From contig JAFPYR010000122.1 of NCBI GenBank assembly GCA_017412115.1, forward strand, positions 1 through 64,000: DNA of 64,000 nt, read 5' to 3'. A model generated the notes under the pieces. That model saw nothing but the letters and a program-made list of their open reading frames with translations. It ran no database searches and had not been told where the DNA came from. Each line of letters starts with the position of its first letter. Position 1 is the stretch's first letter. Position numbers and translations under genes: made by a program. Origin of the DNA: Bacteroidales bacterium (GTDB taxonomy: Bacteria; Bacteroidota; Bacteroidia; Bacteroidales; UBA3824). Of the stretch, positions 1 through 64,000 are shown in pieces.

Positions 1-17
1 CTTTCGTTTTGCGGGTG

Positions 18-50
18 CAAAGGTAGATACTTTTTTCAATCATATCCAAA
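18..50 (-). promoter_or_regulatory. Outward-facing Bacteroidetes promoter
   Basis: Read on the minus strand, TACCTTTG (25..18) is preceded at a 21-base gap by TTTG (50..47). This is the Bacteroidetes -33/-7 arrangement. It should drive a gene lying left of the window. The rest of 1-283 is AT-rich, and I see no convincing gene in it. Confidence 0.6.
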
Positions 51-271
51 TTTTTTTATATCTTTTTTGCAAGTTTTTTTATTCCTATTGAAAATCATAA
101 AGTTACAAAGGATTAAAAATACACTTTTTTTAGGTGAGTTTCAATGTTTTTTCAGCAAAAAGCTATTTTTAGCGACTTCTCAGAACATGATAAGTCATCA
201 AAAATCAATTTTTTTCCTTTTTGCAAAAATTAAAATTCAAAAAATATTTCATTTCTAAACCGATAATTTTA

Positions 272-279
272 TATATTTG
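272..279 (+). promoter_or_regulatory. -7 box directly before the first lipoprotein gene
   Basis: TATATTTG fits TAnnTTTG and ends only 4 bases before the ATG at 284. Transcription would therefore start at or very near the start codon, implying a leaderless or nearly leaderless mRNA. The -33 element is not clear. Confidence 0.45.
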
Positions 280-283
280 CGAT

Positions 284-1324
284 ATGAAAAAAATCACGCT
301 AATATTATATGTATTATTTTTAATTTCGTGTTACGCTCCGCCTAAAGCTGAATACGAAGGAAATTCCGTGTATTTTTGGAAAACAGTTTTCGACACGGAC
401 AGCATTGAAAATCAATTTATTAACGATTTCAATATAAAAAAAATATACATCAGATATTTCGATGTTATAACCGATAAAAAAACAAATAAACCAAAACCTA
501 ATGCGACTATACGTTTTAAAAAAATGCCGCAAAAAGACTTGGAAGTTATCCCAACCGTCTTCATAACGGAAGATTGTCTGAAAAAACGCATGGACACACT
601 TTATAAAACGTTAGCAAACAGAATATTACAAATTAACGAAACTCATAAAATCGGTCAAGTCAATGAAATTCAAATCGACTGCGACTACACCGCAAAATCG
701 TTAGAAAATTATTACACTTTTTTGACACTCTTAAAAGATTATCTCAATCAAAAAAACATAAAACTATCCGTTACAATACGTCTGCATCAACTTTCAATGA
801 AAGTGCCGCCGTGTGATTATGGCGTTTTAATGCTCTATAATACAGGTAATTACAAAGACAAAAAATGCGAAAATCCTATTATCGGGTTAAAAGAAATAAA
901 ACCGTATCTGAAAAATCTGAAAAAATATAATTTGAAACTCGCTGCCGCTTTTCCGAATTTTAAATGGCAGATTCTCTTCAAAAAAGGCGTTTATAATAAT
1001 ATCCTTTACGGGCAAAATCTTTCGGATTCTACACTTTTTAGGAAAATTGACGAAAAAACTTTCGTTGTAATACGCTCAAAAGATATTCCCGTTTATCTTA
1101 ATAATGAGAGTTTTAACGTGATGATGAACCTCGGCGATACAATCTATTTGAAAAAAGCCGAAGCAAAAGAAATTCTCAACGTAGAAAAAGAAATCGCCAA
1201 TTTGAGAAAAGATATACTCAACCATAAAATAATTTACGACTTAAATTCGTTAAATATCAACAATTTAAAACATAATGAATATGAAAAGATTTTTAATTTC
1301 GGCAATAATTATAATGCTGATTAA
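284..1324 (+). CDS. Lipoprotein, possibly DUF3142-like
   Basis: The start at 284 is chosen because it gives a clean lipoprotein signal (hydrophobic stretch ending LISC, Cys16); the longer open frame from 221 begins upstream of the promoter box. The product is 346 aa. The middle carries IQIDCDYT (about residues 130-137), then LKDYL and LSVTIRLHQL, a pattern reminiscent of DUF3142 proteins with their conserved Q-x-D-x-D motif and a probable TIM-barrel fold. That family link is from memory and not certain. The gene overlaps the next one by about 45 bases, so the two are probably translated together. The product is probably an envelope-anchored protein; no function can be named. Confidence 0.7.
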   Translation: MKKITLILYVLFLISCYAPPKAEYEGNSVYFWKTVFDTDSIENQFINDFNIKKIYIRYFDVITDKKTNKPKPNATIRFKKMPQKDLEVIPTVFITEDCLKKRMDTLYKTLANRILQINETHKIGQVNEIQIDCDYTAKSLENYYTFLTLLKDYLNQKNIKLSVTIRLHQLSMKVPPCDYGVLMLYNTGNYKDKKCENPIIGLKEIKPYLKNLKKYNLKLAAAFPNFKWQILFKKGVYNNILYGQNLSDSTLFRKIDEKTFVVIRSKDIPVYLNNESFNVMMNLGDTIYLKKAEAKEILNVEKEIANLRKDILNHKIIYDLNSLNINNLKHNEYEKIFNFGNNYNAD

Positions 1325-3293
1325 CTGTAACGTTAAAGCCGGCGTTTCATGCTACGGCTCAGAAACTTATAATCATTACCTCTTCAAAATCCTTGAAAAG
1401 AATCAAAGCAATGACGAAGGGTATATGAAATTTTGGATTGACTATACCGGTGTTAATAAAGCCGTTAGCAGTTATGATCTTAGTTACTCCGTAGAAAACA
1501 TTGAAAAAGATCTAAAAGCCGGCAGCAGTACTAATGCAATTCTTCAGACGGCAATCTTAAAAAAAGACAACGAAATGATTGCCTATTTAAAAGATTTGTC
1601 AAAATATCTCAACATCAACGACGATCTTTACAATCAATGGGATTATCCGAGCGAAGAACAAATAAGGGCAATGTTAAGCGAATATGAAATAATATTAGAA
1701 AACGCTAAAAAATATAACGGCACAAGACTCAAAGACCGTTACAGACTGATGACAATGCGTTGTATGTTTCAATTGGAAAAATATTCCGAATTAGAAAAAT
1801 ATTGGATAGCTGAAGGCATTAAAACTCAAGACGAATATTGCAAAAAAACTATGACAGGACTTTTTGCCGGAGCACTTTACAAACAGAAAAAAATAGATTC
1901 GGCAATTAATATTTTCATGCAAATAGGTGATTTGCAAAGCGTTAAATTCTGTCTTGACGAAAAAAGAAATTTCCAAGGAATCCAAGAACGTTATAACAAA
2001 GACAAAAATGATGCGTCATTAATATTTTTAGTTGAGGATTTTGTTAATATGTTTCAGGAAAATATTGATGACGAATATTCCCGTCCGTATGATTTTAGGG
2101 GCATCGAAAAGTCAAACGCAAAGGAATTTGTAAGTTTTGCTAATAATATCGCTGACAAAAAAGCTTCAAAAACACCTTTAATGTGGAAAACGGCTGCGGC
2201 AATAGTTAGTTTTTATCTCGGCGATGTTGTCTCAGCTCAAAAATATATCAACGAAACCGCCTCGCTCGAAGGTACTCAAAGAATGAAAGATGTAACAAGG
2301 GTCATAAAATTTTTCATCGAAACCAAAGCTGAAAAATATTCTCCCGCAAAAGCAGCATATTATGAGTCAGAGTTAAAATGGTTGGAAACCAAAGCAAGAG
2401 ATGAAATATATTTTGATAATGCACGCGATAGGATTATTATTCATAATATTTTACCCTCAAACGAAAAAAGTACTTTCGGAATGTTAGTGGGAACTTCATA
2501 TAATTTTAAGAAATTGTACGAATATTCCACTAAAGATTTGGAAAATTATTTAAGTTTTATCTCTCAACCCAAGAAAATGAACGCACTTGAAAAATGGTTG
2601 TTAGATAAAAGTAATGTTAAAACAGAGGAAGTTTACGAAACTCTCGGTACAAAATATTTAGGCGAAATGGATTTTGACAAAGCAGAAGAGTTTTTGTCAA
2701 AAGTTACACCACTATATTATAACGGAACGTTTTTGGCTCAATACATGAGTCAAAGGGATTATAACGTTAAACGTTGGGTAAAAACTCAAGATTGGATTGA
2801 CGATTGGTACGACAATTCTCAAAGCACAACAAAAACAAATCAAAAATTAGATTTCTGCCGTGAAATCAAGGCCTTAACCTCACGTTTTAACACAACAACC
2901 GGGGATCCGCATTGTGAAACGGCTCAAAAACTTGCAACACTTTATTCTCAAGCCTCACGTTGGGGCAACTGTTGGTATCTTTTGGAATATTCATGGAGCG
3001 TTTACGGTGAAAGAACTCCGGCTCAAACTGCGTATGAAAACAAAGCGTTAGAATATCTTGATGTAGCCGCAAAATCCACGGTAGACTCTATTAAATATGA
3101 TTCATATTATGCAAAAGTATGGTTCCTTTGGCATGATTATCAATATTATTATGATTTTGGCGAACAACAAGAAATCACTTCAAGAATGAATACAGCAATG
3201 GCTGACCTTAAAAACTATTGGGACGGTGTTTACGGCAAAAACGAATGGAGTTTCCAATGCGATTGCATTATGGATTATGTAAGAACGCATTAA
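1281..3293 (+). CDS. Large secreted protein with helical-repeat character
   Basis: About 670 aa with an N-terminal signal peptide (MKRFLISAIIIMLIN, then NVKAG). An ATG two codons upstream (1275) is equally possible. The body is helix-rich, with TPR-like stretches such as ALYKQKKIDSAINIFMQIGD and a segment after residue 450 with YLGEMDFDKAEEF, but I recognise no catalytic motif. It starts inside the end of the preceding lipoprotein gene in another frame, which indicates translational coupling and a shared envelope job. The C-terminal part is rich in Trp, Tyr and Cys. Function unknown. Confidence 0.7.
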   Translation: MKRFLISAIIIMLINCNVKAGVSCYGSETYNHYLFKILEKNQSNDEGYMKFWIDYTGVNKAVSSYDLSYSVENIEKDLKAGSSTNAILQTAILKKDNEMIAYLKDLSKYLNINDDLYNQWDYPSEEQIRAMLSEYEIILENAKKYNGTRLKDRYRLMTMRCMFQLEKYSELEKYWIAEGIKTQDEYCKKTMTGLFAGALYKQKKIDSAINIFMQIGDLQSVKFCLDEKRNFQGIQERYNKDKNDASLIFLVEDFVNMFQENIDDEYSRPYDFRGIEKSNAKEFVSFANNIADKKASKTPLMWKTAAAIVSFYLGDVVSAQKYINETASLEGTQRMKDVTRVIKFFIETKAEKYSPAKAAYYESELKWLETKARDEIYFDNARDRIIIHNILPSNEKSTFGMLVGTSYNFKKLYEYSTKDLENYLSFISQPKKMNALEKWLLDKSNVKTEEVYETLGTKYLGEMDFDKAEEFLSKVTPLYYNGTFLAQYMSQRDYNVKRWVKTQDWIDDWYDNSQSTTKTNQKLDFCREIKALTSRFNTTTGDPHCETAQKLATLYSQASRWGNCWYLLEYSWSVYGERTPAQTAYENKALEYLDVAAKSTVDSIKYDSYYAKVWFLWHDYQYYYDFGEQQEITSRMNTAMADLKNYWDGVYGKNEWSFQCDCIMDYVRTH

Positions 3294-3310
3294 AGGTAAA
3301 AAAAATACAA

Positions 3311-3350
3311 AAAAAATAGAGGCATCATAAACGACGCCTCTATTTTTTTC
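3311..3350. terminator. Terminator, possibly bidirectional
   Basis: The stem TAGAGGC/GCCTCTA (3317-3323 with 3336-3342) is flanked by A and T runs on both sides. It can end the plus gene at 3293 and the minus GH97 gene ending at 3363. Confidence 0.75.
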
Positions 3351-3362
3351 TATTAACATAAC

Positions 3363-5612
<2,250 letters not shown>

Positions 5613-5662
5613 TTAATAATACAATTAGAAAAAAACAAGAAAAAAATCCGCAACCGTTTGCA

Positions 5663-5694
5663 CAAAAAAAAGAGCCGCAACAAATTGCGGCTCT
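5663..5694 (-). terminator. Strong terminator of the 2-epimerase gene
   Basis: A perfect 10-bp stem AGAGCCGCAA/TTGCGGCTCT with a 4-base loop, followed on the minus strand by a run of eight T. Confidence 0.85.
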
Positions 5695-5721
5695 ACAAAA
5701 TATATTTTTTTTCAAACAATA

Positions 5722-6921
5722 TTATGCTTGAAATCTTTCCGCTATTTCCATACACATTCTTGAATTGTGATATGGACATTTCCAAGGTCCTGTTTTTTGC
5801 TCCTGAGAATATACTTTGTGTTCGTCCTTTGAAACACGCCAAAACCATTCTCCGTTATCTTTATCAATAATATAATTTTTAATAAACTCCCAAACATTAA
5901 GGCTTGCCTGCAAAAATTTTTCATCGTCGGAGAGTTGATAAGCGTTAATAAAACCGATAACAGCCTCAGCCTGCGGCCACCAATGCTTGTCAGAATCTTC
6001 CACAACGCCGAAAGTACCCTCGCTCATAAGTCCGCCGTCCAAATCAAGACCGTCTTTTAAGGCTTGTTCCGCCATTTTCAAACAAACGGGCTTGCAAAGA
6101 TTTTTAACCTCTTCGTCGCCCAAAACTTCAGCAGCCTCCCACAAAAGCCATGAACCTTCGATATCGTGTCCGTATGAATTATTTTTTGACTGATGAGTCC
6201 AATCCTCTGAGAAAAACAAATCGAAATAACCTTTTTCCTGATTAATAATTTTTCCTAAAAAGACATTAACAATCAGATTTTTAAGAGCTTTTTCGAGTTT
6301 TTCGTCCTTGTAAACCCGAAAAAGATTCGTATAAGCCTCAAGTATATGAAGATGAGTATTCATAGTTTTCGGATCGTTTTTATCCTTGTCCGAAAGTCTT
6401 AAATCTTCCAAAAGTTTCCAATCTCTGGAATAAGCCTCGAAATATCCGTTTTTATCTTTGTCAAAAGAATATTTTTCGATTACTTGAAACAATTCAACTG
6501 CTTGATTCAAAGCCTCTTGTTTCTTTGTTATACGATAAAATTCCACCAAACCGTAAATCATAAAAGCAATTGCATAAATCTGTTTACGAGTGTTTGAAGG
6601 AGTTCCGTCAGCATTCAGCATCCAATAACAACCGCCATATTCTTTATCCAAAAAATGCTCCGTATTATAAACGTATGCCCGACGTGCAAGTGTCAGATAA
6701 TCAGGATTTTTAAAAACTCTGTAAGCGGCTGAATAAGCCCATAAAATACGTGCGTTGAGTACCGCACCTTTTTCTGATTCAGGATGTTTTGTCATATCGG
6801 AGTCTATCGAACCGATAAAACCACCGTTTACCTCGTCCAAAGTATTTTTCTGCCAAAATGACAGGATTGAGTAACATTGATGCGTTACCTCAAATTTCAA
6901 ATCTTTAATTCGTGAGTCCAT
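5722..6921 (-). CDS. Cellobiose/mannobiose 2-epimerase (AGE family)
   Basis: 399 aa, the usual length for cellobiose 2-epimerase. The (alpha/alpha)6-barrel family motifs are all present: MNTHLHILEAYTNL, GHDIEGSWLLWEA, DKHWWPQAEA and GPWKCPYHNSRMCME. The family epimerises the reducing-end glucose of beta-1,4 disaccharides (for example mannobiose to mannosyl-glucose) through histidine acid/base chemistry. There is no signal peptide, so it acts in the cytoplasm. It lies just upstream of the GH97 gene on the same strand, but the two are separated by a strong terminator and have separate promoters. Substrate preference (cellobiose or mannobiose) cannot be read from the sequence. Confidence 0.9.
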   Translation of the reverse strand: MDSRIKDLKFEVTHQCYSILSFWQKNTLDEVNGGFIGSIDSDMTKHPESEKGAVLNARILWAYSAAYRVFKNPDYLTLARRAYVYNTEHFLDKEYGGCYWMLNADGTPSNTRKQIYAIAFMIYGLVEFYRITKKQEALNQAVELFQVIEKYSFDKDKNGYFEAYSRDWKLLEDLRLSDKDKNDPKTMNTHLHILEAYTNLFRVYKDEKLEKALKNLIVNVFLGKIINQEKGYFDLFFSEDWTHQSKNNSYGHDIEGSWLLWEAAEVLGDEEVKNLCKPVCLKMAEQALKDGLDLDGGLMSEGTFGVVEDSDKHWWPQAEAVIGFINAYQLSDDEKFLQASLNVWEFIKNYIIDKDNGEWFWRVSKDEHKVYSQEQKTGPWKCPYHNSRMCMEIAERFQA

Positions 6922-6958
6922 TTTTCTCGTGTTTTATTAGTGTAAAAAGGAATTAGCA

Positions 6959-6990
6959 CAAAGATAAAACAAAAAAATTTAGGATTCAAA
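6959..6990 (-). promoter_or_regulatory. Promoter of the 2-epimerase gene
   Basis: On the minus strand, TTTG (6990..6987), a 20-base gap, then TATCTTTG (6966..6959). The start codon is 38 bases downstream. Confidence 0.65.
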
Positions 6991-7531
6991 AATCTTCGAC
7001 ACTTTTTTTGTTTAATTTTGCAATTACGATTCCTGAAATAAAACCGAACAAATGACCTTCCCACGATATTCTCGGGTCAGAGGGCAGGACTCCGAAAATC
7101 ACTCCGCCGTAAAGGAAGAAAATAATTCCGGAAATTATTAAAGTTTTTAATGAAAATTTGAAAATTCCTATTGCTAACAAAAATCCAAGCAAAGCAAAAA
7201 TCACGGCCGACATTCCGATATGATAACTTGTCCGCGCAAAAATCCATGTTAAAAAACCGGCTGAAAGCGCTGAAAGTATCCAAACCCTCCACGCTATATT
7301 TTTATAACACCAAAATAAAGTGAAGGTCAGCACAAAAATTGCTCCCGAATTAGAAACTATATGCCCTAAATCAGCATGCAAAAAAGGTGCGAACAAAATT
7401 CCTTTCAAACCGCTTATAGTTCTCGGCATAATCCCGAAATAGGCAAAATCTATCGGAACAATCACGTCCACCAAAAAGACAAACCACATCAGCAATACAA
7501 CTGAAGATGAAATAATTAACGCGTTTTTCAT
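6986..7531 (-). CDS. Rhomboid family intramembrane serine protease
   Basis: 181 aa with about six membrane helices, the size of a minimal rhomboid core. The catalytic dyad is visible: Ser108 in HIGMSA (family GxSG/GxSA) and His160 in SWEGHLFGF. The HxxxxHxxxN signature of helix 2 is present as HADLGHIVSN (Asn61, oxyanion side). It cleaves transmembrane substrates within the inner membrane; the substrate is unknown. Only 3 bases separate it from the upstream lytic transglycosylase gene, so the two are co-transcribed. Confidence 0.88.
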   Translation of the reverse strand: MKNALIISSSVVLLMWFVFLVDVIVPIDFAYFGIMPRTISGLKGILFAPFLHADLGHIVSNSGAIFVLTFTLFWCYKNIAWRVWILSALSAGFLTWIFARTSYHIGMSAVIFALLGFLLAIGIFKFSLKTLIISGIIFFLYGGVIFGVLPSDPRISWEGHLFGFISGIVIAKLNKKSVEDF

Positions 7532-7534
7532 AGT

Positions 7535-8494
7535 CTAATACACTGATTTTCTTTCGTTTTCGTCAATAACTTTAATTTTATAAACCTTATTATCAGGGTT
7601 CGGAAGTTTTGTGTCCCGAAGCCACGGATTAAGATATTTCAACATTTTGTAATTCAGCGAAACCTCTTTTGCAAAAGCATAAAGGTCGTTTACGGCAGTA
7701 TCAACTTCGATACTTTTGGTTTTGATTTGAGGATAAAGGTCTTTTTCTCTAAAAACAAAACCGTAATCATTAGGACGTGTTAAAAGAAGTTTGTAAGCCA
7801 AAATTCTATAAATATAACGTCCCGTTTCGGCGTTCAATCTCAAATCGTAATAAGAATTTTCGCCTTGAGCGTTAACAACTCTCTGCATTCCCGCTTGTCC
7901 GCAGTTGTAAGAAGCGGCAGCCAAAGTCCAATTATGAAATTTTGCGTATGCTTGTTTCAAAAATTTACAAGCCGTTTCCGTAGATTTTTCAAAATCGTAA
8001 CGCTCGTCTACCTCAGAATTGATTTCAAGACCGTTTTCTTTTCCCGTAGTCTCGAGTATCTGCCAGAAACCCACTGCTTTAGCGGGTGAAACCACATTGT
8101 CAAGACCACTTTCTGCAACACACAAATACACAAAATCTTCCGGAACTTTGTTCTCCCTCAAAATTTGTGAAATACGGGGAAAAAACCTGTTAGACCTTTT
8201 AATATACAAAAAGGTTTCGGAATGCCAATACATTGTTTTCAACAATTCTTTTTCTAACGATTCCCTCACGTCAAAATTTTGCAAAGGAACTTCTTCACCG
8301 CAAAAATCCAATTTTTCGGGAATAATAGGCAAATAATTTCCGTAATTCTCCTTCATATCCGCCCTGTAAGCCGAATCACCGTCAACAGTTGCTTGTATAA
8401 AAAGTTTTAACGCCGCAAATGCTACAACAGCAAATGTCAGCAAATAAGCCAAACAGAGTATCGTTTTCTCCGTTTTGGAATTAGATGATTTCAT
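7535..8494 (-). CDS. MltD-like lytic transglycosylase (GH23, SLT domain)
   Basis: 319 aa. One N-terminal membrane anchor (about residues 10-32) is followed by a linker and an SLT domain. The catalytic Glu lies in CVAESGLDN, followed by AVGFWQI and AAASYNCGQAGM, all hallmarks of MltD/Slt enzymes that cut peptidoglycan glycan strands to 1,6-anhydro ends. The C-terminal 70 residues (YKMLKYLNPW onward) resemble the spacer before LysM modules, but no LysM is present. It is first in a two-gene operon with a rhomboid protease. Confidence 0.88.
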   Translation of the reverse strand: MKSSNSKTEKTILCLAYLLTFAVVAFAALKLFIQATVDGDSAYRADMKENYGNYLPIIPEKLDFCGEEVPLQNFDVRESLEKELLKTMYWHSETFLYIKRSNRFFPRISQILRENKVPEDFVYLCVAESGLDNVVSPAKAVGFWQILETTGKENGLEINSEVDERYDFEKSTETACKFLKQAYAKFHNWTLAAASYNCGQAGMQRVVNAQGENSYYDLRLNAETGRYIYRILAYKLLLTRPNDYGFVFREKDLYPQIKTKSIEVDTAVNDLYAFAKEVSLNYKMLKYLNPWLRDTKLPNPDNKVYKIKVIDENERKSVY

Positions 8495-8546
8495 TTTGTT
8501 ATGAAAATTTTTTTTATAAATTATTAAAAATCAAATGCAAAAGTTT

Positions 8547-8554
8547 TAATTTTG
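8547..8554 (+). promoter_or_regulatory. -7 box for the DUF4369 gene
   Basis: TAATTTTG fits TAnnTTTG and ends 26 bases before the ATG at 8581. Confidence 0.5.
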
Positions 8555-8580
8555 TATTCTCAAACCAAATAAAAAAAAGG

Positions 8581-9345
8581 ATGAAATACGGAATAATTAT
8601 AACGTTACTTTGCATTTTTATAATTACATCATGCAAAAAGAATACCGAACTTTTTGAAATTGACATTAAATGCTCTCAAGCTAACAACCTGACTGTCAGA
8701 ATTTTTTCGGAAAACGAAACTGGTCTTAAACTTGAAGATTCGTCAAAAATCGAAATGTCAAGGGCAAAACTTTCGGGAAAAGTTTTAAAACCCGAATTAA
8801 TGTATATTTTCATTGAGAATTTCAACGATTATCTGCCCGTTTTTGTAGAAAACAGCAATATCTCGATAGAGTTAAACAATTCTAAAATTAGCAAAAGCAG
8901 TGTTAAAGGCTCAGAAAGTCATAAAATTTTCACGGATTTTGTACAATCCTATACAGCATACTGCGACAAAGCGGCAGGAATTAAGAAAACTTTATCGAAC
9001 GCCGAGAAAAATTACGATACCCTCATGATGAAATCCATGGAGGAGAGTTATTCGGTCTTGAAATCGGAATTAGTTGATTTTCAAGTGCGTTTCGTTGAAA
9101 AATATATTTCCACTCCGGTTGCGTGTTATATAATAAGTTCGCATTTGATGTATGGGCTTTCAAAAGAGAATTTAGAAAAACTATTGGAAGAAATTCCAAA
9201 TTCCAATAAAGACAACAAATATTATTTCACGGCAAAAAAATATTTAATGCAATTAAAAAATGAAAACGAAAAAGATACACTTAATACTTCTGATAATGTT
9301 TTTGACCAGAGGACTGATACTCTCGGCTCAAACACAAGAGGCTGA
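8581..9345 (+). CDS. DUF4369-containing lipoprotein without a thioredoxin domain
   Basis: 254 aa starting at 8581, which gives a lipoprotein signal ending ITSCKK; the longer frame from 8485 overlaps the promoter. Residues about 25-105 follow the DUF4369 pattern (short beta-strands, SGKVLKPELMYIF, then FVENSNISIEL) found at the N-terminus of Bacteroidetes TlpA-like thiol-disulfide proteins. The C-terminal half is helical and has no CxxC motif, so no redox role is indicated. The last 86 bases overlap the next gene in a different frame. Anchored in the envelope; precise role unknown. Confidence 0.75.
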   Translation: MKYGIIITLLCIFIITSCKKNTELFEIDIKCSQANNLTVRIFSENETGLKLEDSSKIEMSRAKLSGKVLKPELMYIFIENFNDYLPVFVENSNISIELNNSKISKSSVKGSESHKIFTDFVQSYTAYCDKAAGIKKTLSNAEKNYDTLMMKSMEESYSVLKSELVDFQVRFVEKYISTPVACYIISSHLMYGLSKENLEKLLEEIPNSNKDNKYYFTAKKYLMQLKNENEKDTLNTSDNVFDQRTDTLGSNTRG

Positions 9346-10090
9346 TTATGAAAGAATTTCAAAACAATTAAACAAAAATCTGTCAATCAACGAATTAATC
9401 GTAAAATCGGCAGAGCTTTTAATGGGTATGCCCTACGTCGGCGGCACTTTGGACGAAAGCGATACGGAAAAATTGATAATAAATTTCAAGAAATTTGACT
9501 GCGTAACATTTCAAGAAACTTGTGCAGCTCTGGCTCTGGATAAAAAATCCGAAAATCCGTCTTTTGAAAATTTTAAAAATAAATTGGAAAATTTGCGTTA
9601 CAAAAACGGCAAACTTGCAGGCTACGGCTCAAGACTTCATTATTCGTCTATTTGGATTAACGACAATATCAAAAGAGGCAACGTAAAAGATTTAAGTGCA
9701 AAACTCGGCGGAATAAAATTGAACACAAAAGTCAATTTTATGTCCTCACATTCAGAAGTTTATAAACATTTGAAAAATAATGCCGCAAACATTTCGGCAA
9801 TCAAACAAATCGAAAATGAAATTAATCTTCACCCCGTTTTTTATATCGAAAAAAACAAAATTCAGAGTATCAGCAATCAAATTCCAAGCGGAGCATTAAT
9901 TTTCATAACGACTTCCAAAACCGGTTTGGATTTCGCGCACGTGGGAATTGCGGTGCAAGAAAACGGTGTTTTGAAAATGATTCACGCCTCCTCAACCGGC
10001 AAAAAAACGATGAAAACTCCCGGCGCATTATCATCGTATCTAAATTCGATAAATAATTTTACAGGGATTTCCGTTTTGGAATTGAACTAA
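9260..10090 (+). CDS. DUF1460 family amidase-like protein (NlpC/P60-like fold)
   Basis: 276 aa. The signal peptide (MKTKKIHLILLIMFL up to LSAQ) requires the start at 9260, inside the preceding gene. Family features: LMGMPYVGGTLD, then KKFDCVTFQETCAALAL with the likely nucleophile Cys, and later TGLDFAHVGIAVQ with the catalytic His, then HASS. DUF1460 proteins are NlpC/P60-related and are annotated as N-acetylmuramoyl-L-alanine amidase-like enzymes, acting on peptidoglycan in the periplasm. The 3' end overlaps the convergent porQ gene by 32 bases. Confidence 0.85.
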   Translation: MKTKKIHLILLIMFLTRGLILSAQTQEADYERISKQLNKNLSINELIVKSAELLMGMPYVGGTLDESDTEKLIINFKKFDCVTFQETCAALALDKKSENPSFENFKNKLENLRYKNGKLAGYGSRLHYSSIWINDNIKRGNVKDLSAKLGGIKLNTKVNFMSSHSEVYKHLKNNAANISAIKQIENEINLHPVFYIEKNKIQSISNQIPSGALIFITTSKTGLDFAHVGIAVQENGVLKMIHASSTGKKTMKTPGALSSYLNSINNFTGISVLELN

Positions 10091-11045
10091 AAAAAATTTC
10101 AGCGGTAAAAAGATTTGAATTTTGTGAAAATGCGATACATTGTCTTGAATATTGCACGGAAAATTTTTTCAATCTTAAATCCGCACCGAAAGAAAAACCG
10201 GGGAAAGGCGACATTCCTGACACATACAAATCATTGTGCGCCAAGAAATTAAACCCCGCTTTAATAGAAAAAACACTTTTTGGAAACACCTCCAACGAAA
10301 TTATAAAATGATCAGCAACAGAGGTTAAAAAATCATCGTCTAACTTCGGTTTTTGAAGATTATGAGCCGTAAGAGAAAATTTTATCGGTGCATACAAAAG
10401 TTGTTTTGAAACCGACAATCTTAATTCCGTCGGTAATTTTTCATGATCGGAATTTGTATAACTTTTGAGTTTGAAACCAAAATTTTTTGCAGTAAAACCG
10501 ATAGTAAGACTTTGATTTTCAACATTATAAACACAGCCAAAATCGAAACACAAAGCTAAAGAGCGATATTGTTCGAGTTTTGAAAAAATAGTTTTAGCGG
10601 AGAATCCCAAAGAAAAGTTTTTCATAAGATTTTTTGCCGCAGAAACGAAAAAAACATGATCCTTGCAAGTAAAATTTCCTAATTCATTAGCAGAAATATC
10701 CGTCATTAAAAAATCTCCGTAATCAAAAAAATCAATACCACCAGAGAAAATTATTGCGTTTTTGATTTTTCCTGCGTATGAAAACGAGCCGTATTTTATA
10801 TCGGCGAGATAGGATATATAATTGAGAGACAACGTTTTATCATCAAGAGTATCAAGCAATGCGGGATTAGCTTTCACGGAATTGACACCGCGAAAATCCG
10901 CCGAAGGAACAAAACCTCCTAAAGAGGCATAATTACTTGAAATACAAAGCCTTAAAAAAGGATAAATATTTTCTCCGCCGATTTGTGCTTTAGCAAAACC
11001 GACGGAAGAAAATATTAATATTATTATCAACGAAAAAATTCTCAT
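10059..11045 (-). CDS. porQ: PorQ-like type IX secretion system protein
   Basis: 328 aa with a signal peptide (ending FAKAQ). The N-terminus follows the PorQ pattern: YPFLRLCISSNYASLGGFVPSA, then VNSVKANPALL and SLNYISYLADIKYG. The rest is a series of amphipathic strands expected of an FadL/PorV-like outer-membrane beta-barrel. PorQ is associated with type IX secretion and A-LPS attachment in Bacteroidetes. No other por/gld gene is in the window. It lies 14 bases behind the SGNH hydrolase gene and may be read from the hisGDC transcript. Convergent overlap with the DUF1460 gene. Confidence 0.82.
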   Translation of the reverse strand: MRIFSLIIILIFSSVGFAKAQIGGENIYPFLRLCISSNYASLGGFVPSADFRGVNSVKANPALLDTLDDKTLSLNYISYLADIKYGSFSYAGKIKNAIIFSGGIDFFDYGDFLMTDISANELGNFTCKDHVFFVSAAKNLMKNFSLGFSAKTIFSKLEQYRSLALCFDFGCVYNVENQSLTIGFTAKNFGFKLKSYTNSDHEKLPTELRLSVSKQLLYAPIKFSLTAHNLQKPKLDDDFLTSVADHFIISLEVFPKSVFSIKAGFNFLAHNDLYVSGMSPFPGFSFGADLRLKKFSVQYSRQCIAFSQNSNLFTAEIFFSSIPKRKSL

Positions 11046-11059
11046 TTAAAGAAAAAACT

Positions 11060-12283
11060 CTAATTTTCAAAGAGTTTCAAATCAACAAACTCGCCCATTT
11101 TTTTATGCCCCTGAGCATTCGGGTGCAAATAATCGTTGTCGTGATAATTATCGTCCAAAACATCGGGCGTTTCTTGATTGCAAATCGCTGAAGAAAAATC
11201 AATTACACCGTCATAATTAGCTTTAGTCTTAATCCATTCATTAACGGCAAGACGGCATTTTTCTTTTTTATCATCGTGATAAAAACTTTTTTTGAAAGGC
11301 ATAATCGTTGCACCAAAAATTTTCAACCCCTTCTGATGAGCTTTTTCAATCATTTTTGAATAAGCCTCGATAAGGTCTTTTGCTGTTTTTTCGGGATCGG
11401 GAGAGTAGCCCATATCATTAACACCTTCATAAACAATAACATACTTAACATTTGTCTGATTCAAAATATCTCTTTCAAAACGCACTGAAGCCGTAGGACC
11501 AAGACCGCCATTCAAAACGCAGTTTCCGCCGATACCCATATTCAAAACCGCCAAATCTTTCGTTGCGGGATTCTGCAAAAGTCTTTCGGCAAAAATATCC
11601 GCCCAACGGTTTTGAGCATTAGTCGTAGAGCCTCTGCCGTCTGTTATTGAATTTCCCAAAACGGCGATTGCTGCAGTATTTTCGTTACCAAAAACATCAA
11701 GTCGCTCAATCGAATACCAGTGATCGGTAGTAACCGCACCCGAAAAAGTATTGTTCTGAATTTGATTTCCCGTTAAAATATAAGAAGTCGTTCTTGACCC
11801 TGGATGTCCCGTAAGTTTTTCTGGCACAACTCCGTATGCAATTGTTACCGCTAAATCCTGCCTCGGAGAAGTCTTAAAAGCAACTGCATCCGAAAAAATA
11901 TTTTCACCGACAGGAATCGTAACATTTCCTTTGCCCGAAAATTTTATTTCAGCAATGTTCAAAGAATCAACAACGCTGCCTTCAAGAGCGGGTGCAATCG
12001 TAACGGCAAAAATTTCCAAAGGCTGATCTCCAAACTCGTTTGAAAGCCTAAGTTTTAAACTATCACCACCGATAGAAGTCTTAAAACGCTGACGGATTGT
12101 GTTTTGAGTTAAACCCGGAGCCGGTGGCATATTATGCTCTTCCGTCAATTGGACAGCCGTACCCCAAGTGCCGGTCCAATGTCCTGAAATTTTTTCTGCC
12201 TGCTGCGTCTTTGATGCGCAAGCCTGCAACAAAAATGCTGCCGCTAAAGCGCAGCAGCTAAGAATCGTTTTTTTATTTTTCAT
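11060..12283 (-). CDS. SGNH/GDSL hydrolase lipoprotein (carbohydrate-esterase-like)
   Basis: 407 aa with lipobox LQAC (Cys22). A beta-rich N-terminal domain (about 35-205) precedes an SGNH hydrolase domain with all four blocks: GNSITDG (catalytic Ser), NMGIGGN (Gly), VYEGVNDMG (Asn) and NDYLHPN (Asp and His). Such two-domain proteins are common among Bacteroidetes acetyl-xylan or pectin esterases; the substrate here is not known. The gene sits 17 bases downstream of hisC and 14 bases upstream of porQ with no visible terminator, so it is probably in the same transcript as hisGDC, with no obvious metabolic link. Confidence 0.87.
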   Translation of the reverse strand: MKNKKTILSCCALAAAFLLQACASKTQQAEKISGHWTGTWGTAVQLTEEHNMPPAPGLTQNTIRQRFKTSIGGDSLKLRLSNEFGDQPLEIFAVTIAPALEGSVVDSLNIAEIKFSGKGNVTIPVGENIFSDAVAFKTSPRQDLAVTIAYGVVPEKLTGHPGSRTTSYILTGNQIQNNTFSGAVTTDHWYSIERLDVFGNENTAAIAVLGNSITDGRGSTTNAQNRWADIFAERLLQNPATKDLAVLNMGIGGNCVLNGGLGPTASVRFERDILNQTNVKYVIVYEGVNDMGYSPDPEKTAKDLIEAYSKMIEKAHQKGLKIFGATIMPFKKSFYHDDKKEKCRLAVNEWIKTKANYDGVIDFSSAICNQETPDVLDDNYHDNDYLHPNAQGHKKMGEFVDLKLFEN

Positions 12284-12300
12284 AATATAATTTAGAAATT

Positions 12301-13329
12301 TTAATTAAATTTTTTCATCACATCAAACAGCAAGTCGTTTTGTTCGGGTGTGCCGACGGTTATTCGTATGCAGTTTTGACATTTGGGCATAGAATGTCTT
12401 GAACGCAAAATTATGCCGTTTTTCAGCACAAAGTCTTGTAACTCTTTGTGTTTTGCGGTTTTAATCATAAAGAAATTTGCGTCAGAGGGATAAATCTTTT
12501 CTATATACGGCAACGTTGACAAGTTTTTTATGAGTCTTTCGCGCTCCGAAACAAGAAGTTTTACCGTCTTTTCAAAACCGTCCAAATCCAACATCTTCTC
12601 ATTCAAGGACTTCTGCGTAAAACCGTCCATGTTATAAGGCATTTTCACCTTATTAATTATAGCGGCTAATTCTTTCGACATGTAACCTACGCCGGCACGC
12701 AGCGAAGCCAAGCCCCAAGCCTTTGAAAACGTCTGAATGACAACCAAATTGTCATAATCCTTTAAATATTTTATGCAACTTTCTTCGTCAGCAAAATCGT
12801 TGTAAGCCTCGTCAACAATTACAAGACCTTTAAAATTTTTCAATAATGTTAAGATTTTATCCGTCTTGAAGGCCTTTCCTGTCGGATTGTTCGGCGAACA
12901 AATGATTATCATTTTTGAATTTTCGTCCGCTTTGTCCAAAAGCCATTGCGGGTCAAAATCGAAATTGTCATCAAGCAAAACTTCTCTAAATTCAACGTCG
13001 TTCAAACACGCCAAAGTGTAATACATACCGTAACTCGGCGCAAGTGATAAAACGTTGTCTTGCTTGGGATTACAACTAACTCTGTACAAAAGGTCTAACA
13101 CCTCGTCGCTACCGTTGCCCATGACCATGTTTTGAATTTCAACGCCTTTTATTTTTGACAAAAGCGTTTTCGGGTCTATTTGCAACGGGTCGGGATAACG
13201 GTTCCAATTTCCGTAAGGATTTTCGTTAGCGTCAAGAAAAATATAGTCGCCTTTTGCAACTAAATCCCTCGCCGCCGAATACGCCTCCATATCCCAAATA
13301 TTTTTTCTTACAAATTTTTCTAAATTCAT
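12301..13329 (-). CDS. hisC: Histidinol-phosphate aminotransferase
   Basis: 342 aa, the normal length for this class II PLP aminotransferase. It shows the N-terminal DANENPYGNWNRYPDP signature, SPNNPTGKAF, VDEAYNDFA and the PLP-lysine region TFSKAWGLASLRAGVGY. It converts imidazole-acetol phosphate to histidinol phosphate. It is third in the hisG-hisD-hisC unit, separated from hisD by an unusual 167-base palindrome-rich spacer. Confidence 0.95.
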   Translation of the reverse strand: MNLEKFVRKNIWDMEAYSAARDLVAKGDYIFLDANENPYGNWNRYPDPLQIDPKTLLSKIKGVEIQNMVMGNGSDEVLDLLYRVSCNPKQDNVLSLAPSYGMYYTLACLNDVEFREVLLDDNFDFDPQWLLDKADENSKMIIICSPNNPTGKAFKTDKILTLLKNFKGLVIVDEAYNDFADEESCIKYLKDYDNLVVIQTFSKAWGLASLRAGVGYMSKELAAIINKVKMPYNMDGFTQKSLNEKMLDLDGFEKTVKLLVSERERLIKNLSTLPYIEKIYPSDANFFMIKTAKHKELQDFVLKNGIILRSRHSMPKCQNCIRITVGTPEQNDLLFDVMKKFN

Positions 13330-13496
13330 GATTTTTTGTGTTTTACCGCTCGCCGCGGGGGCGTTCTTTTTTGGAAAAAAAGAACCAAAAAACTTTTATA
13401 TTCGCGCTTCGCGCGGAGTTTAGCACCGTATCCGGCGAACGCAGTGAGCCGCCTATAAAAATTTTCCGGTTCCCTTTTTTAAAAGGGAACAAAAAA
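13330..13496. repeat. GC-rich, palindrome-rich intergenic element between hisD and hisC
   Basis: This spacer differs sharply from its AT-rich surroundings. It holds several hairpin-forming parts: GTTCTTTTTT with AAAAAAAGAAC, CGCGCTTCGCGCG, GGCGAACGCAGTGAGCCGCC, and GTTCCCTTTT with AAAAGGGAAC. The mosaic of palindromes is typical of small dispersed intergenic repeats (REP- or MITE-like). No second copy exists in this window, so its repetitive nature is inferred. The open frame that crosses it on the plus strand is not a gene. Confidence 0.5.
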
Positions 13497-14777
13497 TTAT
13501 TTTTTCAACCTCACTGTAACCGCATTTTTATGTGCGAAAAGGTCTTCTGCCGCCGCCATCGTCTCTATGGCGTTTCCGATGTTGAAAATTCCTTCTTCGG
13601 AAATGGTCTGAAACGTGATTTTCTTTGTAAACGAATCCATGTTAAGACCAGAATAAGCATTTGCCGCGCGACAGGTCGGAAGAGTGTGATTTGTTCCCGA
13701 AGCGTAATCGCCGGCACTTTCGCAAGCATATTTTCCGATGAAAACGCTACCTGCATTTACCACGTTTTCAGAGAGTTCCAGAGCATTATCGGTGTTGATA
13801 ACCAAATGTTCGGGAGCCCAAAGATTTGTTAGTTTTACAGCCTCAAAACCGTCTTTTGTCAAAACGGCAAAACTATTTTCAAAACTTTTCTTCGCTGACT
13901 CTTTTCTCGGCAAAAGTTCCAACTGACGTTCTGCCTCGGCGATAATTTCAGCCATTTTGTCTTTTGAACTGACAAAAAGTCCGACCTGAGAATCGCTGCC
14001 GTGTTCACACTGACTTAGCAAATCTGCCGCTGCATAAACTGCATTTGTATTTTCATCGGCTATGACAGCAAGTTCACTCGGACCCGCCGGCATGTCGATT
14101 GCCGTTTCTGAGGAACTGACAAGCTGTTTTGCAACGGTTACAAAACGGTTTCCCGGTCCGAAAATTTTATAAACTTTCGGGACACTTTCCGTGCCGTAAG
14201 CCATTGCTGCGATTGCTTGCGCCCCGCCGATTTTGAAAACTTTTGTTACGCCCAAAAGTTTTGCGCAATAAAGCACGACGCTATTGATATTTCCGCCGCT
14301 TCTCGGAGGCGAGCAAAGCACGATTTCTTTGCAACCTGCTAATTTAGCGGGAATTGCGAGCATCAAAACCGTTGAAAAAAGTGGTGCATTTCCGCCCGGA
14401 ATATAAATTCCGACTTTTTCGATTCCGACCGCCTTTTGCCAACAAACAACGCCTTTTGAGGTTTCTACTTTTTTTATCTCGGTTTGAAGTTGCGCTTTAT
14501 GAAATTTTTCAATGTTATTTTTTGCAATATTGATTGCGTTTTTAAGTTCCTGAGAAACTTCTTTTTCCGCTTTTTCAAACTCATCTTCTTGGACCAAAAA
14601 ATTTTCGGGACAAGAGCCGTCAAATTTTTCGGACAGTTCGCGTAAAGCCTTGTCGCCCTGAGTTTTGACTTTGTCTAAAACGTCTTTGACAACAGGCTCT
14701 ATTTCAGAAGTTTTTGAAGCGGGACGAGACGATTTTTTCAAAAAATCATTCTCGTCTTTATAGTCTATGATAAACAT
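13497..14777 (-). CDS. hisD: Histidinol dehydrogenase
   Basis: 426 aa, full length. It shows KVGIYIPGGNAPLFSTV, the GPGNRFVTVAK segment, MPAGPSELAV and QCEHGSDSQVGLF (zinc ligands Gln and His of the family), and the C-terminal ASGTNHTLPT (family zinc His). It oxidises histidinol to histidine in two NAD-dependent steps. It lies 25 bases downstream of hisG and upstream of hisC on the same transcript. Confidence 0.96.
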   Translation of the reverse strand: MFIIDYKDENDFLKKSSRPASKTSEIEPVVKDVLDKVKTQGDKALRELSEKFDGSCPENFLVQEDEFEKAEKEVSQELKNAINIAKNNIEKFHKAQLQTEIKKVETSKGVVCWQKAVGIEKVGIYIPGGNAPLFSTVLMLAIPAKLAGCKEIVLCSPPRSGGNINSVVLYCAKLLGVTKVFKIGGAQAIAAMAYGTESVPKVYKIFGPGNRFVTVAKQLVSSSETAIDMPAGPSELAVIADENTNAVYAAADLLSQCEHGSDSQVGLFVSSKDKMAEIIAEAERQLELLPRKESAKKSFENSFAVLTKDGFEAVKLTNLWAPEHLVINTDNALELSENVVNAGSVFIGKYACESAGDYASGTNHTLPTCRAANAYSGLNMDSFTKKITFQTISEEGIFNIGNAIETMAAAEDLFAHKNAVTVRLKK

Positions 14778-14802
14778 CTTAGTTGCATCTAAAAAATTGA
14801 CA

Positions 14803-15663
14803 TTAAAGAATCATCTTCTCAATCGGGACAACCAAAATTCCTTGTGCGCCGGCTGCTCTGAGTTGATCGATAATGTCCCAAAACTTACTTTCTTCAACAA
14901 CCGAATGAACCGAAACCCAACCACTGTCAGCAAGCGGAAGAACGGACGGAGATTTCATACCCGGAAGTAATTTTATGATGTCATCAAGTTTGTCTTTCGG
15001 AGCGTTGAGAAGAATGTATTTGTTTGATTTAGCGGCTTTTATAGCGTGAATACGGAACAATAGTTTTTCCAAAATTTGCTCTTTTTCTGCATTCAACTTG
15101 TCGTTTTCGATTAAAACAGCCTCAGAATAAACCATTTTTTCTTTTTCAACAAGTCCGTTTGACAAAAGCGTACTGCCGGTAGAAACGATGTCAAAAATAG
15201 CGTCAGCCAAGCCGATAACCGGGCAGATTTCAACAGAGCCGTTAATTACGTGAATATCAGCGTTTAAGTTATTGTCCTGAAGTACTTTTTTAAGGATATT
15301 GGGATAAGTGGTTGCGATTTTTTTGCCGTTGAACCATTCCAACCCAGAGTACTGCGTATCTCTTGGAATAGCGAGCGAGAGTCTGCATTTTCCGAAACCG
15401 AGTTTTTCGGCGGTAACAACTTTTTGACCCGATTCCCAAATAACGTTTTCGCCGACGATTCCCGCGTCAGCAACGCCGTCAGCAACGCATTGAGGAATAT
15501 CGTCGTCTCTTAAATAAAGAATGTCAATCGGAAAATCCGAAGCCGAGGCAAACAAAAGCCTTGAAGAATTGTTAGAGGCTGAAATGCCCGCTTTTTCAAA
15601 AAGTTCTATCGACTTGTCGCTCAAACGACCCGATTTTTGAATTGCTATTTTTAATCTTTCCAT
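14803..15663 (-). CDS. hisG: ATP phosphoribosyltransferase, long form
   Basis: 286 aa. The long (HisG_L) form is shown by the C-terminal ACT-like regulatory domain (about 210-286, ending AQGILVVPIEKMI), so no HisZ partner is needed and feedback by histidine is expected. The catalytic part has LKIAIQKSGRL, the DDIPQCVADGVADAGIVG segment and the PRPP loop DAIFDIVSTGSTL. It catalyses the first committed step of histidine synthesis. It is the first structural gene behind a His-codon leader peptide and terminator, so expression is probably set by attenuation. Confidence 0.96.
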   Translation of the reverse strand: MERLKIAIQKSGRLSDKSIELFEKAGISASNNSSRLLFASASDFPIDILYLRDDDIPQCVADGVADAGIVGENVIWESGQKVVTAEKLGFGKCRLSLAIPRDTQYSGLEWFNGKKIATTYPNILKKVLQDNNLNADIHVINGSVEICPVIGLADAIFDIVSTGSTLLSNGLVEKEKMVYSEAVLIENDKLNAEKEQILEKLLFRIHAIKAAKSNKYILLNAPKDKLDDIIKLLPGMKSPSVLPLADSGWVSVHSVVEESKFWDIIDQLRAAGAQGILVVPIEKMIL

Positions 15664-15693
15664 TTTAGTATGTAATTATTTAATATGTTATCA

Positions 15694-15744
15694 AAATAAA
15701 AAAAGCCGAACCGACTTGAAATTTTTTAAGTGCGATTCAGCTTT
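15694..15744 (-). terminator. Attenuator terminator of the hisG operon
   Basis: On the minus strand the arm AAAGCTGAATCG (from 15744) pairs with CGGTTCGGCTTT (to 15702), with two G-U pairs, and extends through ACTT/AAGT. It is followed at once by T7. It lies 36 bases after the stop of the His-rich leader peptide and about 40 bases before hisG, where an attenuator would be placed. Confidence 0.85.
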
Positions 15745-15780
15745 ATAATAAAAAAATAATTTTATCAAAATATGTTTTAT

Positions 15781-15864
15781 CTAAAACCGCACAACGATAT
15801 TGTTTCCATGATGAAGATGATGGAAGTGAAAATGTGAACCGTTATGCAATTTTAAAGTAATCAT
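15781..15864 (-). CDS. hisL: His operon leader peptide (hisL-like)
   Basis: A 27-codon reading frame with ATG at 15864 and TAG at 15781. Seven of 27 residues are histidine, with the run HFHFHHLHH at positions 11-19. It is preceded by a -7 box (15895..15888) and followed by a terminator hairpin ahead of hisG. This is the layout of a ribosome-mediated attenuator: stalling at His codons when charged tRNA-His is scarce would prevent terminator formation. The peptide resembles no enzyme; its function is regulatory. Confidence 0.88.
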   Translation of the reverse strand: MITLKLHNGSHFHFHHLHHGNNIVVRF

Positions 15865-15887
15865 TTTTTCTATTAATTTTACCGCAG

Positions 15888-15895
15888 CAAATATA
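15888..15895 (-). promoter_or_regulatory. -7 box of the hisL-hisGDC transcript
   Basis: TATATTTG on the minus strand, 23 bases upstream of the leader peptide ATG. The -33 element is poorly defined. Confidence 0.55.
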
Positions 15896-15964
15896 AAAAC
15901 ATTTTTTTATACAATAAAATTTTTTTTTAGTTTTTTTCTTATTGCAAAAATAACGTATTCTTTT

Positions 15965-15972
15965 TAAATTTG
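15965..15972 (+). promoter_or_regulatory. -7 box of hisHAF
   Basis: TAAATTTG fits TAnnTTTG and ends 26 bases before the GTG start of hisH. This promoter and the hisL promoter lie back to back within about 80 bases. Confidence 0.6.
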
Positions 15973-15998
15973 CGCAATAAAAACGAAAAAAATCAAAA

Positions 15999-16586
15999 GT
16001 GAACATTGCGATTATAGATTATAAGGCGGGCAACGTAAAATCCGTGGAAGCGGCACTGCAACGTCTTAATTGTCAGGCCTATCTGACAAAAGATCATGAA
16101 AAAATCCTCAGTGCCGACAAAGTCGTTTTTCCCGGTGTGGGCAACGCAGGTACGGCAATGCAAGCCCTCAAAAAAGAAGGCTTGGATATTCTAATCCCAA
16201 AATTGAAACAACCCGTTTTGGGTATCTGCTTGGGAATGCAACTCATGTGCCGTCACAGCGAAGAAGAAGACACACCCGGCTTAAATATTTTTGATGCCGA
16301 GGTAAAAAAATTCGTTCCTGAAAACGGCGAAAAAATTCCGCACATGGGCTGGAACAATATTTTTAATCTTAAAACACCTCTGTATCAAGGTGTTAAAGAA
16401 GATTCGTTTGTTTATTTCGTTCATAGTTATATGGTTCCCGTGTTTGAATATACGGCGGCAGAATGTTGTTATGTTAAAAATTTTTCGGCATCGATTGCTA
16501 AAAATAATTTTTACGGAACGCAGTTTCACCCCGAAAAAAGCGGTTCAATAGGTTTTAAAATCTTGGAAAATTTTATAAAATTATGA
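15999..16586 (+). CDS. hisH: Imidazole glycerol phosphate synthase, glutaminase subunit
   Basis: 195 aa with a GTG start (codon 15999-16001); no in-frame ATG precedes the conserved MNIAIIDYKAGN start. It is a class I glutamine amidotransferase with nucleophile Cys77 in GICLGMQ and the His-Glu pair in FHPEKS. It supplies ammonia to HisF. Its stop overlaps the hisA start by 4 bases (ATGA), indicating tight coupling. Confidence 0.96.
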   Translation: MNIAIIDYKAGNVKSVEAALQRLNCQAYLTKDHEKILSADKVVFPGVGNAGTAMQALKKEGLDILIPKLKQPVLGICLGMQLMCRHSEEEDTPGLNIFDAEVKKFVPENGEKIPHMGWNNIFNLKTPLYQGVKEDSFVYFVHSYMVPVFEYTAAECCYVKNFSASIAKNNFYGTQFHPEKSGSIGFKILENFIKL

Positions 16587-17305
16587 TAATAATACCGGCA
16601 ATCGACATTATCAACGCTCATTGCGTAAGACTTGAGCAAGGTAAGTACGAAAATGTTAAAAAATACGATTTAAGCCCCATAAAAGTGGCAGAGGAATATG
16701 CTGAGGCGGGTTTGAGCCGTCTTCATCTCGTGGATTTGGACGGAGCTAAAAAAGGTGCGTTAGTCAATACGGAAGTTTTATCGGACATTGCTCAAAAAAC
16801 CTCGCTAAAAATTGACTGCGGCGGCGGAATCAAAACGTTAGGCGATGTTGAAATGCTGTTTTCGCTCGGAGCATACGCTGTAAATTTAGGCAGCGCAGCC
16901 GTCAAAAATCCTTCGCTTATGAGTGCGTGCCTAAAAAAATACGGCGGCGACAAAATAATTTTAAGTGCTGACGTTTTGGGCACTCAAGTCAGAATCAACG
17001 GTTGGCAATCGGACGGCGGAATTGAAATCAACGATTTAATCAAAAGCTTTTTAAAAGACGGTTTGCAACGTGTTTGCGTAACATCAATCAAATGCGACGG
17101 AATGTTGCAAGGCACTGACGTTGAATTATATAAAAGGCTTCAAAAGGAATTTCCTGAAATTAAAATCACGGCAAGCGGCGGCGTTTCAAGCAAAGAGGAT
17201 TTACTAAAATTAATAGATATTGACATCGACTCCGTTATAGTGGGCAAAGCGATTTATGAAAAAAGAATCAGCTTAAGCGAACTTGCGGAATTAACATCGG
17301 AATAA
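16583..17305 (+). CDS. hisA: ProFAR isomerase
   Basis: 240 aa (beta/alpha)8 barrel. The catalytic Asp lies in IPAIDIINAHCVRLEQG, with phosphate-binding loops DCGGGIKT and TASGGVSS and the second catalytic Asp in SADVLGTQV. It isomerises ProFAR to PRFAR. Overlaps hisH by 4 bases and is followed by hisF after 3 bases. Confidence 0.96.
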   Translation: MIIIPAIDIINAHCVRLEQGKYENVKKYDLSPIKVAEEYAEAGLSRLHLVDLDGAKKGALVNTEVLSDIAQKTSLKIDCGGGIKTLGDVEMLFSLGAYAVNLGSAAVKNPSLMSACLKKYGGDKIILSADVLGTQVRINGWQSDGGIEINDLIKSFLKDGLQRVCVTSIKCDGMLQGTDVELYKRLQKEFPEIKITASGGVSSKEDLLKLIDIDIDSVIVGKAIYEKRISLSELAELTSE

Positions 17306-17308
17306 AAA

Positions 17309-18064
17309 ATGTTAGCAAAAAGAATCATAGCGTGTCTTGACGTCAAAGACGGTCAGACGGTAAAAGGCGTCAGTTTTGAAAATTTGCGTTATGCCGGCGA
17401 CCCTGTAGAACTCGGAAAAGCATATTCGGAACAAGGCGTGGACGAATTGGTTTATCTCGACATCACAGCAACAAACGAAGGCAGAAAACAGATTTACTCG
17501 TTAGTTGAAAAAGTAGCGCAAAACTTATCAATACCTTTTACAATAGGCGGCGGTATTTCCGGCGTGGAAGATGCTGAAAATCTGTTAATTCACGGTGCTG
17601 ACAAAATTTCCGTCAATTCGGCAGCCGTTAGAAATCCGCAACTTGTGAGCGACCTCGCCTTGAAATTCGGCAAACAGTTCGTAGTTGTTGCTATCGATGC
17701 CAAAACTATTGAAAATCAATGGATTGTTCATACTCACGGCGGCAAACGTCCGACCGAAAAAGAATTGTTTTCGTGGGCGAAAGAAATGGAAGACAGAGGT
17801 GCGGGCGAAATACTTTTTACCTCAATGAACCATGACGGACATCAAACAGGTTTTGCAAACGAGGCTTTGTGCAAATTGTCAGAAATGCTTTCGATTCCTG
17901 TAATTGCCTCCGGCGGTGCAGGCAAAATGAGTCATTTCAAAGACGTTTTTCAAAAAGGAAAAGCCGATGCAGCATTAGCAGCAAGTATTTTTCACTTCGG
18001 CAAAATCGCAATTCCCGATTTAAAACAATACCTTATAAAAGAAGGAATTAATGTAAGAATATAA
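17309..18064 (+). CDS. hisF: Imidazole glycerol phosphate synthase, cyclase subunit
   Basis: 251 aa, full length. Catalytic Asp in [15 protein letters not shown] and in VAIDAKT; phosphate-binding loops TIGGGISG and ASGGAGKM. With HisH it makes imidazole glycerol phosphate and AICAR. Last gene of hisHAF; hisI(E) and hisB do not follow. Confidence 0.96.
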
Positions 18065-18080
18065 TTTTTTTTAAGCTAAA

Positions 18081-18117
18081 AAGAGCCGCCTCTTGTTTTC
18101 AAGGCGGCTCTTTTTTT
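18081..18117 (+). terminator. Terminator after hisF
   Basis: The stem AAGAGCCGCCT/AGGCGGCTCTT is followed by T7. It resembles in sequence the terminator at 5671-5694. Confidence 0.85.
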
Positions 18118-18184
18118 ATTAATTTTTAAAAAAAAGGTCTGAAAATTAAACTTCGTTCAAAAAATATTAATCCGTGTTAAATTA

Positions 18185-18216
18185 TTTTGACATTATTTTT
18201 TTACACTTTATCTTCG
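18185..18216 (+). promoter_or_regulatory. Promoter of the HtrA gene
   Basis: TTTTGACA (from 18185) and, 19 bases after its TTTG, TATCTTCG (18209-18216), one mismatch from TAnnTTTG. The start codon is 42 bases downstream. Confidence 0.55.
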
Positions 18217-18258
18217 CATCGTAATTAAGAAAAAACAACTTTTAAAAAACATAAAATC

Positions 18259-19710
18259 ATGAAAGACGTTATTAATTTCAAAACATTAGCTGCGGTTTTT
18301 GCAGTTGGCTTATTAGGCGGCGTTGCAGGTTTCGCAGTTTCAAAAAATTTTACAGAAGACAAAGAACCCGCAACACAACAGACTGAAAAACAAGAATCAC
18401 AATTTACATCAATACCTACTATTTTCTCCTCGGCAACTCCGACAGAATTTACAAGCGCAGCCGAAAAATGTATTGACGGCGTTGTCCATGTCAAAACCAA
18501 ATACATTCAAGAATCACAAGGCTATGACAATCAGTTTTTCCAATATTTCTTCGGTTTGCCAGAATCAACACCTCAACAGGCTCAAGCCTCAGGCTCAGGT
18601 GTAATAATTTCAAAAGAAGGTTACATCGTAACTAACAACCACGTTATCGAAAATTCGACTTCAATTGAAGTTGTCTTGAACGACAAACGCAGTTTTGAGG
18701 CGCGTTTAATCGGTACCGACCCGGCAACTGACATCGCACTTTTGAAAATAGATGCCGACTCATTGACCGTTATACCAATCGGAAATTCCGACAATTTGAA
18801 AATCGGCGAATGGGTTTTAGCAATAGGCAACCCCTTCAACCTGACCTCGACCATTACGGCGGGAATTGTCAGCGCAAAAGCAAGAAACATCAACATTCTT
18901 GACCACAAAGCCGGCGCAGTAGAATCTTTCATTCAAACGGATGCTGCTGTTAATCCCGGAAATTCGGGCGGCGCACTTATCAACACCGAAGGACAATTAG
19001 TCGGAATTAACACCGCAATAGCCTCACAAACAGGTAGTTTTACAGGTTACGCATTTGCTGTTCCGGTAAGCATCGTTAAAAAAGTAGTTTCCGATTTAAT
19101 GGAATACGGTACAGTACAAAGGGCATTACTCGGCATCAGAATCACCGAACTCAACGCCGAAATTGCTAAAGAAAAAGGTCTTGACAAAGTAAACGGTGTT
19201 TTCATCGAATCCGTTACAGAGGGTTCTTCTGCTGACGATGCAGGCTTGGAAAAAGGCGACATTATCCTTTCCGTAAACGGTAAAAATACGAACACGGTTG
19301 CACAACTTCAAGAGCAAATCAACCGTTTCCGTCCTGGCGACAAAACCGATTTAACTTATTCAAGAAACGGAAAAGTTAATTCTACAAACATCATTTTCAA
19401 AAACATTGACAACAATACAGCAATGCACAAACAAAAAATGATGGAAGTTTTAGGCGCTTCGTTTGAAGAAATGCAGTCTTCTGACCTCAAACGTTTGGGC
19501 ATTAAAGCCGGTGTTCAGGTAACAGACTTACGCTCGGGCAAACTCTTGAGCGCAGGCGTTAGAAAAGGCTTTATCATAACAGAAATCAACAACAACCCCG
19601 TCAAAACGATTGATGACATCGAAAAAATCATAAAGAATGTCAAAGGCGGTGTTTATATCGGTGGTGTTTATCCGAGCGGACAAGCAGCATATTACGCATT
19701 CGGAATGTAG
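18259..19710 (+). CDS. htrA: HtrA/DegP-type periplasmic serine protease
   Basis: 483 aa. An N-terminal membrane or signal segment (about 8-28) is followed by a trypsin-like domain with His128 (NNHVI), Asp158 (ATDIALL) and Ser236 (GNSGGAL), then two PDZ domains (about 270-370, with GVFIESVTEGSSADDAGL, and 395-475). It acts as a periplasmic protease/chaperone on misfolded envelope proteins. It has its own promoter and terminator. Confidence 0.94.
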   Translation: MKDVINFKTLAAVFAVGLLGGVAGFAVSKNFTEDKEPATQQTEKQESQFTSIPTIFSSATPTEFTSAAEKCIDGVVHVKTKYIQESQGYDNQFFQYFFGLPESTPQQAQASGSGVIISKEGYIVTNNHVIENSTSIEVVLNDKRSFEARLIGTDPATDIALLKIDADSLTVIPIGNSDNLKIGEWVLAIGNPFNLTSTITAGIVSAKARNINILDHKAGAVESFIQTDAAVNPGNSGGALINTEGQLVGINTAIASQTGSFTGYAFAVPVSIVKKVVSDLMEYGTVQRALLGIRITELNAEIAKEKGLDKVNGVFIESVTEGSSADDAGLEKGDIILSVNGKNTNTVAQLQEQINRFRPGDKTDLTYSRNGKVNSTNIIFKNIDNNTAMHKQKMMEVLGASFEEMQSSDLKRLGIKAGVQVTDLRSGKLLSAGVRKGFIITEINNNPVKTIDDIEKIIKNVKGGVYIGGVYPSGQAAYYAFGM

Positions 19711-19740
19711 TTAAAAACATAAAAAAGGATAAAAAAATTA

Positions 19741-19777
19741 AGGCGCTCTTAAAAAAAATTAAGAACGCCTTTTTTTA
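19741..19777 (+). terminator. Terminator after htrA
   Basis: AGGCG-c-TCTTAA pairs with TTAAGA-a-CGCCT around one mismatch, followed by T7. Confidence 0.8.
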
Positions 19778-19881
19778 TAACCGAAGACTTACCGTCTCTT
19801 TTTTTCATGTCCCTCTATTTTTCCAAAAAGTTTCGGTTAAAAACTCCGGCATAGGTTGATATATATAAAAAAAACTTTTTT

Positions 19882-20526
19882 TTACAACTTGCCGGAATTC
19901 TTCAGCTTTTTGTCCGATGCATAGAGTTCATCGTCTTTGTGCCACATATTAGCTTCCCATTGTTGAATTCTTGCGCCGACTTTGGAGTAAACTTTCCGAC
20001 CGGTATTTCTGTCAGTGTAATGACACCACTTAGAAAATTCCGCATCAACATCTCCGCCGCGATTGATTGCTTTGCGTAAACCGCTTTGCAAAAACGCCGC
20101 AATACCCTTGCTGTAGATAAAATGGGAGACAGCTAACCTCCTGCTTCCCAAAAGTTGGGGAGCATATTTTTGAGCTAAAATGTAAGATTTTGAAAAATCA
20201 GCCCTTAAAAGCGAATCGGCAAATTCTCTTGTAATTTGTTCCGGAAATTTCTCTCCTTTTAGTATTACATGACCATAACCGATTGTTCTTCTGCCAGAAA
20301 CGCAAATGTATTCTTTACCTCCGGCAAAACCTTCATGAGCTTTAATGTAGTCAATTACGCTTTCATAATTCTTACTTTCACTACACATCAAACTGTTTTC
20401 CAAATCGAAATCACTTGATGTGAAGTTCTTTTCCAATTCCGGTTCATATTTTTCGGACATCAGCCTATTTTGTGATAATGTCAGAAAAACAGGTATCAGA
20501 ACCAAAGAAGTAATTAATTTTTTCAT
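19882..20526 (-). CDS. Secreted GH24 (phage-type) lysozyme
   Basis: 214 aa with a signal peptide (MKKLITSLVLIPVFLTL). The GH24 domain (about 55-200) has the catalytic Glu in IKAHEGF, then RRTIGYGHVI, and further downstream the C-terminal WxxYTDRNTGRKV segment. It hydrolyses the muramic acid-GlcNAc bond of peptidoglycan. Host Bacteroidetes carry such genes outside prophages, and no phage gene is adjacent here, so domestic envelope remodelling is more likely than lysis. No holin or spanin nearby. Confidence 0.87.
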   Translation of the reverse strand: MKKLITSLVLIPVFLTLSQNRLMSEKYEPELEKNFTSSDFDLENSLMCSESKNYESVIDYIKAHEGFAGGKEYICVSGRRTIGYGHVILKGEKFPEQITREFADSLLRADFSKSYILAQKYAPQLLGSRRLAVSHFIYSKGIAAFLQSGLRKAINRGGDVDAEFSKWCHYTDRNTGRKVYSKVGARIQQWEANMWHKDDELYASDKKLKNSGKL

Positions 20527-21135
20527 TTTGACTTTCGTTTTTCAAAGTCTTGAAATTTTTTCAGCCTCGTAAAAGTTTTTTTTGTTTTTAAAAAAAGAGG
20601 GACGTCTTTTACAAAACTTACTTTTCTTTCAAAACTTTATTTTAAGGACAATGTCATTTGTCCCCAACGGGACTAATTTTCATTGTATTCTTAAAACAGA
20701 AAATCCAAAGCGCATTAACATAAAACAGTGGTTTCTTCATCCCGTTGTTTTTTAGTTAGCAATCCGGAGAATATATTTTTATGGTTTTGTTTCTATTTTT
20801 TTATATATATCAAATCCGCATTCGGTTGCCGGCCTATTGCAGAAAAAATATATCGTCCGGGTCATCATTTTGATGACAATGCAAAGGTCGTTCGTTTTTT
20901 TTTCTCCTCCAAATTTTTCAAAGGGTTTTGTAAATTTTACACGAAAAATACAAAACTTTAATTGTATTTTGATAAACAATAACTAACAGAAAGTAAAACA
21001 CAAATTATAACAATATTTAACAACCCGTAAAGTATACAAGAAATGCAAGATTTATTTTTGTTTATCGGTAAGTTAAGAATTAATTAAAAATAGTGTTATA
21101 GGAATTTAATATAAATTAACATTCATTAATACTAA
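20527..21135. other. 609-base region without a protein gene
   Basis: I see no credible coding sequence. It contains a REP-like palindromic block (20640-20745), a perfect inverted repeat GTCATC/GATGAC at 20861-20877, and a minus-strand promoter-like arrangement (TTTG 20913..20910, 20-base gap, GACCTTTG 20889..20882, lacking the TA). If active, that promoter would give the lysozyme gene a leader of about 350 bases. The rest is plain AT-rich sequence. Confidence 0.5.
20640..20745. repeat. REP-like palindromic intergenic element (candidate)
   Basis: Two overlapping hairpins, GGACAA/TTGTCC (from 20645) and GTCCC-caac-GGGAC, sit next to a 28-codon minus-strand frame starting at 20740. Similar blocks around a GTCCCGTTGGGGAC core recur in Bacteroidetes intergenic regions as I remember them. 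Only one copy is present here. Confidence 0.35.
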
Positions 21136-21351
21136 TTATTTTGAGTAGTTTCCATAGTCGTTGAACTTTACCCACCAATTAAAAAACTGGTCGAAAGTAA
21201 CGATATTTTCGCCAAATTCTCTCAGATAAGCGTCTTTTTCTTCTTCGGTAACATTGACACGTTTGATTTTATAACTCCAGTCGTCCCTGACTGCAAGTGC
21301 ATAGCCGCCTATCATCGTGCTTTCCTCGAATATTTTAACACTTTCATTCAT
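21136..21351 (-). CDS. Small protein, tandem paralogue 1
   Basis: 71 aa, no signal peptide or membrane segment. It shares about 35 of 56 aligned residues with the gene just upstream (21427-21657), including GGYxLxV, DDWSYK, FGENI and FFxWWxKFN. Selection on both copies argues that they are real genes. I do not recognise the family. It is the last gene of a minus-strand run beginning with the 1106-aa fusion protein; no clear terminator follows. Confidence 0.65.
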   Translation of the reverse strand: MNESVKIFEESTMIGGYALAVRDDWSYKIKRVNVTEEEKDAYLREFGENIVTFDQFFNWWVKFNDYGNYSK

Positions 21352-21426
21352 TGTACAAAAAAAATTTTTCCTTTTACGTTTAATCTTTTTAGTAATCTTT
21401 TTCCTTTTTTCTTTTCAAAAAAAAAA

Positions 21427-21657
21427 TCACACAAGTCCTACTTTCGACGTGCTCAAAGCTTTGCCGTTAAACTTTTTCCACCAGTCAAAAAATTCATTGT
21501 ATGTGATAATATTTTCACCGAAGTCCTTTAAATAGGCCTCTTTCTCGTTTTCCGTAATATTTACGGCTTTGAGTTTATAACTCCAATCATCTTTGACCGT
21601 TAAAGTATATCCGCCCAAAATAGGACATTCCTTTATTATAACCCTTGGCTTTTCCAT
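21427..21657 (-). CDS. Small protein, tandem paralogue 2
   Basis: 76 aa. The start at ATG 21657 is preferred over GTG 21663 because a strong Shine-Dalgarno sequence (GGGAGG on the minus strand, at 21668-21663) lies 5 bases before it, which is rare in this window. It is paralogous to the next gene, with conserved DDWSYK, FGENI and FFDWWKKFN. Rich in aromatic and charged residues; probably cytoplasmic. Family not recognised. It lies about 57 bases behind the large fusion gene, so it may share its transcript. Confidence 0.68.
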   Translation of the reverse strand: MEKPRVIIKECPILGGYTLTVKDDWSYKLKAVNITENEKEAYLKDFGENIITYNEFFDWWKKFNGKALSTSKVGLV

Positions 21658-21714
21658 AATCACCTCCCTTTTTTATCTTTCATTATAGCAACTAATGTGC
21701 CGAATTCTGAAATT

Positions 21715-24700
21715 TTAAGAAGTTTTAGCCTCGGCTTCTTCAATTAACTGCGCTGTCTGATTCTCCTCCAAACGCATTGCCCTATTATTTTCGTCAAAAA
21801 TAAACGGAATAATTTCGGTTTCTCTGACCAAAGTATCAAAATAAGAAAACCTGTCAATCAAAATTATCGACGAATCTTTTTTCGCCGTTATAAAACCGGC
21901 ACCCTGATTTAGGTTAAGACCTTTGACGATAATGTCGTTTTTGAAAAAGTAAACATCATCAGCAAAAGGCTCTTTAACACACAACGTACCTTTCATCAAA
22001 ATTATAATATCACCGTTATGGGTTTCGATGTCGATTTCTTCACCTTTGTTTAAGGACTCAACCCTCATGCTTTCAGCGATTTTTACAAGCATTTTGTCGG
22101 GAACGCTCGAAAACAAAGGATGCTTTTTAATCAAGCGGATTCTGTCCATCAAAAGCGGACGGTCGTTTTTCAAATCCGAAAGTAGTGCCTGCTTTTTCTT
22201 GGTCATATTTACCAGATAATCAGAACATTTCAACGGATTTTCTTCGTAGACAATTTTCGCCGCAACCGAATAAACAATCTCATCAACATGATAAAGACAA
22301 AGGAAAACCTCGTCCGGAATTTCCGACTTACGTATCTTTGTCAGCACGTCCTCAATGTGAGAATGATTCCAAAGCGTAACGTCGTTATAATCAATAACAT
22401 TAGCCTTCAAAGAGTCATTTACTTTGGATTTGTGAAGTTTTCCCAACAATTCCACTGCTTTTGAAATCGTCCACGTATCAAGTTTGTAATAATCACGTTT
22501 GATAATAGCTTTCAATCTGTCCTCAAACGAGAGTTTTTCTTGCGGGAAAAATACCGAAAGTTTTTTGACTTTCTGAACCGAAGACAAATCATCAAACAAA
22601 GGCGTGATAATCTGCTTCAAATCCTTCGGGAAATTGTTATCAATAATTTCAACAGCGAAAATATTGTTTTTACCGATAATGTTTTTCTGAATCAAAGAAA
22701 TCAAACGCGGCTCGTTTATAAAACTCAAAAGATTGAACAATGTTTCGATATTGTTCTCCTTTTCCATATCCAAAGCCTGAAAGAGTTTCAATGTATTTTT
22801 CTCATCTTCAATATCTTCCAAAGACGACATTATCCAAACGATATTTTCAACGACTTCGCTGATTTTGTTTTTAACGGTAAGAATATCTTTTTCCTCAACC
22901 GCTTGAAATTTACAGAAATTCAGTGCGCTGATTATAGCTAACTGCACCTCACGGTTTGGATAATTGATATTTTTAACAAGATTAGCCTTAGCCGGTGAAG
23001 AACCAAATTTAGCATAAAGTTCAATGATTCTAAGCAAAATAGAGGGTTCACCGCATTTTTCAAAATACTCGTTAAGAGCGGGCAAAACTCTATCGCCCAT
23101 ATCCAAAAGCACCGTACCTGCCGTATTGTAATATTCCGCCGATTCCAACAAAGAAATCAACTTGTCAATCATTTTAGGAGTACGGAGTTTTCCTGCAAGG
23201 GTAATCGCCGCCGATTTAACGTTTCTGTCCTGCGAATCCAACATGTGAAAAATTACGTCTTCATTCAACATTTTATCGTTTGAAAACATAATTTTTATCA
23301 TCTTAATCTGATCGCAAACATATTTGCTTGTTATCAAAGAATTAAACTCCTCAACGGAGGTATCTTTGATTTGAGTATAATCCAAATACGAGGCGGCACG
23401 CTCCGACAACAATCTGATTTCAAGCTTTTTAGAATTGTCGTAAACGGTTTTGCATGAGGCTCCGATACGCCTACGCCAAGTCGGGTCGATATTCCTTAAA
23501 ATCGCTTTTGTAATAATTTCGTTTTCGGTCTCAAGCATTTGAGCCGCATATCCCTCAAGACTGCGTGGCGAGGTCTCTGAAAGTATCGTAACCGCATTTT
23601 CCTGAATTTTGGGATTATTATTTTTAACAAATTTTCTAAGAAGTTCGGCTCCGTACTGATTTTTCGCTTTATTGGAGCTTTTATCGTTGGAAATATCCTT
23701 AACGATTTGTTTGATAGTGGCTTTGTAACTCAAATAAAGATTTTTACTGCTAATAGCCCAAAGCACCAAAATCGGAACAAAAGCTATCAAAAAATATCTG
23801 AAATCGTATTCGCCTAAAAGTTTAATACCTTGATTAACGCCCCAAATCGTAACACCCGCAATACCCGTTGAAAACTGCTGAACAACACCGACTTTAGTCT
23901 GAATAGCCGCTTTTTCGTTGTCGGGCAAAGGTTGATACAAAATATTAAACGCCGGGTCGTCTAAGCCCCTGCGCAACACCCTTTCCTGAGATTTATTAAC
24001 GGTGATTAAAATTAGGAACATAATACAATTAACGCTCCAAATAAGCCCCACGACAGCCGCAATCGAAACCACGACAACCATACAAACCGGCAAAATCATA
24101 AGACCTAATTTAACACCGTAACGGCTCATAATTTTAGCGGAATAAAACGAGAGGAGCAATTCTCCGATTTTCAAACCGCCGTATACCAAGGTTAAGAACT
24201 GCGCCGTGTTGTCAGGGTGAATTTGAATTTTTACCGTAGACAAAAACGAGAAGTCGGTGATGTAAATAATCGTCATTGACAACGTTGCACAGATAAAAAT
24301 ATATTTAAAATAATCTTTTCTGAGAAGTTGAAACAATCCCGTACCGTCGGTAGGAGCGGCAAAAGAAAGCAGTTTCTTGTTTTCCAAAGCCAAACGTTTT
24401 TTTTCTTCGGCAAGTTTTTCGGGATATTTGTTATAAAGGATAACAAGCGTAACAATACCGACTAAAAAGCTTACCGCACTGATAAACAACAACATATACG
24501 AGTGCGAAAAGACTTTGTTAAGTAGCGGAATTATAAGGTAACCTGACATTGCCGCCAAAACGCCGCCGATACTGAAAAGTGCGAAAATTCTTTTTACTTG
24601 CACCAAATTCAAAAATTTCAAACTCAATGCACCGGTTTCTATTCCGACCATCGACAAAAACGGCCACGCCCAAATAAAGACAAAGAAACTCAAATGCTTA

Positions 24701-25035
24701 GCATCAACATAATTGATTAAAAACGGTGCGCCCATAGTAACGACCGTCATAAAAGCAAGCGTTATAATAAAAAGTTTTCTACTGTCAATACTTTTTTGCA
24801 GCCAAGAATACAACTGCGTGAAAATAAATCCGGCAATACCCGAAACCATATAAGCATACGGTAATTGTTCGCTTCCGTAATGACGGATAAATTCAGAGTT
24901 CGCGGGTGTAAAATAGAATGCGCCAGCAAGACCGAGAAAAAATGAATGCGCAAACAGCATCAGGAAGATAGGAATCTCCTGTTGCCGCAAATCGAAATTC
25001 TTGACTAATAAATGTGATAATGTCAGTTTCTTCAT
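21715..25035 (-). CDS. Transporter-like membrane / HEAT-repeat / cNMP-binding-like fusion protein
   Basis: 1106 aa in three parts. Residues about 15-440 contain 10-12 hydrophobic helices in an MFS or ATP/ADP-carrier-like layout (LILITVNKSQERVLRRGLDDPAFNILYQPLP is a cytosolic loop of that family). Residues about 450-950 are a long run of HEAT-like helical repeats. Residues about 975-1075 look like a cyclic-nucleotide-binding beta-roll (LPDKMLVKIAESM, KGEEIDIETHNGDIIILMKG). The conserved phosphate-binding Arg of true cAMP sites is not obvious, so ligand binding is uncertain. Inner membrane. Similar fusions exist in Bacteroidetes and other phyla, but function and substrate are unknown to me. Confidence 0.75.
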   Translation of the reverse strand: MKKLTLSHLLVKNFDLRQQEIPIFLMLFAHSFFLGLAGAFYFTPANSEFIRHYGSEQLPYAYMVSGIAGFIFTQLYSWLQKSIDSRKLFIITLAFMTVVTMGAPFLINYVDAKHLSFFVFIWAWPFLSMVGIETGALSLKFLNLVQVKRIFALFSIGGVLAAMSGYLIIPLLNKVFSHSYMLLFISAVSFLVGIVTLVILYNKYPEKLAEEKKRLALENKKLLSFAAPTDGTGLFQLLRKDYFKYIFICATLSMTIIYITDFSFLSTVKIQIHPDNTAQFLTLVYGGLKIGELLLSFYSAKIMSRYGVKLGLMILPVCMVVVVSIAAVVGLIWSVNCIMFLILITVNKSQERVLRRGLDDPAFNILYQPLPDNEKAAIQTKVGVVQQFSTGIAGVTIWGVNQGIKLLGEYDFRYFLIAFVPILVLWAISSKNLYLSYKATIKQIVKDISNDKSSNKAKNQYGAELLRKFVKNNNPKIQENAVTILSETSPRSLEGYAAQMLETENEIITKAILRNIDPTWRRRIGASCKTVYDNSKKLEIRLLSERAASYLDYTQIKDTSVEEFNSLITSKYVCDQIKMIKIMFSNDKMLNEDVIFHMLDSQDRNVKSAAITLAGKLRTPKMIDKLISLLESAEYYNTAGTVLLDMGDRVLPALNEYFEKCGEPSILLRIIELYAKFGSSPAKANLVKNINYPNREVQLAIISALNFCKFQAVEEKDILTVKNKISEVVENIVWIMSSLEDIEDEKNTLKLFQALDMEKENNIETLFNLLSFINEPRLISLIQKNIIGKNNIFAVEIIDNNFPKDLKQIITPLFDDLSSVQKVKKLSVFFPQEKLSFEDRLKAIIKRDYYKLDTWTISKAVELLGKLHKSKVNDSLKANVIDYNDVTLWNHSHIEDVLTKIRKSEIPDEVFLCLYHVDEIVYSVAAKIVYEENPLKCSDYLVNMTKKKQALLSDLKNDRPLLMDRIRLIKKHPLFSSVPDKMLVKIAESMRVESLNKGEEIDIETHNGDIIILMKGTLCVKEPFADDVYFFKNDIIVKGLNLNQGAGFITAKKDSSIILIDRFSYFDTLVRETEIIPFIFDENNRAMRLEENQTAQLIEEAEAKTS

Positions 25036-25154
25036 TGTTCTCTACGCTTAATTCTCAAGTATTCTTGAAGCCTTACATTCCTTAAAATGCAATATGTATA
25101 CCGAACTTTTTTTACGGTAATTTTTTAGCGCTTTTTAATGTATAGTTTGAGTAG

Positions 25155-25162
25155 CAAAATTA
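25155..25162 (-). promoter_or_regulatory. -7 box for the fusion-protein gene
   Basis: TAATTTTG on the minus strand, about 120 bases upstream of the start at 25035. Confidence 0.4.
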
Positions 25163-25205
25163 TAAAAATAATTTTACAAATTTTATTTTTTTACGTTTTT
25201 TTTTT

Positions 25206-27293
25206 TCAGATTTTGACACCAAGCAGTAATTGGTCATCCAATTGACTGACTTTCAAACCATTATAATTCATCCAGTTCTGAACATTGGCTTTAATTGCCG
25301 AGGTCTGAACCTCCATCGATAAATCAGAAATATTAGCAAGCAACTCCTCCACTACCCTCTGACCGAATTTTGTTTTACCATCATCGCCGCCGAACTGATC
25401 AGGAATACCGTCAGAAAAAGCGTAAAACATATCACCTTCGCAAGTTTCAATAACATGATTAGTGAATTTTTTATGCTCTTTTCTGATATTATATCCGATA
25501 CAAAGTTTATCCGGTTTGTACTGCGTTATCTCGTTGCCCCTGACCATAATAAGAGGACGTTTCGCGCCCGCATACTGAAGCTGACCCGTTTTTTTATCAA
25601 CAACGATAAGAGCCATATCAATACCGTCTTCAATATTTCCCTGCCCTTTCGACCAAGATTCTACAAATTTATCTTTCAGAATGTCAAGGATTCCGGCAGC
25701 CGTCATTTGCGAATTAATTGCCGAAAAAGTATCGTTAATAACCGAAATGCCCAACATACTAAGAAGTGCGCCCGGCACACCGTGTCCCGTACAATCCGCC
25801 GTTATAAGATATTTGCGTGAAGAATCTTGAGCCGCCCAATAAAAATCGCCTGAAACAATATCCCTCGGTTGCCAATAAACAAGATTTTCGGGAAAAATGT
25901 CAGCCATCATCTCCGCGGAAGGTACAGCAGCACGCTGAATCCTTTGCGCATATTTCAAAGAAGAAATCAAATGCTCGTTAATCTGCTGAAGGTCATTACG
26001 TTGAGCCTCAATAACGGAATTTTGCGATTTTATTTCCTCTGTCTGCTGAAGAATTCTGTCCTGAAGTTCTTGAAGTTTTGCATTTCTGAACCTAATATCC
26101 TCGTTTGTTTTTTTCAAAGATTTATTAACTCTGGAAGAGCCGACAAACTGAAACACAACTATCAAAACGATTAGACCCGCAAAAAAAGCAATTCCCAAAA
26201 GCCAACGGTTCTGAATCGCAGCCCTGCGACTTTCTTCCTTAAAAATAAAATCTCTTTCCCGGGCTTGTTTTTCATAATCGGCAATAGTATTTTCGTAATT
26301 TGTCTGCTGCTGATTGCGTTCGTATTTAGCGCACATATCCGAAGAAAAGTTCAAATTCGAGATTTTTCTTAATTCGGAAGTATATTTTAAAATCGCAGGA
26401 TAATCCTTTACGGCTCTGTAATAAGTACAAGCGGCATTAACATAAATGTAGTTAGTAGTTTCGGAATCCCGTTTAAAAGCGTCTAAACTGCGTTTTGCCT
26501 CCGCGAAATTGCCTTTTGCACAAAAAAGCGCAATTTTGGTCTGAAACATATAAATATAAAAAATCTGGCTTTGTTTTGTCAGCGGCAGACCGGCGCAATA
26601 AATTTCGTCGGCTTTTTCCAAGAAATATTTTGCCCGCATCTCGTCGGAAAACTCCATGCCCTTGATGTACATATTCGGCACGTTAATACAGAAATTCATA
26701 AAATCATAACCGTCCCTGCTCAATTTTGGGAAAACCTCTTCACATTTTTTCAAGGCTTCCAAAAGACTGACCGTATCGTTTTTTTCTTCATACAATTCGC
26801 CCTTTACCATAGCGATTGTCAATTCTGCTGAAACTACAGCATCGGAATCGCCTCTGGATTTAGCAATCTCCAAATACTTTTTAAGGTACTCCAACGCCAT
26901 ATCGTAGACATGAGTCTCGGCGTAAATAGCACCAAGTTTAGAATAAATATCTCCTAAAAAAGTGGAATCGTTAAATTTTTGACAAATCTTCAATGACTTA
27001 TGAAAATACGTCAGAGCCTCGGCTGAGCGCAACGTATTAGCAAAAACATTTGCAAGCTGAAACATAAATTTCGCAGACAACAACGAATCTTTCAGCGCAT
27101 AGGAAATCTCCAATTCGCGGAAAACATAACCTTCAAGTTTTTCGTAATCGCCTTCTTCCATGCTTTCGTCCGATAATTTCTCCAACCCTTTCAACTCCTC
27201 TCTTAGAGACAAAGAGTCTTGATTATCAACAGCATAGCCCGACAAGCAAATCAATTGAAAAACCAAAAACAATATATATACAGTTTTTTTCAT
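25206..27293 (-). CDS. TPR sensor - SpoIIE-type PP2C phosphatase
   Basis: 695 aa. A signal peptide (1-21), then TPR repeats (about 60-330, for example ALTYFHKSLKICQKF and ALEYLKKYLEIAKS), one membrane helix (about 368-388), a coiled coil (about 390-455) and a C-terminal SpoIIE/PP2C domain with metal-binding DCTGHGVPGALLSMLG, LQYAGAKRPL and FSDGIPDQFGG. The periplasmic TPR part probably senses, and the cytoplasmic phosphatase acts on phospho-Ser/Thr targets, as in partner-switching systems. A paralogue is at 42082-44223. No anti-sigma or STAS gene is nearby. Confidence 0.88.
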   Translation of the reverse strand: MKKTVYILFLVFQLICLSGYAVDNQDSLSLREELKGLEKLSDESMEEGDYEKLEGYVFRELEISYALKDSLLSAKFMFQLANVFANTLRSAEALTYFHKSLKICQKFNDSTFLGDIYSKLGAIYAETHVYDMALEYLKKYLEIAKSRGDSDAVVSAELTIAMVKGELYEEKNDTVSLLEALKKCEEVFPKLSRDGYDFMNFCINVPNMYIKGMEFSDEMRAKYFLEKADEIYCAGLPLTKQSQIFYIYMFQTKIALFCAKGNFAEAKRSLDAFKRDSETTNYIYVNAACTYYRAVKDYPAILKYTSELRKISNLNFSSDMCAKYERNQQQTNYENTIADYEKQARERDFIFKEESRRAAIQNRWLLGIAFFAGLIVLIVVFQFVGSSRVNKSLKKTNEDIRFRNAKLQELQDRILQQTEEIKSQNSVIEAQRNDLQQINEHLISSLKYAQRIQRAAVPSAEMMADIFPENLVYWQPRDIVSGDFYWAAQDSSRKYLITADCTGHGVPGALLSMLGISVINDTFSAINSQMTAAGILDILKDKFVESWSKGQGNIEDGIDMALIVVDKKTGQLQYAGAKRPLIMVRGNEITQYKPDKLCIGYNIRKEHKKFTNHVIETCEGDMFYAFSDGIPDQFGGDDGKTKFGQRVVEELLANISDLSMEVQTSAIKANVQNWMNYNGLKVSQLDDQLLLGVKI

Positions 27294-27301
27294 TCTCTCG
27301 G

Positions 27302-27333
27302 CAAAAATACTCAGTTAATTTAAATATTACAAA
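27302..27333 (-). promoter_or_regulatory. Promoter of the TPR-SpoIIE gene at 27293
   Basis: On the minus strand, TTTG (27333..27330), a 20-base gap, then TATTTTTG (27309..27302). The last base of the -7 box is 8 bases before the start codon, so the leader is very short. Confidence 0.55.
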
Positions 27334-27356
27334 TTTTATTCCACAGATTTTTTTTG

Positions 27357-27364
27357 TACTTTTG
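27357..27364 (+). promoter_or_regulatory. -7 box of the small membrane-protein gene
   Basis: TACTTTTG fits TAnnTTTG, 25 bases before ATG 27390. It supports the small gene as real. Confidence 0.55.
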
Positions 27365-27389
27365 CCGTAAAATTTTTAATCAAAAAAAA

Positions 27390-27542
27390 ATGAACATAAT
27401 TTTTGTTTTGGGCTTAATCGCAATAATAATTTGGATAGCCTCACTCATAGTAAGACGCAAAAACTACAAAGCCGGTGCAATAATGTCTTGGACGGCATTA
27501 ATTATAATAATAGTGTGCATAATTTTACACTACACGTTATAA
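27390..27542 (+). CDS. Small two-helix membrane protein
   Basis: 50 aa from ATG 27390: a hydrophobic helix (3-21), a basic turn RRKNYK, and a second hydrophobic helix (29-48). The promoter box 25 bases upstream supports it. An in-frame start at 27354 lies upstream of the -7 box and is rejected. The 3' end overlaps the convergent MCP gene by 6 bases. It resembles small inner-membrane proteins; function unknown. Confidence 0.6.
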   Translation: MNIIFVLGLIAIIIWIASLIVRRKNYKAGAIMSWTALIIIIVCIILHYTL

Positions 27543-29555
27543 TTTTTTTGGGGTTGCAGACTTCAACTCGTCGATACGTTTTAGAATTGCCTCAGCCTCA
27601 CGGGTCAAGCGCAAAATCTCATTACCGTTTTCACTTTCAAAATTGTAATAAGACATAACCTTGCTCAAAAATTCTGCTTGCGCCTGCGATTCGTCAGCCG
27701 AAGCCGAAAGTTCTTCTGAGGTTGCAGCATTTTGCTGTATAATATCGTTTAACTGTTGTATAGCGTTATTAACTTGAACGGCATTATTGTTTTGTTCAAC
27801 GGAAAGAACAGCAATATCATGGACGAGTTCAGAGGTTTTGGTCATTTCTGGAACAAGCTGTATTAAAAGTTCGCCTGAACTTTCAGCTTGTTTTACACCT
27901 TTTTCCGTTAGAGAATCAATCTCTTGAGCAGCTAATTGACTTTTTTCGGCAAGTTTTCTAATTTCGGCAGCCACAACGGTAAAACCTTTTCCTAACTCGC
28001 CTACTCTTGCAGCCTCGATAGCGGCATTAACAGCCAAAAGGTCTGTTTTTCCGACGATTTCATTAATAATGCCGATTTTATCAGTAATTTCCTTCATAAA
28101 ATCAACAGTTTGACGGACAGATTCGTTAGCCCTTAAAACCGAATCAGCGGCTTTAGTTGCTATAACTTCTGTCTTATGCGCATTTTCAGCATTAGTGGTA
28201 ATAGAAGAAACCATTTCCTGCATTGCGGAAGAAACTTGTTCACTTGCTGAGGCCTGCTCGTTAGACCCACCTGCCATAGTTGAAGCCGAACGGGCAAGTT
28301 CCTTTGCCGCAACATTCATATTAACGGCTGATTTCTTAACCTGACTAACCCTACGGCGTTGATTTTTAACAAAAACCTCCAAGGTGTCCATCAAATCGTA
28401 AATTTCGGTATTACCCCTGTTTTTAAGAACAAAATCCACATTCAAATTTCCGGCTGTCAAACGCTTAACGCCTTCAAGCATTTTTTTGATAGGAGTGCCG
28501 ATTCTTTTTCCGACAACAACAGATATAACGATAACAAGCAAAAACAAAAAACAGCAAAGTATCAGAATATTAGCCATTTTTTTGAAAATTCCGCTTGACA
28601 TTATTTTGCTCGGAACATAAGACAAAACAATCATTGAATCAGAAATACTTGGAAAATCTATTTTTTCGGTAACAAAAGTTATTCCGCCTTCTGAAAAAGT
28701 AACTCTGTTTTCATAATTAAACAAATCCACTTGATTTATTTTCGTTAAAAATTCACCGACCTTTTTCCCGATAAAATCAGGATTAGAAGAAGAGGTTACG
28801 ATTTGTGCATTTCTGTCAGCAACCAAAACCGAGGCTTGGTCATAGACCACGCCTTTCTTCCGTAAAACAATATCAGTCAGCTCATTAATAAAAACGTAAG
28901 AGAACACGCAACCGTAAACCATTTCAGAATCTTTTATCGGAACAAGAATCGGCAGAGCTAAATAACGTTTGCCGTAAACAACGGTTTCAATAGGAGAAAA
29001 AACTTTTGGTTTACTGATTTTTTTTACATCTTCAAACAGATTGGTATCAAAAACGAAATTTTTATCAAGAATTGTTTTATTTTTTTGTGAGGTAACAAAC
29101 CAGCACATACGACCGTACCATTTTTCATATTTCGGATTCTCTTTAAGGTTATCATCCTCAGCGTCAAAGGCTTTCCAATCGTAATAAACACCCATCAAAC
29201 CGCATGAAATACTATCGGGATAGTTTGTGGTCAAGATTTTAATTATATCCTCCCTGCTAAAATTCACTTTTGAAGTATCGCTGTGATAAAGTGCAAAAGT
29301 TTTAGCCAAAACACCGCAAATGTCCATATTTTTGTTAACAATGCGGGCGATACTATTCTTGGTGGCAACACCAAGTTGCACAAGGCGAGAGGAAGAATTT
29401 TGTACCATCAAATCCTTCACATAACCATAAAAAAACAGCAATATCATAACAAGCGGAAAAAAAACCGCACCAACCATCCATCGTCTGATAATAGTCCCGA
29501 TTTTGGTAGAAAAAAAATTATTTTTTATCGCATGTGTGTCTAATATTTTCATCAT
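27537..29555 (-). CDS. Methyl-accepting chemotaxis protein
   Basis: 672 aa. First membrane helix (about 28-48), a periplasmic Cache-type sensory domain (about 50-310), second helix (about 330-350), HAMP (about 350-405) and the MCP signalling domain. The hairpin tip is [30 protein letters not shown], a near-canonical CheA/CheW contact. There is no C-terminal NWETF-like pentapeptide for CheR. It is the last gene of the che-like cluster, 9 bases after cheW. The ligand is unknown. Confidence 0.92.
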
Positions 29556-29564
29556 AATAATTTA

Positions 29565-30041
29565 CTATTTTTTACCGTTGTTAATGGAAAAAATTGCCGA
29601 AGAATTAAGTATTGTGATGTAATCTCCGTTATGTTCAAAAATTCCCTCTGTGTATTCTGCTTTGATTTTTGTGTCAAAATCAGGAATTGACATTATGTCT
29701 GCCATCTTAACGTCAATTACATCACTTACAGCGTCTGCCATACAAGATACCGTAAGCAAATTTTCCGGTGTTTCTTTCCCCGTTTCAAGAACGATTATAA
29801 CGCTTTGGTTCTCATCAAAATTTTTATCGGTTTTCAAGCCGCAAATTTTCCTCACATCAATCAAAGGCAAAATTTCGCCTCTAAAATTAATAACGCCCAA
29901 AATATGAGGCGGAGTTTTAGGAATCAAAGTAACTTTCTGTAATTCAATCACTTCAATTACATCAGAGACTTTAAAAGCATAAAGTTCACCGTTCAGATAA
30001 AACGACAAATATGATATTGTATTAGAATAAGTTTCGCCCAT
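29565..30041 (-). CDS. cheW: CheW coupling protein
   Basis: 158 aa single-domain CheW with YLSFYLNGELYAFKVSDVIEVIEL, LIPKTPPHILGVINFRGEILPLIDVRK and a C-terminal part ending FEHNGDYITILN. It bridges the MCP and the CheA P5 domain. Located 12 bases after cheA and 9 bases before the MCP gene. Confidence 0.94.
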   Translation of the reverse strand: MGETYSNTISYLSFYLNGELYAFKVSDVIEVIELQKVTLIPKTPPHILGVINFRGEILPLIDVRKICGLKTDKNFDENQSVIIVLETGKETPENLLTVSCMADAVSDVIDVKMADIMSIPDFDTKIKAEYTEGIFEHNGDYITILNSSAIFSINNGKK

Positions 30042-30053
30042 TGGAATTAGATT

Positions 30054-32201
30054 TTAGTCCGTAACGTTATTTTTTTCCATTTGTTTAATCAGTTTGTTTA
30101 CATCGAGAACCAAAGCAATACTACCGTCGCCAAGAATACTGCCCCCCGATATATACTCCTGATTTGAAAAATATTTTCCGAGCGATTTCAAAACCGCCTG
30201 ATGTTCACCTATAATTTTATCAACGATAAGTCCGACAACCTTTCCGTCGCGATATTTCACGATTACGACATTCTCCTGTTTAGGCGGTTTGCCTAAGAAC
30301 TCAAGTTCGTTTCTCAAATCTATAATAGTCCTCGGTTCACCCTCGTAAATAAATCTGCCGTTATCCTTTGCCAACTGACGACGGGTTATCTGCGAACAAC
30401 TCTCAATTAAATAAACTGGAATAAGCAAAAGCGTATTTTCAACCGAAACCAAAAGCGCATCTACGATACTGAGCGTTAAAGGCAGTTTTATCGTGATTAT
30501 CGTACCTAAATCTATTTCGGAATCGATTTCTATTTCGCCTCTGAGCTTTATAATGTTTTGTTTTACCACGTCCATACCCACGCCGCGGCCAGAAATACCT
30601 GTGATTTTTTTCGCCGTTGAAAAACCGGGTAAGAAAATCAATTCATAAAGTTGTTTTTCCGTTAAACGGTCTGTGGGTTTGATAAAACCTTTTTCAATTC
30701 CTTTCTGTCTTAAATATTCGGGGTCCATGCCAGCTCCGTCATCTTGAACCTGAATAAAAACGTTGCTACCCGAATAAAAAGCTGTAAATTTTATAATTCC
30801 GGCATCAGGCTTTTTGAGTTCCCTACGTCTTTCAAGCGATTCTATACCGTGGTCAATACTATTTCTGATAATGTGCATCAGCGGCACGGTAAGATTGTCG
30901 ATAATCGTTTTGTCGAGTTCGGTGTCCGTACCCTCGGTTACGAAATTTATTTTTTTGCCGAGTTCATTACTCAAATCCCTTACCAAACGCTGAAACCTCA
31001 ACATCATACTTTCAATCGGCACAAGTCGGATTGAAAGTGCATTGTCTTTGAAACGGTTGGAAATTTTATCTACTTTTTCGCAAATTCTGCCAAGCGGTGG
31101 AATATCGTATTGCTCGCTCAACAAGAAAAGTTCGGCTTTTACCGTTACGAGTTCGGAAACAAGATTCATAAGTTCGTCCAATTTATCGGACTCAACTTTT
31201 ATGCTTCCGGCTTTAGCATCGGAATTTTCAATGGTTTTGCTGATAATTTTTTCCGCAGCCAAAGCAATATCGTTTTCTGTACGATCTTGATTAGGAGTTT
31301 TAGTTTCGGCTTTTGGAGAGGTTTTAGTTTCAGGAGTTTCTTTCTGAGTCTGTTTAGAAGCTTCGGTTATTACTTTAATAGTTTTTTTAGTATCAGGCTT
31401 AACGATAAGACTATTTGCAAATTTTGCAAGCCCCGTTACATCAATTTTATCATCAAGAGCCTGAAGCCTTGTAATTTCGGCAACAAAATCCTCATTTACA
31501 AACAAATCTGCATCGGCTATTTTCGTAATTTTGACCTCATCGGAAACAAACAAGAAAATTTCTTCCAACTCCGAATAAGATTTTTTTGTGGAAAAAACCG
31601 CCTCCCAAAACATATAATATTTGTCGGCGCAATCATCGGTTTCTTTCCAACAACGCGGAATAGTAATTCCGGTACCAGCGTTTTCGATGTCGCCAAGAAT
31701 GGATTTTATGTTAATACCTCTGTTTGCAATATCGGATTCCGGGGTAAAAAGCACATAATAGGTTGCAACGCCTTCCGCCTCTTGTTCCAAAATTTTTTGG
31801 GGAACCTCTTCCTGCTTTTGAGTAGGCTCTATTGAAGGCGCAACTAATTTTAGTTGTGCCATAAACTCATTTACAAGAGCATCATCGTTTTCATCAGGTT
31901 TGTTCAACAGTTTTCGCAGCAAATCAATGCACTCCAAAGTAAGAGCGGAAACCTCTTTGCTGACAGTAAGGGAATTGTCCCTTATTTTACCGTATATGCT
32001 TTCAACATCGTGAGTGATTTTTTCCACGGTCTTGAACTCATACATTCCGCTTGTTCCTTTGATAGTGTGCATAACCCTGAAGACCTGATTGATTTCGTCC
32101 GCAGAACCCGGATTATTCTCCAATCTCAACAAGGCATCTTCCATGTCGTTGAGCAGGTCGTTTACTTCGTCAAGGTATTTCTGTTTGAACTGTTCGAGCA
32201 T
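30054..32201 (-). CDS. cheA: CheA-type histidine kinase
   Basis: 715 aa. The N-terminal Hpt domain has phospho-acceptor His45 in FRVMHTIKGTSG. Residues about 125-330 are a divergent linker with no typical CheY-binding P2. Then come the P3 dimerisation helices (KVESDKLDELMNLVSEL), the ATPase (N box HIIRNSIDHGIES, G1 DDGAGMD, G2 STAKKITGISGRGVGMDVV) and the CheW-like P5 (from about 575). It phosphorylates receiver domains under MCP control. The neighbours supply receivers rather than a stand-alone CheY. Confidence 0.93.
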   Translation of the reverse strand: MLEQFKQKYLDEVNDLLNDMEDALLRLENNPGSADEINQVFRVMHTIKGTSGMYEFKTVEKITHDVESIYGKIRDNSLTVSKEVSALTLECIDLLRKLLNKPDENDDALVNEFMAQLKLVAPSIEPTQKQEEVPQKILEQEAEGVATYYVLFTPESDIANRGINIKSILGDIENAGTGITIPRCWKETDDCADKYYMFWEAVFSTKKSYSELEEIFLFVSDEVKITKIADADLFVNEDFVAEITRLQALDDKIDVTGLAKFANSLIVKPDTKKTIKVITEASKQTQKETPETKTSPKAETKTPNQDRTENDIALAAEKIISKTIENSDAKAGSIKVESDKLDELMNLVSELVTVKAELFLLSEQYDIPPLGRICEKVDKISNRFKDNALSIRLVPIESMMLRFQRLVRDLSNELGKKINFVTEGTDTELDKTIIDNLTVPLMHIIRNSIDHGIESLERRRELKKPDAGIIKFTAFYSGSNVFIQVQDDGAGMDPEYLRQKGIEKGFIKPTDRLTEKQLYELIFLPGFSTAKKITGISGRGVGMDVVKQNIIKLRGEIEIDSEIDLGTIITIKLPLTLSIVDALLVSVENTLLLIPVYLIESCSQITRRQLAKDNGRFIYEGEPRTIIDLRNELEFLGKPPKQENVVIVKYRDGKVVGLIVDKIIGEHQAVLKSLGKYFSNQEYISGGSILGDGSIALVLDVNKLIKQMEKNNVTD

Positions 32202-32242
32202 TTTTTAAGTTTTTTTAGTTTGATAAAAAACGAAAGGTTTTC

Positions 32243-33019
32243 TTATTGCAATGCTTTCTTGATGAACATCAAAAATCTGTCGATAACGAAAGGTTTTTGA
32301 ATCCAACCCGTAATACCAATTTGTTTTGATTTTTGTTTCTTTTCCTCGTTGATTTCGGTTGTAAGAAGCAAAATCGGAATACCTTTGTATTCAGGCATTT
32401 TTTTAACAATTTCTGCGAGTTCAAGACCGTTTTTGCGCGGCATATTAAGGTCTGTTACAAGCAAATCAATACGTCTGCCGTCAAAATACTTCAAAGCATC
32501 CTGACCGTCTACGGCTTTGATAACCTCATAACCGGCTTGTTTCAAAGTAAACTCAATCACAAAACGTGTATTCTCGAAATCATCGGCAATAAGAATGGTT
32601 TTCTTTGCACTTTCGGCTGAATCCTTGTCGGGAGAAATTTCTTTTGAGAAGAAAACCTCAGCACGCGGATTTTGAAGAATTTGCGAGAAAATCTGAGCAT
32701 TATCACTCAATTTGAGCAAATAGCCTCTTGCACCGGCTTCAATCAGGTCGTTTACATACTTCTTATTGTCATACATCGAAAGTCCGATGATTACAAGCGA
32801 GGGATTAATTTTCAAAGCCTCTTTTGTTGCCTCGATACCGTTCATCTCCGGCATTTCAATATCAATAAATACCAAATCAGGATCGCAAGTATCCAAAAGG
32901 TTGAGAAACTCTTTACCATTGGATGCCTCTGCAATAATATCGACGTCGCCTAATTTCTGAAGTAACGTCTTTATGGCATTTCTGTATACCAATTTGTCGT
33001 CTACAAGTATAACTTTCAT
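32243..33019 (-). CDS. Double-receiver response regulator
   Basis: 258 aa made of two receiver domains and no output domain. REC1 (1-120) is NarL/CheB-like with the phospho-acceptor Asp in DLVFIDIEMPEMNG. REC2 (about 140-256) is CheY/PilH-like with DLLVTDLNMPRKNG and the conserved Lys in GWIQKPF. Both acidic pockets (VDD and ADD) and both Lys (YLLKLS, QKPF) are present, so both should be phosphorylatable. Output must go through protein contact. It sits between cheA and the hybrid kinase gene and is probably a shared target of both. Confidence 0.9.
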   Translation of the reverse strand: MKVILVDDKLVYRNAIKTLLQKLGDVDIIAEASNGKEFLNLLDTCDPDLVFIDIEMPEMNGIEATKEALKINPSLVIIGLSMYDNKKYVNDLIEAGARGYLLKLSDNAQIFSQILQNPRAEVFFSKEISPDKDSAESAKKTILIADDFENTRFVIEFTLKQAGYEVIKAVDGQDALKYFDGRRIDLLVTDLNMPRKNGLELAEIVKKMPEYKGIPILLLTTEINEEKKQKSKQIGITGWIQKPFVIDRFLMFIKKALQ

Positions 33020-33056
33020 TTTATTTAAATTATTTTTTTTTATTAAATACTCTCCG

Positions 33057-35375
33057 TTATTTTTGACACTGCAATATAGGAATTTCTATCCAAACAATCA
33101 ACCCTTTTTTAGGTTTTGTTTTAAAACTATATTTTCCATTAACTGCTTTTACCCTTCCGATAATATTTTCGATACCCCGTCCGCCGCCCGTTGTTTTGGG
33201 CAACTCACCGAAATCAAAACCTATTCCGTCGTCCACGTATTCCAAAATCAAGTGATTTTCCTCCGACAAAAGGCTGATAGCAACGTTTTTAGCGTGAGCA
33301 TGTTTCATCGTATTGTTAATCAACTCGTTGATAATACGGTAAACAGTAAGTTCTAGGTTACGGTCTTTCAAAGGATGAAAATCACAATGCGAGAATCCGA
33401 ATCGAATAAGCCTTGAATCTTCCAAACCCTCGATAATATTATTGATTGTCGCCACGAGCCCGAACCTCGAAAGTATTACCGGGTGCAAATTGTCGGCAAT
33501 TTCCTTAACACTTTCAATTGCTTGACCTACAATACCTTTGGTGAGTTTCAGAGTTCTAAAAATCTCGTCAGAACCGACACCGCCGGAGAGTATCAAATTG
33601 ATATAAATGTTAATACTTGAGAGCAACGCCCCTAAACCGTCATGCAATTCTTGAGCCAAACGTGTGCGTTCTTTCTCCTCAGCAGCAGCTGAGGCGCCCA
33701 TAATTGCACTATCCATGTTTCTAAGACCGGTAACATCGGTAAAAACAAGGAGAGAAATCATATCGTCCAAAACCGGAACTTTAGAAAGCGTAGCCTCCAA
33801 AAACAATTTAGAACCGTCTTTATGTGTTAAAGTAATCGTAGTAGTTTCAAAAAGCGGCGGTTTAGTAACCTTGTCCACAAGTTTTTGAATTTCCCTCAAC
33901 GGTTCACCTTTTATAATAGTGTCAAGTTTTTTGAAAGTGAAATCGGCTTTTTCCGTTAGGCCGAACAATTCCAAAAATCTTCTGTTGTATCTTTGTACTT
34001 CTAATTTCTTGTTAATAGAGATTATACCGTTAGCACTATATTTGAAAATGCTTGTAATTTCTTTTTCTTGACGGATAATCCTTCTCTCGTAAAATTTCTT
34101 ACTGATATTGCTTTTTACCAAATTAGCAACATTAGCAAGAGCATAAACGTTTTCTTGAGTAATCGAACCGTAACTTGTGCGGCTGACATAAAAAACGCCG
34201 ACCAACATACCCTCAACGATTATCGGATAAAGCACGTATCTCGAACTTCTTGAAGATATAACGTTCGGAATATAAGGGTCTTGAATATTGCAAATTATAT
34301 TGTCGGATTCTGTTTTCAAAATCTCAATAAACTTAGGATAAGTTTTTTGAGAAGGCGGCAATTTTCCTCTTTTGCAGGTTTTGAGTTCTCTGTTATGATA
34401 AAAAAACTCCGTCCACTTGTCTTTTCGACCCAAAAGCAAGAAAATTTCATCGGCGTTAATCAATTCCATCAACGAATTTACCAGATAAGCACAACTTGCC
34501 ATAAATCCGTGTATATTATTGACATTGAGAGAAATAAATCTTAATTTCCGCTGAAAATCAAGATTTCTTCTAACTCTTGCCTCCGACTTTGCCGAAGCTG
34601 TTATATTCCGCGTATCGAGAATTATCAACTTTTTTTGACCCTTGTTAATCGTCTTGCCTTTTGTTTCAAGGACTAAAGTTTTGAGCCTGTCGTTTTTGTG
34701 AAGAATATATTTTTGAGAATACTCTCCCATCGAGGCAAGTTTTTCGAGAAAATCCTTAAAAAAAGTTTTGTCCTCTTCGGTCTGCGCAATATCCCAAAGC
34801 TGGCGGTTTTCCAAATCAAAACCGATATTAAAAATACCTTTGGTTGATTTTGAAGCGTTTAAGACCATTCCGCTAAAATCGCAAATCAAAATAGAATCCA
34901 AAACGTTATCGCCCATTAGTTTCAACATTTCGGTTTTTTCTTCTAATTGACGGCGATATTGCTGCTGCAAAAACAACTGCTTGTCAAGCTCTTTGCGGGC
35001 ATTAACCAACGAAACATGGTGTTTAATCCTCGCCAAAAGTTCGTCAGACGAAAAGGGCTTGCAAACATAATCAACCGCTCCTGCCCCCAAACCTTCAACA
35101 ATACTTTCGGAATCGGAAGAGGCCGTTAAGAAAATGACAGGTATATTTTTGGTCAAATCATTAGCTTTCAGGGTTTTGCAAGTCTCAAAACCGTTTTTTA
35201 CAGGCATCATAACATCAAGCAAAATCAAATCCGGATTTCGCTCTATTGCCATAATCTCTGCTTGAGTACCGTCAGAGGCAGTTATAACCTCATAATACTG
35301 ACTCAAAATAGCCCTCAACATTATAAGATTGACCTCATTGTCATCGACAGCAAGTATAGTTTCCTTTTTCTCCAT
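33057..35375 (-). CDS. REC-PAS-GAF-PAS histidine kinase (HisKA_3 type)
   Basis: 772 aa. N-terminal receiver (Asp in DLILLDVMMPVKNG), PAS (about 140-260), GAF-like (about 270-430), a second PAS (about 435-555), a dimerisation/phospho-acceptor helix with RLAQELHDGLGALLSSI (DegS/NarX-like HisKA_3), and a HATPase (ELINNTMKHA, VDDGIGFDFG, GGGRGIENI). There are no membrane helices, so it is cytoplasmic. The N-terminal REC lets another kinase, plausibly CheA, feed into it. NarX-type kinases normally pair with LuxR-type regulators; none is present, and the nearest receiver is the double-REC protein. Confidence 0.9.
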   Translation of the reverse strand: MEKKETILAVDDNEVNLIMLRAILSQYYEVITASDGTQAEIMAIERNPDLILLDVMMPVKNGFETCKTLKANDLTKNIPVIFLTASSDSESIVEGLGAGAVDYVCKPFSSDELLARIKHHVSLVNARKELDKQLFLQQQYRRQLEEKTEMLKLMGDNVLDSILICDFSGMVLNASKSTKGIFNIGFDLENRQLWDIAQTEEDKTFFKDFLEKLASMGEYSQKYILHKNDRLKTLVLETKGKTINKGQKKLIILDTRNITASAKSEARVRRNLDFQRKLRFISLNVNNIHGFMASCAYLVNSLMELINADEIFLLLGRKDKWTEFFYHNRELKTCKRGKLPPSQKTYPKFIEILKTESDNIICNIQDPYIPNVISSRSSRYVLYPIIVEGMLVGVFYVSRTSYGSITQENVYALANVANLVKSNISKKFYERRIIRQEKEITSIFKYSANGIISINKKLEVQRYNRRFLELFGLTEKADFTFKKLDTIIKGEPLREIQKLVDKVTKPPLFETTTITLTHKDGSKLFLEATLSKVPVLDDMISLLVFTDVTGLRNMDSAIMGASAAAEEKERTRLAQELHDGLGALLSSINIYINLILSGGVGSDEIFRTLKLTKGIVGQAIESVKEIADNLHPVILSRFGLVATINNIIEGLEDSRLIRFGFSHCDFHPLKDRNLELTVYRIINELINNTMKHAHAKNVAISLLSEENHLILEYVDDGIGFDFGELPKTTGGGRGIENIIGRVKAVNGKYSFKTKPKKGLIVWIEIPILQCQK

Positions 35376-35385
35376 AAAAGGTAAT

Positions 35386-35856
35386 TTAATTCTCTCTTAA
35401 CAAATTATCTATTAATATTTTAGTCGTTTGATAAGCGTAACCGCGTCCCAAGGAAAACCTCAAAAGTTTTTCCTTGATTTTTTCCGTCGGAGAATTTTTT
35501 AAGCTTTTCAATTTTTTTTTCAATTCACCGGCTATCAAATCTTCTTCGCCAAGAGAAATTTCTTCAATTTCCAAGGCCGAAGCAATATCTTCTTTTGAAA
35601 TTTTTTTCATTTTCAATTCCGATTCAATACGGCGTTTACCCCATTTATTGAATCTGAATTTATCCCTTGCAAAAGCTCCGGCATAACGTTTATTATCAAC
35701 AAAACCGTTTTCCACAAGGTATTCGACAGCAAGAGCGGCTTCTTTTTCGTCAGCACCTCTGTCGGTCATATACTTAAAAGCATAACTCTCACATTTTTCG
35801 TTTTTTGAGCATAACGCTTCAAGTTTTTTGAGTACTTTCAAAATTTCCTCTCTCAT
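35386..35856 (-). CDS. recX: Regulatory protein RecX
   Basis: 156 aa of three-helix RecX repeats, with the ALAVEYLVENGFVDNKRYAGAFARD block, KWGKRRIESELKMKKIS and LLRFSLGRGYAYQTTKILI. RecX inhibits RecA filaments. recA is not adjacent. The gene is 10 bases upstream of the hybrid kinase gene and 9 bases downstream of a lipoprotein gene. Confidence 0.9.
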   Translation of the reverse strand: MREEILKVLKKLEALCSKNEKCESYAFKYMTDRGADEKEAALAVEYLVENGFVDNKRYAGAFARDKFRFNKWGKRRIESELKMKKISKEDIASALEIEEISLGEEDLIAGELKKKLKSLKNSPTEKIKEKLLRFSLGRGYAYQTTKILIDNLLREN

Positions 35857-35865
35857 GATTTCGTG

Positions 35866-36285
35866 TTAATAAACCAAAAGCGAATCCGCATTAAACTGAT
35901 AATAAGTAATTTTGTACTCGGAGCCCCGTTGAATAAATTCAAGTTTTTCAAACATCACAGCCTCCGAATATATGACTTTGTATTTAATGCCAACCCTTGT
36001 TACCCTATCCTTGGTAACGGTTTCAAAATCAATTCGTTTAACGTTTAAAACATTTCCGAAATCGCTGTCTTTTTTTCTCAGCCCCTCAATCCAAACCTCA
36101 GAAGGAGTGTTCTTTAAAGCTTCCTCGTCCAACAAAGTAGTAACGAAAGCGAAATCCTTAGTTTTCAAGCAATTATAAAACGCCAAACCGATTTGATCGC
36201 AATCCTTTATGACCCCGCACGAAAACAAAAGCGTCCATGCCGTAAATATCATAAAAAAAAACGATTTCTTAAAAAAAAGTTTCAT
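35866..36285 (-). CDS. Small lipoprotein, NTF2-like character
   Basis: 139 aa with a lipobox (WTLLFSCG). The mature part begins with a helix (FYNCLKTKDFAFVTTLLDEEAL) followed by four beta-strands, which suggests a small NTF2/DUF4019-like fold. This is a pattern judgement, not a family match. Co-directional with recX (9-base gap). Confidence 0.65.
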   Translation of the reverse strand: MKLFFKKSFFFMIFTAWTLLFSCGVIKDCDQIGLAFYNCLKTKDFAFVTTLLDEEALKNTPSEVWIEGLRKKDSDFGNVLNVKRIDFETVTKDRVTRVGIKYKVIYSEAVMFEKLEFIQRGSEYKITYYQFNADSLLVY

Positions 36286-36339
36286 CAGATTATTTTTTTC
36301 TTAGGCGAAATTAAACATTTAAGTTTTATCAGACAAATT

Positions 36340-37212
36340 TTATTTCGGAATTATATTTGCCGGAATCCTTTTTAGCGGGGCAAGAAAATCTGCACCTTTG
36401 ATTTTAACGTCCACATCCGGGGCGTAAAACCACTCGCCGCCTTTGTAATAATAACCGTCAAAACTCATATCCGGGCCTAAAAATCTCGGATTGCCTTTGT
36501 ATTGAGGCGGAGCATTGAGATGGTCGGCAACTATCATTTTCAGTTTTTTGTAATAACTAAGGCTCATCGTAACCTTTTCACTAAAACTAAAAATCAAACG
36601 CCTGTTTCCTTTAGAAGTTTCGTTTTGAAAACTTCCTCCGAATTTAGGATTACCTTCACGGTCAAATTTTATCTGTTCCAACACTTTACGGTTGATAAAC
36701 ATATCCGCACCGTCCCAGCCGCAAAGAGCATAGACGGGATTATTTTTTTCACCGAACTGACAAATCTCATAATATATCGCCCCGAACCAATTTTGAGCCT
36801 GCATATCAGAAAATTCCGGGTGTTGCTCATTCTCGGAGCCGTCAATAAGTTTTGTAATTTTAACATCGCCGCCGTTATTAAAAAGCGTAAAGCCATAATA
36901 AACATAATCGCCTGAATTTAAGGCAATTCCAAAAGTAAAAATTCTGACTTTACCATTATCGGAAGTAACAGAGGATATATTTTTGAGTTTAGAAAAGCTA
37001 TAACCGAAAGCTCCTGAAAAATTAAGAGCCTCTTCCAAAGTTTTAAAAACGGCATTTGCTTTTTCTTTTTTAACGGAATCCGAATCAGAGGAAAAACATT
37101 CCTCAAAATACACGGCAATACGGGCTTCGTAATTTGAAAACACAGTCGTATCCTGCGCCCTCATAACTACGCAACTCATTAAAAAACAAACTATTAAAAC
37201 AATTTTACCCAT
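36340..37212 (-). CDS. Conserved exported protein of unknown function
   Basis: 290 aa with a signal peptide (ending VVMRAQ). It contains ALCGWDGADMFINRKVLEQI and RFLGPDMSFDGYYYKGGEWFYAPDVDV. I have the impression that this is a Bacteroidales-conserved secreted protein, but I know no function. It is the first gene after the promoter at 37239, and may head the long minus-strand run through recX and the che-like genes because all later gaps are under 60 bases. Confidence 0.7.
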   Translation of the reverse strand: MGKIVLIVCFLMSCVVMRAQDTTVFSNYEARIAVYFEECFSSDSDSVKKEKANAVFKTLEEALNFSGAFGYSFSKLKNISSVTSDNGKVRIFTFGIALNSGDYVYYGFTLFNNGGDVKITKLIDGSENEQHPEFSDMQAQNWFGAIYYEICQFGEKNNPVYALCGWDGADMFINRKVLEQIKFDREGNPKFGGSFQNETSKGNRRLIFSFSEKVTMSLSYYKKLKMIVADHLNAPPQYKGNPRFLGPDMSFDGYYYKGGEWFYAPDVDVKIKGADFLAPLKRIPANIIPK

Positions 37213-37238
37213 ACTGAACGAAAAAAGTTTTTATAACG

Positions 37239-37268
37239 CAAATATATAAAAAAAATTAAATTACCAAA
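37239..37268 (-). promoter_or_regulatory. Promoter heading the exported-protein/recX/che run
   Basis: On the minus strand, TTTG (37268..37265), an 18-base gap, then TATATTTG (37246..37239). Confidence 0.5.
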
Positions 37269-37280
37269 AAAGTAAGAATA

Positions 37281-37313
37281 AAAAAAAACGGTCATCATTT
37301 CTGACAACCGTTT
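37281..37313 (-). terminator. Terminator of tRNA-Leu
   Basis: On the minus strand AACGGTTGTCA-gaaa-TGATGACCGTT with two G-U pairs, followed by a run of T. Confidence 0.75.
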
Positions 37314-37327
37314 TCTTTCTTTTTTCG

Positions 37328-37413
37328 TGCCCCAGACAAGACTTGAACTTGCACCCACGAATTTATGGACATGCCCCTCAAACATGCGCGTCTACCAATT
37401 CCGCCACCAGGGC
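37328..37413 (-). tRNA. tRNA-Leu (anticodon GAG)
   Basis: 86 nt with a long variable arm as expected for Leu. Acceptor GCCCTGG pairs with CTGGGGC. D arm GCG/CGC with AATTGGTAGA loop. Anticodon stem CATGT/GCATG with loop TTGAGGG, giving GAG. T arm GCAAG-TTCAAGT-CTTGT. Discriminator A; CCA is not encoded. It reads CUC/CUU codons. Confidence 0.95.
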
Positions 37414-37453
37414 TCAGCACTTATTAAGATGTGTATCTCTTATTAAGACGGTG

Positions 37454-37485
37454 CAAAGGTATAGTGTTTTTTCTTTCCCTCCAAA
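37454..37485 (-). promoter_or_regulatory. Promoter of tRNA-Leu
   Basis: On the minus strand, TTTG (37485..37482), a 20-base gap, then TACCTTTG (37461..37454), 41 bases upstream of the mature tRNA. It is the best match to the Bacteroidetes consensus in the window. Confidence 0.75.
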
Positions 37486-37544
37486 TTTTTTTTTATATTT
37501 TTTCAAAAAAAATTCAAACCGCTTAATAATCAGTTTTTTAAAAA

Positions 37545-37587
37545 GGAAGGTTATACAACGTTTTTTAATCAAATTATATAACCTTCC
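37545..37587 (-). terminator. Terminator after the papain-like peptidase gene
   Basis: A perfect 11-bp stem GGAAGGTTATA/TATAACCTTCC with a 21-base loop, followed on the minus strand by TTTTT. Confidence 0.75.
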
Positions 37588-37614
37588 GAAGTTTTTTCCA
37601 AGAAGTCTTAAATT

Positions 37615-39087
37615 TTAGATTTCATCATAATCATCGAAATCATCATTCTCGTAATCGTCATAGTATTCTTCGTCATCATCCTCGTCATCGACTTCAATAT
37701 CCATAAGTCCGTATTGTTCTGCGAGTTCAGCATTTATCCAATCGCCGACAAGACCTACTACAAGAAGTTTTTCATCATCAGTTGCCTCACCGTCTGCATC
37801 AACAATTTCAAACATATCGGCTGCAATTTTTGCACGTGCACCTTCCGACAAATAACGACCCAAGATTTCAGCAGTTTCTTCTACAAAACCCTCTTTATCC
37901 CAAAGTGCTTCACAGTTTTTGAAAACTTTTTTAGCGGAATAAGTCAAACGGAAAAGTTTCATAAGGTCGTTCAACTTAAGAACGGCTGCTTTGTATTCCT
38001 CTTTTGCCATTGTATCATCACCCCAGCACGGCAAATTATAAAACGCTCCGAGACGGTATACAATATCGTAATCACCGAGTTCGTCACACATATTGTTCCA
38101 TGTTTCGTCGTCCATTTGAGAGAATTCGTCTTCGTATTCTACAAACAACGATTCTTCTTCATCGCTCCAAGCATCATCAGCATCTTCCCTGCTAATAGTA
38201 TTAAGGTCGTAAATAACCCAATTGTCGCCAGAATTATATTTATCATTACAAATATAATCGTATGGAATATAACAATATCCTCTGTCGCCCCATTGAGTTC
38301 CCCATGAATTGCGTACAATAAAAACTCTGTCAGGGTCGGAATAACCTACACAACACATTGCATGACCGCCGTCTTCAGGCTCACCGCTACGCGGCATAGA
38401 TATTCTTCCGTTTCTCGGATTCATAAAAGACGGGAAAAGTGTTATACCGAAAAAGATAGGATAGCCCTCAGCCAAAGCACTTCTCCAAGCATCAAGGTCA
38501 TTGCCTACACATTCATACCGTCCTATTTTATGCTCTTGAGCCTCATCATAACAATTATCGTTAGGAGTCTGCGTAAAACGACTTTCTACATAAGGATAAG
38601 TTCTTTCGTCACATACACCGTCCTGAAGAAGAGACTGAATTACAGCCTCCTCGTATGCGCCTGAATCTTCGCCTTCTGTTCCCATAAGAACCCTCGTATT
38701 ATAATAAAGAAACAAACGGCTGACTTCAAAAGAGTTGTTATTATGAAGTCTTCTCATAAGATATTCATATACACCGGCTGCGGCATTAGCGGTACAAGAG
38801 CCTAACTCACCTTGATCTTCAACAGGCGACATATAAGGTCTTAAATCCACACGTTTTGGTAATTCGTTTGATGCCATAGAAGCTTTATACATCGGAGCCT
38901 TACTCTTACTTGTCGGACGAATATAACCGCCTTTTTTTATTACCGTACCGTCAGCACGTTTTATCAACGAATGATCATTGTTTTCTGCTGAAACACTTGT
39001 ACCCGACTGCTGCGAACCGCTGCCGCCGCAAGAACAAAGAACCGCCGTAGCAGTTGCAAATAATAATTTAGAAAATACGCTTTTCAT
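37615..39087 (-). CDS. Papain-family (C1) peptidase lipoprotein with TerB-like domain and acidic tail
   Basis: 490 aa. A lipobox-type signal (VLCSC) is followed by a C1 peptidase domain (about 75-300) with Gln92 (VEDQGELG), nucleophile Cys98 (GSCTANA), His242 (GGHAMCC) and Asn260 (VRNSWGTQWGDRGY), so the catalytic set is complete. A helical C-terminal region (about 320-460) with EILGRYLSEGARAKIAADMF and DADGEATDDEKLL looks like a TerB-type domain. The last 30 residues are almost all Asp, Glu and Tyr. It is likely surface- or envelope-anchored. The C1-TerB pairing is unusual to me. It is monocistronic with its own promoter and terminator. Confidence 0.87.
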   Translation of the reverse strand: MKSVFSKLLFATATAVLCSCGGSGSQQSGTSVSAENNDHSLIKRADGTVIKKGGYIRPTSKSKAPMYKASMASNELPKRVDLRPYMSPVEDQGELGSCTANAAAGVYEYLMRRLHNNNSFEVSRLFLYYNTRVLMGTEGEDSGAYEEAVIQSLLQDGVCDERTYPYVESRFTQTPNDNCYDEAQEHKIGRYECVGNDLDAWRSALAEGYPIFFGITLFPSFMNPRNGRISMPRSGEPEDGGHAMCCVGYSDPDRVFIVRNSWGTQWGDRGYCYIPYDYICNDKYNSGDNWVIYDLNTISREDADDAWSDEEESLFVEYEDEFSQMDDETWNNMCDELGDYDIVYRLGAFYNLPCWGDDTMAKEEYKAAVLKLNDLMKLFRLTYSAKKVFKNCEALWDKEGFVEETAEILGRYLSEGARAKIAADMFEIVDADGEATDDEKLLVVGLVGDWINAELAEQYGLMDIEVDDEDDDEEYYDDYENDDFDDYDEI

Positions 39088-39120
39088 TTTTTTAAAACAA
39101 TGTTAAAGATTATTAATTTA

Positions 39121-39128
39121 CAAAAATA
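39121..39128 (-). promoter_or_regulatory. -7 box for the peptidase gene
   Basis: TATTTTTG on the minus strand, 33 bases upstream of the start at 39087. Confidence 0.45.
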
Positions 39129-39244
39129 GATATTTTTTTTTAAGAATTTCACAAAAAAACGACACTTTTTATTTCAGAAAAAAAATATTGCATATCTCTA
39201 AAAAAAACATTTACTTTGTCATACAAAAAAAAGAATTAAAAAAT

Positions 39245-40042
39245 ATGAACGGAAACTACGTTAAACCCAAAAAGAAATTAGGACAGCACTTTTTGAAAGA
39301 CCTTTCCATCGCACAAAGAATTGCGGGGAGTATTGATTATAAAGAAGAAAACCAAAAAGCTGGATGTTTGGAAATCGGCCCCGGAACGGGCGTTTTGACA
39401 CAATTCCTGCTTCAAAACGAAAACCTTGACCTTTTTGTCATCGAAATTGACGAAGAAAGCGTGGAATATTTAGTTGCAAATTTTACCGATTTGTACAAAA
39501 ACGAAAAAATTATCGGTGGAGATTTTTTGCAATTGGATTTAAAGAAAGAATTTCCGAAAGGTTTTCCTGTGATTTGCGGAAATTTTCCGTACAATATTTC
39601 AAGCCAGATTTTTTTCAAGGTTTTGGATTATAAAGATGACGTGAAAGAAGTTGTTTGTATGATTCAAAGGGAAGTTGCGCAACGCATTGTCAATCATGAA
39701 GGTACAAAAGAATACGGAATTTTAAGCGTTTTTCTTCAAGCCTATTACGACATTGAATATCTTTTCACGGTTGACGAAAATGTTTTCAATCCTCCGCCGA
39801 AAGTCAAATCCGCCGTTATCCGCCTAAAACGCAACAACGTAGAGAAATTGCCGTGCGATGAAAAATTTTTCAGAAAAATTGTCAAAGAATCGTTTAATTT
39901 AAGACGCAAAATGTTAAGAAATTCTTTGGCTCAGTATTTTAGCGGCCGCCCAGAAGAAGAACGTTTTTTAACTTTACGCCCCGAGCAACTCTCGGTAAAG
40001 GATTTTATTGATTTGACAAATATTTTAACGCAGCAAAATTAA
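39245..40042 (+). CDS. rsmA: 16S rRNA dimethyladenosine transferase (KsgA)
   Basis: 265 aa from ATG 39245, which places the canonical KKLGQHFLKD at the N-terminus; the longer frame from 39188 lacks support. It contains the SAM motif LEIGPGTGVLT, the catalytic NFPYNIS (NxPY) and the C-terminal RRKMLRNSL region. It dimethylates two adjacent adenines at the 3' end of 16S rRNA. A GH97 gene follows after 22 bases, probably by read-through. Confidence 0.96.
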   Translation: MNGNYVKPKKKLGQHFLKDLSIAQRIAGSIDYKEENQKAGCLEIGPGTGVLTQFLLQNENLDLFVIEIDEESVEYLVANFTDLYKNEKIIGGDFLQLDLKKEFPKGFPVICGNFPYNISSQIFFKVLDYKDDVKEVVCMIQREVAQRIVNHEGTKEYGILSVFLQAYYDIEYLFTVDENVFNPPPKVKSAVIRLKRNNVEKLPCDEKFFRKIVKESFNLRRKMLRNSLAQYFSGRPEEERFLTLRPEQLSVKDFIDLTNILTQQN

Positions 40043-40064
40043 AATCTCAGAAAAAAAGCACAAT

Positions 40065-42026
40065 ATGAAAAGCAAATTTTTGTTATTAGCGGCGCTAACA
40101 TTTTCAATGAATGTCAGCGCACAAACCATCACTTCTCCTGATAAAAAATTGGAAGTAAAACTTTCTGAAAAATCAGGAAACATCTCGTATTCTGTTAATT
40201 ACAACGGAAAAGAATTTATAAAAAATTCACCGCTCGGTTTAGTAACGGATTTCGGTGATTTTTCAAAAAACTTAAAAGTTGAAAATTTCAAAACTGACAC
40301 CGTAACGTTTGATTACTCGTCCAAAATCTTGAAAAAGAGCCACATAACCGGCAAAGCAACCCGCGGTGTTTGGTCATTAAGTCATAACGGACAAAAAATT
40401 TTCGACATCGTTTTTATGGTTGAAAACAACGATATCGCTTTCAAATATCAACTTTACCGTTATAAAGTTAATGAAAAAGACGAATATCCGCGTTATTGTG
40501 CCGTCATAAAAGATGATAAAACATTTTTCAACTTTCCTAACGGGACAACAACTTTTCTCTCGGCTCAGATGAAAGGCGGAACGGGTTGGGCAAGAACGGC
40601 TCCGAGTTACGAACTGCCGTATTTTACCGACCGACCCTCAGGTGATAATGCTGACGGTGCAGGTTTTATTTTTCCGTGTCTTTTCAAAACACCTGAAAAC
40701 GGTTGGATTTTAGTTTCGGAAACGGGAGTTTCGTCTGCTTATTGCGGTTCTCATTTAACATGCGAAAAATCATCAAGTTACAAAATTGCAAACCCGATAG
40801 ATTCCGATTATAATTATAACGGCAGTTCGGCCTCGGGCATTCCCCTACCCGGTGAAACTCCATGGCGCACGATTACCGTCGGTGAAAATTTAGCACCGAT
40901 AATGGAAACAACCGTTGCTTGGGACTTTGTTGAACCGCTTTACGAACCCAAAAAAAATTACACTTACGGTGCCGGCACGTGGAGTTGGATTATCGGTTTT
41001 GACGAAAGCGTTAATTACGAGTGTCAAAAAGAATACATTGATTTTACCGCCAAAATGGGTTATGTTTCTGTTTTGGTGGATAATTGGTGGGATACTCAAA
41101 TTGGCAGAGATTCAATTGAAATTCTCTCAAAATATGCACAAAGCAAAGGAGTTAGTCTGTTTCTTTGGTATAATTCCAACGGTTATTGGAACGATGCGCC
41201 GCAAACTCCGCGCAACATTATGAACAACACAATCAATCGCCGCAAAGAAATGGCTTGGATGCAAAAAATCGGAATCAGAGGCATAAAAGTAGACTTTTTC
41301 GGCTCTGACAAACAGCAGACAATGCAACTTTACGAAGATATTTTGACAGATGCTAACGATTTCGGTTTGGAAGTGATTTTTCACGGTGCAACCCTGCCGA
41401 GAGGTTGGGAAAAAATGTACCCGAATTTTATCGGCTCAGAAGCGGTTTTGGCGAGCGAAAACTTACATTTCGGTGATGAATTTTGCCGTCAAGAAAGTTA
41501 TAACGCCACACTTCACCCGTTAATCAGAAACTCGGTTGCTTCAATGGATTACGGTGGAGTAACATTGAACGAATATTTTAACACCGCTAACGATACTACA
41601 ATTTGGGGCGGACACAGAGTAACGAGTGATATTTTTCAGTTGGCTGTTTCGGTTTTGTTTCAATGTCCGCTAAACCATTTGGCTCTTTATCCGAGAGTTA
41701 CGAAAGAAAACCAACCTTGGAAACTTGACTTTTTGAAAAAAGTCCCGACCCTTTGGGACGACATTAAATTTATTGACGGTTATCCCGGAAAATTTTTAAT
41801 CATGGCAAGAAAACATCAGAATACGTGGTACGTTGTGGCTATCAACGCAGAGAAAGAACCGCTCAAACGTACAATTTCTTTACCGTTTATAAATTCGGAT
41901 TTAACGCTTTATGCTGACGAATCAAAAGGCGGCGAGGCAGTAAAACCCGTCAAAATTTCCAAGGACAAAACGTACAAAATCGCTGTTGAGAAAGATTGTG
42001 CGGCAATTTTCGTAGGAAAAGAATAA
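40065..42026 (+). CDS. GH97 glycosidase, retaining type (alpha-galactosidase-like)
   Basis: 653 aa with a signal peptide (ending MNVSAQ). Three-part GH97 architecture, shorter than SusB. The inverting-type HE glutamate is replaced by FHGATLPRG, and the nucleophile Asp410 sits in GIKVDFF with acid/base Glu465 in ASEN. Both match BtGal97b (Asp415/Glu470) at an offset of 5. It is expected to hydrolyse alpha-galactosides, or another alpha-linked sugar, with retention. Probably co-transcribed with rsmA. Confidence 0.92.
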   Translation: MKSKFLLLAALTFSMNVSAQTITSPDKKLEVKLSEKSGNISYSVNYNGKEFIKNSPLGLVTDFGDFSKNLKVENFKTDTVTFDYSSKILKKSHITGKATRGVWSLSHNGQKIFDIVFMVENNDIAFKYQLYRYKVNEKDEYPRYCAVIKDDKTFFNFPNGTTTFLSAQMKGGTGWARTAPSYELPYFTDRPSGDNADGAGFIFPCLFKTPENGWILVSETGVSSAYCGSHLTCEKSSSYKIANPIDSDYNYNGSSASGIPLPGETPWRTITVGENLAPIMETTVAWDFVEPLYEPKKNYTYGAGTWSWIIGFDESVNYECQKEYIDFTAKMGYVSVLVDNWWDTQIGRDSIEILSKYAQSKGVSLFLWYNSNGYWNDAPQTPRNIMNNTINRRKEMAWMQKIGIRGIKVDFFGSDKQQTMQLYEDILTDANDFGLEVIFHGATLPRGWEKMYPNFIGSEAVLASENLHFGDEFCRQESYNATLHPLIRNSVASMDYGGVTLNEYFNTANDTTIWGGHRVTSDIFQLAVSVLFQCPLNHLALYPRVTKENQPWKLDFLKKVPTLWDDIKFIDGYPGKFLIMARKHQNTWYVVAINAEKEPLKRTISLPFINSDLTLYADESKGGEAVKPVKISKDKTYKIAVEKDCAAIFVGKE

Positions 42027-42058
42027 AAAAAGTTGTTTTATTCCTTAAAAAATTATAT

Positions 42059-42080
42059 CTTGCAAAAAATATTCTGCAAG
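42059..42080 (+). promoter_or_regulatory. Inverted repeat just before the TPR-SpoIIE gene
   Basis: CTTGCA (42059-42064) and TGCAAG (42075-42080) form a perfect 6-bp inverted repeat ending 1 base before the ATG. It could be an operator or an RNA hairpin covering the start. TATCTTGC overlaps it and may be a degenerate -7 box. Confidence 0.4.
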
Positions 42081-42081
42081 A

Positions 42082-44223
42082 ATGTTAAAAAATGTTGTCT
42101 TGATATTAATAATAGTGCTTTTTGCATTTTTCCCCAGCAAAGTATCGGCTCAAAATGATACTCGAAACTTTGTTGCGGAATTTGGAGATACTATTCTTTC
42201 TGTTCGAGACAGCATTTTTTATGACAGTATAGCAAAAAGTTACGTCAATACTGCAATTGACCTTTCGATGGAAGACGATTGTTTGGACTCCACGGTTTCG
42301 TATCTTTATAAGGCATTAGAGGTTTTTGAAAAGCTAAAAAATAAAAAAAACGTAGGGCTTATGCTTGTTAACATAGGCCTTATGTATTCCAATTACAATC
42401 AGTTACAACTAAGTTTCGATCATTATGAAAAAGCCTTGAAAATCTTGGACGAGGCAGGCGATATCAACAATTTGGCTTGGCTAAACTATTTGTTAGGAAT
42501 CTCTAACATGAACCTCAACGCCTCTGACGTAGCCTCAAACTATCTCAAAAGATCCAAAGAAATGTACGCTTTAACAAAAGACAGCGACAATTATAAACTC
42601 GTAAATGCAATTATCGCCAAAAATAATTTCGATATTTCAAAACCTAAAGGCATAAAAAAAATGATTGAGGCTAACAAAAATCAAGAAGCCCAATTAAAAG
42701 AAATCAACGTTCAAGAATTTATGATTATCGATTATATAAGTCTGTGTTTCAGCACAATATCGGATTTTTATTATGTTTTTTCACGACTTGAAAACAACGA
42801 TACGCTCAAAAATTATTACAAAACAGCCATGCAGAAAATTTATAACGGCTGCATCAAATACCATGAATACATGGGACAATATTCCTCCCGTGAAAAAATT
42901 TCAAAAGCCTACGTCTTAATGGCAAACAACAATCTCAAACAAGCGGGGAAATTATTGAATCAAATAGAAGAAAAGGATACGCCCGAATTTTACGGAGCGA
43001 TGGAAGAATATTGCAAAGCCGCAGGCGATTACGCTCAAGTTTTAAAATACAATGAACTAAGGAACAAATGCGAAAAAACGGTTTTCAGTTCGGAATATTC
43101 CGTTAAATACGAAAGAAATTTAACACAAAAAGCCTACGAAGACAAAATCGTTGAAAGCGAAATTCGTCAAAAACGTCAGAATTATATTTGGCAACAAACA
43201 CAACGCAGAGCCGAATACAGACAGATTTTTATGATTATAATACTACTTTTGCTGATTGCGATAATAACATTTTCGTATTTCAAAAGTATATTTTTAGGAC
43301 AACTGACGCAACAATTAAGAGCAAGAAACCATGAAATCATTAATCAAAACAAAAACCTTCAAATAAAATATCAGGAAATTTATGCACAGAAAGCAGCAAT
43401 TGAAGCTTTGAAAGAACAAGTTGAAGCCTACCGCCAGGATTTGGCATCGCTAAACAAATACCTGCTTTATTCGATACACACAGCAGAAAAGATTCAAAAC
43501 GCAGCTATTCCGTATTCCGAAATCATGCACAAAATTTTCGGAGAATGTTTCGTTTATTGGAAACCTAAAAATATCGTTTCAGGCGATTTTTATTGGGTCA
43601 ATGAAATCGGAGAGCGAAAATATCTTATCACGGCAGATTGTACGGGACACGGTGTACCGGGCGGATTGTTGAGCATTTTAGGAATTTCGATTCTAAACGA
43701 TATTGCCTCAAGTTTTTCTTCATTAAATGCAGGCAGCATTTTGGACTTGTTCAGAAAACGTTTCGTTGATACTCTGAACGTAAACGGAGAATTAGAGGAC
43801 GGAATAGATTTGGCGTTAATAATAATAGACAAAAACAAATCCTCACTTGAATACGCCGGTGCAAAACGTCCTTTGTTTTTAGTCAGAAACAATATTTTAA
43901 CAGTTTACAAGCCCGATTCACTCAGCATCGGCAGAAACTTTATGAAAGGCGAAAAACATTTTACAAACCATAAAATTAACATTCAAAAAGGCGATATGCT
44001 TTATACGTTTACGGACGGAATTACCGATCAAATCGGAGGCGAAACGGGAATTGAAAAATTTTCAGTTCCGGCGTTAAGGGAGTTATTACAAGAGACAGCA
44101 TATTTCCCGGCTCAACTTCAAAAAAGTATAATTTCGGCAGCCGTTTCCGAACACACAAATTCTTCCGTTATTTTGTCCGTTGAACAATTAGACGACCAAT
44201 TATTAACAGGCATAAGAATATAA
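42082..44223 (+). CDS. TPR sensor - SpoIIE-type PP2C phosphatase (second copy)
   Basis: 713 aa with the same plan as the 25206-27293 protein: signal peptide (ending KVSAQ), TPR region (about 55-340), membrane helix (about 385-403), coiled coil and SpoIIE/PP2C domain with SGDFYW, DCTGHGVPGGLLSILG, LEYAGAKRPL and TFTDGITDQIGG. The metal-binding aspartates are present. Both copies end with a matching QLDDQLLxGxxI tail. Substrate unknown; probably a paralogous sensor with a different input. Confidence 0.88.
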   Translation: MLKNVVLILIIVLFAFFPSKVSAQNDTRNFVAEFGDTILSVRDSIFYDSIAKSYVNTAIDLSMEDDCLDSTVSYLYKALEVFEKLKNKKNVGLMLVNIGLMYSNYNQLQLSFDHYEKALKILDEAGDINNLAWLNYLLGISNMNLNASDVASNYLKRSKEMYALTKDSDNYKLVNAIIAKNNFDISKPKGIKKMIEANKNQEAQLKEINVQEFMIIDYISLCFSTISDFYYVFSRLENNDTLKNYYKTAMQKIYNGCIKYHEYMGQYSSREKISKAYVLMANNNLKQAGKLLNQIEEKDTPEFYGAMEEYCKAAGDYAQVLKYNELRNKCEKTVFSSEYSVKYERNLTQKAYEDKIVESEIRQKRQNYIWQQTQRRAEYRQIFMIIILLLLIAIITFSYFKSIFLGQLTQQLRARNHEIINQNKNLQIKYQEIYAQKAAIEALKEQVEAYRQDLASLNKYLLYSIHTAEKIQNAAIPYSEIMHKIFGECFVYWKPKNIVSGDFYWVNEIGERKYLITADCTGHGVPGGLLSILGISILNDIASSFSSLNAGSILDLFRKRFVDTLNVNGELEDGIDLALIIIDKNKSSLEYAGAKRPLFLVRNNILTVYKPDSLSIGRNFMKGEKHFTNHKINIQKGDMLYTFTDGITDQIGGETGIEKFSVPALRELLQETAYFPAQLQKSIISAAVSEHTNSSVILSVEQLDDQLLTGIRI

Positions 44224-44225
44224 AA

Positions 44226-44296
44226 GAAACGGATTTTCTCTCTAAAAAAAACACAGTCAAATCTAACGTAAGAGGAAAATCCGCTTCTTTTTTTTT
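44226..44296 (+). terminator. Terminator after the second TPR-SpoIIE gene
   Basis: GAAaCGGATTTTC pairs with GAAAATCCGCTTC across a 30-base loop with one mismatch, followed by T9. Confidence 0.65.
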
Positions 44297-44308
44297 AATT
44301 AAAAACAA

Positions 44309-45397
44309 CTAATTAAATTCAAATAGCAAAGCCTTGTTAGGATAGTAACTGTCTGTTGAAAATTTTTCAACAAATTTACCGTCACGAGAGAATCTGTAAA
44401 TCTCTCCGAAAGTTTTATAACCGGCAGTGCCGATATAAAAATCACCGTTTGAATAGTCAATATTAAACAAATAAATCATTGCGGTTTTAAGCTCTGGCGT
44501 TGAAGTTAAATCCAAAAATGCCTCCGTTGAACCTTTTTTATAAAATTCCGTCTGATATACTCCATCACCGACAAATGTGCTATTAACATAATAAAAATCA
44601 ATACCGTCAGTTACGAATTTAGTACCGAGAGCAAAAACAGAATATTCTTTAGTCTTGGGATTTACCTCAAGAATTTCTTGTGCCCAAGTCGTTGTGTTAT
44701 AATGAATAACATAAAGATTATCACCGAAAGCAATAACATTTGTCGGGTCTTCAGCTACTTCAATATGCTCTTTCAACGAAAAATTAGAAAGCTCAATGAC
44801 AGCAATTCTGTTATCGTATTTCACAGTATAATCTCCGGCAATAGCAGCATAAAGCGTATTATCCTTAATACAGATTTCTTCGGGGTGAGGTCCTACTTCG
44901 AGAAAAGCTTTCGGTGCAGAAATCGAAGTTGTATCAAACTTTGCAACTTGTCCCGAATAAAGCGAAACATAAATGAAACCGTCTTTTGCCGCTAAATATC
45001 TCGGCTGACCTTCTTCGGTTTTGAAAAAATATTTTTCAACAACTTTGCCCTCAGAATCAAGTTTTGCCAAATAACTAGAGCCGAAAACACTCAAATAAAG
45101 TCTTCCGCCATAAGAAATTAAATCTTGACCCACATCGCCGAGTTTTTCATTATTTTGCAAAGCGTAAACATCTGATTGATAATTGTTTTCTGCGTTCGGA
45201 TAATAAATACCCAAAGTTGCATCGTTAGTACCCCAATTACCCTCGCTGAGAATAAAAACTTTTTTAATCTCATCAGAAACGGGATCAATTATAATCCCAG
45301 GTTCATTATCCTCATTATCTTCGCAAGAAGAGAAAAATGCGGTTGTGCTCAACAATAAAGCACTTAACGAAAAAAATTTTAAAAATTTGTTTGTCAT
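44309..45397 (-). CDS. btuG: BtuG-like surface cobalamin-binding lipoprotein (beta-propeller)
   Basis: 362 aa. Lipoprotein signal (FFSSCED) with an acidic stretch after the Cys (EDNEDNEP), as in surface-exported Bacteroidetes lipoproteins. The rest is a repeated beta-propeller (YncE/DUF5074-like): VFILSEGNWGTNDATLG, DLISYGGRLYLSVFGSS, RYLAAKDGFIYVSLYSG. BtuG proteins bind cobalamin with very high affinity and sit on BtuB. Assignment rests on the fold plus the partner BtuB-like gene 22 bases upstream under a B12 riboswitch. Confidence 0.85.
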   Translation of the reverse strand: MTNKFLKFFSLSALLLSTTAFFSSCEDNEDNEPGIIIDPVSDEIKKVFILSEGNWGTNDATLGIYYPNAENNYQSDVYALQNNEKLGDVGQDLISYGGRLYLSVFGSSYLAKLDSEGKVVEKYFFKTEEGQPRYLAAKDGFIYVSLYSGQVAKFDTTSISAPKAFLEVGPHPEEICIKDNTLYAAIAGDYTVKYDNRIAVIELSNFSLKEHIEVAEDPTNVIAFGDNLYVIHYNTTTWAQEILEVNPKTKEYSVFALGTKFVTDGIDFYYVNSTFVGDGVYQTEFYKKGSTEAFLDLTSTPELKTAMIYLFNIDYSNGDFYIGTAGYKTFGEIYRFSRDGKFVEKFSTDSYYPNKALLFEFN

Positions 45398-45419
45398 TTT
45401 GTTATATGTTTTTAAATGT

Positions 45420-47378
45420 TTATAATGTAAAATTAAATTCTATTCTGAATTGTCGTCCGGGCATCGGATAAAATTTTATGACATCGTATTGTTTGTCAGT
45501 AAAATTTATGCAAGAAATTTTCACAAACAGACTGCTGTTTTTTACAGAAAATTCTCTTGAAAGCGAGGCTGAAAATTCAGCGTACTTTTCGATTTCGTTG
45601 CTCGGAACGTTATATTCTAAAAAGTAACGCTTGCCACTAAAAACAGAAACGAAACTCAGCGAATATTTCTGATATTTCAACACCGAATAAAAGTTTCCCG
45701 AATGTAACGGCGTATAAGGTATTTGATTGTTGTAAAGCTTTGATGTTTTGTCTGTTACGTCTACGGCTTTTTGATAAGAATATTTTGCAAAAACATCAAT
45801 ATCAAATTCTGAAAGCTTGAAATTTTTGTTAGCAGAAAAATCCGCTCCTAAAATTTTAACTTTGCCGTAATTCGACATTTTCCAAATATACAAAGTCGGA
45901 ATCGCAACTATCTTATTATCAACGTTATTGTGATAAAAATCAGCCGAAAAATTCCAAGATTTTCCACCGTAACTTAAGCCAAGATTAAATTCTTTTGCAT
46001 CTTCGGGTTTCAAATTCGTAGAACCTAAAGTTGTGTAATACAGTTCGTTGAAAGTAGGAACGCGGTAAGTATTTTTGTACAAGAGATTAACAGCAAAATT
46101 TTTTATAGGAAAAACCTCCAATGTCATATAAGGTGTTCCCTTGTCCAAATCTTGAAAATGTCCGCCGCTAATAGTTTTTTCCCTCAAATGCGTAAAAACT
46201 TCGCCAAAAGTAACTATAAACAAATTCTTAAAACGATAACGCAAATTTGCCACCGCTTGAATAGTGTTACGCTTTGGGTCTCTGTCGGTTATATCACTTT
46301 CAAGAGTGTTGAAACTCTCGTCCACACTCATCGAAAAACTCATCGGCGAAATCACCTGCCAAAGATTTATCCACGAAAAGAAAAGTTCGTTTTGAGTGGA
46401 ATTTTGTTTAAGTTTTCCCCCAGTATACATAACATTTTTGTCAGTATAATAATTGTTGGAATAGTCGTATTTTGCAATCAATTTAGTTGTTAAATTACTG
46501 AAAATACGGCGTTTATAATTAGTCTGGAGAAAAAAGTCAGCATCTTTGAGACGCTCCTTAGCATAAGGATTATAAAAAACAACGCTTCCGGGAAGTCCCC
46601 TCTCCGACTTATAACCGTAAAATTTTATATCAAAATTGTTTTTTAACGAGTCATTGAAACTGAGAGATAACTCCAATTTTCCGGAACGGACATCAGTATT
46701 GCGACGTTTTTCTTTTGTTACGGTTTTATAATTTTTCAAAGTGAAATCATACATTCCGTCAGAACGCAAAAAGGCAGCGTCTGTCTTAAAAATCAAACGA
46801 TTAGAAATTTTCTTCAAAAAGTCAGCGCCAAGAAAAACATACCCAAGAGAACCTGTTTTAAGATTTACTTTCAATTTTTGAGGCTCATTGAAAACGTTGT
46901 CAAACGAGTTGATACTCAGCGTTGCTCCTGCGGCAAAAAGTTTTGCAGGTTTTAGAAGGTTGTCCGTCTGACCGATGCAAAGATTTATCTCGGAAATGCT
47001 GCTGACCTGAAAACGCGAAATATCAATTTGTCCGCCTAAAGTGTTTGAAACTGGCACACCGTCGTATTCAACAGCCGTATGCGAAGCACCGAGAGAGCGC
47101 ACTGAAACGGTTTTTAAACCGCCCGTACCGCCGTAATCCTTTATGTTAAGTCCGCTGAACCATTTCAAAACATCAGATATTTCGCTAACCGGCATCAAGC
47201 AAATAAATTTTCCTTCAAGTGCCTGAACGATAGAGGATTTCTTTTTGTCCTTATCAGCAAAAACATCTATTTCCCTTAAATTTTTGGTGATAACGGTATC
47301 TGAGCCTTGTGCAGAAACATCGGCACAAAACACCACCAACCACACCAAAATCAAAGAGTATGGCAAAAATTTTCTCAT
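45420..47378 (-). CDS. btuB: BtuB-like TonB-dependent cobalamin receptor
   Basis: 652 aa. Signal peptide (ending DVSAQ), plug domain (about 35-170: IKDYGGTGGLKTVSVRSLGASH, then YDGVPVSNTLGGQIDISRF) and a 22-strand barrel ending in an aromatic-terminated strand (FRIEFNFTL). There is no carboxypeptidase-like N-terminal extension, unlike SusC. The cobalamin riboswitch directly upstream identifies the substrate class. It imports B12 across the outer membrane with TonB/ExbBD (not in the window). Confidence 0.92.
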   Translation of the reverse strand: MRKFLPYSLILVWLVVFCADVSAQGSDTVITKNLREIDVFADKDKKKSSIVQALEGKFICLMPVSEISDVLKWFSGLNIKDYGGTGGLKTVSVRSLGASHTAVEYDGVPVSNTLGGQIDISRFQVSSISEINLCIGQTDNLLKPAKLFAAGATLSINSFDNVFNEPQKLKVNLKTGSLGYVFLGADFLKKISNRLIFKTDAAFLRSDGMYDFTLKNYKTVTKEKRRNTDVRSGKLELSLSFNDSLKNNFDIKFYGYKSERGLPGSVVFYNPYAKERLKDADFFLQTNYKRRIFSNLTTKLIAKYDYSNNYYTDKNVMYTGGKLKQNSTQNELFFSWINLWQVISPMSFSMSVDESFNTLESDITDRDPKRNTIQAVANLRYRFKNLFIVTFGEVFTHLREKTISGGHFQDLDKGTPYMTLEVFPIKNFAVNLLYKNTYRVPTFNELYYTTLGSTNLKPEDAKEFNLGLSYGGKSWNFSADFYHNNVDNKIVAIPTLYIWKMSNYGKVKILGADFSANKNFKLSEFDIDVFAKYSYQKAVDVTDKTSKLYNNQIPYTPLHSGNFYSVLKYQKYSLSFVSVFSGKRYFLEYNVPSNEIEKYAEFSASLSREFSVKNSSLFVKISCINFTDKQYDVIKFYPMPGRQFRIEFNFTL

Positions 47379-47458
47379 TTTTATAGAAAATGAAAGTTAT
47401 TTTCAAAAGTCATTATCCTTGCCGTCCTCGCAGCTTAAGATAACAAAAAAGGCTGTTT

Positions 47459-47612
47459 TGCAGGTCTTCTGACTTACTTCGTTTAACGTTACGCCTTCCC
47501 GAAAAAACTTTCAGTGGCAAAAAGAATGTAACGCCTTATAAAAAAGTTAACAGCAGCGGGACTGTTCAGGTTTTTCACCTGATTCCCTTTTAATTCCGAA
47601 GACCCTGAACGG
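47459..47612 (-). ncRNA. Cobalamin riboswitch
   Basis: On the minus strand the conserved elements occur in order: TTAAAAGGGAA, then GGTGaaaaACC-type hairpin, CAGTCCCGC, the GCCACTG box, GGGAAGGCG and the B12 box AGTCAGAAGACCTGC. Position and order match the B12-element family. It lies 81 bases before the btuB-like start and should repress btuB/btuG when B12 is plentiful. Confidence 0.93.
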
Positions 47613-47636
47613 GTAGCGGAAACAAAACACCGAAGG

Positions 47637-47644
47637 CAAAGGTA
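47637..47644 (-). promoter_or_regulatory. -7 box ahead of the cobalamin riboswitch
   Basis: TACCTTTG on the minus strand, about 25 bases before the first riboswitch element. Confidence 0.6.
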
Positions 47645-47724
47645 AATGTTTTTTTTCAGCCCGTTTTTTTGGAAATTGTTATTTTTATATTAACAATAAA
47701 TACAACAATCGCAAAAAACAAAAA

Positions 47725-49368
47725 TCAGTAATCTACGACCTCGAAAACGGCTTGCCCCGATGAACAATCAGGTGAGAGAATTTTCAAAATCGTACAAAGT
47801 GTAGGCGTAATGTCCGCTGTACTGATTTTTCTACTAACCGACAACTTGTTGATGCCCCGACCGTAAAAAATTAATGGTACATGAGTATCATGATTATATG
47901 GAGAGTTCTGTGCTGAAAGCGAAAAATCAGAAGTATTTTCTCCAATTTCATACCAGCCCGGCTCAAGGTTTATAATTATATCTCCCGAGCGTTTTCGGTT
48001 GAAAGAATTTACGGCTTGTTTCCATATTCCAGTCAATGAATGATTTTCGAGCAAAGCCGAAGCCGGCACTGCATCAGAAATGCCCTCTATTTCCAACAAA
48101 AACTGCGATGCCATATCTTGAACCTCTTTCAAAGAGAGTTTATGTCTTTCAATGGCAAGACGGTTAAGATAAACCTGACGGTTGAAATATTTATCGACCC
48201 ATTTTTCATCACCGTACAATGCCCTGAGATAAGCGTTAAGAAGGGTCATATAATGTTTTACGTCGATTTTTTTGCCGCTCATGCCCATATCTTGTAAGAA
48301 AAGTGGCGTATCGGAACTGCCTCTATCAGAGGTCAAAAAAACAATGTAATTGCCGCGACCTAATCTTTGGTCAAGACGTGTTAAAATCGTAGCAATATCA
48401 CTATCAAGCCTTAAATAAATATCCTCTAACTCCACAGAACGAATTCCGAAAACATCACTCGCATAACCCGCCGCAGAAAAATTTATCACCACCAAATCCG
48501 TAAAATTATCTTTGCCGATGTCCTCGTTTTCGATTAAATTTAGCACAAAATCTTTAACATATTCGTTTGCGTAGGGCGTATAACGCAATATTTTATAATC
48601 CCCGGCAGTATTCATTTGTTTCAAATTGTAGGGAAAAGTACTTTTGCCGGCAATACCGTTTTCGTAAAAACTATTATCGGGAAGCGATGCCTTGTATTCG
48701 CTCATATTTTTTAATGTAAACCAACCGCGTTCCAAATATTGCGAAGGAAAATTTACGCTGTTAAAAGTTTTCACCCATTCGGGTAATTCGTTTTTATAAT
48801 AAGAACTTGTTATAAAACCGCCCGTTTTTTCATCAACCCAATAAGCGCAATCACCGAGTTTTCCCACCGGAATTACCGCTCCGTAATTATTATAAGAAAC
48901 GCTGAAAACTTTACTCTGCTTAAAATTAGAGAGTTTCATCTCGTCGCCTAATGTTGTGCCCAAAAGCGATAATGGTGAAACTTGTCCCGTCTCAGATTCC
49001 GAGCCGACAGCTCTGTATCTCGTATCCTGAATACAAGGAACATATTTTTTGGATACTCTGTCGTACCAAGTATCGGCTATAATACCGTGATTGACGGGAT
49101 TTGCGCCCGTAAAAATAGTTGCATAACCCGGTGCTGGTTCGGTTATCATGTATTCATAATAAGCGTTGTTGCAAACTGCGCCCTTTGTTAAAAGCCTTAA
49201 AAAACCGTTTTCGCTCATGGTTGAGCTGTATCTTGCAATAGCATCATAACGCATTTGCTGAACCACGATACCAACAATCAGCGGTAATGACGAATTAGAA
49301 TTATTTTGTGCAAAGCCCTGAAAAACAAAGCCGCACAACAAAAAAAATATAAACTGAATTTTTCTCAT
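47725..49368 (-). CDS. PafA-family alkaline phosphatase homologue, probably catalytically inactive
   Basis: 547 aa with a signal peptide (ending QGFAQ), the same length as PafA (546 aa) and alignable end to end. Most PafA active-site residues are replaced: Asp38 by Gln37 (VVQQMR), nucleophile Thr79 by Pro78 (TEPAPGY), Asn100 by Asp99, Lys162/Arg164 by Asn160/Tyr162, Asp305 by Gly301, His309 by Asp305 and His353 by Arg349. Only Asp348 and the His in NHDTHVPL remain. The fold seems intact and the frame is full length, so this looks like a selected pseudoenzyme, not decay. It overlaps the GT2 gene by 4 bases. The alignment is from memory of PafA. Confidence 0.85.
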   Translation of the reverse strand: MRKIQFIFFLLCGFVFQGFAQNNSNSSLPLIVGIVVQQMRYDAIARYSSTMSENGFLRLLTKGAVCNNAYYEYMITEPAPGYATIFTGANPVNHGIIADTWYDRVSKKYVPCIQDTRYRAVGSESETGQVSPLSLLGTTLGDEMKLSNFKQSKVFSVSYNNYGAVIPVGKLGDCAYWVDEKTGGFITSSYYKNELPEWVKTFNSVNFPSQYLERGWFTLKNMSEYKASLPDNSFYENGIAGKSTFPYNLKQMNTAGDYKILRYTPYANEYVKDFVLNLIENEDIGKDNFTDLVVINFSAAGYASDVFGIRSVELEDIYLRLDSDIATILTRLDQRLGRGNYIVFLTSDRGSSDTPLFLQDMGMSGKKIDVKHYMTLLNAYLRALYGDEKWVDKYFNRQVYLNRLAIERHKLSLKEVQDMASQFLLEIEGISDAVPASALLENHSLTGIWKQAVNSFNRKRSGDIIINLEPGWYEIGENTSDFSLSAQNSPYNHDTHVPLIFYGRGINKLSVSRKISTADITPTLCTILKILSPDCSSGQAVFEVVDY

Positions 49369-50726
49369 TTTGAAATCCTTAATTTTAATTCTCTTGTTCT
49401 CAAACTATCTTTTAAAGTATTGTTTTTGACCATAGCCTCCAAGGAAAGTCCCGCATCGGAATTTCCGCTCCAACGTCTGCAAAGATACAAAACGTCAAAG
49501 ATTCTTTCCAATTTATATTGCCTTGACAATCTTAAACACAGATCATAATCCTCACCGTAACTTAAATTTTCAAAAGGATTTTTCCTGATTATAGGCGTAA
49601 AATAACATCTCGGCGCCCCAAAACCATTAACTCTCAACGCGTTATTAACACCGTTTTCTTTTGTATATTCTCTGTGGTCGATAATAATATCGTTTAGAGG
49701 TCTCATCTGAAAATCCGTCAAACGGTAACTTCCGATTACAACGCCGCATTTTTCCTTCAAGAAAACATCAACGATTTTTTGCAAAACCTCATCGCTTGAA
49801 TAAACATCGTCGCTGTCGAGTTGAACGGCAAAAGCACCGCAATAAGGCGAATTGATTGCTTTGTTCCAACAACCTCCGATTCCAAGGTCAGTTTCTTGAG
49901 GAATAATATGGACTAAAGCCGGATTCTTGATTGAACGGATTTTTTCCGTTGTCTTAAACTCCGAATGATTATCCACGACGATAACATTGAAAGGGAAATT
50001 CGTTTTTTGATTCAACGCCGAATTAATTGCCGTTAATATCGTATCAGGACGGTTTTTAACGGGAATTATTATACTTGCAAGTGTTTTGAAAGTTTTTACA
50101 AGTAAATCAAAGTTTTCTATTTCGGTATTAACGGGTGAAATTTTAGCGTTAATAGCCTCAAGATATTGCGTAAAAACTTTTTCCGCTTCTATTTGATAAT
50201 CACGGTTTTTGGGGTCGCAATACGCAAAATGTGCTGTCTCGAAATCCTCTGAAGAATTTCCGCTATTATATAAAGTGTAAAAACTTTCGGTTTTAAGAAT
50301 TTTTCCAAGTCTTGAGATTTTTAATCTGAAATCATACAGACCGGCATGAAAAAGTTTTTCGTTTTGGTCTTTGACAGCTTGTTTGGCTTTAAGATTATCA
50401 ACGATAATACATTTTCCAAAATCGAAATCGTCCCTTAATGAACCCTCCAAATAATCGCACAAAGGCACTTTTTTATTAATATTATCATAATATTCGCTAT
50501 AAAGCATAGAAAAATCTCCGCTTAAAGAGATAATTTCAGACAAAATTTCCTCTTTTAAAGTGATATTTTCAAAAATTAGAAGAGAAAAATCCTTGTCCGC
50601 AGCCTCAAAAAAAGCAAAAATATCCTCTGATGAAGAAAAATTAACTTTTTTTGGAAGAAAATTAGCATATAAGTCTATATCGCAACTCTCTGATATTGCA
50701 ACATTTAAATTGTTTAAAACGTCCAT
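49365..50726 (-). CDS. Family 2 glycosyltransferase
   Basis: 453 aa. An N-terminal region (1-210) without recognised motifs precedes a GT-A domain: ASIIIPVKNRPDTILTAINSALNQ, VIVVDNHS, AVQLDSDDVYSSDE (DxD-type metal site) and SYGEDYDLCLRLS (catalytic ED). No membrane segment. It transfers an unknown sugar from a nucleotide donor. The 4-base overlap with the PafA-like gene downstream indicates coupled translation. Confidence 0.87.
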   Translation of the reverse strand: MDVLNNLNVAISESCDIDLYANFLPKKVNFSSSEDIFAFFEAADKDFSLLIFENITLKEEILSEIISLSGDFSMLYSEYYDNINKKVPLCDYLEGSLRDDFDFGKCIIVDNLKAKQAVKDQNEKLFHAGLYDFRLKISRLGKILKTESFYTLYNSGNSSEDFETAHFAYCDPKNRDYQIEAEKVFTQYLEAINAKISPVNTEIENFDLLVKTFKTLASIIIPVKNRPDTILTAINSALNQKTNFPFNVIVVDNHSEFKTTEKIRSIKNPALVHIIPQETDLGIGGCWNKAINSPYCGAFAVQLDSDDVYSSDEVLQKIVDVFLKEKCGVVIGSYRLTDFQMRPLNDIIIDHREYTKENGVNNALRVNGFGAPRCYFTPIIRKNPFENLSYGEDYDLCLRLSRQYKLERIFDVLYLCRRWSGNSDAGLSLEAMVKNNTLKDSLRTRELKLRISK

Positions 50727-50860
50727 CGCTTATTTTTTTTGAAAAATTAATGTAAAAATATTGATAAAAAATTTGGTAGAAGCATAATTTTTGTATAATT
50801 TAACGCAGAATTAATAAGAGGTCTTTTAGACATTTAATACAATTAACAAAAGGAAAACGT

Positions 50861-51097
50861 ATGGCTAATATAACTATTCCACCAAAATCGCGTATTGAAT
50901 GGGCTAAACTTATAAGCGGTGAGATTGATTATAAGTTTAAGAATTACGTGTTACAGATACGTATATACCAAATGCGCAAAGACATCAGCATGGGTAAACT
51001 CACACTAAATGCGGCAGTAGACCAACTATATGAGTTGTGTCAAAAGTATTCATTAGCAGTTCAAGTAGACTGTAAGGCAATTTTTGTAAAATGGTAA
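50861..51097 (+). CDS. Small protein of unknown function
   Basis: 78 aa from ATG 50861, with a weak purine-rich stretch AAAAGGA upstream. Helical with alternating basic and hydrophobic residues (LQIRIYQMRKDISMGKL); no signal peptide. It precedes the DUF6976-like gene by 19 bases on the same strand, so the two form an operon. Family not recognised. Confidence 0.65.
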   Translation: MANITIPPKSRIEWAKLISGEIDYKFKNYVLQIRIYQMRKDISMGKLTLNAAVDQLYELCQKYSLAVQVDCKAIFVKW

Positions 51098-51116
51098 CAC
51101 TAAAAATCTGATAATT

Positions 51117-52112
51117 ATGGAAAGTAAATTATATACAAAACAGCAAGTCATAGATTTCATTAACGCCGGAAATGTCATGCTACTCTCCGGTAGTGAAAAT
51201 GCACTTAAAGATTTACCCAAAGGTAAATGGATTGCCGGAACAACGCCGTATTGCATGGATAATATCGGCAAATGCGAGGAAGAGATGATTTTTGTTGATG
51301 ATTTCACTCAAATTGCAAAACAATCTAAAATAGAAGTTTACGACAAAGATACAATTAAGAATATCGCTATAAACGGTTATAAAAACGGTGTTGTATTTCT
51401 TGTTCTGCCAATAGAAACTGACGTTTACTATACGTTTTCGGACAATTCTTTGAGTTACGAAGGCATTTTTGACAATCCCGTAGTAGGTTACGTTGCATGT
51501 ATGAAGATGGAGGATTACGGAAAAGTAAAATCCAAAACAGCGTGCGGTATCAATGGAAAACTCACTGAAGACAAAGCAGTTGCGCTTTATATAGAACTTC
51601 CTAATAATTTGGCTGCCCGTGCCGAAATTATCAACCTCGACACAATAGATTACGATACTTCCGTTATTGTATTCCCCAAGACGGGATTTTTACAATCGGA
51701 TTGTACAATAGACGGCAAGCCGGGCAATATTGCTCAATACTTGGAAAATGTAATTAAACCCAAAATCGGCAAATATTCACAACTTATAACAAGTCAGAAC
51801 GGTGCACTTATCAACCGCGATATCAAAGTTGTAGACGTTAATAAAGGTGAAGTATCATTTTTCTCATCTACATATGCGGGCGATGAGTACAGAATGGTAA
51901 AAAACGGTGCTGATTATTTGAAAATGTTCAACGAAACATTAGCTGATAAACGCACTGAAGTTGCAGCTTGTTTCTCATGTGTGTCATACTTTTTCGGAGG
52001 TGATTTCATCGGAAAACACGTGACCAAAAACGGTATTTACGCATTCGGTGAAATTGCATATCAATTGCTCAACAAAACAATCGTTACGTTGGAAATTGAT
52101 AATGTAGGCTAA
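51117..52112 (+). CDS. DUF6976-like cytoplasmic protein (FIST-like character)
   Basis: 331 aa, no signal peptide. The pattern fits DUF6976: VIDFINAGNVMLLSGSENALKDLPKGKWIAGTTPY at the N-terminus, NPVVGYVACMKMEDYG, ELPNNLAARAEIINLDT, FFSSTYAGDEYRMV, FSCVSYFFGGDFIGKH and a final YAFGEIAYQLLNKTIV. Function is not established. It may be a FIST-like sensory domain protein, but this is inference. It follows the 78-aa gene and is closed by a terminator. Confidence 0.7.
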   Translation: MESKLYTKQQVIDFINAGNVMLLSGSENALKDLPKGKWIAGTTPYCMDNIGKCEEEMIFVDDFTQIAKQSKIEVYDKDTIKNIAINGYKNGVVFLVLPIETDVYYTFSDNSLSYEGIFDNPVVGYVACMKMEDYGKVKSKTACGINGKLTEDKAVALYIELPNNLAARAEIINLDTIDYDTSVIVFPKTGFLQSDCTIDGKPGNIAQYLENVIKPKIGKYSQLITSQNGALINRDIKVVDVNKGEVSFFSSTYAGDEYRMVKNGADYLKMFNETLADKRTEVAACFSCVSYFFGGDFIGKHVTKNGIYAFGEIAYQLLNKTIVTLEIDNVG

Positions 52113-52150
52113 AAGATTTCATTCTCTCTTTTATTCATATTCGTTATGTC

Positions 52151-52192
52151 AGACTGCTAAAAAAATTAAAAAAATTTTAGCAGTCTTTTTTT
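52151..52192 (+). terminator. Terminator after the DUF6976-like gene
   Basis: A perfect 12-bp stem AGACTGCTAAAA/TTTTAGCAGTCT followed by T7. Confidence 0.85.
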
Positions 52193-52229
52193 GTACAATA
52201 ACGAATTTTTTAAAAAAAACCAAAACAAA

Positions 52230-53273
52230 TTACAATTCTTCGATTTCAGTATCTGCGCCCTCTACGGTAGAGCCTCTCACTAAAAGTTTTGTGGGAACGA
52301 TAACGGTTTCAAAAGGTTGAAAAATTTGAGTTTCAATACGTTTTAAAAGCAGTTCCGTAGCTTTTGAACCGATTAACGAGCCATTTTGATCCACCGTCGT
52401 AAGCTGAGGAGTTGTTACCTGCGAAATCAAACCGTTAGTAAAACCGGCAACGGCTGTCTGTTGAGGCACTTTGATACCGTTTTTCGTTAAGGTCGTAATA
52501 GCACCGATAGCAGTCATATCGTTTACGGCGAAAATAGCGTCAGGAATTTCTCCCGATTTACAAAAATCGTTCACTATTTTCACGGCTTGAGAAAACTTAT
52601 CGCATTTATAAATCATATCCTCGCCTAAAAACAATTTATGACGCTTCAGAGCATCAATATAGCCGCGTTTTCTGTCAGCTCCTATTCTTACGTTGTCAGG
52701 ACCGGCAAAATGTATGATTTTTTTTCTGCCCGTCGAAATTAAATGTTCAACAGCAGAAAAAGCAGCTGCATAATCATCAATTATACATCTGTCGCAAAGT
52801 GTAGCATGAGGCGGACGGTCAAAAAACACAATCGGAATCTGACGGTTCATCACGTTGAAAAGATGATCGTAATTATAAGTTTCTTTTGTAATAGAAATCA
52901 AAATACCATCAACACGGAGCGAAACAAGCGTTTTGATATTGCTCACCTCACGCTCGTAACTCTCGTTTGACTGACAAATCATAACGTTATAACCCGCCTT
53001 AGCAGCTCTTTCCTCAATACCGCTTATCACAGCCGAGAAAAAATGGTGTTTTATTTGCGGAATGATAACGCCGATAATATTACTTTTGCCGCTATGCAAT
53101 CCGAGTGCAAGAGTATTAGGTTGATAGTCAAGGCTTTCTGCTGTTTTTCTAACAATTTCTTTAGTTTCAGGACTAATATCCGGGTGATCTTTCAACGCAC
53201 GAGAAACAGTAGAAGGCGACAAACCTAAAATCTTCGCTATATCTTTTATCGTAGCTTGTCTTTTAATTTTCAT
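52230..53273 (-). CDS. LacI-family transcriptional regulator
   Basis: 347 aa. N-terminal HTH (ATIKDIAKILGLSPSTVSRALK), hinge (YQPNTLALGL) and a periplasmic-binding-protein-like effector domain (GVIIPQIKHHFFSAVISGIEE; FAVNDMTAIGAI). Target genes are not evident: no sugar gene is adjacent, and neighbours are a DUF6976-like gene and a LuxE-like gene. It could act on the GH97 genes or on its own promoter. Confidence 0.92.
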   Translation of the reverse strand: MKIKRQATIKDIAKILGLSPSTVSRALKDHPDISPETKEIVRKTAESLDYQPNTLALGLHSGKSNIIGVIIPQIKHHFFSAVISGIEERAAKAGYNVMICQSNESYEREVSNIKTLVSLRVDGILISITKETYNYDHLFNVMNRQIPIVFFDRPPHATLCDRCIIDDYAAAFSAVEHLISTGRKKIIHFAGPDNVRIGADRKRGYIDALKRHKLFLGEDMIYKCDKFSQAVKIVNDFCKSGEIPDAIFAVNDMTAIGAITTLTKNGIKVPQQTAVAGFTNGLISQVTTPQLTTVDQNGSLIGSKATELLLKRIETQIFQPFETVIVPTKLLVRGSTVEGADTEIEEL

Positions 53274-53338
53274 AATATTTAAAAATAAAAGTGCCTAAAA
53301 TTAGAAAAAATACAGCAAATTTTCAAAAAAACTCTATA

Positions 53339-54322
53339 TTATTTTTCATACATTAAATTGCAACCTCTCGTATCGGAATTATCAAAACGGCCTGAAACTT
53401 TGAACGTTCCGTCAGGAAATTTTATTCCTAAATCTTTCGTCTGAATAAAACTGCAAGAATAAAGATTTGCCAAGTCAATAACATTGATTCCGCCCGTAAC
53501 TCCGTCCTTAACATATTCAAACGGGTCCAAGGCGTCACGAATTAAAATTTTCATCGTTTTTGACTCTTTGTAAATACCGTTAGCGGAAGAATAAGCCTGC
53601 GACAAAAGTTCGGTCATACCGTATTCTGAATGTATAGTTTCAACGCCGAGTCTTGAGCATAAAATTTCATGGACTTCCTCACGCGTAATCTCTTTGCGGC
53701 GGCCTTTCATACCACCGGTTTCCATTACAATAAGATTTTTTCCGTAATTTTTTTGAAATTTTTCGGCATAATCCAAAAGCGCAAACGTTACACCTATCAA
53801 AATTATTTTTTTCCCTTTTTTCAACAAATAATCAATTTTCTTTTCAAGGGACAAAAAATCATAAAGATAAAAACCATCGTTACCGTTACCGGAGAGTTCC
53901 ATAAGTTGCTCTACCATTGTAACAAGCGACGAGCCTTTCCTCTCTAAATACGCCGGCAACAATGCCAAAAAATGATATTGCCTTACATCACCGTAAAACT
54001 CCTCAAAACCTTGAATAAGAGAACGATAATAAATTTCAGATTTTTTAACGTAATGATGCGAAGCCTCTTTGCCAGTCGTGCCGGAAGACAGAAAAACCTC
54101 CTCAGGCAAAAAATCCGTTGTTTTAACCTCAAAAAGTTTAAAAAACTCAGCCGGCATAAACGGAATTTGCCTAACATCATTGATTTTTTCGTCGTATTTT
54201 TTCAAAAGTTTCAAATATTTTGCGTAGACGGGATTATTAACCCGTTGAAAATCATATATTTCGAGAGCAGTAGAAAAAAAATCACCGCCCGAAAAAATTT
54301 TTTCTTCCAATTTGTTATCCAT
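53339..54322 (-). CDS. LuxE-like acyl-protein synthetase (adenylate-forming enzyme)
   Basis: 327 aa. The adenylation loop SSGTTGKEASHH (about 88-99), then METGGMKGRR and HSEYGMTELLSQAY, and a C-terminal TKDLGIKFPDGTFKVSGRFDNSD match the LuxE/PaaK-related superfamily. It presumably activates an acyl group as AMP ester for transfer to a protein thiol. No luxCD genes are present; many Bacteroidetes have a lone copy. Divergent from hsp20, sharing the palindrome-bearing spacer. Confidence 0.8.
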   Translation of the reverse strand: MDNKLEEKIFSGGDFFSTALEIYDFQRVNNPVYAKYLKLLKKYDEKINDVRQIPFMPAEFFKLFEVKTTDFLPEEVFLSSGTTGKEASHHYVKKSEIYYRSLIQGFEEFYGDVRQYHFLALLPAYLERKGSSLVTMVEQLMELSGNGNDGFYLYDFLSLEKKIDYLLKKGKKIILIGVTFALLDYAEKFQKNYGKNLIVMETGGMKGRRKEITREEVHEILCSRLGVETIHSEYGMTELLSQAYSSANGIYKESKTMKILIRDALDPFEYVKDGVTGGINVIDLANLYSCSFIQTKDLGIKFPDGTFKVSGRFDNSDTRGCNLMYEK

Positions 54323-54380
54323 GCCAAACTTTTCGCTTGTATTATTAATACCAACCTATATTTTTTTAATTATTTCGGGG

Positions 54381-54397
54381 CAAAATTACCAAAAATA
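54381..54397 (-). promoter_or_regulatory. -7 box(es) for the LuxE-like gene
   Basis: Two overlapping candidates on the minus strand: TAATTTTG (54388..54381) and TATTTTTG (54397..54390). The latter has TTTG at 54423..54420, a 22-base gap, placed inside the first palindrome. Confidence 0.4.
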
Positions 54398-54399
54398 AA

Positions 54400-54462
54400 T
54401 GACAAAATTTCCGTTTTGACAAATTGTCAGTGAAAATTTGTCGGTTTTATGACAAATTGTCA
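54400..54462. promoter_or_regulatory. Operator array: two copies of TGACAAATTGTCA
   Basis: The perfect 13-base palindrome TGACAAATTGTCA occurs at 54417-54429 and 54450-54462, centre to centre 33 bases. A half-site TGACAAA (54400) precedes and AATTTGTC (54435) lies between. It sits in the spacer shared by the LuxE-like gene and hsp20. It is not CIRCE. The binding protein is unknown. Confidence 0.65.
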
Positions 54463-54582
54463 GCAAAAATAACATTTTTCGGCATTGGCACTCAAATTGA
54501 ATATTCCTCAAGTGTAAAACAAAAAACAAAAACAATAAACAAAGAAAAAAATAAAAAAATGAATAATATAAACTTTTTAAAC

Positions 54583-54589
54583 AAGGAGG
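54583..54589 (+). promoter_or_regulatory. Strong Shine-Dalgarno of hsp20
   Basis: AAGGAGG lies 5 bases before ATG 54595. Perfect SD sites are rare in Bacteroidetes, and this one decides the start over the in-frame ATG at 54559. Confidence 0.7.
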
Positions 54590-54594
54590 CTATT

Positions 54595-55032
54595 ATGTTA
54601 CAGAGATTTTTCAACAATGATGACATTGACTGGTTTGGTAACAATCTGTTTCAGATTGACAACAACAAAATGAACGGTGTTCCCCCGGTAAACATCAGCG
54701 AAAAAAACGACGGTTTCATTATCGAAATGGCCGCTCCGGGTTATAAAAAAGAGGATTTTGCCGTTAATGTAGACAAAAATCTTTTGACGATTTCCGTCAA
54801 CAAGAAAAAAGAAAACACTTACACGGAAAACAACAACGGCAACAACAAAGAGAAAAACGAGGCAAAAGTTTATCGTCGCGAGTATAGCTTCAGCAGTTTT
54901 TCAAGGTCGTTTACTTTACCGGAAGGCGTTGACGCTCTGAAAATCAGCGGTTCTTACACCGACGGTATCTTAAAACTCGAGATTCCTAAATGTGAGGTTC
55001 AGAACACCAAAAAAGCAATCGAAATAAGATAA
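54595..55032 (+). CDS. Hsp20 / alpha-crystallin small heat-shock protein
   Basis: 145 aa from ATG 54595 (behind AAGGAGG); an upstream in-frame ATG at 54559 would add 12 residues. Alpha-crystallin domain about 35-140, with PPVNISEKNDGF, AAPGYKKEDFAVNV, an Asn-rich insertion (NNNGNNKEKN), SRSFTLPEGV and GILKLEIPK. It is an ATP-independent holdase for unfolded proteins. Probably controlled through the TGACAAATTGTCA array 130 bases upstream. Confidence 0.93.
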   Translation: MLQRFFNNDDIDWFGNNLFQIDNNKMNGVPPVNISEKNDGFIIEMAAPGYKKEDFAVNVDKNLLTISVNKKKENTYTENNNGNNKEKNEAKVYRREYSFSSFSRSFTLPEGVDALKISGSYTDGILKLEIPKCEVQNTKKAIEIR

Positions 55033-55056
55033 GGGTTAATGTTATCAAAAAAAAGA

Positions 55057-55095
55057 GAAAAAGGGATTTCCCAAAATGGGAAGTCCCTTTTTTTA
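55057..55095 (+). terminator. Terminator after hsp20, possibly bidirectional
   Basis: AAAAGGGA-t-TTCCCA pairs with TGGGAA-g-TCCCTTTT, followed by T7 on the plus strand and preceded by A5, so it can also serve the minus tamL gene. Confidence 0.8.
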
Positions 55096-55097
55096 TG

Positions 55098-57677
55098 TTA
55101 AAACGGATAACCGATACCGATATTAAAAGCCCAATTTGAAGTGTTGAAAATAAATTTTTTATCATCTTGAAAAACCCAACGGTGGTCTTCTTCTAAAGCC
55201 GGGTCGTAAAGTTTCAAACCGAAATCTGCTCTGAAAACAAAGAAATCAAAATCCAATCTCAATCCCAAACCCGTTCCCAAAGCAATCTCCTTATAAAAAC
55301 GGTTGAAAGCAAAATCTCCGCCTTCACGTTTATCATCTTTGTTAACAGACCAAATATTTCCGGCATCAAAAAACCATGCACCTTCCACAACCCAAAAAAT
55401 CTTAAAACGGTATTCAAGATTTGCCTCGATTTTCATATCCGAGGTCATGTTAGGATATTTTGAAATCAAACCGTTTTTTTCGTCATTAACGTAACTGCCC
55501 GGGCCAAGACTTCTTATCTGCCATGCTCTCAAAGAGTTAGCACCGCCGGAGAAATATTGTTCGGTAAAAGGCATTACAGAAACGTTTCCGTATGGAAAAC
55601 CAATACCCAAATAGGCTCTAAAAACCACCGTATTAGTTCCTATCGTCTTGATATAATGCCGAAAATCAATATCCGTCTTTACGAACTGAGAATAAACAGT
55701 TTCAAAAAAAGGAACTGTATAGGCTCCCGAAGAGTTTTTTTCTGCATTAGAATGTTTGTTGATGGCATACAAAAGATTTCCTGCCCATGAAAGACTGATT
55801 TTCAAATAATTATACATTCTCTTACCACGACTCTGATTGTTAAAGGTAAAAGAATAAGAACTGCCCAAAATAAAATGGTCTTGATAAGAATCTTTGATAT
55901 AAAGTCTATCAAGCCATGCCATAAAAGCACTATCGGCATTTGTGATGCGGATAGAACTCAATCTTACGGGCGTTACGGTATTCGTAGCGTATTTTCCGAC
56001 ATTCCATTGATAATAAAAACTACCGTTAATAGCTGCTCTTGTATAATCGGGACGCTTGCGGTAATTGAATCCCAAAGAAAAATATGATTTCGGAGTTTTT
56101 CGGCGCGTTATCATGCGGAAATACCTCGGTGCTAAAAGTCTCGGAAAATAAAATCTCGTTTCTAAGGCATATTCCTGAGTGTTAAGATCGAAATGGTTTT
56201 GCTCCGCTGAAAAATTATTTTGCGATTCCAGTGCCAAAGACAATCTCAAATCGAAACTTTCAGCACCGTGAAAAAAATTTTTGTGCTGATACGTAAACGA
56301 TGACAAAGCTCCGAGATTGCCCGAAGAATTCGTTCCGTCAATTTCATAACTGTAAGACTGCAAAGCCGAATTTGTCAAATAAATATTACAATTAAGAGAA
56401 TCCCTGTATGAAGAAGGTTCAAACTCGATATTAACCAATTTGTAAATATTGAACGCCGTTAAATGCCGATACGTGTTATTAACATTTTGTTGATTGTAAA
56501 CCTGACCTTTACGCAAAAAAACTTCACGGAAAATCATGCTGTTTTTTACAACCGAAGGCTCGTTTGAAATAAATTTAATACCTGGAAAAATTCTATCTTT
56601 GGCTTTAAGATAAGTCGTATCCATATCGCTCAAATACTCGTCTCTGTCCCTCAAAGCGGCTTTGTTGTCAAAATTCGGAAAAACAGAAACCTCGGAAATA
56701 AACGAACGTAAATGCTTGACTGTCTTACCGTTAGATAATGTTACGGGCAAAATCTCTATCGTAACATCAGCTAAATACACCGAACGCGAAGTATCAACCG
56801 TAAAAGTCACGTAGTCCGTTGAAAATCTGTAATATCCGTTGCATTTAAGACTATTAGTAATCCTTGAACGCTCCGACTGTAAAACATCAATATCAAGATT
56901 GTTTCCGATTTTCAAAAGACATTGCAAAGTATCTTCAAAAACATATTTTTTCAGAGTGTCGTCTTTTTCGATTTTATAACTTATGCTATTAATTTTCATC
57001 GGATTACCGGCTTTAATCTGATAAATGACCGATGCGTTTTGCTTCTTGATTTTTTCTTTGTAAGTAACCTGAGCTTCGTAATAACCTTTGGTTTTCATGT
57101 AAAGGGCGATTTGCTCGGCAGATTTTTTAGTTGAAGCAGGTTTGTATTTAACAGGCTCCTCCCCTATTTTCTGCAAAAACAACGGGAACGAAAAAATTTT
57201 GCTTTTCTCCTCATAACCTTTTTCAAGATGTTTGGAAAGTTTTTTTTCAAATTTTTCACTGACTTTGTTCCAATATTTCATGGAATCAAGATTTGAAATT
57301 CCCATATAATATGAGGCAACGTAAGAACATTTTTTGATTGTATCCCTCAACAAAAGTTCCTTATTTTTGAACTTATCTTTAATAAGTTTGTTTTTTTCTT
57401 CGAGTTTTTTTTCATTAATTTGACGCAAAGAATCGGCCTTTCGAGGGTTTACGCAGTTGTAAATTCTTGCGTGCAAAGCCATTCCGAGAGTAGTTCTAAT
57501 AGGACTCTGACGGATATACCCTTGCGGTTCTGCGACATCAATAGAAGGTTCATCACATTCTACTTTATTGGAAACCAACAAGTTGTCATCCTCAGTAAAA
57601 TATTTTTTGGGCGAACACTGAAAAAAAGCAGCCGCTACAAAAAACAAAAATATTATATAAATATAATGTGTTTTCAA
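55098..57677 (-). CDS. tamL: TamL-like Omp85/BamA-family outer-membrane lipoprotein
   Basis: 859 aa. Lipobox (AAFFQCSPKKYF), then a region with POTRA-like modules (about 185-460; YYEAQVTYKEKI, GYYRFSTDYVTF) and a C-terminal 16-stranded Omp85 barrel (about 480-859) containing YFSGGANSLRAWQIRSLGPG (the (V/I)RG(F/Y)-type L6 loop region) and ending WAFNIGIGYPF with the terminal aromatic signal. TamL is the lipoprotein form of TamA in Bacteroidetes, working with TamB in envelope assembly. Divergent from a SpoU methyltransferase gene, a neighbourhood I associate with tamL. Confidence 0.87.
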   Translation of the reverse strand: MKTHYIYIIFLFFVAAAFFQCSPKKYFTEDDNLLVSNKVECDEPSIDVAEPQGYIRQSPIRTTLGMALHARIYNCVNPRKADSLRQINEKKLEEKNKLIKDKFKNKELLLRDTIKKCSYVASYYMGISNLDSMKYWNKVSEKFEKKLSKHLEKGYEEKSKIFSFPLFLQKIGEEPVKYKPASTKKSAEQIALYMKTKGYYEAQVTYKEKIKKQNASVIYQIKAGNPMKINSISYKIEKDDTLKKYVFEDTLQCLLKIGNNLDIDVLQSERSRITNSLKCNGYYRFSTDYVTFTVDTSRSVYLADVTIEILPVTLSNGKTVKHLRSFISEVSVFPNFDNKAALRDRDEYLSDMDTTYLKAKDRIFPGIKFISNEPSVVKNSMIFREVFLRKGQVYNQQNVNNTYRHLTAFNIYKLVNIEFEPSSYRDSLNCNIYLTNSALQSYSYEIDGTNSSGNLGALSSFTYQHKNFFHGAESFDLRLSLALESQNNFSAEQNHFDLNTQEYALETRFYFPRLLAPRYFRMITRRKTPKSYFSLGFNYRKRPDYTRAAINGSFYYQWNVGKYATNTVTPVRLSSIRITNADSAFMAWLDRLYIKDSYQDHFILGSSYSFTFNNQSRGKRMYNYLKISLSWAGNLLYAINKHSNAEKNSSGAYTVPFFETVYSQFVKTDIDFRHYIKTIGTNTVVFRAYLGIGFPYGNVSVMPFTEQYFSGGANSLRAWQIRSLGPGSYVNDEKNGLISKYPNMTSDMKIEANLEYRFKIFWVVEGAWFFDAGNIWSVNKDDKREGGDFAFNRFYKEIALGTGLGLRLDFDFFVFRADFGLKLYDPALEEDHRWVFQDDKKFIFNTSNWAFNIGIGYPF

Positions 57678-57686
57678 TTTTTTTTG

Positions 57687-57705
57687 TAATTTCGTTTCAA
57701 AATTA
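57687..57705. promoter_or_regulatory. Overlapping divergent promoters of tamL and the SpoU gene
   Basis: Plus: TAATTTCG (57687-57694). Minus: TAATTTTG (57705..57698), with TTTG at 57727..57724. Only 38 bases separate the two start codons, so the polymerases compete for the same site. Confidence 0.5.
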
Positions 57706-57715
57706 ATTAAATTAA

Positions 57716-58477
57716 ATGATTAGCAAAAATTGTATTAAACATATAAACTCTTTGGAGTTGAAAAAATTCAGAACAATATCCGGCACTTTTATAGCGCAAG
57801 GCAGAAAAGTTGTTAATGAATTGTTGCGTTCAAGGCTGAAAATTAAAACCGTTTACGCCCTTAAAAGTTGGATTGAGAAAAATTCAGAAAACTTTCAAAA
57901 CGTTGAAATTCAGGAAGTAAGTCCTGAAGAAATCAAAAAACTTTCCGATATGCAAACACCGCCCGAAGTTTTAGCGGAAGTTTTTATGAAAGAGGTTCAA
58001 GAATTTGAACTCAACGCTCAAAAACTTTACCTTTGTCTTGACAGTGTGCGCGATCCGGGCAATTTCGGCACGATTTTAAGGATAGCTAACTGGTTCGGAA
58101 TCAATGACATAATCGCATCAGAGGATTGTGTAGACCTTTATAATTCCAAAGTTATTCAAGCGGCAATGGGCTCTGCATTCCGCATAAACGTTTTTTACAC
58201 TGACCTAACTCAAACGCTATCAAAGGCCGCAAAAGAAGGAATTCCCGTTTATGGAACGTTCCTTGACGGTAAAAATATTTATCAGGAAAAATTATCGTCA
58301 AACGGTATAATCGTTTTAGGAAACGAAGGTCACGGAATACTCCCCGAAACAGAAAAACTGATAACAAAACGGCTTTTTATCCCAAGCGGAGCCGACAAAG
58401 AAAACGCACCCGAATCGCTCAACGTTTCGTCCGCAGCTTCAGTTGTTTGCAGTGAATTTTTCAGAAGGAAATTCTAA
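57716..58477 (+). CDS. SpoU/TrmH-family RNA 2'-O-methyltransferase
   Basis: 253 aa. An N-terminal L30e-like substrate-binding part (1-95) precedes the SPOUT domain with motif 1 LDSVRDPGNFGTILR, motif 2 IIVLGNEGHGI and motif 3 ESLNVSSAASV. It methylates a ribose 2'-OH in rRNA or tRNA; the exact target is not deducible. Confidence 0.92.
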   Translation: MISKNCIKHINSLELKKFRTISGTFIAQGRKVVNELLRSRLKIKTVYALKSWIEKNSENFQNVEIQEVSPEEIKKLSDMQTPPEVLAEVFMKEVQEFELNAQKLYLCLDSVRDPGNFGTILRIANWFGINDIIASEDCVDLYNSKVIQAAMGSAFRINVFYTDLTQTLSKAAKEGIPVYGTFLDGKNIYQEKLSSNGIIVLGNEGHGILPETEKLITKRLFIPSGADKENAPESLNVSSAASVVCSEFFRRKF

Positions 58478-58512
58478 AAAAAAAGCGGCATACGTTTCAC
58501 AACGCCCGCCGC
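58476..58512 (-). terminator. Terminator of the candidate small RNA
   Basis: On the minus strand GCGGC...CGTT-gtga-AACG...GCCGC is followed by T9. The plus-strand side has only a weak T run, so it mainly serves the minus strand. Confidence 0.7.
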
Positions 58513-58651
58513 ATCCTTTTTACCAATTACACTAAATATGCATGAAAAATCTTTAATATCTTGTCTATCTTCATTAATAACCAATACAATTCTCTTGTTT
58601 GACCTTATCGCATTTTATTGAAAAAAGCGTAATAAAACTCAAATATTTTCT
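58485..58651 (-). ncRNA. Candidate small RNA of about 165 nt
   Basis: A full consensus promoter and a strong terminator enclose about 165 bases with no protein gene of normal length. An ATG at 58574 opens a 15-codon frame (MKIDKILKIFHAYLV), and TTTTATT/AATAAAA can pair near the 5' end. It does not look like tmRNA, RNase P or SRP RNA. The rest of 58478-58762 is AT-rich with nothing else visible. Confidence 0.5.
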
Positions 58652-58657
58652 ACTGCG

Positions 58658-58688
58658 CAAAGATAAAAATAAAAACAAAACTTCCAAA
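58658..58688 (-). promoter_or_regulatory. Promoter of the candidate small RNA
   Basis: On the minus strand, TTTG (58688..58685), a 19-base gap, then TATCTTTG (58665..58658). Confidence 0.65.
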
Positions 58689-58712
58689 GTTTTTAACTTA
58701 TTTTTATCGTTA

Positions 58713-58750
58713 AAAAAAGGGAAAGCCATTTAGACCTCCCCCTTTTTTTA
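58713..58750 (-). terminator. Terminator after the lipoprotein gene at 58789
   Basis: On the minus strand AAAAAAAGGG pairs with CCCTTTTTTT around a partly paired loop, ending in T7. Confidence 0.6.
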
Positions 58751-58788
58751 TATTTAACTTAAAAATTACTTCTCTAACGCATATTTTT

Positions 58789-59763
58789 CTACAATACTTC
58801 AGCAATTTTCTTTCTCAAAATTTCAACGGCTTTGCAAATTTGAATCATTTGTTCGTTGCTTGCCGTGATAACGGTGTGAGAGCCTTGCGTTGTAATTGAC
58901 TGACCGTTTACAACTTCCGTTTTGTCTTCACCCTCTATGGTCTCGATTACCACAGGCTCGTAAGCTTTAGAAAGCTCTTTGAATGCCGAAACGAGTTTTA
59001 CATAATTGAGGTCGTTACCCATGTAATGGATTAAAACTGTCATCAACTCGTCCAAAATATATTTTTGACTTGCGATATGGTCTTTCATGCGTTTGTTTTC
59101 TTTTTCAAGATAAACCTTTGTTGCAAGATAAAGAGATTCCGTCCAAACGCCCGTAACCATCAATGCACTAACGTTAGCACGATTGTTACTGCGCAAGTAT
59201 GTATCCATGCTGTAATAACTCATGGTTGAAAGAATCAACAACGAGTCAAGATTGTTGTTGTTTGTTGCAATACGTTTTAAGGCTGAAAAATCGAAAAACT
59301 GTCCGAGTTTCAAATCATCAGTCAATTTTCTGATTGTAACAAGATACTCCAAAACATCACCCGTCTGGTCGTAAACGTTAAGATAACCTAAGTCTGCACA
59401 ATAAACGCCCAAACCTAAAGATTTTTTGTACGTTGTTTCAAAATCTTGGCTTATCTGCGTATCAAACAAATAGTTATGATTGTATTTAACTTTAGAGTCC
59501 TTTATGATTGCCGAAACCTCAACAGGAGAGGGAAAACTTTGAATCAAATCACCGAAGTCAGAAATATTTCTGCCTTCAAACTTCGCCATAAAGTCTTTTG
59601 TCAATCCGTAAGCCTCTAAATCAACATTAACAATGATTTCTTCTTTTTCAGAATTAACACCACCGTTTTGAGATGATGAACCCGAAACTGAGCCGCAACT
59701 CATTAATGTCAAGCCTATTAGTAAAATACTAAATGCTATGCTGTTATAATAATTCTTGCTCAT
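58789..59763 (-). CDS. Lipoprotein of unknown function
   Basis: 324 aa from 59763, giving lipobox LMSCG. The longer frame to 59826 is rejected because the promoter (59804..59797) lies inside it. After a Ser/Gly/Asn linker the body is helical (ALKRIATNNNNLDSLLILSTMSYYSMDTYLRS; KVYLEKENKRMKDHIASQKYILDELMTVL), with a C-terminal TTQGSHTVITASNEQMIQICKAVEILR. I see no known domain. Single gene with its own promoter and terminator. Confidence 0.75.
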   Translation of the reverse strand: MSKNYYNSIAFSILLIGLTLMSCGSVSGSSSQNGGVNSEKEEIIVNVDLEAYGLTKDFMAKFEGRNISDFGDLIQSFPSPVEVSAIIKDSKVKYNHNYLFDTQISQDFETTYKKSLGLGVYCADLGYLNVYDQTGDVLEYLVTIRKLTDDLKLGQFFDFSALKRIATNNNNLDSLLILSTMSYYSMDTYLRSNNRANVSALMVTGVWTESLYLATKVYLEKENKRMKDHIASQKYILDELMTVLIHYMGNDLNYVKLVSAFKELSKAYEPVVIETIEGEDKTEVVNGQSITTQGSHTVITASNEQMIQICKAVEILRKKIAEVL

Positions 59764-59796
59764 AATAATTTTAGTAAAAAAGTTTTTTATAATTCG

Positions 59797-59804
59797 CAAA
59801 GATA
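59797..59804 (-). promoter_or_regulatory. -7 box for the lipoprotein gene at 59763
   Basis: TATCTTTG on the minus strand, 33 bases upstream of the start codon; it decides the start. Confidence 0.55.
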
Positions 59805-59859
59805 TTATTTTATTATGAATATTCAATTTTTTTTACGATTTTTTTTTATTTTTTTATAC

Positions 59860-61041
59860 TTAAGCAATTACACCAGAGCCTATAAGTTCGTCATCTTGAT
59901 ACCATGCCGCAAACTGACCGGGCGTTATACTTTTTTGAGCCTCATCAAAAAGTATGTAAAGACCTTCTTCTTCCATAATCAATTCCGCCTCCTGAAGTTT
60001 TTGACGGTATCGTATCCTTACAAGATAACGTTTACGCTCACCTTGTTTTAGTGCCATATCGGGACGTACGAGATGAATTTCATCTTTTCTGATAAATAAT
60101 GCTTTACGGAAAAGCCCCGGATGTTCATCGCCCATACCGATATAAATAGTGTTAGTATCGGTATCGGTTGCCAAAACATAAACGGGTTTTTCGTGTCCGC
60201 CAATATTAAGACATTTTCTTTGACCAATCGTATAATATTGTGCGCCGATATGTTTTCCGATTATAAAACCGTCGTCTTCTTTGTAAACATACGGTTTTGA
60301 CAACGCACGGTAATCTTGAGGATCATCGTGTCGTAAACGGTAAACAAAAGCATCATCGGTCATTTCTACAATGTTACCTTCCTTTGATTTGAGTTTTTGC
60401 TGAAGAAAAACCGGCAAATCAACTTTTCCAACAAAACAAATTCCTTGAGAATCTTTACGTTTTGCACAAGCCAAATTAATTGAAGCGGCTATTTTTCTGA
60501 CCTCAGGTTTAATTATATCCCCGATCGGAAAAAGTACGTTTTTCAATTGCTGCTGACTCATCTGACAAAGAAAATAACTTTGGTCTTTGTTAGGGTCAGA
60601 GCCTGCCAAAAGTCGGGAATACTCTTTTCCGTCTTCGCCGATAACAGTATCACGACGGCAATAATGTCCCGTTGCAACGTAATCCGCTCCGAGCTCTTGA
60701 GCATAACGGTTGAAAATTTCAAATTTTATCTCTCTGTTACACAAAACGTCAGGATTAGGAGTACGACCTTTTTCGTATTCGTTAAACATATAATCGACAA
60801 CGTGCGAGAGATACCTTTCGCTCGAATCAACAACATGAAGAGGTATATCCAATTGTTTAGCAACCATTTGAGCCACCAACTGATCCTCTTCCCAAGTACA
60901 ATCGCCGGAAAGTGTTACGGAAGAATTCTTCCAATTAATCATAAACAAAGCGTGTACCTCGTACCCTTGCTGCTTCAAAAGATAAGCCGCAACGCCGCTG
61001 TCTACACCGCCGGACAAACCGATAACTACTTTTTTGCTCAT
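59860..61041 (-). CDS. mnmA: tRNA-specific 2-thiouridylase
   Basis: 393 aa. PP-loop SGGVDS (residues 10-15), catalytic Cys101 in NPDVLCNREIKF and the second Cys202 in DSQGICF, then the C-terminal beta-barrel with IGQRKCLNIGG. It thiolates U34 of Lys, Glu and Gln tRNAs. It starts inside the end of comB (4-base overlap), last of the FKBP-comB-mnmA unit. Confidence 0.95.
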   Translation of the reverse strand: MSKKVVIGLSGGVDSGVAAYLLKQQGYEVHALFMINWKNSSVTLSGDCTWEEDQLVAQMVAKQLDIPLHVVDSSERYLSHVVDYMFNEYEKGRTPNPDVLCNREIKFEIFNRYAQELGADYVATGHYCRRDTVIGEDGKEYSRLLAGSDPNKDQSYFLCQMSQQQLKNVLFPIGDIIKPEVRKIAASINLACAKRKDSQGICFVGKVDLPVFLQQKLKSKEGNIVEMTDDAFVYRLRHDDPQDYRALSKPYVYKEDDGFIIGKHIGAQYYTIGQRKCLNIGGHEKPVYVLATDTDTNTIYIGMGDEHPGLFRKALFIRKDEIHLVRPDMALKQGERKRYLVRIRYRQKLQEAELIMEEEGLYILFDEAQKSITPGQFAAWYQDDELIGSGVIA

Positions 61042-61766
61042 TTTTTTATTTCAAATTTAAATGCAGAGGTTTCCTCCGGCACAATATCATACAAATCCGT
61101 TTGAAAAACATAATCAAAATCGGCTGCATATTTTTCATTAGTTTCTGTTATAATTCTTTTTCCCGGTGCATTTTTTTTAACAAAAGCCTCAACGTCGTTT
61201 TTAGCAAGATTATAAAGCGAAACAGCCATAAAAACACTTTCGTCAATATAATCGAAGCCGGATTTTTCCGACAAGTAAGAAGCCACTGCCCCCGCAAAAA
61301 GAATATCCTCAACGGCAGGACGGCGAGAACTTCCGCTACAAACCAATGTTACCGATTTGTTGTCTAAAGAAAGCCTCTTACACAAGGCTGAAAAGTTTAA
61401 AAACGCACCTGCCAAAATCGTTTCATAATCGGAAATAACCGCCCTTGTATAAGTTCCGTTAGTGGTACAAAAAGCAAGTTTTTTGCCCGATACGTTTTCC
61501 TTAGTCATAGAAACAGGCGAATTATTGAAATCATAACCCTCAATATCTGCACCTTTATATTCACCGCAAATAACGTACTGCTGTTCCTTTTTCAGCCTCA
61601 ACGGTATCTCAGCCTCAGCATATGCCTCAACCGACAACGCACCGTTTGCCAATGCCGTTATCATCGTTGAAGTGAACCGCAAAACATCAATCAAAACAAT
61701 ATTTTGATGCTTTTCGTGAAAACGGTACAAATCAGGTGCAAAAACTATATCAATGCTTGGAGTCAT
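61038..61766 (-). CDS. comB: ComB-like 2-phosphosulfolactate phosphatase family protein
   Basis: 242 aa. Family motifs: VLIDVLRFTSTMITALANGA, VICGEYKGADIEGYDFNNSPV, FCTTNGTYTRAV and VCSGSSRRPAVEDILFAGAVAS. Characterised ComB removes phosphate from 2-phosphosulfolactate (coenzyme M or sulfolactate synthesis) with Mg. A CoM pathway is not expected here, so the true substrate may differ. Overlaps mnmA by 4 bases and the FKBP gene by 17 bases. Confidence 0.88.
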   Translation of the reverse strand: MTPSIDIVFAPDLYRFHEKHQNIVLIDVLRFTSTMITALANGALSVEAYAEAEIPLRLKKEQQYVICGEYKGADIEGYDFNNSPVSMTKENVSGKKLAFCTTNGTYTRAVISDYETILAGAFLNFSALCKRLSLDNKSVTLVCSGSSRRPAVEDILFAGAVASYLSEKSGFDYIDESVFMAVSLYNLAKNDVEAFVKKNAPGKRIITETNEKYAADFDYVFQTDLYDIVPEETSAFKFEIKK

Positions 61767-62247
61767 GATGTTTTATCTCGCAAAGTTCAACATAAAAAAT
61801 AAGATTGGCGTATGCCTCGCCCTTTATTTGCTGAGCTCCGTACGCATATCCTGAAGGAATATAAAGTTCTGATTTTCCGCCTTCTCTCATTGTCGTTAAA
61901 CCGATCTGAACTCCCGGAATAAGACCATCGTTTACAGCCGTAGGAATAGCTGCAGGCAAATAATATGTTTCAGCTTTTATAAGCGAAGAATCAACTCCCG
62001 TTCTCTCGTCGTTCATAAGGCACACTTTGTATTTTATAGCAATAGTATCGCCCTCCTCACACTGCTCTCCCGTGCCTTCCGTTATGACAGAATAATAAAT
62101 ATTGGATTTTTCCTCATAACTGATATTTTTGGAATTGAGGTAAGATTTAATGTCTTTTTTGTCAGTATCGAGTTGCGAGTCTTTTTCACATGAAAGAAAT
62201 GCAACTGACGAAATTACAGCATATAACAACGCTCTCTTAAAGTTCAT
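61750..62247 (-). CDS. FKBP-type peptidyl-prolyl isomerase lipoprotein
   Basis: 165 aa from 62247, giving lipobox AFLSCEK; the longer frame to 62343 crosses the promoter. FKBP domain about 60-160: EGDTIAIKYKVCL, LIPGVQIGLTTMREGGKSELYIPSGYAYG and FYVELCEI. It assists folding of exported proteins in the periplasm. First gene of the FKBP-comB-mnmA operon (17-base overlap with comB). Confidence 0.92.
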   Translation of the reverse strand: MNFKRALLYAVISSVAFLSCEKDSQLDTDKKDIKSYLNSKNISYEEKSNIYYSVITEGTGEQCEEGDTIAIKYKVCLMNDERTGVDSSLIKAETYYLPAAIPTAVNDGLIPGVQIGLTTMREGGKSELYIPSGYAYGAQQIKGEAYANLIFYVELCEIKHHDSKH

Positions 62248-62288
62248 GGATTTTTTCTCTTTAAAAAACTTACTAATAAAATTTCCCG

Positions 62289-62320
62289 CAAAGATAAGAT
62301 TTTTGTTACCAAAAAGCAAC
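62289..62320 (-). promoter_or_regulatory. Promoter of the FKBP-comB-mnmA operon
   Basis: On the minus strand, a GTTG element (62320..62317), a 20-base gap, then TATCTTTG (62296..62289). Confidence 0.5.
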
Positions 62321-62335
62321 CTTTTGTTACCAAAA
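62301..62335. repeat. Direct repeat TTTTGTTACCAAAA x2
   Basis: The 14-mer TTTTGTTACCAAAA occurs exactly at 62301-62314 and 62322-62335, a 21-base period (two helical turns). Each copy is itself nearly palindromic. They lie between the divergent FKBP and GH97 promoters, the first copy within the FKBP promoter spacer, so they are probably protein-binding sites. Confidence 0.55.
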
Positions 62336-62362
62336 TATAACAATTTAAACTTTTTTAGTGAT

Positions 62363-62370
62363 TATCTTTG
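62363..62370 (+). promoter_or_regulatory. -7 box of the third GH97 gene
   Basis: TATCTTTG fits TAnnTTTG and ends 25 bases before ATG 62396. Confidence 0.55.
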
Positions 62371-62395
62371 TAAATCACTTTTAAAACAAAAACAC

Positions 62396-64000
62396 ATGAA
62401 AAAAAATTTTCTGTTTATTTTCTTCTTTCTATCGGCAATCATAACAATAAACGCTCAGAATTTGAGCTCGCCGAACGGGGAAATCACTGTTAAAACCTCT
62501 GGAAATGGCATTTTAACGGTTTATTATCAAAATTCTAAAGTTTTGGAAATTCCTCAAACGGGATTCAAAGGCTGCAAACCGGCACAAAATTTCAAATTCG
62601 TAAAGGAAATCTCTCATGACTATCAAATGCTCTGCGGCAAAAAAAGCCATTGCACCAATCAAGCAAAAGAATTTGAAGCCGTACTTTCCAAAAACACGAA
62701 ACTCGTTTTAAGGATTTATAACGATGGAATTGCCTTCCGTTACGAAATCAGCGGTCTTAAAAACAAAACGTTACCCCAAGAATTAACATCTTACAAAATT
62801 CCCGAAGGAATTACAAGATGGTTTCAACAATGGACAGAGGCCTACGAAGGCTTTTTCCCGACTTCAACAACGGCAAAATTAAAACCCGAACCCTCTTTCA
62901 GCGGAACTTTCACCGACAAAGACGGTTTCAACAACCGCTGGGGTTATCCCTGTTTGTTAGAAGCAGAAAAAGGCGTATTTGCTCTCATCTCTGAGGCTAA
63001 CATCGAAAGACTTCAAAGCGCATCATGCCTTTACAACGACGGCGAAATTTTCAAAGTTGTTCCCGACAAAAACGATAAAATCATAAACGGGTCATGGCAT
63101 TCTCCATGGAGAGTTGTTATAATCGGCAAACTCTCTGACATTGTGGAAACAACGCTCATAACAGATGTCAGCGAAGAAAATAAACTTCAAGATACGGATT
63201 GGATAAAACCGGGTGTCGTATCATGGATTTATTGGGCTTATAATCACGGCTCCAACGATTACGATATAATCAAAAAATATGTTGATATGGCTAAAACTCT
63301 GAATCTTCCGTATGTTTTGATTGATGCGGAATGGGACGAGATGAAAAATGGCAAAACCATAGAAGATGCCGTAAAATATGCATTATACCAAAATGTAAAA
63401 CCTATAATCTGGTACAATTCGTCAGTTGGTTGGATTGACGGTGCACCCGGTCCGAAATTTCGTCTTAACAAACCTCAAGACAGAGAAAAGGAATTTTCAT
63501 GGTGCGAAAAAATCGGAGTTGCAGGCGTTAAAATCGACTTTTTTTCCGGTGACAACGTTTTGAACATGGAGTATTGTCAAGACTTGTTGGAATGTGCAGC
63601 AAAACATCATCTGACAGTTAATTTTCACGGTGCAACAATTCCAAGAGGCTGGCAAAGGACATATCCGAACCTTCTTTCAACCGAAGGCGTTTACGGTGCG
63701 GAATGGTACAACAACGTCCCGACTTTTACCGACAAAGCAGCCTCGCACAATGCAACGCTGCCTTTTACGAGAAACGTCATCGGACCGATGGATTATACAC
63801 CTTGCGCTTTTTCCGATTCGCAACATCCGCATATCACCTCAAACGCTCATGAATTGGCTTTAACGGTACTTTACGAAAGCGGTCTTCAACATTTAGCCGA
63901 CAAACCTGAAAGTTATTTGTCGCAACCGCAAGAAGTTCAAGACTTTTTCAAAAATTTACCTTCCGCTTGGGACGAAACTAAATTCTTAGCCGGCTATCCA
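62396..64000 (+). CDS. GH97 glycosidase, retaining type (3' end beyond window)
   Basis: 535 codons visible, open at the right edge. Signal peptide (MKKNFLFIFFFLSAI up to INAQ), N-terminal sandwich, then the barrel with VSWIYWAYNHGS, LIDAEWDEM and VNFHGATIPRG. Nucleophile Asp381 (GVKIDFF) and acid/base Glu436 (YGAEWY) are 55 residues apart, exactly as in BtGal97b (415/470) and in the copy at 40065. This marks the retaining group (alpha-galactosidase and relatives). It is only about 32% identical in feel to the 40065 copy, so a different specificity is possible. Has its own promoter. Confidence 0.9.
   Translation, partial: MKKNFLFIFFFLSAIITINAQNLSSPNGEITVKTSGNGILTVYYQNSKVLEIPQTGFKGCKPAQNFKFVKEISHDYQMLCGKKSHCTNQAKEFEAVLSKNTKLVLRIYNDGIAFRYEISGLKNKTLPQELTSYKIPEGITRWFQQWTEAYEGFFPTSTTAKLKPEPSFSGTFTDKDGFNNRWGYPCLLEAEKGVFALISEANIERLQSASCLYNDGEIFKVVPDKNDKIINGSWHSPWRVVIIGKLSDIVETTLITDVSEENKLQDTDWIKPGVVSWIYWAYNHGSNDYDIIKKYVDMAKTLNLPYVLIDAEWDEMKNGKTIEDAVKYALYQNVKPIIWYNSSVGWIDGAPGPKFRLNKPQDREKEFSWCEKIGVAGVKIDFFSGDNVLNMEYCQDLLECAAKHHLTVNFHGATIPRGWQRTYPNLLSTEGVYGAEWYNNVPTFTDKAASHNATLPFTRNVIGPMDYTPCAFSDSQHPHITSNAHELALTVLYESGLQHLADKPESYLSQPQEVQDFFKNLPSAWDETKFLAGYP

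Follow-up and report, generated by a model that had tools for sequence, protein, structure and literature searches.

The hisGDC genes in the 64,000-nucleotide stretch of Bacteroidales DNA analysed here (the window) are preceded by a short frame rich in His codons, raising the question of whether a leader peptide controls their transcription. Ribosome-mediated attenuation requires a ribosome that follows close behind RNA polymerase and initiates promptly on a short frame, and in Bacteroidota translation starts largely without Shine-Dalgarno sites and a different promoter is used. We asked of this locus which parts of an attenuator can be recognized, how far they are conserved and how they could act together.

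The hisGDC leader and its relatives

The draft genome to which the window belongs, as contig 77, comprises 4.09 Mb, and its nearest named relatives are uncultured Bacteroidales of ruminants. On the minus strand, a TTG and the box TATATTTG are followed by a 27-codon His frame, a hairpin with a T7 tail, hisG, hisD and hisC (Table 1). A preliminary description of this DNA had claimed the order promoter box, His frame, terminator and hisG, and the coordinates of all parts agree with it; the 27 codons, the seven His and the HFHFHHLHH core that it listed are likewise all found in the minus-strand frame 15864-15781, with His at codons 7, 11, 13, 15, 16, 18 and 19. Promoters were called by their match to the Bacteroidetes pattern TTG-N(16-20)-TAnnTTTG, and most relatives within the genus have a TAnnTTTG box 25-46 nt 5' of their leader ATG, the remainder having AnnTTTG. 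The folding energy of the whole leader RNA is -44.6 kcal/mol, against a dinucleotide-shuffle mean of -26.6 (z -4.8).

Table 1. Coordinates of the his locus elements in the window.
Feature	Position	Strand	Remarks
-33 region	15896..15914	-	TTG at 15912-15914 plus 16-nt spacer; predicted by promoter pattern match
-7 promoter box of hisGDC transcript	15888..15895	-	TATATTTG; predicted; TAnnTTTG at -31 from leader ATG
His leader peptide frame	15781..15864	-	27 codons, ATG to TAG; MITLKLHNGSHFHFHHLHHGNNIVVRF, then stop
Segment 1, protector strand	15838..15856	-	leader codons 3-9; partner of segment 2 when the RNA is folded with no ribosome
Segment 2, antiterminator 5' strand	15781..15792	-	GUGCGGUUUUAG; frame end including stop codon
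Intrinsic terminator hairpin (segments 3 and 4)	15702..15744	-	dG -16.6 kcal/mol; covariation
Segment 3, terminator 5' arm common to antiterminator	15730..15740	-	CUGAAUCGCAC
T7 tail of terminator	15698..15704	-	sequence
hisG	14803..15663	-	286 aa; heads the unit proposed to be attenuated
hisD	13497..14777	-	
hisC	12301..13329	-	last his gene of the unit
-7 box of divergent hisHAF	15965..15972	+	TAAATTTG; predicted; TTG at 15942
hisH-hisA-hisF	15999..18064	+	divergent, not attenuated

The proposal had been made to depend on conservation of the His run in relatives, and the run is conserved. A His leader, defined as a short frame upstream of hisG in which nine codons hold four His or more, occurs in 126 of the 180 related loci (a set with some duplicates), against 24 of 3600 dinucleotide shuffles (0.7%) and 1 of 180 opposite strands. 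It is present in 15 of the 16 genomes of the genus having hisG, in 41/55 at the level of the order, in 34/40 from other orders of the class and in 17/24 from the phylum's other classes where HisG is close, and it is absent in all three loci with a very distant HisG; the sample is skewed to genomes with a similar HisG, and these counts are not unbiased frequencies. Named Bacteroidales with a His leader include Phocaeicola, Bacteroides, Sunxiuqinia, Mariniphaga and one Muribaculaceae MAG, among them the cultured relatives Phocaeicola coprophilus, Bacteroides mediterraneensis and Sunxiuqinia (L123, L124, L119). Among the related loci, the leader is missing upstream of hisG from most of those of Prevotella, Segatella and Hoylesella. 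It is also missing upstream of hisG in a goat abomasum MAG (L004, the same locus as L102) whose HisG is 98% identical to that of the window; the promoter box of this locus, TATTTTTG, lies 54 nt 5' of hisG, and the locus reads as a natural attenuator-less derivative.

The preliminary description had also stated that the divergent hisHAF unit has no leader and that only half of the pathway would be attenuated. The predicted hisHAF box lies about 27 nt from the hisH GTG, too close for a leader to fit in between, and no His leader was found upstream of hisB or hisIE, located on other contigs. Since none of these genes has a His leader, attenuation in this genome would act on only part of the pathway, hisGDC, with the first committed step among its reactions. 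hisGDC is the conserved unit in relatives, and the divergent hisHAF occurs, among 15 genus loci, only in the closest relative (L101).

Two further leaders were found in the same genome. Upstream of trpE by 115-175 nt (L229, G000:C19:169500-174500, minus strand) lies a Trp leader, MKNFSTYNNWWWRLRNKNS and stop, containing WWW and followed by a U-tailed terminator hairpin of -19.7 kcal/mol. The operon of pheA, tyrA and a DAHP synthase (L233, G000:C77:101000-109000, minus strand) has a Phe/Tyr leader, MVINSNAYYFYAFYFYFSNKVGR and stop, containing YYFYAFYFYF, 90-162 nt upstream of pheA, with a U-tailed hairpin of -16.7 kcal/mol and a matching antiterminator. No convincing leader candidates were seen upstream of homoserine dehydrogenase, ilvD or leuA. 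With Trp and Phe/Tyr leaders beside the His leader in one genome, leader-peptide attenuation looks like a general device of this organism.

Competing helices and the position of the ribosome

The G-U tolerant terminator with T7, as drawn in the preliminary description, is correct with the long hairpin 15744-15702. A hairpin scan by itself gave only a weaker inner hairpin (15717-15703), and the long one is preferred because of the pairs found in relatives, as in L003, where two G-U pairs of the long hairpin are replaced by U-A and C-G. In a genus alignment of 13 sequences (A2, mean column identity 54%), 96% of the terminator cells are paired, 6 of the 12 pairs are changed on both sides, the covariation score is reached by 0 of 500 shuffles and an invariant T run stands directly 3' of the covarying hairpin. 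Across the related loci, terminators follow 105 of 116 leaders, with a median of -16.3 kcal/mol.

A fold search for an anti-terminator alternative, which the preliminary description had called for, recovered a duplex that it had missed: segment 2, GUGCGG(U)UUUAG (15792-15781), pairs with segment 3 (15740-15730) through 11 pairs with one bulge at -12.9 kcal/mol. Helices 1:2, 2:3 and 3:4 are thus predicted to adopt the classical attenuator arrangement. The GTGCG of segment 2 is invariant in the genus alignment, GTGCG/CGCAC is kept in nearly all genus members, and the antiterminator core in A2 is 95% paired, compared with at most 51% when slid. No double-sided changes were seen in this core within the genus alignment, since it is almost invariant there.

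Both strands differ between lineages. Segments 2 and 3 read GTGCGG/CCGCAC in the genus of the window and GGTAGGC/GCTTRCC in other Bacteroidia; a flavobacteria-like group has CTCAAGCG/CGTTTGAG, and another class GCGCCGG/CCGGCG. Phylum-wide, the helix between a segment 2 and its own partner scores 18.9-21.2 on average, versus 11.0-13.5 for partners swapped between lineages (135 loci, Mann-Whitney p 2e-34, a guide only, as the loci are related and not independent). Relatedness does not explain the resulting block-diagonal pattern of matches between lineages. From the window alone the antiterminator stands out less: 4 of 100 shuffles are as good against the 5' arm alone, a modest result, and 31 of 100 against the whole hairpin, which is not significant. 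The test on the 5' arm only overlooked loci whose segment 2 has its partner in the loop or the 3' arm (L018, L023), and the whole-hairpin and swap tests were added. In the weaker, per-locus whole-hairpin test, 58% of loci rank at 5 or better out of 100, versus 16% for mismatched partners; the window's own leader, at 31/100, would fail it.

The nascent transcript was folded before the 3' arm of the terminator emerges, with 15 nt to either side of the ribosomal A site held unpaired. In these mask folds the 1:2 helix forms without a ribosome, and with a ribosome at codons 2-12, which include His7 and His11, 8-10.5 pairs of the antiterminator 2:3 are formed. About half of the 2:3 helix remains with the ribosome at His13, and a ribosome on the stop codon hides segment 2 and abolishes 2:3. 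With the ribosome at His15-19, the long 1:2 helix of the window re-forms, so that productive stalling in this leader should be confined to the early His codons; nearly all His positions are predicted to be productive in L008, L135, L188 and L190. The geometry required of the switch, in which a ribosome at the stop masks the antiterminator and a stalled one frees it, is predicted, among the His codons, for His7, His11 and His13 only. When the complete leader of the window is folded to equilibrium, the terminator wins wherever the ribosome sits, and the decision must consequently be kinetic.

Conservation, terminator covariation and the antiterminator back the earlier reading of the element as a His-codon attenuator of hisGDC. 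Very probably, it is a ribosome-mediated transcription attenuator that senses charged tRNA-His and acts on hisGDC only. The sequences show the elements, the order in which they stand, how they pair and how widely they are kept; that the frame is translated, that ribosome and polymerase are coupled and that the switch responds to histidine is inferred, and transcription-translation coupling in the phylum is an assumption of the mechanism. RNA polymerase would start just 5' of the leader frame, closely trailed by a ribosome translating the His codons. When His-tRNA is ample, this ribosome would reach the stop codon and cover segment 2, so that the 3:4 terminator forms and transcription stops before hisG. 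When it is scarce, the ribosome would stall on the early His codons and mask segment 1, letting 2:3 pair; the terminator would then come too late to form, and hisGDC would be transcribed. In the absence of translation, 1:2 would pair and the terminator would form.

Searches with known RNA families gave no match to RF00514 (his_leader) in the window at the gathering score, nor, with E values of up to 10, in the leader region, and no match to the T-box riboswitch model in either; at a permissive threshold, Rfam returned only chance-level matches on the leader region. Elsewhere in the window, on the minus strand at 47442-47642, lies a cobalamin riboswitch (RF00174, 105.7 bits).

Variant outputs and alternative explanations

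Five loci (L020, L021, L022, L025, L039) have two His-rich leaders in series before hisG, each with its own terminator, and are tandem attenuators in layout. In L211-L218, mostly from one family of another class, there are His codons all the way to the stop codon of the leader, a small hairpin, GTGC..GCAC, straddles that codon and no U-tailed terminator was found. The last 60-90 nt from the leader stop to hisG hold 3-7% G in 7 of these 8 loci, and C minus G is at least about 0.14 in all 8; in 54 control 5' regions G averages 17%, and 4% of them show such a C excess. We regard this strongly G-depleted stretch as a candidate Rho-loading region. An intrinsic terminator is likewise missing behind the His leaders of family f120 (L196, L197, L198, L201, L203); several of its loci have His codons inside a hairpin, TCACCAC/GTGGTGA, and a downstream AATGTATGTTTCTACGCGAAATAA is conserved in L196 and L203. 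The leaders of family f127 (L073, L080, L083, L091) end in a conserved HHFHHSS before the stop and have no U-tailed terminator, and a hairpin, CCTCTTAAGAGG or CCTCTTGAGAGG, lies across the stop codon in L073 and L083. It is possible, and we propose it only tentatively as a joint reading, that the pre-hisG His leader is ancient and near-universal in Bacteroidota and has interchangeable outputs, with both antiterminator strands replaced while complementarity is kept, with tandem attenuators and with Rho termination in L211-L218.

That some clades retain the His leader but have no U-tailed terminator could also speak for translational attenuation, in which the leader would switch access to the hisG start and not transcription termination, and leader-peptide translational attenuators have been described in Bacteroides (tetQ; reviewed in PMC5418344). 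In the window, however, some 35 nt separate the end of the strong hairpin and its T7 from the hisG ATG, which is left uncovered; the element, moreover, covaries as a hairpin with an invariant T run directly after it, and we give this explanation only a slim chance. Slimmer still is the chance that a plain 5' terminator constitutively lowers hisGDC expression and that the His frame is a decaying relic. The leaderless L004 and the missing leaders of most Prevotella loci would fit such decay, but the His run and the antiterminator are maintained in 15/16 genus members and in most of the class, and the terminator has undergone compensatory changes.

The frame might instead encode a functional His-rich, perhaps metal-binding, small protein, the terminator being its own. 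Against the up to nine consecutive His that some relatives carry, which would suit such a protein, stands the observation that only the His run is kept while length, N-terminus and C-terminus vary freely between genera. The C-terminal codons track RNA complementarity and no protein motif, and the position of the frame before hisG is fixed, making this the least probable of the explanations considered here. Our preferred reading remains a transcription attenuator.

Relation to known attenuators

This kind of attenuator is already known and has been forecast in the phylum, and its reach there is under-documented. Vitreschak and colleagues reportedly listed candidate attenuators in Bacteroidetes/Chlorobi in 2004 (in FEMS Microbiol Lett). 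In 2010, leader-peptide systems were described as known only in Proteobacteria and Actinobacteria, to which that study added a new case of its own in Firmicutes (PMC2965389), and His attenuators were extended in Firmicutes in 2022 (PMC9413887). Short frames reminiscent of leader peptides have been noted in 5' UTRs of Bacteroides thetaiotaomicron (PMC7366714). In Flavobacterium psychrophilum, a transcriptome study gave clues of leader-peptide attenuation before amino-acid operons, and found structured hisG and pheA elements conserved within Flavobacteriaceae, calling the hisG element original and worth studying (PMC9723704, 2021). The preliminary description was aware of no studied case in the phylum, and we found no tested amino-acid attenuator of Bacteroidota in the open-licence literature; leader-peptide attenuation and a hisG element had, however, been reported for the phylum (PMC9723704). 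Nor did we find in that literature an earlier description of a phylum-wide His leader with lineage-specific antiterminators.

The enterobacterial hisL attenuator (E. coli, MTRVQFKHHHHHHHPD) resembles the present element in its His-codon leader before hisG, its intrinsic terminator and its mutually exclusive antiterminator and protector helices. The window leader differs in having no sequence or Rfam relation to hisL, no Shine-Dalgarno site, a Bacteroidetes-type promoter and a shorter three-helix layout, and it would control hisGDC only and not the whole pathway. The predicted attenuators of the Bacillus cereus group, Peptostreptococcaceae and Erysipelotrichales likewise combine a His leader, terminator and antiterminator before his operons, but they belong to Firmicutes, have 3-5 His codons in a row and show no sequence relation (PMC9413887). 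The tetQ leader of Bacteroides CTnDOT is a leader-peptide attenuator from the same phylum that controls translation and responds to tetracycline instead of an amino acid (Wang et al. 2005, via PMC5418344). Closest in phylum and gene is the Flavobacteriaceae hisG 5' element, for which the main text of PMC9723704 gives no His frame or antiterminator; the window comes from Bacteroidales, and its helix sequences differ.

A His attenuator would supply an identity for that structured hisG element. The set of attenuators found here offers a concrete, testable regulation of amino-acid synthesis in gut and rumen bacteria, and phylum-wide His, Trp and Phe/Tyr attenuators would be natural reporters for transcription-translation coupling in Bacteroidota.
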